Assembly: GCA_949130485.1 (NCBI GenBank)
Contig: OX422188.1
Coordinates: 7,967,443 to 8,031,442, forward strand
DNA from: Agelas oroides
Taxonomy: Eukaryota > Porifera > Demospongiae > Agelasida > Agelasidae
Length of the DNA: 64,000 bases
Direction: 5' to 3'
Below the pieces are notes generated by a model. The model was not told the origin of the DNA and did no database searches. It was given only the letters and a program-made list of their open reading frames with translations. Shown here in pieces: positions 1-64,000 of this stretch. Position numbers and translations under genes: made by a program. Every line of letters starts with the position of its first letter. The stretch's first letter is position 1.

Positions 1-1997
1 TCTTTTCTTTTTTACCCACACATAGGTTTGTTTGATAAGACAAAGATATCTGAACTAAGGGAGAGATGTCAGGAGATAGAAATGTAAGTCTATTGTCACA
101 TGTTCTACTAACAGACCTCCATCAGATTCTGCTGATCTAACCGTTGTCCCTCCCTTCCCTTTTCTCTCCCGCCTTCTTCCCCCTTGCCCCTTCCTTTTTC
201 CCTCTCTCCTTCCTCTCCTCCTGTGCTCATATCTCACCAACAGATTTAGTTCAAAGTCCAAGTTCGACAGATGGAAAATTAGGAAAGGTGAGTGCACTTC
301 TAGCTCATACTTGATATTCTCCTGACAACTCTTTCCATCATGTATTACGCTTGCAAATCAGCGTAATCTCTTAACTTCCGAGCCTAAAAGTGAAGCATAT
401 TTGCCACAGAGCTCACACTTACCTCAAGTTCAGATATACACGTACCGGCTTCAAATGCTCTTCATCTGTTATGCACACATAGTATGTAGTGACAGTACTA
501 TTACTTGCAATTAGCCTCATTCCCAGGCCAAGAACCGCCTTTACACTGCTACATGGCCAACCTAAGGGCTTTCTGTTACTTGCAGTAGGCTACAGTGAGT
601 GGTGGAAGGCTGGTCGGGGTCCTGGATAGCCTTGTTCCCAGGCTCCAGTTTTTGATCGCATACTGCAATCGATCAAAAACTGGAGCCAGGGAAGGCCTGG
701 GAACGAGGCTAGTCCTGGAAACAATGCTCCCTTCAGTATCTGAACACGCAGTGTCCCAACACAGAGTGACATCTAATACACCTAGATTTAGTCTCGGTCC
801 CAGACCCAAGACCAACCCCAGGTCTGGGGATGAGACTATGTAACTTAGATTTTATCCTCAGTCTATAGAATGACTACAATGGCACAAAGTATTTACGGTA
901 CCGTTGCTCTGTGTGTTCTCCAGGCTTGAAGAAGTGAAGCAAAGCTTCCAAAGTTTGAACATCTCCGTTTTTCATATCACATTATCTCCATTGTATTGTT
1001 TGTGCATGTGTGTTATTTATTCACTGTGTACTAATGCACCATAATGTTGCTGTACTGTACCGTAGCAGTGTTAGCAGCAGCTGTACGATGTGCATATTTC
1101 ATAAGATGTTTAGGGCTTGGCTCCTACCCTTTTTGACAGTTCTATATGTGCAGTACCAGTTAGGTGTATGCCAGATACAGCCTCATTCCCAGACTCTGGT
1201 GAGAGCCTGGGAATGAGGCTAGATGCCAGAGAAGGCAGGGCATGGTTGAACATGCAGGGTCATTGTTAATTGATTTTCTATTTCTCAATAGACAAATGCT
1301 CAGCTTTTACTGACAAAGGGTTTCATTTTTGAACTTAAGGTTTGGTCATTTGAAAAGGCTAAAGAACTCAAAATCAAATTAGTGATGACCTCTATTAGCA
1401 AAGATCAACTAATCAATTGCACACACTTAACAGTGTGTAACAAACTCCACTAACACGTGTAGCCGTTGACCAATTTTTATTACAGTCCACATCTACTGAA
1501 TAGTAATCTGGTATGGAATAAGTGATGCAACTTGGGGGATGAGGATAGCCTGATACCCAGGCCATGTACAATAGCAGAGGAATGTGACCTGAGTACAACT
1601 GAAGACTACTGTAGAAATCAGTAAGGTAAATCAGGAAAATTGCTTGACAAAGCCTCGATCTTTGAGTGACATACTGACCCCTAGCTCTCAGTAAGAGTTG
1701 TCTGTTGAGAGAATCGTGGGAAGATGAAATCACTTATTATAGCAGGGTCTCGGGGTAGTCTGGACCCAAGACTCCTTAAAGGTGTGGCTCGGGTCCAGAC
1801 TTCTCTTCAGGGTTAACAGATGGGTTGACATGGTTGATCTGGGTCAATTGCATGTATACTTGGCCGACCAAGCCACACCAGATTACTATATTTCAGTTGA
1901 TGTGGACTGTACAGCAATTGATTTAATTACAGAAATAATACAGCTACAATGTATAATAAAAAATTCCATAGTCAATAAAATTCAAATAAACTTGTGT
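1..1997. other. intergenic, repeat-rich, no gene recognised
   Basis: No convincing coding exon is seen. There is a purine/pyrimidine-biased tract near 140-220. Short hairpins of the window-wide AGCCTCGTTCCCAGGC family lie at about 628-712, 782-840 and 1179-1223. A hairpin with TAGTCTGGACCC arms lies at about 1755-1806. An inverted repeat pairs about 1478-1515 with about 1875-1915. The stretch from about 1890 onward is shared with about 11957 onward and marks the left border of the duplicated PTGR1 unit. Confidence 0.6.
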
Positions 1998-5451
<3,454 letters not shown>

Positions 5452-5518
5452 CCTGTTGCATTGCAACAGAACCTTGTAGCTGTGGTTATTTTTTTGCAAG
5501 GGCACATAAAAATTACTA

Positions 5519-5545
5519 CATATATAGCCTCGTGTCATTACGTCA
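5519..5545 (-). promoter_or_regulatory. TATA box plus TGACGTAA (CRE/bZIP-like) site of PTGR1 copy 1
   Basis: On the minus strand TATATATG (5526-5519) lies about 70 bp upstream of the start codon. TGACGTAA (5545-5538) lies just upstream of it. The same pair occurs at the same spacing in copy 2 but not in copies 3 and 4. Assignment as a promoter is inference from position and conservation. Confidence 0.55.
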
Positions 5546-5549
5546 CTAT

Positions 5550-7838
5550 CAGAGAGTCGGTAGACTCTCTATGTAGGGATGGCGCCGACGCGCAATATAT
5601 GCAATACTTAAGCAAAAGCCGTATAACTTCACCACAAATATGCTAAAAGCTTATTTAAGCGCCCAGCCTTCCTCTTTGAGTGCCTTTGTGATCAGCAAGA
5701 CTCATATAAGTGGCCAAAAGCCACGCGGAAGACAACTAAACGCAAAAGTGTGCGGTAGCAAAAGTGCCATTTTTCGTATTCTTTCTTTCTTCTTTCTTCT
5801 TTCTTTGTTCAGACCACTTGTCAAACGACGATAACTCCAAAACAGCTCAAGTACTCACCTTGATTTTAGCACGAAACTGATGTTCATCACAGCGCGCAGC
5901 TTCCCAACCACTCAGCGTCTTCATAGCTTCCAATTTACCCCGGTCAAGAAAAGCGATTCACAACACACTGAGGCTGCTGTCCGTTGCTTAGGACGCCATT
6001 TTCTAATTTTGTACGCATGCGCACACGAAGTCTCGCTCCCAGACCAAAGACCACGGTCATTGGTCTGGAAGCGAGACTAGTACGCGAAATCGCCAGCGGG
6101 CAGTACGCATAGCTGGCACTGTCTTTCCCCTCGCGGCATTGGGCAAGGCTTATGAACACCACGTAGGTAAGGCGCTACCTACTTGTAGCTACACTAAAAA
6201 TAGCCTACTCACAGCTTTAGTGAACTGTGAAGCTAGCATGCATGGTAAGTTGTCAGTATGATTGTTTTCTGTGCTGCAGCTGGTCAGTCGTCATGTGATT
6301 GACAACTGAATCATGAAATTGGTTTCACAAAGTTTGGTAGGGAGAGCGGTTGGCCCTTCATCAGGTTCTATTGGCTGTATTACACATTATTATTACATGC
6401 CTGGAACTATTCTGTCAACGCCATTTTAAGTTCTGGTGTTGTGGTTACACTTGAAATATTCTTCTTAGGCTTAGGTCTAACTAACTGAGATTAACATCAA
6501 AAAAGTACAGAAACAAGACTTAAAAAACATAAAAAATGTAAAAAGATGTAGGGATGGCATGCCAAAAAGTATGCAAACAAGGTAGGGATAATGCATGAAA
6601 GCAAAGGTCAACATATTGGCAAAGCCCCATCCCTACATCTTTTTCACACTGCAGTTAGACAGTGCATGGGGGTCTTCCTAAAACGTACCACAAGTTTACT
6701 CCAACCTTTACTGGCAGTTCATCAAGGCTGTAGCCTCGTTCTCAGGCCACTTCCTAGCTCCTCCCACATGGCCTGGGAACGAGGAGTATGATCCAGCATC
6801 TGTGTCTGTATAGCCCATAGGTATGTTTGCCTCGTACGTAGCTATCAGATAGCTACCAAGTACTATAGCTTTACTGTCCATATACTACTTGTAGTGACAG
6901 TGGCACCCTTTCTGATACAACCTAGACACTGAGCTTGAGTGGGCTGCAGACTAGTCATAGACAGTGTGTAAACTCAGGTAGGGTAGATGCTGGTATTATG
7001 AGACAGCTAAACTGAATGACTACTCATTAGTGTAATGTATTTTTTCAGTTCCATCTAAAGGTTTGAAACATTTCTCCTGAGAATGTACCACTTATAAAAT
7101 AAAATTCGTATTTTTCCTCCTAGGCAGTGGTTCTAAAAGTAAGAGCCTATGAAAATCACTTTTGCAGGTATTATGAGTCGACTGTTGGTATTATGAGTCA
7201 CCTGGTGCGTTGTTGATTGAAACATTTTTAGTTGGAGTTCAAACTGTATCCTAGCATTTAATAACCTCTCTTTGTGCTGATAGTAATTTTTCTTCACTAT
7301 AGAGCACCTTCCATTCTAACATGGTATTAATGTTAACATACACTGTTCAGGGTTCATAGTTTGGGATCCCTAAAATCATCAAACCTTGAAAAATACTACA
7401 GAGTGAACATATTTTGATGGGAAAGTTGCTAAATAATGGCACCTGTATGTACTCTAAATGGACGTCGAGTTTGGTAATTTTTGGAGTAAAAGTTATATGT
7501 GAACCCATAATACCCTCTGACTCATAATACCTGCATCTACCCTACTCATGCTAACTGCATGGATGGGTGCAGATTCAGCTCTCAACTCAAGCACGCTAAC
7601 TGCAGTGTGAAAAAGATGTAGGGATGGGGCTTTGCCAATATGTTGACCTTTGCTTTCATGCATTATCCCTACCTTGTTTGCATACTTTTTGGCATGCCAT
7701 CCCTACATCTTTTTACATTTTTTATGTTTTTTAAGTCTTGTCTCTATTTGTGGTGAAGTTATACGGCTTTTGCTTAATAAGTATTGCATATATTGCGCGT
7801 CGGCGCCATCCCCACATAGAGAGTCTACCGACTCTCTG
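5550..7838. mobile_element. non-autonomous inverted-repeat element with a nested insertion
   Basis: The right arm (about 7600-7838) is the reverse complement of two separated left pieces, about 5550-5640 and about 6511-6657. It therefore looks like an element of about 1.4 kb with arms of about 240 bp, whose left arm was split by about 870 bp (5641-6510). The ends carry AGAGAGTCGGTAGACTCTCT. The element begins a few bases upstream of the TGACGTAA site of PTGR1 copy 1; copy 2 lacks it at the equivalent place. No transposase is seen. The nested piece contains a hairpin at about 6030-6081. Confidence 0.7.
6732..6786. repeat. hairpin element, AGCCTCGTTCCCAGGC family
   Basis: An inverted pair of TAGCCTCGTTCTCAGGCC and GGCCTGGGAACGAGG surrounds a short loop. 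It sits in the interior of the 5550-7838 element. Confidence 0.6.
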
Positions 7839-8446
7839 ATTAGACATTAGCCATGGGAGGCTAGGGAGCAGAGCTAGCAGGGGAAATAGTCTCGTTCCCA
7901 GACTACAGAGGGAAGGGGCTGCAACTAGTTCCCTTCAGTTAACCTCTTTGTAGGAGAGAAGCACCCTCACAGTTCCCAGGCCCCCAACCCTAATTTGAAT
8001 AACAGAGTAGTGCCAAATGGAGTTCTAGCTTCAATCATATTCTACTCCAACAAAAGCTAGTATAACCACCATGCTTGGTGTGCGATAATTGGTCATAGCA
8101 CAAATAAATTGCATATTGATGGTATGAGATGAATGAGAGGAAAGTGAAAAGCTACTCTTCCCCCTCCCCCCCCCCCCCCCCCAAGACAACGGGTATTTAT
8201 TCTCACGTGAGAACCCTCAAAGGTAGAGAGGGGGTAGAGAGACCTTAATTGAGCGTGGGCGTATCCGAAACTCAGAACAGGAAAAAGAGTGAAGGTAGCG
8301 GCCAACTTACTACATGTATCTAGTTATCGGGGGTTGAATATCATACACACCGAGCGTTGAACGCACAGTTGGTTGAAAAACGCGCAAAACGTTGCCTTTC
8401 TGTTTTAGTCCTATTTCGATTACGTCATGCCTACGTAGAATAGATA

Positions 8447-8575
8447 CCAGGCTCTCCACGCGTGTACAACTCGCGTTCCGGGAGAGCCTGGGAACGAGGC
8501 TATACCAGGCTCTCTCCGCGCATGCACAAGTTCAATTTCGCGTTCCGGAGCGGAGGAGCCTGGGAACGAGGCTAA
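8447..8575. repeat. two adjacent hairpin elements, AGCCTCGTTCCCAGGC family
   Basis: Two consecutive units each begin with ACCAGGCTCTC and end with GAGCCTGGGAACGAGGCTA. The interiors contain CGCGTTCCGG. The tandem arrangement suggests insertion of one copy next to another or a local duplication. Confidence 0.6.
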
Positions 8576-8645
8576 AGTAGGTGTGAGTCGTGAATAAAAT
8601 TTCGTGTGAATGTGTAGTGTGGACATGTGGCTGCGCGCGTTTAAG

Positions 8646-8755
8646 TAGCCTCGTCCCCAGACCACTCCGGCACTCCCAGATTTTATCTCGCAGCCGTGGA
8701 GAAAAATCCATGGCTGCGAGATAAAATCTGGGAGCGGCCTGGGGACGAGGCTAGC
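8646..8755. repeat. long-arm hairpin element
   Basis: Near-perfect inverted repeat. The left arm begins GTAGCCTCGTCCCCAGACC and the right arm ends GGCCTGGGGACGAGGCTA. The arms continue inward through ATTTTATCTCGCAGCC and its complement. A related, more degraded copy is at about 14836-14924. Confidence 0.7.
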
Positions 8756-9586
8756 GTTAAGTGTGGTACGATAAACTTGTAAGTATTCGTGGCGTCTCAA
8801 CTATGAGCAGATGATATTACCTCTTGTCTGCTTTCCCTTCTCATCCCCTTCCATTCCTCTCTTCCTTCACCCCTTGGACTACTGGACTGACCATAATATT
8901 GCAAATCCAATTCTAAAAACCTATCTGATCCCACTGGTAGACTTGAAAGTAGCTCCTTGGAGATAGTCTATAATATCGTAAGACTGGAGATAGCCTGGTA
9001 CCCGGCCGTTTTTCGCGCGCGCCGGGGACGAGGCTAGACTGAACTTTGCTACAATCCTGTCATGCACACTGTCAGAAAGATTGTGACCTCTAAAGCATAT
9101 ATTAGCTACATCAAGAGTGCATAAAAAGGCTACATATATCTCATGTGCAGGTGACATTACTTATATCTGTACAGAAGCGTGGCACAGAGAAGTAGTATGC
9201 TAAGGGTCCACCAAGAAGACTTAGTATGTGGAAGCATTGGTGCATCATTGTTCTGTGAGGCTGTTGATGATAGCCTGCAAAACAATGTGACATTCAATGT
9301 ACTTGAAATGGTTGCAGCATTGACAAGTAGTACAGCTCCATACAGAGCTACAGTTACAGTCATCAGGCCGGTGGTACAACACAGATAGTTCTGGTGAAAA
9401 CCAACAGCTCTGTGCTATGCTTCTGTATAGCTACTGCAGAAGTTTTCAGGTTGGTTAAGGGAAAGGCTGCCAGTAGTACATGTAGTCCAGTCCAGTTCAT
9501 TGTTTATAGACTCCCTTTAGGATTGTTCTTTGCAAAAATTGTTGGGTCTAAGCGAGCAGTTGTAAAAAATGGATCAAAGTAATTAA

Positions 9587-10024
9587 GGAGAAAAGACCCA
9601 CAACTTCAGATATGAATGTTATGTCACCACATAATGAATCCATCTGATCAATTTTCTCTTTACTCAATTGTAGCTACAACATACCACCAACGACAGCTGG
9701 CATAAAACAGCTGAAGCATCTTGCAATATCATAATCTACCACCTTATATGGTCCAAAAGATCAACTGGTTTTGAAGGTTTTTGAAGGGTTTTTTTTGCTG
9801 GAGAAAAGACCCACAACTTCAGATATGAATATTGCAGCAGTTATGTCACCACATAATGAATCCATCTGATCAATTTTCTCTTACTCAATTTTAGCTACAA
9901 CATACCACCAACAACAGCTGGCATAAAACAGCTGACCATTCCAAAGTTGAGAAGCATCTTGCAATATCATAATCTACCACCTTATATGGTCCAAAAGATC
10001 AACTGGTTTTGAAGGGTTTTTTGC
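9587..10024. repeat. tandem duplication of a 210-225 bp unit
   Basis: The segment starting GGAGAAAAGACCCACAAC at 9587 recurs from about 9800 to 10024 with small insertions or deletions. No coding content is recognised. Confidence 0.8.
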
Positions 10025-10969
10025 TGCGACATGGAAGAACTGTAGCAGTAACAAAAAGAAAAGAAGGTCAGCTTAAGGACCAGTTGATACAGTTGACCTA
10101 TGATATCATATTTGAACAACGGTACATCAATGTGTCATCACATGTTTACTGCAAACAAACATACACACTTTAGGATATACTTCACCACATTTTATCCGAC
10201 TACCCCTCCACATAAAATGTGAATCTGACCTCCATACCTTATTTCAGCCTTTGATCACGCTATTAGATCAAATGACAAATCAACGTAAAGAGGATGATGA
10301 CAGAGCTCCTATACATATGAAAAAGGTGTCATCTTCTGACAACACCCTGGCTGGACAGACAACACAAACTAAAGGTACACTGGTCAAGAGAGGAAATAGG
10401 AGATACCAGGTGGAGGTCAGGATGGTATGTAGCTAGTCGTATCTAATCACTGGACTGGATTGTGGACTGGATTGCTGGACTGGATTGATGGACTGGATTG
10501 TTGAACAGAGTTTTGAACTAAAATGAGTTTTTTATGTTACACGAGGGACAGTTGAATGAGTCAATGGTGGGAGGCATGCCTTTAGACCCCATACATAATT
10601 ATGCAATCACTGGCATGGCCACATTACTCTGAGATAACTCAGACACAATAACAGTTAAAAACTGTTCATTGTCTGATAGTGGATAGAATAGTGGATGGAA
10701 AGACAAGGATAAAGATTAATGTCCAGAGGGTACCTACCCAACAAAGCATCTGTCTTGACGGTAAACTTCCTTAAGGAAATGTAGGAATGGAGTAGGATAA
10801 TTGTCCAGAGGGTACATATAACAAGTACACACTGTGCATTACTGTCATGACACAACAGGACAGAAGATATGATGATTTGTCTCAGGGTTAATAGGCGTGA
10901 TTTGCAATTGTAATATGTCTTGAAGGTGATTCATCAAACTTAATCAAAGTCTAAAGGATTTTCCTACAT

Positions 10970-11240
10970 TGTTTTGAGGGTCACTCCTCTGCGTAGTAAC
11001 ATTATTGTCCATGAGAGGGTATCCCACCAGCAAATTATCTGTCTTGAGGGTCAAAATATCGTACAATTATTGTCCAGAGGGTATCCCACCAGCAAATTAT
11101 CTGTCTTGAAGGTCAAAATATCATACAATTATTGTCCAGAGGGTATCCCACCAGCAAATTATGTCTTGAGGGTCAAAATGCCATACAATTATTGTCGTGA
11201 GGGTATCTCACCAGTAATTTGTCTATCTTGAGGGTCAAAA
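10970..11240. repeat. 62-bp minisatellite, about four copies
   Basis: GGTATCCCACCAGCAAATTA recurs at about 11018, 11080 and 11142, with a diverged copy at about 11202. Copies are joined by TTGAGGGTCAAAAT and ATTATTGTCCAGAG. Diverged GTCTTGAGGGT motifs continue to about 11480. Confidence 0.8.
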
Positions 11241-12064
11241 TGCCAAAAATGGTGTATGCATGGAAAGAGATATGCAAAGTAAGATTATTGTCTAGACACT
11301 ATCTAACCACCACACACATTAAGAGGATAGAAGAGATGATGATTTGTCTTGAGGGTATTTGTAGCCAAAATTAATAATGTCCGGAGGGTCACATGCAATT
11401 TTAATACATCTTGAGGGTAATTCTTCAAATCAATTAAGGTCTTGAGGGTTTTTTGCAAAATTAATTGAAGTCTTGGGGGTGTACCCAAATTCACTCTTGT
11501 ATGGGGGTGTATCTTTAATAAATGGAATAGCCCATTGCGTTGCCTCACCTCGGTCTGTTGTGCGTCTTCGCTCTCGGTCTCTTTCTTGCCGACGCTGCAG
11601 TCTGGTAGTAGCCCTTTCCTCTCGCTGAAGACGCAATCTCTCTCTCGCACTCAGTAGATCCACTGTCGTTGAAGAAGATAATGAGGACTCCATGGATCAT
11701 AATTGGGGCGAGCCTGACTTATTTGTATCAGAGGCATATTAGACCGTATAGTGTACTGGTCCTTAAATGAAGTGGCTAGTGGAAGAGTGGTTTAGGGTTA
11801 GGGCTAGGGCCAGGGAATACAGTTCTTTCCTTTCTTCTTTTTTTTTTTTTGTTGTTTAGTTTCTAAGTTTTTTTTGGTCTTATTCCGGCCCTCCTTATTC
11901 TGGCCCTAAATAAGCCTATTATTTTTGTTATGGATGGTGTGCCATACGCCCCAACTATTTCAGTTGATGTGGACTGTACAGCAATTGATTTAATTACAGA
12001 AATAATAAGCTACAATGTATAATAAAAAAATTCCATAGTCAATAAAATTCAAATAAACTTGTGT

Positions 12065-16555
<4,491 letters not shown>

Positions 16556-16904
16556 CCTGTTGCACTGCAACAGCGCCTTCTAGCTGCAGTGCAGTTATTT
16601 TTTGGAAGGGCACATAAAATTACTATATATAGCCTCATTCATTACGTCACTATTTCTATATTTAGTCATTAACCGCATTGTGCTATATAGTTGCCCACAT
16701 GTATTTTAATAGCTTCATGCAATGTAAATAATTGCCCACTATTTGGGTCTGTGGCTATATATTCATGTGCATTAGTAACTGTTATGGACAGGAGTCTACT
16801 GCTCACCTGGTATAATTGAAAGAACTCAAACACAGAAATAATGATATGCAAATTATTGCAAATATTATAGCTTACAGATATTCTAGTATATCAAAAACTT
16901 GTGT
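16556..16904. other. intergenic, promoter side of PTGR1 copy 2
   Basis: About 350 bp between the copy 2 start and the copy 3 stop. On the minus strand it holds a TATATATA box (16631-16624) and TGACGTAA (16649-16642), matching copy 1. Nothing else is recognised. Confidence 0.5.
16624..16649 (-). promoter_or_regulatory. TATA box plus TGACGTAA site of PTGR1 copy 2
   Basis: Both motifs lie 69-94 bp upstream of the start codon, with the same order and spacing as in copy 1. Function is inferred. Confidence 0.55.
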
Positions 16905-21001
<4,097 letters not shown>

Positions 21002-21743
21002 CCTGTTGCACTACAACAGAACTTTGTAGCTACAATTGTGACTTAGCCTTCGTACAACGATTGCCACTAGATGCACTGGCCAAGTCCACGTCCAGTCCTC
21101 ACGATCATACGGCTTCCAAGCCCCGCCCACTGGGTGCAACTGCGCATGCGCAAATAAGAACTGTGGCACCATATGGTGGAACACACCTGGACGAGGATGG
21201 AATGTGGGGATGTTATGAGAAGTCTTACAGAACTGAACGTTTCAATTTTAACAAGAAGAGAAAAATACCCAGTTTTTTTTGTTGATAATGCTTGTAGAAA
21301 CCTGTCCTGTACCTGTTCAATGCTCCTTGTGAGTTATGTCCTTATTCACCATTGATAGACTTCAGCTCCAACCAGAGGACACGCAGTTAATGCATGACCA
21401 TGGTTTCTGTGTAAAGGAAGCTCATTACATACATACAGCCTTGTCATCACATCATGCTTAGTTGTGCTATAGTGTGTGTGTATATTCCAGCATGCATTCT
21501 CTGCACTGTAAGCTTATGCAGGCCCATTTAAATCAAAGTTTCTTTTAAAAACCCTTTCACTCTACTAACATCACAACTACAGTATACATGCTAGTAGTGT
21601 ATTTAACGTGTCATGAACGTCACATACAATACCACAATAATTATTCACCTGTGAACAAACTGGCCACAGCAACAATATTAAAAAGCATCTAATGGCACAC
21701 TAATTTTCATCGCATTCTACACTGCTGTTTCACTGTTGCCATA
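21002..21743. other. intergenic between PTGR1 copy 3 start and membrane-protein gene stop
   Basis: The first 150 bp is the copy 3 promoter region with an NRF1-like palindrome. The rest shows no gene. Confidence 0.5.
21141..21152. promoter_or_regulatory. NRF1-like palindrome upstream of PTGR1 copy 3
   Basis: TGCGCATGCGCA matches the known consensus of the nuclear respiratory factor 1 family. It lies 140 bp upstream of the copy 3 start codon. Binding is inferred. Confidence 0.5.
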
Positions 21744-22829
21744 TCAGGCATCACGAGGCTCATTCAAGTAACCAGCTACAACTCGGTGGAGTTTGCTAAC
21801 GATGGTTGCTCCAATCCAGTCACCACCCAATGCACCAAGCAATGTCAGCAGACCATCAGCAAGAATTAGCATCAATCCACCACCTACTAACACTATCACA
21901 GTGTGTACTCCTCCCAAGAGTGGACGTGGGATCACCCAGCTTGCAATCCTAAACACAATCATGTGACCAATCATACGAGATGTGACACAACCAACGATTG
22001 ACCCGACTACTCCTCCTCCTCGTCTGATGATGTAATCCTGCAGAGGAGTGCCACGCTTCTTTCTCCACCAGTAGCATGACAACAGGGTGTCAACAGCCCC
22101 ACATGAAACAGCGTATGTGATTTCTTGTCCACAATTCCAGATAACCTTATGGATCTCCTCGCTTGCGATTTGTCTCACTGTCTCCTCTGTGATCGGTTTC
22201 ATACTCACTTGCCCGCTTTCTCCTGCAAGAAAAGAACAAAATTTGTACTCACAACATAGCCATGACATTGTATCTTTCTGAGGTAATACCAGAAATTAGG
22301 GTTTGTGCATGTTGGAGTGGGAAATGTAACACACACCTCTTAGCCAAACTGGGTGGGGCTGGGAACGAGGCTAACTAAAAGTGAACCCCCTAAGGGGAAT
22401 GTCTCTGAACCTGATTGTTGTACTGAGTTGTACCTCCCTCCCAAAAATAGTTAATAGAACATCACACTTGAATTTGTTTTTTTAAGGGAGCATCTACAAA
22501 CTGGGAGTGAGGGGTAGAGGGAGTGAGAACATGTTTAGTCGAGCATGTACATTACACAGTACTAGCTAGAACATTACGGGAAGAGGGGTGGGAGAGATAG
22601 CTTATGTCACAATGACTTTCGAATAAAATAGTTTGCAGATGCTCCCCGACTGACACTCCAAAAGTTGTCATCTGATGATATAACAGAGTGTATGCCACTC
22701 ACCATTTACAAATGGCAGTCTGAACCAGGACCACAGGTAGTCGATGAGGAACATGTCGTCAATATTATTGTACACTGTGTCTATGATCTCACACAGAAGT
22801 CTGTGCACAAAAGCTTGGCCCACCTGCAT
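21744..22829 (-). CDS. unrecognised glycine-rich membrane protein, two exons
   Basis: Exon 1 is 22829-22703 with donor AATG|GTGAGTG. Exon 2 is 22222-21744 with acceptor TTGCAG. Together they are 606 nt, or 201 aa. The start is uncertain: an upstream Met at 22964 would give 246 aa but would make the NRF1-like site coding, so I prefer 22829. The first half is amphipathic, with IDTVYNNIDDMFLIDYLW and then EETVRQIASEEIHKVIW. The second half has glycine-spaced hydrophobic segments: RRGGGVVGSIVGCVTSR, then VHTVIVLVGGGLMLILADGL and LLGALGGDWIGATIV. This is consistent with two or three membrane segments packed by glycines. No family is recognised and no function is assigned. It is divergent from PTGR1 copy 4 and sits inside the PTGR1 array. 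Confidence 0.6.
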
Positions 22830-22892
22830 GTGATCATCACAAACATTGAGCACACGGTGCACACTGGAGGTCGAAAGTGCAACCGAGACTAT

Positions 22893-22904
22893 TGCGCATG
22901 CGCA
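22893..22904. promoter_or_regulatory. NRF1-like palindrome in a shared divergent promoter
   Basis: TGCGCATGCGCA lies between the membrane-protein gene (minus) and PTGR1 copy 4 (plus). The start codons are about 305 bp apart. No TATA box is evident on either side, as expected for an NRF1-type bidirectional promoter. Confidence 0.5.
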
Positions 22905-23133
22905 GTAGATGTCAGACCGTACACAGCAGTGCAGGTACGTAGGCACAGGCTGCAAGCTGGGCACAGCGCAGTCCTGCTAGACCTAATTTCAACCGTGCGA
23001 AAGAAACAAAAAGTCGACTTGGCGGTTTATGTCAGTGCCAGATTGTGTTTGCACGAATGCAGTCAAATGCCCAGCCCCCTTCCCGAAATTATGAGGGTTG
23101 GGCCCGAGACTAACCGCTAACGTCAGTGCAAGG

Positions 23134-27538
<4,405 letters not shown>

Positions 27539-28264
27539 ACTTGAGTTGGTGGTGTGCTGGTTTGACCAGAATATCTGGGCGGAGTTTTATTGCTACAACT
27601 TTGGAGACTCATGTCAGTATTATTGCTGTTTCTGTGCTCATGTCAAATTCATGTTACACAACGTATGTTGACCCAACTTCAAAGTATACGTGACCCCCCT
27701 AGCTCTCTTCTCCCATAATACTCTGCATGGTGCTGTTTGCATGCATGTATATACAAGCTATTGGCCTTTAATAGCACAATGTTGTGGTGCAGTCGTGAGG
27801 TACATCCTGTGTAGACTAAGATCAAGGATAGCCTCATATTGAGGACCATGTAGGAGAGGAAGAGAGGCCTGGAATCCACTGTTTGTGCATGTGCAAACTG
27901 GATGCCAGGCTAGGGAGTAACACTGCACAACATGCATGCATGTGCAATCATAATATCATTTGAGGAACAATATATCATAACGCAGAAATTTCATGCACAG
28001 GTGCGTACAAAACTAAGACACTTGGGGTTTACACACGTGTAGTTACAACATGGCACATGTACACATACATGCGTCTATATAAACACACTGAGATTTATAC
28101 AATGCTAGAACACACATCATAGTTGACTTACAAACTCTGGAGTACGCTCTAAGAGAACATACACCTGTACTAAAAATACATGTGTGTAACATGCACACAC
28201 AGACTAAAACCTGACATAATATTTCACCTGCGAAGACCAATCATTCACACACAAACCGAACACG
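27539..28264. other. convergent intergenic region, PTGR1 copy 4 to uridine phosphorylase
   Basis: Contains the 3' flanks of both genes. No additional gene is seen. Confidence 0.5.
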
Positions 28265-32640
<4,376 letters not shown>

Positions 32641-33038
32641 CTCGGCAAGATTGCTTGTTCGTCTTCAGTCCGTTCCAAAGTGGAACGAGATTCTTATTGT
32701 ACTGGTCTCGTTCCCATGCTACACCACGTTTGTGATTTACGGACGTGAACCGGATTTCAGAGTATTTTGTAAGCCACAACATAGATAATAGAGCTACGAA
32801 CAGTGCTCTATTATCTATGGCCACAGTGAGTGGTGTTCTGTAAATTGTTAAGTTGCCATCTCATGCTAGCCTCATACCCAAGCTCTTTGGTCCTAAGAGC
32901 TGGCTATATGGTGCCACCTCTAACCATGCCATGACATTCACCCAAAATATACCTAACTCCAATCCCAGCCTGAAGCTGAAGTTGCTTACAGACTGCAACA
33001 CAATAAACAGCATAGAAACACAACACAACTCTACTTTT
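32641..33038. other. short intergenic, RING gene 3' end to UPP start
   Basis: Holds the UPP promoter side and a hairpin at about 32780-32821 (CATAGATAATAGAGC with complement). No further gene is seen. Confidence 0.5.
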
Positions 33039-34007
33039 CTAGTGATGTGGCCTACAGCCATGTGGAGGTCTGTGCGGGAAGTGATGAGGGTGGGGATGAG
33101 GGTGTGGGTGGTGAGGATGGGGATGAGGGTGTGGGTGGTGAGGGTGGGGATGATGGTGAGGGTGTGGGTGGTGAGGATGTGGGTGGCGAGGGTGTGGATG
33201 GTGAGGGTGTGGGTGGCAAGGGTGTGGATGGTGAGGGTGTGGGTGATGGTGAAAGTGGAAATGGTGAAGGCCGTGGTGTGGAGGTGAGTGGTGTGGAGGT
33301 GGATGATGTGGAGGATGAGTAAGTGAGGACTGGACAGCATGAGAATGGAAGTGAGTGTGTGTATGTAGAGGTGGTGGTGAATGTGTTGAGGGTGTATTGT
33401 GTGTGATAGCGTGAGGAGGGTTGAGTATGGGACGGTTTGGAGTTGACAATGACACATTACACTGGACTGAAACTGATTGAGTACAGTGTACAGAAATATG
33501 GTGAACACCAGAATGGTGGATATGTTCTGGTCTTTCAGGTTCTCTGCTGTCCCCAATACAGCATTGTTCTTGTAAGTTTGCTGACAGTTTCGTCTCCTCA
33601 TCTTTCTCTGTCGCATCGTGTTGGTCTTTCCTGTGACTTTCAAGTATATGACGCTTGGCACTCCCCAGCTCCCCCCTCCAGTCGCACTCCTGTGCGTCTT
33701 CAGTATTCAAGGGGCACTGCACTTGAAGTTGATTAATCTCTCTCTGGCGCTCTTTATTTGGAAATATGTGCACTGGAGGAGCGGCGTTGCACGTCGGGCA
33801 AGACTTGTTAGTGTTTCTGACACGACTTATGCAGTTGAAACAAAAGTGATTACCGCAGCAGCCTGTCAGATGCGCCACTCGTTGTACGGGACACAGACAG
33901 ATGGGGCAAGCAAACTTTTCCTCGGGACGATCGACGTATAGATGGTCGGAGTAGAGATAATCGTCATCTCCCTGGCCCCCACCACTAGTAGTATCAGCGT
34001 GGGTCAT
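33039..34007 (-). CDS. RING finger protein with TRAF-like zinc finger and His/Pro-rich tail
   Basis: Single-exon frame of 322 codons plus stop. Residues 33-72 form a C3HC4-type RING: CPIC, then CC, GNHFC, FNC and CPTC (C33, C36, C49/50, H53, C55, C58, C69, C72). Residues 97-124 (CPLN...ECDWRGEL...H...H) resemble a TRAF-type zinc finger. This suggests a cytosolic E3 ubiquitin ligase or adaptor. From about residue 215 the protein is almost only His, Pro and Thr, ending HRPPHGCRPHH. That tail is encoded by a GGGTGTGGGTGGTGA-like minisatellite (about 33085-33260) and may be a recent extension. A shorter spliced product cannot be excluded. It is co-oriented with UPP, whose start is about 400 bp downstream. 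Confidence 0.75.
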   Translation of the reverse strand: MTHADTTSGGGQGDDDYLYSDHLYVDRPEEKFACPICLCPVQRVAHLTGCCGNHFCFNCISRVRNTNKSCPTCNAAPPVHIFPNKERQREINQLQVQCPLNTEDAQECDWRGELGSAKRHILESHRKDQHDATEKDEETKLSANLQEQCCIGDSREPERPEHIHHSGVHHISVHCTQSVSVQCNVSLSTPNRPILNPPHAITHNTPSTHSPPPLHTHTHFHSHAVQSSLTHPPHHPPPHHSPPHHGLHHFHFHHHPHPHHPHPCHPHPHHPHPRHPHPHHPHPHHHPHPHHPHPHPHPHHPHPHPHPHHFPHRPPHGCRPHH

Positions 34008-35829
34008 CCTTCACCGCAGTACAGTCTCTGTTTCTTGAATATCACCTTGCTGTTAATTCCTGTTGACCTCAGAGCTAGCCTCGTACCCAGGCCCCGCCCA
34101 GCTTTCCATCGCTTGGAGTACGCGCGCGGGGAGAGCCCGGGAACGAGGCTAGCCTCCACCTATCCCTGTATGAGTGGGGCGCCCCGCACATACAGGAAGG
34201 GTCTGGTAGCCTCCACCCCCTCGCGCAAATGCTGGTACACGGTATTCGGCTTGAACAGAATTACAATACACTCATATCAAGTTGATACTTTGTGCAGTAC
34301 ACACATAGGTTTATAACAGATCTAGACTTGGCTGTGAGAGAGAGTCCATGACCTGTAAGAGTCAGTGAATGTGAAGGGAGAACAGAAAAAGAACAAACGT
34401 CATTACTAGGTCAGCACCAAACAATTGTCAGCGCTTCTAGCATAGCTAGCTCTCAACCCTGCTAGTCTCACAGACCATGCTGCTTTGCAGAGAGAGGAAG
34501 ATGGTCATGCTACAGCAAGTGAGATGTTGCCAAAACACTGTACAAGGCAGTTTAGGTAATGATCAACACTGATGATCCTGGCTTGATGACAGAGTAGACT
34601 AGGACTTTTGGGTGGTTTCACATGAGTTCGAGGTGGTTCGACACTTTCGAACCAGAAAGGGGCAGACTTTGCTGTGTTATTTGCGAATTACAGAACTTTC
34701 TTGCTCTTGCAATAGAGGTATGCATGTGATGTCATCGGTAGGCAATTTCTGCATATTTCTGCATACTTCCGTATATGTGCCGCCATCTTGCGAGGCAAAG
34801 AATAGAAAAATTGTACGGTGAGGCCCAGAGGATGTAGGACGTGATTGCATGATGGCGATAATTAACTGACATTCCAAGGCCAAGCAGTGTGGATGCAAGC
34901 TAAATGAACAACTCCATGGACAAAGTCGCGATGGGTGCAATGGGCGTGCATGGTTTTCGACAAAGTTGAAGATGTTCGGCAGTTTAATAACCATTTTTGA
35001 CTAGCCAGATGGCTTCGGCTTAGCCGAAAACCCTATGTGCCCGTCATGACTTAGCCCATAGAGCGATCCTTATAGCTTGTATCCACGGTTCTTGCTCTTG
35101 GAATGTCATCAGAGCACACCAATTGTGGCTACGATGTGACGTCATGTCCTCTCTCCTTTAGGCGAGGCCTATTCCTTCGAGTTACGAAGCACACATTTAG
35201 CTTCAACATAATATTATGCAGAGAGCTAGTCATGACAGTTAACATACCTACACAAGAAAGGAATGCTACTTGTAGGATCATTGCTAGCGCTGGGTGTTTG
35301 ACGCGCTAGTACGTAAGTCCCATTAAAAACTGTCCATTTTGTCTATCAAGATGGCAGCATAGCAATGCTACAATGCGATGGCATACATGCACGCCCTCTA
35401 TGGGACATTGCAAGAAACTTGTACAGTATGCAAACACAGAGGAGGAAGGCCTGGGGAGATCTGATCACGTCTGCTAAAAAGAAGCCTGAGAAAGTGGATA
35501 CAAGGACAGTCTCCGACTGGCATCTGTCTGTCCCTGGTTACTGCTATCAATGCTAACCTGCAAATGCTTCATTCACACAAGAAAGGGCCTGAAGGTGTTT
35601 GGCATGCACCAACCCTGTGTATCCGTCTACCCTCTGTATGCCTTAGCCTCATTCCCAGACCCTCCTGAGGGATCTGGTTACGAGGCAATGTCTACTTGAC
35701 GTCACCTCAAGTAAGCACATACTACCAGATCTCCTCCTTGGTGTTTACATACTGATCAAAGAATGGAGCTCAGAATGTGTGTACAGGGAAAGGGGACAGT
35801 CGGACTGGGGGTTGGAGATGGGAGCTCAC
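34008..35829. other. intergenic, RING gene promoter side to ATP5PF 3' flank
   Basis: Contains hairpin elements at 34077-34153 and about 35645-35684 and a palindromic patch near 35010-35030 (GGCTTCGGCTTAGCCGAA). The stop of ATP5PF is followed directly by GTGAGC, so a 3' UTR exon may lie here. No coding gene is recognised. Confidence 0.5.
34077..34153. repeat. hairpin element, AGCCTCGTTCCCAGGC family
   Basis: TAGCCTCGTACCCAGGCCCC and GAGCCCGGGAACGAGGCTAG flank a loop with CAGCTTTCCATCGCTTG. The same loop type occurs in the copies at 43630 and 52252. Confidence 0.75.
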
Positions 35830-36138
35830 CTATGCGGATTTCTCTTCAAAGCTAAACTTTGGAAACTTGGAGAGGTCTCCTTCACCATATATACGTTTCA
35901 GTCTCTCCATATCACTGTCATACTGCTTCTGTGCCTCCGGAGAAAGGTCAGGAATCTTCCCAGTGGAGCTCTTCTTTGTCTTGTACTCGTTCAGTTTCTG
36001 AATAAACAGCTGCTTTACAGGATCGCTTTCGCCAGCTTTTGTCTTGTTCGCTGAGAGGAGGGTACCCACGAAAAGTGTTCTCCTGCCACTCAGAGCCCAG
36101 CCCGGAGGGAAAAGTCGACGTAACACAACAGCAGCCAT
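35830..36138 (-). CDS. ATP5PF: mitochondrial ATP synthase coupling factor 6
   Basis: One coding exon, 102 aa (human 108 aa). Coupling factor 6 is a peripheral-stalk subunit joining F1 to Fo in the mitochondrial inner membrane. The first 30 or so residues are Arg-rich and hydrophobic (MAAVVLRRLFPPGW... SGRRTLF), typical of a cleaved import signal. The mature part has DPVKQLFIQKLNEYKTK, then MERLKRIYGEGDLSKFPKF and SFEE, matching the family core. The stop TAG is followed at once by GTGAGC, so the coding exon probably ends at a 3' UTR intron. The gene is divergent from MRPS6, start codons 327 bp apart. Confidence 0.92.
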   Translation of the reverse strand: MAAVVLRRLFPPGWALSGRRTLFVGTLLSANKTKAGESDPVKQLFIQKLNEYKTKKSSTGKIPDLSPEAQKQYDSDMERLKRIYGEGDLSKFPKFSFEEKSA

Positions 36139-36464
36139 TTTGACTTTTTGCAGTCAAAGTCAAAGGTCAAAGGTCGACGACCTCTTGGAGAGTTGTACCG
36201 AGTTGTACCATTGATCCGACTACCATCAGTGCAGGCAGCATAGTAAGTTATCCATTAAACTCTGAGCTCTTGCATTCTGAGACTGTTATGCATGTTACAC
36301 ACACGATGATCTACAGTCAGTCGCGGAACAGTCTGGACCTCAGACCCTTCTAAATTACCTTCCTTACCTGGTCACACGGGTCTGAGCTATACCCCTAGTC
36401 ACACACATATATACATACCTCCCCCACATACATGCACAAGTCTCTCTCTTCCACACGCAGGGCA
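36139..36464. promoter_or_regulatory. divergent promoter region between ATP5PF and MRPS6
   Basis: The MRPS6 start lies just after an acceptor-like CACGCAG, so a 5' UTR exon of MRPS6 probably lies in this interval. AGGTCAAAGGTCG at 36164-36176 is a direct repeat spaced by one base, the classical DR1 nuclear receptor site. It is 26-38 bp upstream of the ATP5PF start. Role inferred. Confidence 0.5.
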
Positions 36465-37010
36465 ATGGTCCAGTATGAGATAGCATTGATCCTCCGAGCA
36501 GTCCCTCGCTCTGACCTTCCTAAGGTGCTGCGGGGAGTGTGCACAACAGTGCTGCAGCAAGGCGCCCTCCTGAGAGGGGTGGAGAATCTGGGTGAGAGAG
36601 AGCTCCCTTACAAAATGAGCGCACATAATGAGAGATTCTCACAGGGCAGGTGAGAGATTGAGATAAATAGACAAATTGATAATTCCGCAACAGGTCTCCA
36701 TTGAGAGCGAAGGGTGTTAAGGTTTCATCAAGGGAACATTGAGCTGCCGAGTTTCATGCTAGTTGCAAACCCCTCAAGATAGATAGGTAGATGGAGGGAT
36801 GGATAGAGTAAACATTTAGACATATAGTTCAATTGATTGATAATAGCCTGGCCCGGGAATCACAGCTAGGTGACCCATCCCCCTCTCTCCTTCAGATATG
36901 TGATATTCAACATGGTGGCTCCTCCACGGTCCGTCAAGACCATTCAGAACAAGCTGAGAGCCAACGCGGACGTCATCCGAGCCTCATTGGTCAAGACGGG
37001 CCACTTCTAA
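36465..37010 (+). CDS. MRPS6: mitochondrial ribosomal protein S6 (bS6m)
   Basis: Two coding exons, 36465-36649 and 36896-37010, total 300 nt or 99 aa (human 125 aa, with a longer Lys-rich tail). It is a small-subunit mitoribosome protein of the bacterial S6 family. The start MVQYEIALILRAVPR matches the family start. GVENLGERELPYKMSAHNE is the conserved central motif. The second exon gives YVIFNMVAPPRSV and NADVIRASLVKTGHF. The codon split AG|A across the intron restores Arg. It shares a divergent promoter with another nuclear gene for a mitochondrial protein, ATP5PF. Confidence 0.93.
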
Positions 37011-38002
37011 TGTCAACAGCTTCAGATCATTTATTGTTACGAGTCTTCGTCTTCATTTGTAACAGCTGTCTGTCTATCTTATTTCCAGAATGTCCAGTTT
37101 GAGTGCACGGATGAGAGAGAGATAGTCAAGAATTACACACTCCTCTTTGAAAACACGTTTAGGTTGTGTACCCTATGCAGCTCACTCTGCATGCAAGTGC
37201 TGAAGTGGAAAGAGACCTGGGAATAAACCCCAATGTCCCAGGATTGATATGAATACTCGACCTTGAATAAACCATAAAAGGCATGGAGAGTCCTAATTTT
37301 GTCAGGCACTGCCCCTGCTAATTAGCCCTCTGTCTACAGTCACCTACACTACCGTGTACTATGCAGGCCCTCCACAAACTGGACTGCGTGGGAAGACCTG
37401 CATGGGAACAAGGATATGGATCGAGCATATGGCCTATTCTCGTTCCCAGACTTTTTCCGCAAAAAAAAAAAGTCTGGGAATAAGACTAGGTATAGCCCCT
37501 CCAGGCCACTTGTTGGTAATTATGGCCATATTACACCAATTGTAAATTTGGACCAAGGCCATGCAAGAAGGTCTGGTCATGATGTCCATACAATATAGAT
37601 TTTTCACAGGAAGATGATGCTATACATGTACACTCTGTGTAGCCTTGTTCCCAGGTTCTCCCCGGCCCCCTTTAGCGGGGAGAGCACTGTGCGCAATGGC
37701 TGCATGACAGTACTAGTGAGATCCCATACGTACAGGATTTTGATGGCACACTACATCCCTCAATGACTGAGTTAAGTTTCCTACATGAGTGGTCGATGGT
37801 ATCGATGTGCATTCCAACGGTCACCACCTTTCATTAACAGTTACATTTCATTTAAACCACATTAATTTTATACAAATTGTACACTATAAGACCTGTGTGA
37901 ATGGACACAAAATACAAACAAACGCTAGAAAGACAACATAGAGTACATCAGAATTTGCTGCAGTTGCAACTAAGAGATTGTCATTGTCAGCTGGTCAGTG
38001 GT
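37011..38002. other. convergent intergenic region, MRPS6 to STARD7
   Basis: Contains AATAAA signals after MRPS6 (near 37220 and 37264). Hairpin elements occur at about 37437-37490 and about 37640-37685. No gene is seen. Confidence 0.5.
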
Positions 38003-43171
<5,169 letters not shown>

Positions 43172-44994
43172 CGTTCACCTCTCGTCAGCAGAATAACCAG
43201 AATTGCTAAACGGTCACAGACAAGGGCCGGCTCTGCGATCATGCACAAGCGTCGCGTCGCATGTGACGCACCACCGACGCGCACGTGAATAGCAGCCCCA
43301 CCCACTCAATTTTGAACGCGACACGGTCCTTAAAACTTTACCAGACCGAATTTCACTCCACATGAACCATGGCCGTAGCAAGCGGTCGGGCTGGTCGGGT
43401 TTTGGCCCGACCACTTTTTCGCAGACTAAACGCGCACATGCATGCGCACTTTGAATACACGTCTCGGAAAACGGCTGCCCATGCATCATCGTACAAATTT
43501 CACTGACAAAAAGGCAACGTTGCGTTAGGATTTTTACTCGACGGCCATTCCTTTACTGCGACGAACCCCGTGCTTCGTGCGGCACGTTCGCGCAGCTAAG
43601 TTCATACGCGACGCGGAGTCTGAAATGACTAGCCTCGTTCCCCAGGCCCCGTCCATGCAGCTTTCCATCGTTTGCAGTATACGTACTGCCAGCTGTGTGG
43701 GAGCCTGGGAACAAGACTACTCATTCAGCACTCCATGTGAATCAGAATCCTACTGCCGATGATCACAGCTAAGAAGAGACCTCCCAGCTATTTTTTATTT
43801 TTGCTGCGGGGGCACGCCTTTCGTATGTAGTTACTATGGTCTACGCGCACTAAGTTACGCGCAACCTGCGATCACTAACTCCTAGAGAGTACGTGCATGT
43901 AGCAACTATTGATATTCTGTTTGCTAAGAATTGCAGAACAGATGAGATTTGAGGCTAAACATGGCCTCAGAAGCACTCTCTTAGCGTATAATTTAACAAA
44001 CTTTTCCTGGGGGAGCATGCCCCCAGACCCCCCTATAGATTCTACGTGCGGTATGTAAACTTTGGCCACACCACTTTCAAATAGCTTGCTACGGCCCTGT
44101 GAACTGCCTTTCCAGGATAGAAATTAAACTGCAAACGCGCTTGAATTACAAAGTACTACCAACAAATTCACATGGGGACACTCTAAATTTAGAATCATAA
44201 TCTTAATCTCAAGCTCTCGAATGGCAAAAAATAAACAGCCTGTTTTTTTTTTGTTGATTTTATTGTTTCTTATGCATGTGTAATTGGGAGGTGATGGAAT
44301 CACTTCGCCAGTTGTGTTACAAAATTTGGGGGGAGCCCAGATTTGAAATGAGGGTTTTTCCTTTGGATACAAAAATTTAATGTATGACATATAGCTAGTG
44401 GTATATAGACTAGTCAAAGTGTGACAGCGCACCAAGCCTTGATTTCATACACACACTTGAATTGATTGTGCCTTTCAAGGGGTAGGAACTATAGGAAGTG
44501 TAATGGAGTATAGCTATATAGTTCTTCCAGAATTGTTACAGAAACTTTGTGCAAGTGTATAAAAGAAATGATACTACCTGCTCATTCTTGACTATTGCAG
44601 ACTGTTAATTGTTGTATAAATGTTATAAACCAAAATTTTAGAGTCCCAAAATGAAAATGCAGGAGATGTTAGAGCTGGGACAGGAGGATATACATAATAC
44701 CACCATAAAACCTACTGTTGAACTGTTTTCCCTGATGGTTGTGAATTGAGAGAGCCACTTTCAGGATTGTTGTAGCTATATACAACCAAGAGTTTAGCAT
44801 GGTTTCATCAAACATTGTTTCTATTAGTTTACGACTGAGATGCATTCTTCAGAGTCACTATCAGACAGTACAGAAACGTAAGCCTACAAAAGTTAAACTA
44901 GTGTCATTTGTGCCTGGCACAAGGACTACATTGAAAGCATGTATATATATATATAGAAAGGCTACACTAACTAGACACAAGTCCAGTTATTATG
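43172..44994. other. intergenic between STARD7 start and CXXC/ZU5/Death gene stop
   Basis: The first 250 bp is CpG-rich (GTCGCGTCGCATGTGACGC) and is probably the STARD7 promoter. A mobile element occupies 43368-44099. No gene is recognised from 44100 to 44994. Confidence 0.5.
43368..44099. mobile_element. about 0.73 kb terminal-inverted-repeat element
   Basis: The ends are CATGGCCGTAGCAAGC and GCTTGCTACGGCCCTG, flanked by a 5-bp direct repeat TGAAC. The interior carries its own hairpin element at 43630-43722 and a GGGGGAGCATGCCCCCAGAC palindromic patch near 44010-44035. It is related to 26230-26633. Confidence 0.6.
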
Positions 44995-47900
44995 TTACTC
45001 AGTAACATTTCTCTCTGCTGCAATTGTGTCAGCAACTCCTGTTTGGTTCACCCTACGATCTCTCAGGGCCCTCACTAAGGTCCTCCATGTTGGCACCCCC
45101 CTCCTAGTCACCTGGTCTTCTCTCTGCAGCCATGCAGCTATCACATCATCTCTAAATGTTGGTGAGTCTCTCATGCTCCTCACATGAGGCTGGTTCAGCC
45201 CAAGGGTTAGCCCCAAATCGTAGATGTGAGTTGTCCCAAGGTCTAGCAGGTAGTTTGTGACATCAACAAGATCATCAATGGCTGTAGCAAGGCAAGAGAT
45301 CATAGATGTACATCTTCTTTTCTCATACGCATAGGACAATTATTGCTGTGTCAACACTTTTCCCGGTACTGTTACTGTTATTGGGAAAACTGCACATAAG
45401 CAGGCTGTTTCAGGGCTAATGCCTATGCTGTTATACACTTATTCAGTTCTATTTGGAGGGTCTCTGCAGGGTTCTCCTCAGCAGCTGGCTCTAGTCTCAT
45501 TCCCACCATTGACGAAAAAGGGGAGAGCCTGGGAACTGCAAAGCCAGGAAGCTAGGCTGAGATCCTGTGTCCAACCAATCGTAAGCAGAAAGACATGTAG
45601 CTGTTGCAGGGTATTACATCGTACATCCAATTATCAAGTACATATTTAGTTCATCTTTGCATGGTAACTGGGAATAATGCACATGAGCCGACTCTGCTTT
45701 CGGGCCCATGTGCATGTTCCTGTTAAATTATGCTTACTCAGTTCAATTTGGGGGTTCTCTACAGGATTCACCACAGCAGCTGGCTGCATGTTCTGGTGTT
45801 CTGCCACCAATGGAGCCAAGGAGCTAGGCTGAGATCCTGTGTCAAACAAAATTACAAGCAGAAAGATACCTTTACACTTCCATCAAAAGCTGACTTGTAG
45901 TACTGTGCCTGGAAATTAAAATGGCCACACTATATCTAGCTGGTTATACATATACTTACCAGGTGTATCTTCAAATACATCAGTGTTTATTTAACTCTCA
46001 AAAAAACTTTAACCAGCATATCAAATACTGCATATATGCTACACAAGCTCTGCTTCAGTGCACATGCACATACTCACTCATTTCAACTTGAGGATTTTCC
46101 ACAGGGTTCTCCTCAGCAGCTGACTGTATGTTCTGGTGTTCTGCCACCAATGGAGCTGGAAGGATTGGTGGACTCGGTCCTGTGTCTAACCAAATGGCAA
46201 GCAGATGAATGCACGAACTTTAAATGCTGCAGGTATTATTACATAGCTCCCTCATATACACTTTCATCAAATGCCAACATGTAGTAGTGAAATTTGAGGA
46301 ATTGGCCTGGAAAAAATGGCTAAAGTTTGTAGAGCCTGATGGACTACATACAAATATCATGCAGGTACATCTACTCCACTCTTCAACTCAGGCTATAAAC
46401 AACACATCACATGCATGCACTAACCAGGATGATGGACAATACGAAAGAAGTCATTTTCCCTTCCAGTTCCCACCAGCTTTACTCTGTATATCAGTGGGTT
46501 TGGATTTCTATCATTCCGGAGCCATTTTAGTAGGAGCACACATTCAGGCACCCAAGTGTTTTCTGATGAGAAATTATCGACTCGATCTCTCTCAATCTGA
46601 GCCGGATGGAGAATCACTGTCACATCTATGCAGGAGCTGAAGGCTAACAGACTTGAGTTTACCTGTGTTCTCTGAACTGGAACAATTTCCCATCCACTGT
46701 CTGTCTGTACGCCATCATCTGGAATGTTGAGGGCCACATGGTCAGCACCAAATGTAATGGGGGGAGCTATGTCATATCCCTGCTGATACTTCCTCTTCAC
46801 CATCTGAAGCAGTAACCACAAAAATCAATAATAACTTGCCATTCCAAACAAATTATACCAAAAGATGTAGCTACTTACTGTGAGGCACATCTTCAGGTTT
46901 TTGGTAACCACAAAATGGCAGTAGTACCAGTGGCTTGGCAGGTGTTTAACTGTGAAGTAGACTTGAGCACAATACTGACAGGAATGCTCACCAGGTTTCA
47001 CCTTCTTTGCTATTCCAGTCCCAGAAAAGTGGGTAGTGGTAAGTACTCCATACTTACTGCCAAGAATGAATGACCCTCCTTCTACGACTTCAAACTTGTA
47101 TGGAGGACATTTCTGGGCAGACTGAACAAAGCGTAGCTGACTAGGCTTGTTGAAATTGGCGCAATGCTGAGCTTCGATTGTGACTTTCTTTGTAAAACTT
47201 CCTGGAGTAGTCACCCAGTACACAGCACTAGCAAGCTCATAGCCCTTGGGAAGCTCGAACTGGCCTGAGAGGGAGGCTTTGATATTGACTGAATATTCAG
47301 GAGTACCTTCAGGAAGGGCATTCTCTGGAACATACAGCTTAAACCCATAGTCTTTCCATTGAAAGTTCATTGTTTCATTTGTGACCAGCAACTCCTCTTC
47401 ACCAACAACCTCAACACCTGGAACACCAGTGTAACCTGCATGGATTATGGAAAACAGTGCCATTAAACATTGTATGTCTGCAGCTACTGAGGTACTTGTG
47501 ATCAGTTTTCACTGCATGTGCCATGCAAAGCATGCATGAGCTCACCAGACTTTGACTTATGTAGCTGTCTCCTCAGGTCCTCATTCTCAACTTCCAGTTC
47601 CTTTATGCGCTGCAGTATATGCATGACAATGCTCAATGGTGGTTTATCCATTATGTGTAGGTTTGTATACCCATACAATTGCTTACCAATTTCATCTTTT
47701 CAGGTAGTGGGTCACTGCTACCCATGCCTGCAAGTGCAAATAATAAAACTGAGTTTTATACAATGATGGTTACTGTAGCTACCCCACCTGGCTCACCACT
47801 GTCCACCTTCCTCTTCTTTACTGCACTCCCTTCAGACACCTCTGGTTTTTGAACTGGAATTAAACAATGTGTACTTAAATATAAGTTGTGGGAGGGAGTT

Positions 47901-50900
47901 AGCTAAGAGGTAACTTCAATTACCCATGCTAGCTCTGTCCAGCTTTCTCTTCTCCCCCACACTCTTTCTAGGTACACTTGGTTCTGCACCAACTGCACCT
48001 AGATAGGAATAAACAGTGTTGCTGTGTTGTAGTCACATGAAAGTCACATGATAGTGGGCAGGTACTTCATCTACAGCTGATCTGTGTGCCCCATAGTACC
48101 TACCGGAACGATTGGTGATATTCAGCATCTTTGGCACCTTTGGTACAAACTTCTTTGATGAGTACTTCATCATCTGACATTCTCGGTATCTGTAGCAGTG
48201 TAATTTGATATTAACGATTGTATTATACAATAATTTGTATGAAACACCTACCTACAAAGCTTGTATGCTGTACCATCACCACCAAACTTGCGTTTTCTCC
48301 TGTATAACAAACAAAAAGCATTGATAACCCACTCAATTATGTGTATGTGATACTATACAACTAGAAATTAGAGTACTTACTGGCAGGCTTCACATTGACC
48401 ACAATCTTCTTTCTTCTTGTTGCGTAGACAACCAATACATTTGTCACATCGTCCTTGAGCTGCTGTGTGGACATGAGCTTAGTACAATGGTCACATCCGC
48501 ACAAACACAAAGGAACTAATTTTGAATTAGCTTTTGACAGTTGAGTGATCTAGTGGCTGCAGTATATATGTATAAGAGGGTTGGTGTGTGTGTGTGTGTG
48601 TGTGTGTGTGTTGGGGGGGGGGCAGATATTCTGTACTCTTCATGCTATTACCAGAGTTGTGAGCTTTGTACTTCAACTTCTGGCATTGATGATATCTGTA
48701 CAAAGTAATTTTCATTGTGTATGTACGTAATTTGTACACAGTATGAGGCTACTTACATACAAGACCTTTCTATTTTTCTTTTTCCAGGCCCACCAAACTC
48801 TGGCTTGTCCCTGTAGTGAAAATGATGAAAGCTATTCACAACATACTAGCTGATACTGATATATACAGTAGCAGTAATTGAAACATGCATTTTCCTCGTA
48901 GTATATCACTGCTACGAAATATTGCTTACTTGCAGGCGGCACATTCACCACAGTCCTCTTTCTGAATTGGCTGGCAACCGATACACTCCCCACAGTTTTG
49001 TTGGGGTTTTCTCCCTTGCTTTTTTAACACGGCACCACTGGCAGCTCTCTCTTCCTTCTTGTCATTTGACTTTTGTTGGCTTTGCTGTCCAGTTGGCTGT
49101 ACCAATGTTGGCAAAGCTGCAGGTACCGTGTGAGTGTTTCTTTCATAACTGCACTTGTTCTAATAAAGTCATGCAATTGAAGTGGGCATGTGTTAAGTTG
49201 GGCACACCCGTAAATTGAATTTGATACATTAAATTAATTTGTTCCACATCCACTGTTTTTCTGTGCATGTAGCTACCACCCTGGGTGCCCAGCCAGCTTC
49301 ACAATTTCATTCAAGACTGTTCATGCAGCTATAGCTCTGGTGATGCAGTAGACTACAGCTTTGTTCCATGTTTTGAGGATGTGCAAGTTTTTGTATGTAA
49401 CCAAATGTAAGCAGAAAGATGAACTGATTTACTAGGGGTATGACACTACTTTCCTTCCAGGACAGCTATTATACATTACAGTATACTTACTCAGTCCAAC
49501 TGGAGGTTCCCTTACTGGGCTCTTCTTAACAGCTGGAGGTACTGTTTGGTGTATTGTGGTTGAGAGAGTGGTTGGACTTTTCATCCGTGGTGCTGAGCCT
49601 GAGGAACGAGGCTGAGGTTCTGCATCTGATCAAGTATAAGCAGAAAGACACTAGCTCTTGCAAGGCACTACCTCATGCAGTTAAAATAAGACTGGTGCCT
49701 TCGCCATTTACTCTACACAGTATTTCACTTAATTGCAAGTTTTGACCACTTGCAATTGAGCATGTATACACAGTAAACTGCAAGTGGTCAAAATAGAAGT
49801 GGTGGTATAGCCTGGGAAAATGTGTACAAATTATTTAGCTGGCAAAATATATAGCTCTAACCTTGTTCGAATTAAGGCCTGAGTGTGCAACTATGAGGTG
49901 AGCTTTTGCACATAAGACCAAGTGTAAGCGGAAAGATAAGCTGATGTATGTACTCTGGGTATGAGGCTACTTTCCCCCCATATGTTAGATTGTGCATACT
50001 TGGTTTGACTGAGGATTGCTTTACTAGGCCCTTCTCAGCAGCTGGCTGTATTGTCTGGTGCTTTACGGCCACTGGAGCTCCTCCCCCTGTGTTTAGACCT
50101 TTGATCTGATGTGTTGAGGCTGAGGGATGAGGCTGAGATCCTGTATACAACCGGAACTCACTAACAGCTGTTACAAGGTATTAACTTGTGAATTTCACTA
50201 TGTCTTCTACAGAAGTAGCATGTTTGTTTCATTCTCACATCTACCCACTTTGTGACTGGCTACCCAGAATTTGTGGCTGGAACAAAATTCTGTTGACATA
50301 CGTGCATGGGTAGGACTTGAACACTAGTGATGGGCTGGGCAACTTCAAGCACTAGCAATACATATCCACTAAAGTGTTGCAAGAGCACTTTTTTTGTACT
50401 TTACAGATGATAAGTGTGTCAATACATGTGTGTTTCCACAGTGTCGATATGGTTATGTAAATTATTTTCGTATGGTACCTGATATTTACCCCCCTGCATG
50501 GTATTTTGCTTAGCGCATACAGAATGAATCTAATCATTAAAGCGTATTTAGCTAGCAAAACTGTGAGTCTGCCTGGCCTATAGACATCTCGAGTTTTGAT
50601 AACACAATTGTACTTGTATAAGTCCATTTGGAAAGAGCTGACTTTTAAATGACCTGTCTCTTATTCCATACACTCTTTCCAGATACTTCACATTGTTCAC
50701 ATACACCTAGTTATCAATCAGAGCTTTTAGAAACATTACATTGAGAGATACTATGCAGGTATTTCTTAATCTTCATGGTCCATGTTCAAGTAGGCATGCA
50801 AGTATGTAATGCACATAACTATACGTTTACACTTGAAAAAAAACTCCTGCACAAAACAACTTACCGATGTTGAGACTTTCAAGTGCATACTTCACCTTCT

Positions 50901-53900
50901 GACATTCACGGTATCTGTAACAATTCATGTTCAATGCTAATGATTGTGCTGTGTGGGATCATGTTATGTACTTACCTACACAGCTTGTGTGGTTCATTAG
51001 TCCTGCAGTACATAGCCAGGATTATTGATGCACTCTTATAGTACAACTATGAAGGTACTTACTTGCAGGCTTCACATTGGCGGCAATCATCCTTGCGGAG
51101 GCAACCAATACACTTCTCACACCGTCCTTTAGGTACAGCCACTGTATGCATGCACATGGGTGTAAAATTATAGTGCATGCAAAGTTCACATCAGCTATGG
51201 GCAATCTGGTGGCTGGAATACACATGCATGTACACACATATACAAGGGAGGAAGTTGGAGGGGGGACAACATGCGTTGAGTCACATGTTATACATATACA
51301 AGGGAGGAAGTTGGAGGGGGGAACAACATGCGTTGAGTCACATGTTATACATATACAAGGGAGGAAGTTGGAGGGGGGACAACATGCGTTGAGTCACATG
51401 TTATACATATACAAGGGAGGAAGTTGGAGGGGGGACAACATGCGTTGAGTCACATGTTATACATATACAAGGGAGGAAGTTGGAGGGGGGACAACATGCG
51501 TTGAGTCACATGTTATACATATACAAGGGAGGAAGTTGGAGGGGGGACAACATGCGTTGAGTCACATGTTATACATATACAAGGGAGGAAGTTGGAGGGG
51601 GGACAACATGCGTTGAGTCACATGTTATACATATACAAGGGAGGAAGTTGGAGGGGGGAACAACATGCATTGAGTCACATGTTATACATGCATACCGGGG
51701 TTGTTTGGATCCTTTAGTGTGTACTTCAGCTTCTGGCATTCATGATAACTGTAATAATTAACACAAGAGTCACTGTGTACCTGGATTAGTATGTAACTTG
51801 TACATAGATGGGTTACTTACATACAAGCCTTTTTTCTGGTTCCAGACCCACCAAACTGTATCATGTCCCTGTAATAAGTAGTACAGTAAATAAATACAAC
51901 ACAATGGTCTTCATATGACCAAAGCACTTAATTGAAGAGGACATGCATCATGATAGTTAAAGTGGTGCTTACTTGCATGCTTCACAATCACCACAGTTCT
52001 CTTTCTGAATTGGCTGGCAACCGATACATTCTCTACACCTTTGTCGCCTTCCTTGTCTTTGACCACCTCTCTCATTTTGCTGACCTTGGTGCTCAGCTGG
52101 TTGTGTCAATGTTGGTGTAGCTACAGATAGCATGGTCACAGTGAGTTATGTATGTCATTTTTGCTTACAGCCTATGTACATCTAAACATTACATCTATTG
52201 CTAGATGCATGGTCTTCATTTTTGTCCATGCTTGATAGATTCATGGTATTAGCCTCGTTCCCAGGCCCCGCCCAGCTTTCTGTCACTTGCAATACCTTTC
52301 GATTTTTCGTTCATGCGTGGGGAGAGCCTGGGAACGAGGCTATCATGGTATAGTAAGCTTTAAATTAGCAACAAGCAGCTCGATAAAGATTTTTGGAAGC
52401 AATTTTGACTACTATAGGCTACCTGTCTTCTCATCATTGTCCAGCTTCTTCTTCTTTATTGCACGCAATCCAGACACCTCTGGTTTTTGAACTGGAATAA
52501 AGTAATATGTGCTTTGTTTTATAAGTTGTGTAGGAGTTAGGGGAATACCTTCTAAATTACCCGTGCTACAACTGTCCAGCATTCTCTTCTGCCCCACCAT
52601 CTTTTCATGATCAGATACTCTTGGCTTTACACCAACTGCACCTATAGGTAAGAGTGAATACACAACTAGCTCGGCATTGATATGTTATGTTGCTGTCACA
52701 TATGAGTGTATTCAGGTGTATATTTTAGTTTACAGCTGATCTGTGTGGTTTGTGTAAATAAAAAACTCTAGCTGCATGTGTATGTGTATGTTGCACAATA
52801 ATGCCAGACTAGACAATTGACTCCTATTTTTTGTAGTGTATAAGTGCATGAGTAATACCATACTCACCAGAGTGATACCCAGAATCATCTGACCGTGCAC
52901 TGTGAGCTGTAAAAATGGTATTGCTGCACAATAATGGCAGGCTAGACAATTAAATTGCTATTTTTGTAGTGTATGGGGATGAGTAATAGCTGTGACTCAC
53001 CAGAACCAGCTGAGTGTACACTTTGAGCTGCAGAAAGAGGTTGTACATTATGTCACACCCACAACATTCATCACAATTATCTGTAACCAACATGATTAGA
53101 GCAAGATTTACAGCCAGGCCAAATTCATATAAAAATTGGAGATTAATTTAACCCAAGACAGGTTGTCTCAGTTGCAGTTTGGCCTTGTCCAGGACGAGGT
53201 CATGACCCACCTCCCACCTTTTGCCATAGTTAGGGTTACATTCTTTGTCCACTCAAGTTTCCAAGAAAACAGAAATTCTTTTGCTTGTGCCAGACAAGGG
53301 ATGGAACTCTGGCTGAACTCAGGCAATATTCATGTCTATAGGGTTAAACCCTGGACAGTATTCATGCAGTGTTGCACAAGTATGTCTGCCTTACTGGAAT
53401 TTGGAACACAAGGGATGTACCCCTAAACCAAAAGGTCGGAGGTACCATAAACTAGTGTCAAGGTTTACAGAGTGATTCTAGCATAGGCTATTGTATACTT
53501 GTGCTAGCTTTTATTTGGTGTGCACTTCAGCTTCTCCCAACTAGGGTACCATGAACTCATACCTAGGGATGGTTGTGGTGGTGGTTCAATCTTAAGCGTT
53601 ATGAAATTGCCAGGTGGTTTTGCTCCCAGTAGCTTTATTCTGTGACGAAGCTCTACAGGATGCTCCTCTGGCTTGGTCCACTTCACACGCAGTGCAAAGC
53701 AAGCTACCCGCTCTGCAAAATGCTGGGTATGCTCATCTCTGAGCTGCATTAAGATCAGGAATGAGAACAAAATAATGATAGCAAACCAAAATGTGTACAA
53801 ATAGCCTTACCTCAGAGGTAGCACGGGGAGTGATGGACCATCCACTCGCCAGCACAACTCCCTCCGCTGGAATATCCAATGTAATCTCACTCTGCTCAAA

Positions 53901-56616
53901 GAGAACGGCCTGATCATCACCCTTGACACTAGGCTGCAGTGAAAGGAATTATATTTACTATAGCTGCATGAATCTAGTCGCTTTAATTCCATGAACATAG
54001 TGCCTCTTTAGTAGAATTGGAAGCAGATTACAGTATGGATGAGATACTCTGGCTTCATAAATGTACCAGTTAATACTTGCCAGGCAATCTCAGCAAAAGG
54101 ATCATTTTACACGTTAATTGGGTTTGTTTTACTTCCTGTGTTTTAACTTCTGGCAAATTTACTTAAGGCTGGATTTTTATCGATTTGTCTTCCCCCACCA
54201 TTGGTGGGGTTTTGGATTTCTTACATGGGGAAACTACCCACTTGGGACTCAAGAATGGGCATGCATAATTACTGGATTTGATAGCCTCATTCCATAATCT
54301 ACAAATGTTCCTTGGTAACTAGTAAGCAACAGCCAACTTTCTGAATTAGGCAGCAGCCAATACCTGCTTCATGTGGAGTAATTACAAAATCCCCAAAGAA
54401 CTGAAGGAATAAGTGCCCAGACCATGGGTGTAAGCAAGATTTCTGACAGCATTAACTTGCATCCACATGGTTGTTAGTTTCAACCACCCTTATAAGTTTA
54501 CAAAACAACAAAAGAGCTATTAAATGCTTCCCTGTTAGATAGTGTATACTACTCTTGCCTTTTTTATGCACCATTTGTTAACTTATTTTAACTATCAATG
54601 CATGCCCTTTCAAGCATGTTAAAATTATGTGGGTGTATACTACTTGTATTTAGTGGGGGTGTACCTGGAAATACCCTCAATGTGTTGTACAAGTAAACTC
54701 CAAGGGTACTTCCCTTAGGGTTTCCACAAAGTACACAAGTTTTCTTGTGTAGGCTTATCTCCTTATCTAAATTCCTAGGGCACCCTCACGGTTTGCTTCT
54801 GTAAGTTCTAGTGTGAAGTTTGGGTATATATCCATAATGGTTTGAGTCTACTAGTGATAACTTACACTGTCAATGTCTTCCCTGGTGGTCACAAAGTGGG
54901 CAACCCCCTTACTACTACAGTAGAACACAGCACGGTAAGAAGGTGTGAGGCGTCCCAGACTAGACATGTTGGTTTCTGTCTCTGAAGATGTGTGAAGAAG
55001 CACACGGTTTCTTTCAATGTCCAGCGCTGTAACAGAAAGTTTAGTAAGCCTGAAATGGTAAGTGCATGGTGACATTATAGTCATTATGCTGTATAGTGAC
55101 CTATTACATGACTGAGAATACATATATAGAATATAGATATATGTCATGAGAATAGGGTAGATTTTGCTAAAAACAAAAGTGAAAAATGCTGCTCACAAGC
55201 CATGTCCAGCCATATTCTGTGCAATAATAATTGGACACATTGCACACGTTGTACCGATATTATATACTGTGTACTGGAAAGTATCATGAATCTGTTAGCA
55301 AGGTATCGGTACAAGGCTAGTATGAGCAGTGCTGCAGGCATGAGTGCCAATACACCCAACACTCACAACAGGCATCATTTGACTGTTACTTGCATGCATG
55401 TGCAATTACGTATTATACTGCATTGCACTTGACACATGATCACCAATACAAACAGGTGTTGTGACGTACACTGGCCTGCATAAAGTCTATTGTGTATGTT
55501 AGCTATGTAGCTATCATGTAAGCTCACAACAATGTAATAACTCTGCAGGGTATGAAATAACTGCAGAGACCAAGACCTAAAATTATAGGGGTTAGTGTTC
55601 AAAAAGCTTGGGCTAGTAGTAAGAGCCACTTGGGTTAGTAGTGACAACCATTTTTCAAACAAAATTATATGGTGTGCTGCAGCTAGCAGCTATAAGACAG
55701 CTGCAGATACAAGTGGTTGAGGAGCTGTGATTATGTGATGCAACATGCACGGAATCCTATAGTACAGAAAGTGTCAAAGAAACAGACCTAAAATTGACTA
55801 CAGACTGAGGTCTATACTCAAAAACTGCATGGTCCACTAAAATTGCATTTTTCTTCTTTCAGTTTGCCAAATTGCACCAGAATCAACCAGAATACTTGCA
55901 CTTATAAGCATGCTTCCCAGAAAAATTTTCAGTATACTGAAAATTTTTCTGGGAAGCATGCTCCATGATCCCCACTATACGAGGGCTAGTGGTACTGACT
56001 ATCAGAAGTTTTATATAGGCTCTGGTGTAGACATATAACCTATATAGGGGGATGCAGTATGGGAAAATATCAATCAATGGTTTGCCAGCAGTATAGCTCT
56101 CACATGTCTTCCGAATGAGTTACTTAGCACATATCCTATTTGTTGCTCAGGAGAACAATTTTTATCATGTATAATAAAGCCGATTTGATATAGAAGCAAC
56201 CACCAACGGTGGGACGCGTAACCGGCCGGCATCTTGAATTAATTTTATGAGTTAATAGCTGAGGGTAGCTGTATCCCAGTTATTACGACTGATCGAAGAT
56301 TTGTCAACAGCAGTACTTGCATGTAGTGTTATAGTATATTACTATTATCTTGGATTTTCAGTACCTAGAGTTGACTATTATTATAATCGGGTAAAATGTG
56401 GCTTCAATACAAATGCTTGACTCTGAGAGAAAAAGAAAATTAACATGAACTATGTGACATGTTTGCTACCGGTGATGTGCCCCTGCTATACAAAGTGAAC
56501 ATGTATTAGATCTGGTTTCGACCAACCTGGTAAGTCACGCAGCTCTATGGTTGTGAAGGCCAATGGAAGGTGGAGGCTGGAGCACTCTGATGGCGAGTCT
56601 TCACTGAAAACCCACT
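44995..56616 (-). CDS. CXXC zinc finger - ZU5 - UPA-like - Death domain protein (5' end not found)
   Basis: Thirty-two phase-coherent exons, 3548 nt, at least 1181 aa: 56616-56527, 55026-54866, 53933-53811, 53743-53563, 53027-53001, 52906-52868, 52641-52561, 52491-52423, 52120-51973, 51868-51821, 51748-51696, 51141-51063, 51002-50976, 50914-50865, 50140-50000, 49625-49491, 49116-48930, 48810-48757, 48695-48652, 48462-48381, 48299-48252, 48189-48104, 47998-47924, 47853-47797, 47727-47687, 47609-47546, 47435-46879, 46803-46663, 46596-46425, 46179-46078, 45836-45738, 45281-44995. Domains in order: orphan UPA-like module (1-185), Ser-rich and Lys-rich exons, CXXC 1 (258-340), short CXXC 2 (341-392), linkers, CXXC 3 and 4 (485-651), KKRKV basic exon, coiled coil RIKELEVENEDLRRQL, ZU5 (about 731-916) with THFSG, UPA-like (917-1020), linkers, Death (about 1090-1181). 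The CXXC fingers show CDKCIGC, DCGQCEAC, KFGG and LCRYREC. Whether this is one gene or two fused models needs transcripts. Confidence 0.75.
45443..45564 (-). pseudogene. decayed linker exon with a hairpin inserted
   Basis: This is a third copy of the linker exon found at 45836-45738 and 46179-46078: acceptor-side GGATCTCAGCC and the end CAAATAGAACTGA are recognisable. A hairpin element (about 45492-45537, TAGTCTCATTCCCACC and GAGAGCCTGGGAA) interrupts it and brings in-frame stops. The donor has changed from GTAAG to ATAAG. It is therefore left out of the gene model. Confidence 0.75.
51240..51690. repeat. 56-bp minisatellite, about eight copies
   Basis: ACAAGGGAGGAAGTTGGAGG, then GGGGACAACATGCGTTGAGT and CACATGTTATACATAT, recurs with a 56-bp period in the intron between CXXC 1 and CXXC 2. 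Copies are almost identical. Confidence 0.93.
52252..52345. repeat. hairpin element, AGCCTCGTTCCCAGGC family
   Basis: TAGCCTCGTTCCCAGGCCCC and GAGAGCCTGGGAACGAGGCT enclose CGCCCAGCTTTCTGTCACTT. This is the least decayed copy seen and lies in an intron of the CXXC/ZU5/Death gene. Confidence 0.8.
55907..55962. repeat. 56-bp perfect palindrome
   Basis: AGCATGCTTCCCAGAAAAAT through to its exact complement, symmetric about 55934/55935 with no spacer. It lies in the 1.5-kb intron between the first two mapped exons of the CXXC/ZU5/Death gene, which otherwise shows no recognised feature. Confidence 0.95.
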
Positions 56617-56816
56617 CTGTTCAAAATTATGCACAAGTATGCGCCCTCGAACCCAGCCACGCCCTGCCTAGGGTGGAACGGAAGCAGTGCTCCCCCTCGC
56701 CGAGCGTAGAACGTTTTCCGGCAATATAAACGAATAAATACCGCGCGACAACACGAGGTAGGGAAAGAAAGGAACAGCACAGTACAGATACAAAACACAA
56801 CTGCATGTAGCTATGT

Positions 56817-59800
56817 TCACTGATGAATGATTTTTTCATTTGCAATCTTGTCAGCAATCTCATTTTGTTTCAGTCTAGGGTGTCTCAAGGCCTTCACCAA
56901 GTTCTCCCACGTCGGCACTCCCCTCTTGGACACTTGGTCCTCTCTCCGCAGCCATGCAGCTATCACATCATCCAGAAAGGTGGGTGACTCCATCATGCCC
57001 TTCACACGACTCTGGCTGAGCCCCAGGACCAGGGCCAGGTGGTAGACCTCAAGGTGGGTGCTGCTGTCCATTGTCAGCAGGTAGTCAGTGACATCAATGA
57101 GGTCCTCATCACCTGAGATGGTAGACGCAGAGGCCATTAAAAACAAGGATTTCTCATCGTGATATTCTTGATGCCTTGATCTCAGAATCATGTTAGCAGC
57201 AGTTTTATGAGCAACTTGATTCAAGAGTGGACAAAACATGCCCTGAAATAAAGATCTCAGGTTGGGGTTGTTCCATTTATGTCAATAGACCTTATGCAAT
57301 TGACGTCATCACCTCACGTAACCAAACGTGAAATGGATGGTGGACGGAAATCCGCCGCCATTTTGAGTGGCAAAAATGACCGCGGTCTATGGAGCGGAGC
57401 AGTTTGCGAGCTCCTTTCTCACCAGCACAGGAAGTGATTTTACATTTCTAATATACCCAGATGCACAAGGTCTCAACAGGACCTAACGCTCACCGAAGCG
57501 AATAAGCTTACCTGCATGCCTCGTTGACGCAGTGAGCTCACAAAGTGCTTCGCTGTACTTAAGCTCCATAGACCGCGGTCTTCCTTGCCACTCAAAATGG
57601 CGGCGTAGTATCCGGATTCCGTCCACTGTCCGTTTTACGTTTGGTTACGTGAGGTATTGCATAAGGTCAATAAGGACCTGGTGATGAGAAACATTTCAAT
57701 TTCAGTTAGCCTCATTCCCATGCAGGCTCCTCCCCAGCTCTATGGTCACATAATGTGTACATTACGCAACAGAAAAGCTGGGGAGGATCCTGGGAACGAG
57801 GCTAATCTACAGTACCACTATTAGCCATTACCTTCAACCTCTAATGCAGCAGTGTGGCTCCACAGACATGTTAGGTATACCAAGGGACCCTTGGTGGCTT
57901 GATACATATGGGTACAGTAAGGGTACTTAATGTACAATGTGCTTAAAACAACCACAATCACTTTGTAGGTCAGGAAAGTATGCTCTACAGGAAGCCTGCC
58001 TGAGTCCATGGAAATTGGGAGTGATTCAGCTACATACTTACAAAGTTCCTGGTCCAGGTCAGCTTCACTATCACCTGTGGTGATAAAATAATGATGGTAT
58101 TGAATTTTGCTACTCTACAGGACAAAGATCTAGCTGCATGATCCAGCATTGCAATAGAACAAGTTGTATGAGTCTCATTCCCAGGCCATGAGACCTGGGA
58201 ATGAGACTGCACTTACCAAGTTCTAGATCTGGCACACGTTTGTATTTGTCATCTGTTGAGGTGAAGTGAAGTGCAGTGCAGTGGTCATACCAGTCTACTG
58301 TCATGCAAAGTTTTAGACAAGATGCAAAGAGAAGCATACCGTAATTCGCTTTTTTTCATCTGGTAAATTTTCGTCAAAAAAATATTCATGTAAAATAATT
58401 TTCGCACAGACCAAATTGAACAAAAATAATTATACAAGTTGCGTGTGGTGGGCATTAATTGAGGAGATCGCACCGCGTTCCAAAGAGATGGCTTGTGAAA
58501 AGGAAATTAATGGCTTGTTGTGTTAGAGGCTAACACATATACGAGGATATATGGGCAGCAGCAATTGGGGAAGTGCTTGTGTGTAGCAGGGAGCCAACCG
58601 ATGCGGAAAAATTTTTGTTGTAAAATTATATTTGCGTAAAAAATTTTTGTACGTTTTCTGTGTACAAAAATATTTTTACAATGAAAAAAAGCGAATTACG
58701 GTACATGTAATTATGCCAAAAATACACAACTGTAGATTGTAAGTCGGACACCATGTATATTCAAAGCTTGAGTATTGAAACCATTGAAGCAATGCATAGA
58801 GGGAATGTCTACCGTCTGCACTGGAGGTGAACTGGCTAGCATGGCTATGTTTGGACTTATTGTGAAAATACGTAACTTACTCTACTGTGCTTAGTCTCAT
58901 ACCCAGGCGTGGAGGATGGGGGAGGAAAAAGAGCGCCTGGCTTACACTGTTTTCACATGCGCTTAACTGCCATGCAATTCCATGGCGACCATGTTTGTAC
59001 GTGTACATACGTATACTAGTGATGTCACAAACTCTCTGTTTGTTAGTTGGCATTCTGTTCGAGCCAGTTTTATCTTGCGCTGTTCTATGCCTTCTGGTGG
59101 CTGGATATCTCAAGAAGAAGTTCAAGAAAGGACAGGTTGCCACCATTGAGTGCATTTACCGAGGAAACATAACTGTATACGGTTACCCACCCCCCCTCCA
59201 TATCTGGGTACAAGGCTATGGTGTGCTGTACTAATACACAGAAACGAAGGACATAGCCACCCCCCCTCCATATCTGGGTACAAGGCTATGGTGTGCTGTA
59301 CTAATACACAGAAACGAAGGACATAGCCACCCCCCCTCCATATCTGGGTACAAGGCTATGGTGTGCTGTACTAATACACAGAAACGAAGGACATAGCCAC
59401 CCCCCCTCCATATCTGGGTACAAGGCTATGGTGTGCTGTACTAATACACAGAAACGAAGGACATAGCCACCCCCCCTCCATATCTGGGTACAAGGCTATG
59501 GTGTGCTGTACTAATACACAGAAACGAAGGACATAGCCACCCCCCCTCCATATCTGGGTACAAGGCTATGGTGTGCTGTACTAATACACAGAAACGAAGG
59601 ACATAGCCACCCCCCCTCCATATCTGGGTACAAGGCTATGGTGTGCTGTACTAATACACAGAAACGAAGGACATAGCCACCCCCCCTCCATATCTGGGTA
59701 CAAGGCTATGGTGTGCTGTACTAATAATACACAGAAACGAAGGACATAGCCACCCCCCCTCCATATCTGGGTACAAGGCTATGGTGTGCTGTACTAATAC

Positions 59801-62800
59801 ACAGAAACGAAGGACATAGCCACCCCCCCTCCATATCTGGGTACAAGGCTATGGTGTGCTGTACTAATACACAGAAACGAAGGACATAGCCACCCCCCCT
59901 CCATATCTGGGTACAAGGCTATGGTGTGCTGTACTAATACACAGAAACGAAGGACATAGCCACCCCTCCTCCATATCTGGGTACAAGGCTATGGTGTGCT
60001 GTACTAATACACAGAAACGAAGGACATAGCCACCCCTCCTCCATATCTGGGTACAAGGCTATGGTGTGCTGTACTAATACACAGAAACGAAGGACATAGC
60101 CACCCCTCCTCCATATCTGGGTACAAGGCTATGGTGTGCTGTACTAATACACAGAAACGAAGGACATAGCCACCCCTCCTCCATATCTGGGTACAAGGCT
60201 ATGGTGTGCTGTACTAATACACAGAAACGAAGGACATAGCCACCCCTCCTCCATATCTGGGTACAAGGCTATGGTGTGCTGTACTAATACACAGAAACGA
60301 AGGACATAGCCACCCCTCCTCCATATCTGGGTACAAGGCTATGGTGTGCTGTACTAATACACAGAAACGAAGGACATAGCCACCCCTCCTCCATATCTGC
60401 TGTACTAATACACAGAAACGAAGGACATAGCCACCCCTCCTCCATATCTGGGTACAAGGCTATGGTGTGCTGTACTAATACACAGAAACGAAGGACATAG
60501 CCACCCCTCCTCCATATCTGGGTACAAGGCTATGGTGTGCTGTACTAATACACAGAAACGAAGGACATAGCCACCCCTCCTCCATATCTGGGTACAAGGC
60601 TATGGTGTGCTGTACTAATACACAGAAACGAAGGACATAGCCACCCCCCCTCCATATCTGGGTACAAGGCTATGGTGTGCTGTACTAATACACAGAAACG
60701 AAGGACATAGCCACCCCTCCTCCATATCTGGGTACAAGGCTATGGTGTGCTGTACTAATACACAGAAACGAAGGACATGGCCACCCCCCCTCCATATCTG
60801 GGTACAAGGCTATGGTGTGCTGTACTAATACACAGAAACGAAGGACATGGCCACCCCTCCTCCATATCTGGGTACAAGGCTATGGTGTGCTGTACTAATA
60901 CACAGAAACGAAGGACATGGCCACCCCTCCTCCATATCTGGGTACAAGGCTATGGTGTGCTGTACTAATACACAGAAACGAAGGACATAGCTATACTTAG
61001 TATATCAGCACGTCTCTAATTTGCTTCCTGTACCCATGATGGGAGAAAGTTGCGTACATTATATGTTCTACGTCATTGACCTTGTATATGTGGCAGTCCC
61101 GTGTAGAAATCGAAGGTTATTCCGTCGCGTATTTCGATCATATCGCTGCGTTCAAAGCGCCGTATCGCTGAACTTCCGTTAAGGGTGGGGCTCATACATG
61201 CTTCGTAGATGCATGAATATCTAATGAGTTTACGAGCGCGTATGAGCGCCGCCCTTCACGGAAGTTCAGCGATACGGCGCTTTGAACCCAGCAATGCGAT
61301 CGAAATACGCGACGGAATAACCTTCGATTTCTACACGGGACTGCCACATATAGTAGGAGTAGATTTTGAATATCATTTTGTGGTCTTAAATAAACCGACT
61401 CCACTACTACAGTTTATCGTTGACATACCTTTGCTTTGCAACTCAGCTGTATAGGTTATAGGGGGAGTTATAGGAGAGGAAAGGGAGAGAATATCAATGA
61501 TGGAACATGGCTCATTGTAAAATGTACAAATAGGCATTTTAAAAGTTCTAATTTACTTACCAAGTTCCACAAGTTCCTCTGCAGCGTCATTATTCTCTGT
61601 CAAATGACACAAAACATTTTATAGACTGAGTGACATCGCATGAAATTGCCTTATTGACATATAATACAGCACATACGTAACTAGAATAATGCAGTATAGA
61701 ACAGCTGGTGTCAATACACTCGTCCCTGTGTGTGACATTGCTCTGTATTGACATTGCTCTCTACTGATTTCCCTCTACCTGGCCTTGCTCCCAGGAAAGA
61801 GAGTCACTTTGCCCAGGTTTACAGACTGTCATCTAAGAGAGTGTCTTCTCAGTCACCACCACGACTCCACAAGTCTCTTGGTACTTCACCGACTGGCTAG
61901 TTAGTTGTCACACTTACTGTACTCACGCATTGTTAAGCACATTTCGCTTATAACTGCGTATTTACTGTTAAGTGCTGTTGCATGTGGTACTCTAAATAAA
62001 GCACACACAAGACGCACCTCGTTGTTAGACACATTTTGCTGTTAGGCTCACATTTCCTTAATTCCCGTGAAGATCTAAGCTACATGTACGATACTTGCAT
62101 TCCAAGGCTACATGTACATCTGTACTAAATATAGCTCTTACAATTACAATGTACCGGTATATTAGTGCTGGAATATTGATTGGTATTTACCGGAAAAAGA
62201 TGATTCACTTTCGGATAACAATTCATTTTTAATGGTGGTAGGAGGAAGATCCTCAGGTGAGTAGCTTAGCCCTGGCTCTGTAGGAAGAACAAACATTAAA
62301 CTCACGCTAATGTATGGGAGTCAATGGGGAAGCCTTGCAGCTGCATGCAGTTTATAAAAAGCCGTATTTTTTACTACAAGTCATGCAAGAATTCGTATCA
62401 GGTACTGCAAGTCACGCGTGCTGCGTTTGAACGTACAATGAAATCGAAGCTTCGTATGATAAAATCATTATCACCATAGTACCAAGCTATAGTGAAAAAA
62501 ATATCACTCGTTTGTTGCCATTGGTGTTAATTGTTACTCGTGCTGTGCACTCGTAACAATACAGACGGCAACAAACTCGTGATATAGCTTTGTACTATGG
62601 TGATACTTGTATATTATCAAATGTGACATGGCAATACTAAAGTCTGTAGTGTGTTTTCCTCTAATGTGGGTACAATACAGTACAAAACCTAGCTGTTGTG
62701 AGCAGCAAGGATCCTCACTTCAGACAAAGAATAGTGTCTTCAAAAGAAGAAGAAAACGTCTTGATTGTAGACCCCAAAAGAGGAAAGAGGTCTGGGTAAG

Positions 62801-63499
62801 TGGGTATAAGTCTAGTGTCCTGAAATCAGGGATGTACTCTAAGAGGGGCTGCACTGTATTATACACCTTACACACGATACCACTACTCGGGCCTGGAACA
62901 GTTCATGACCTGTATTGTCCTCCTGTTTGTCTAGCCTTTTCTTCTTCGCTGGACTTCCTCTGGATTCCTCCGGTGCAGGAGCTGCAGCTAATGAAATAAA
63001 CATCCAATGGCACTTTCCATCTGGTAATGACCATCACATCAAGTAGTGCTCACCTGTGGTCTCATTTCTTGGTTGATACTTCAACTTCTGACATTCACGA
63101 TATCTGCAGCAAATTAACATGGTCCATTTTTAGTATTACCAATCTGCATCAGTTAGCTCATTCCCATGCCATTTGTAGTCTCATTTCCATACCATTTGTA
63201 GTCTCATTCCCATGCCATTTGTAGTCTCATTCCCAGACCACTTGTAGTCTCATTCCTTACCACTTGTAGTTTCATTCCCAGACCACTTGTAGTCTCATTC
63301 CCAGACCACTTGTAGTCTCATTCCCAGACCACTTGTAGTCTCATTCCTAGACCACTGTAGTTTCATTCCCATACCATTTGTAGTCTCGTTCCCAGATCAA
63401 TGTCTTATTTAAGATGAGGCTACAAATTAGATGTAGAGTAGTACTGCTTACAGGCAACGCTGGTAGCGTTTTCCAATCCCTCCGAACTTCCTTTTGTTC
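56817..63499 (-). CDS. CXXC zinc finger - Death domain protein (5' part beyond window)
   Basis: Eight minus-strand exons found: 63499-63452, 63103-63054, 62987-62910, 62277-62191, 61596-61561, 58252-58217, 58074-58042, 57112-56817. They sum to 664 nt, in frame, about 220 aa. The first two encode the second half of a CXXC finger (RKFGGIGKRYQRC, YRECQKLKY); the first half must lie beyond 64000. Next come a basic exon (SPAKKKRLDKQED), a Ser/Glu-rich exon with IKNE (a SUMO-type consensus), and three acidic mini-exons of 33-36 nt (AAEELVELG, VPDLELG, DLDQELC types). The Death exon reads IDVTDYLLTM, LALVLGLSQSRVKGM, DDVIAAWLRREDQV and GVPTWENLVKALRHPRL. That exon closely resembles the Death exon at 45281-44995. 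All internal junctions except those inside the CXXC are phase 1. Confidence 0.78.
57285..57670. mobile_element. about 0.39 kb inverted-repeat element
   Basis: The ends ACCTTATGCAAT...CCTCACGTAACC and GGTTACGTGAGG...ATTGCATAAGGT are inverted, and the interior again pairs (GACCGCGGTCTATGGAG with its complement). It lies in the intron before the Death exon of the CXXC-Death gene. Confidence 0.75.
57708..57805. repeat. hairpin element, AGCCTCGTTCCCAGGC family
   Basis: TAGCCTCATTCCCATGCAGG and ATCCTGGGAACGAGGCTA, with inner arms CTCCTCCCCAGCTCT and AGCTGGGGAGG. Confidence 0.7.
58339..58701. mobile_element. 363-bp Tc1/mariner-like MITE
   Basis: The ends CCGTAATTCGCTTTTTTTCA and TGAAAAAAAGCGAATTACGG are exact inverse copies. 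It is flanked on both sides by TA, the target dinucleotide of Tc1/mariner elements. AT-rich interior; no coding content. Confidence 0.85.
59188..60990. repeat. 70-bp satellite array, about 26 copies
   Basis: The unit contains CCTCCATATCTGGGTACAAG, GCTATGGTGTGCTGTACTAA and TACACAGAAACGAAGGACAT. Units are almost identical. One near 59722 has an extra AAT and one near 60400 lacks about 22 bp. The poly-C start alternates between two variants that cluster in blocks (CCCCCCC early, CCCCTCC later), as expected from unequal exchange. It lies in a CXXC-Death gene intron of about 3.3 kb (58253-61560). Confidence 0.97.
61085..61352. mobile_element. 268-bp foldback element
   Basis: The arms start TATATGTGGCAGTCCCGTGT and end with its complement, with arms of about 90 bp including CGATACGGCGCTTTGAA. 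The loop is about 70 bp. Same intron as the 70-bp array. Confidence 0.85.
63155..63405. repeat. 23-bp tandem repeat, about ten copies
   Basis: CCACTTGTAGTCTCATTCCC with variants (CCATTTGTAGTC). TAGTCTCATTCCCAGACC is the left end of the window-wide hairpin family, so the array probably arose from one hairpin end. It lies within the CXXC intron at the right edge. Confidence 0.85.
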
Positions 63500-64000
63500 C
63501 TACAGTGTAACAAGAGTGTAACCTTAGTGACTCCCTCAATGGCCGACTTGTGTGGGAACAGAATTTTGGTGGTGGAAAATGAAAGAAAGCCAGCTGCTAT
63601 GAACCGTCAATTAGCTCAATAGAACATCAAGTGATGTACTTGTAGCAGATGATTGCCTATCTCTGTGATAATGAGCAACTGTAATGCTCCTTGGGAAAAA
63701 CAAGACTGTCCTGATATTAAGGAACTACTGTAGCATGCAGACTGGCCAGTGGAAGTGATTGACATAGCTAGCAAATTGCAACTACCTCATTCCTAAGTGT
63801 CAAACTGTCCATGAGAACAAATTTTGGTACATAATTTTTGGATGCATGTTCATGAAATTAGTACCACATGAAAATTTACCGCTGTGCAGCAGTGACAGCA
63901 AGAAGCTGGAGCTTGGATTGGTCTAGGCTCAACTCTTGCTGGGGTAAACCCTGCTATTATTGACCAATCCTACTAGGACCATACTATGACATCATCATTA
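63500..64000. other. right edge, intron of the CXXC-Death gene
   Basis: The exon at 63499-63452 starts in phase 2, so another CXXC exon must lie upstream. None with a GCCTGCAA-type end is visible up to 64000, so I take this as intron. Confidence 0.5.

Follow-up and report, generated by a model that had tools for sequence, protein, structure and literature searches.

A candidate sponge gene joining four CXXC fingers to a ZU5 domain and a Death-like terminal domain

Does a single animal gene combine several CXXC zinc fingers with a ZU5 domain and a death-fold domain, and what might such a protein do? The question is raised by a 64,000-nucleotide stretch of the Agelas oroides genome (the window; C6:7967443-8031442), in which an earlier note, made from the sequence alone, had read a protein with four CXXC fingers followed by ZU5, UPA-like, and Death modules. 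Here, the gene model was reexamined and its parts were searched for throughout the 259.3-Mb, 141-contig assembly.

Between 53.9 and 45.0 kb, the minus strand of the window holds about 30 exons with GT-AG introns in a single reading frame. A home-made gene finder that chains exons, for which six exons from this window served as the training set, placed 30 to 36 minus-strand exons in one gene with its 3' end at 44995. With exon hints and looser splice limits (the stricter limits apparently excluded the CXXC2 acceptor), it gave 31 exons and 1115 residues. Two tiny exons of this model (54372-54364 and 45968-45960) were not trusted, and the UPA-position exon was split in two (Table 1) because a stop codon lies at that place in four related stretches (C6:7.928 Mb, L022, L024, and L028). 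These changes leave 30 exons and a calculated length of about 1,090 residues. At one setting, the gene finder scored the gene at 135.3, the opposite strand at 0, and 20 first-order Markov shuffles at 0 to 0.1, a comparison that is not independent because the program was trained on six exons of the same window. The earlier note had counted 32 exons in one frame; the GT-AG borders and the single frame were confirmed, and the models begin, provisionally, at 54372, 55240, or 55375 instead of 56616. A minisatellite of eight 56-bp units (51236-51689) lies inside an intron of the gene.

As far as can be judged from the sequence, the architecture of four CXXC fingers, ZU5, UPA-position domain, and Death-like domain is real, and the locus looks like an intact animal gene. 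The predicted protein runs from a UPA-like domain through a first and a second CXXC pair, a basic linker, a short coiled coil, ZU5, and a UPA-position domain to a Death-like end.

Table 1. Positions of the features in the window, listed from 5' to 3' on the minus strand
Feature	Span	Exons	Strand	Remarks
Upstream tandem paralog, 3' part	56817..64000		-	CXXC pair to Death-like; first CXXC exons past window end (L009)
UPA-position-like domain upstream of the fingers	53563..53933	53933-53811, 53743-53563	-	tblastn to paralog R
First GAVG and VQKP linker exons	52423..52641		-	Basic clusters KRMLD, KKKKLD
CXXC1	51696..52120	52120-51973, 51868-51821, 51748-51696	-	QFGG; contact tripeptide RKK; Pfam 38.7 bits
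CXXC2	50865..51141	51141-51063, 51002-50976, 50914-50865	-	Eight Cys; KFGG segment lost; tripeptide PHK; 20.5 bits
PAAE-type linker exons	49491..50119	50119-50000, 49598-49491	-	Paralogous exons (identity as high as 76%) for the first exon
CXXC3	48652..49116	49116-48930, 48810-48757, 48695-48652	-	EFGG; two-residue insertion; tripeptide read IER; 38.0 bits
CXXC4	48104..48462	48462-48381, 48299-48252, 48189-48104	-	KFGG; tripeptide AYK; 32.8 bits
Second GAVG and VQKP linker exons	47788..47998	47998-47924 (GAVG), 47853-47788 (VQKP)	-	Clusters KRKLD, KKRKVD; last CXXC-family exons
First ZU5-family exons	47546..47727	47727-47687 (phase 1), coiled coil 47609-47546 (phase 0)	-	Exon order and phases as in C11 ZU5 gene
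ZU5 exon	46879..47435		-	PIDD-type HFS motif (TTHFSGTG); Pfam PF00791 24.6 bits
UPA-position domain	46425..46803	46803-46663, 46596-46425	-	Conserved with ZU5-Death genes elsewhere in genome
PAAE-type linker exons	45738..46185	46185-46078, 45836-45738	-	69% mutual identity; paralogous exons
Death-like terminal exon with stop	44995..45281		-	Genome matches; hhalign to Pfam Death domains

The four CXXC fingers were borne out. Each has eight cysteines and three exons (cysteine octet, FGG exon, and YxxC exon), a layout identical in the spliced paralogs, and as a set they scored 90.6 bits over four stretches of the joined model against Pfam zf-CXXC (PF02008). Scored singly, three exceeded the cut-off of 26.5 bits and CXXC2 fell below it (Table 1). 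Among 13 copies seen, ten, including the four of the window, could be aligned, and all eight cysteines were retained in each. The other three were a copy with stops at C6:7.897 Mb and two copies at C6:7.935 Mb; in one of these two no middle exon could be recognised, and in the other the KFG segment was short. When the ten-finger profile was compared with the PDB, the CXXC structures of KMT2B, CFP1, and KMT2A ranked first (best, KMT2B 4pzi, E 1.8e-11). The dN/dS of the window fingers against their paralogs was 0.30 when pooled (0.13 to 0.62 in four pairs; Fisher p = 4e-7 from rounded counts). Because the eight cysteines are present and the pooled ratio is 0.30, the fold is probably retained.

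The CpG-contact pair is KQ or RQ in type 1 CXXC fingers and HQ in type 3, and type 2 fingers, without the pair and KFGG, do not bind CpG, as stated in PMC4642587 and, for the contact pairs, PMC3685328. Aligned to KMT2B, window fingers 1 to 4 have KK, HK, ER, and YK at this place, the ER of CXXC3 being uncertain because a two-residue insertion adjoins it. Neither KQ nor RQ occurs in any of the four, and the contact glutamine is absent from all of them. FGG is present in three, and the exact KFGG that had been listed as a feature of the fingers is confined to CXXC4 (QFGG, absent, EFGG, and KFGG in order). In the neighbouring fingers, the glutamine is present in four of six (HQ, YQ, YQ, and YQ) and L stands in its place in two. 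CpG reading by the window copy is thus doubtful.

These results bear on the function first proposed for the protein, that of a nuclear sensor bound to unmethylated CpG DNA and signalling via a death fold. It would agree with the ranking of the KMT2B and CFP1 structures, with the HQ or YQ pairs next door, and with a CpG observed/expected ratio of 0.39 in the window, a depletion that suggests a methylated genome. The missing glutamines, the single exact KFGG, and the behaviour of type 2 fingers speak against it, and we now consider it unlikely. Its CpG-binding part is weakened, whereas nuclear residence of the protein is plausible from basic clusters in the linkers.

The linker clusters KKRKVD, KKKKLD, KRKLD, and KRMLD resemble monopartite nuclear signals. 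A basic cluster precedes D in all nine linker exons tested, with a strict K[KR]x[KR] in three. Exons that lie 3' of CXXC in a neighbouring gene, paralog A, share 83% and 79% identity with the second GAVG exon and the second VQKP exon, respectively. The first VQKP exon matches paralog exons in frame; the first GAVG exon was matched only via a different reading frame of its duplicate in the window. Linker exon 49598-49491 has a single weak, probably chance match. As short PAAE-type exons (50119-50000, 46185-45738, and those of the C6 paralogs) recur in phase, both inside single genes and from one gene of the cluster to the next, the linkers seem to lengthen through duplication of exons. Upstream of the fingers lies a UPA-position-like domain that the earlier note had left unnamed. 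Its exons are 66-75% identical (tblastn) to C6:7903923-7904279, 5' of the CXXC exons of a further neighbour, paralog R, and they match the downstream UPA-position exon weakly (tblastn); Pfam did not recognise the domain in the joined model. At a dS of about 0.13, dN/dS was 0.83 for the linker exons and 0.58 for the upstream UPA-like exons, without clear constraint.

In the 3' half, the coiled-coil stretch is similar to that of two other ZU5 loci (L026 and L029). The ZU5 domain exceeded its Pfam cut-off of 21 bits in every model, by the exon alone (Table 1) and at 22.2 and 21.3 bits in joined models, the last with a margin of 0.3 bit. Its exon has 67-76% identity to the ten closest on other contigs among the matches listed. 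Of the 139 ZU5 matches listed, 25 paralogs could be aligned over the motif; 21 of them have HFS, and the other four have RFS, KFS, HFC, and HFC. PIDD is reported to cut itself at an HF/S site (PMC3210808). The next domain, which is conserved with ZU5-Death genes elsewhere in the genome, stands in the UPA position. Pfam UPA (PF17217) had no match in the model or in the six-frame genome, the genome search being of little weight as its controls were equally unmatched.

For the Death module, the support comes from profile comparison. Pfam Death (PF00531) had no match in the joined window model. Among seven aligned family members, it matched only the distant exon of paralog A, at 22.1 bits against a cut-off of 22.6, and it matched none of four further, more distant relatives. 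In one uncalibrated hhalign comparison, a nine-member terminal-exon profile aligned over 76 columns, with 92.8% probability, to four Pfam Death domains of the genome; the window exon alone reached 6.5 bits against the profile of those four. Neither the Death-like nor the UPA-position alignment gave a credible match when compared as a profile with the PDB. The exon has at least 82 genome matches, itself included, with the best other at 81% (best 150 of 224 candidates scored), and the genome-wide Pfam Death list (best 150 of 870 candidates scored) was too saturated to decide its nature. In comparisons with paralogs, dN/dS was 0.38 for ZU5 and 0.44 for the Death-like exon, although any constraint may lie in the partner gene of each pair. 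The profile search that the earlier note had suggested placed the CXXC set and, narrowly, ZU5 above threshold, and the sub-threshold scores that the note had named as a refutation did not arise for them; Pfam Death and UPA had no match in the joined model.

The model could have fused two separate genes lying head to tail, one with CXXC and the other with ZU5 and Death. ZU5 and Death-like exons are common elsewhere in the genome, and the models of ZU5 genes in four regions on other contigs (C1, C2, C7, and C11) show no CXXC. In addition, the two halves can be parsed separately, the 3' half from 47651. The gain of the joint over the split parse (13.1, 11.1, and 9.1) was rejected as evidence for one gene, being about the size of the preset charge of 11 for an extra gene; without this charge, the net gain was 2.1, 0.1, and -1.9. 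Against two genes, the intron between the second VQKP exon and the first ZU5-family exon is 60 bp long. In the ZU5 gene on C11, the GSNSDTLPEQVKL exon, the coiled coil, and ZU5 follow in the order and phases of the window (1, 0, and 1), with one tiny modelled exon between coiled coil and ZU5, and modelled exons continue upstream of the GSNSDTLPEQVKL exon. Since the first ZU5-family exon of the window starts in phase 1, mid-codon, like its C11 counterpart, a preceding coding exon is needed, and the VQKP exon ends in a fitting phase. The spacing and the phase match make two adjacent genes very unlikely; as the phase match takes the place of the rejected score, the odds on one gene were unchanged. 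Furthermore, GAVG, VQKP, PAAE, and Death-like exons come after CXXC in the paralogs. Thus, the sequence supports the earlier reading of one gene in which CXXC, ZU5, and a Death-like domain are combined.

The gene lies within a 150-kb cluster whose other members also begin with CXXC and end in a Death-like domain; ZU5 was not found in those paralogs. Among the matches listed (E up to 1), CXXC1-like half-exons occupy at least eight genomic places, seven of them on C6 at 7.885-8.036 Mb. The adjacent upstream tandem paralog (modelled at 68189-56817, with one KFGG exon near 63.5 kb left out) scored 61.1 bits over two stretches against Pfam zf-CXXC and has a Death-like exon 56% identical to that of the window gene; ZU5 was not found in it. 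A 70-bp minisatellite of about 25 units (window 59187-60991) lies in one of its modelled introns. Paralog A has a CXXC pair (one finger in the model) and linkers, and its end scores 18.8 bits in the whole protein against the Pfam Death cut-off of 22.6. Paralog R (C6:7900890-7921072; L013-L015) has a UPA-like domain, a CXXC pair, a GTPase-COR-like region, linkers, and a Death-like exon. Its COR-A score of 34.5 bits is just below the cut-off of 35.3, its P-loop-like stretch was judged by eye, and the COR-like region had one PDB match, 4wnr, named a leucine-rich-repeat protein (E 2.4e-4). Although outside the window, paralog R is possibly as unusual as the window gene. A less complete family copy is found at C6:7.935 Mb. 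The local family shares a CXXC N-terminus and a Death-like C-terminus around a middle module that differs (none seen, GTPase-COR-like, or ZU5).

Within the cluster, the ZU5 of the window stands alone among the 139 places listed (best 150 of 156 candidates); tblastn gave fragments at 7.927 Mb. When the 98 CXXC places listed were set against the 139 ZU5 places, two ZU5 had a CXXC within 10 kb on the same strand, where about 0.5 pairs are expected by chance. In the second pair, on C18, ZU5 comes first and the CXXC copy after it, which scores 28.5 bits, contains a stop; the CXXC is upstream only in the window. The CXXC-then-ZU5 fusion was therefore seen once, in one genome, among the places listed.

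Such rarity would also be expected if the gene were a functionless product of recent local rearrangement, in which a ZU5 module recombined into a CXXC cluster with broken copies. The cluster also contains the broken CXXC of C6:7.897 Mb, and C6:7927008-7928992 (L016) holds fragments of a ZU5-UPA-Death copy whose UPA-position part is 85-87% identical to that of the window gene; the segment lost from CXXC2 and the linker exons without clear constraint point the same way. The fusion may indeed be young, and it could be non-functional. However, about 30 exons of the joined model run without a stop or frame break, and the ratios for CXXC, ZU5, and the Death-like exon argue for constraint, with the reservation already made about the partner paralog. 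On balance, we think it improbable that the gene is functionless.

Outside the cluster, further CXXC matches were encountered. At L006, a match (1501-1635, plus) adjoins an OTU cysteine-protease-like frame (828-1424, minus; Pfam OTU, 41.7 bits). Several of the 91 CXXC matches listed have the same score and the same frame length, a pattern suggestive of a mobile element. Two matches 10 kb apart (C4:7447492 and C4:7457722) lie in long open frames (638 and 646 residues).

The HFS motif of ZU5 and the basic clusters of the linkers favour a reading in which the protein is a nuclear death-fold adaptor, PIDD-like in the autoprocessing of its ZU5, that docks through an array of CXXC folds. The gene would then represent a new combination of domains within a family shuffled locally. 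We give this reading a probability of roughly one half. In this scheme, the basic linkers would bring the protein into the nucleus, and the paired CXXC folds would dock DNA or chromatin proteins, classical CpG selectivity probably being absent in this copy. The ZU5 would cut itself at its HF/S site, as in PIDD, and the C-terminal Death-like part, once released or uncovered, would assemble a death-fold signalling complex. The exon structure, the domain order, the family context, and the motifs gained and lost are read directly from the DNA; the nuclear site, docking, autoproteolysis, and signalling are what we infer from them. A bolder proposal, which we consider unlikely, extends to the whole C6 cluster: its genes would encode nuclear receptors for DNA, with an origin in sponges separate from that of TLR9. 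Their CXXC pairs, some with HQ or YQ, would read unmethylated CpG and act through swappable middles (none, GTPase-COR, or self-cutting ZU5) on a death fold, and the window copy, in which the contact residues are lost, would be a decoy or regulator.

In the published open-access literature searched, including the accessible parts of PMC8195603, PMC3210808, PMC12909245, PMC4642587, and PMC3685328, a CXXC finger joined to ZU5 or Death was not described. If expressed, the window gene would unite a DNA-binding fold of the chromatin type with a self-cutting, PIDD-like module for death signalling, a combination not found described in those sources. It would be a testable candidate for the coupling of nuclear DNA state to death-fold signalling in an early-branching animal, and would represent domain shuffling caught between neighbouring genes, with the middle module varying.

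Compared with known systems, the window fingers share the eight-cysteine crescent pattern of the type 1 CXXC domains of KMT2A/KMT2B, CFP1, DNMT1, and KDM2. They differ in the loss of KQ/RQ from all four and in the joining of finger pairs to signalling-type domains; no Pfam chromatin-enzyme domain was found in the window model. Like the type 2 fingers CXXC1 and CXXC2 of MBD1, they combine a CXXC fold without CpG-contact residues with several fingers per protein (PMC4642587), whereas the window model has no Pfam MBD match and three of its four fingers keep FGG. A likeness to ROCO-type GTPases concerns paralog R, not the window gene: a P-loop-like and COR-like region precedes its Death-like exon, but CXXC exons stand at its N-terminus. 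DAPK1 is a ROCO-type GTPase with a C-terminal death domain. NLRP1 and CARD8 are not known to contain zinc fingers. In their FIIND, an autoproteolytic ZU5-UPA is joined to a death-fold domain, with SF/S and a CARD where the window gene has HF/S and a Death-like domain (PMC3210808). Finally, PIDD1 (LRR, ZU5, UPA, and Death) has the same succession of ZU5, UPA position, and death-like domain, and the window ZU5 ends in HFS, corresponding to the HF/S site reported for PIDD in PMC3210808. PIDD1 has leucine-rich repeats where the window gene has four CXXC fingers; the 1115-residue model, with its provisional N-terminus, gave no LRR match with an E-value of 1 or less. The UPA and Death parts of the window gene are too diverged for Pfam, and its self-cleavage is putative.
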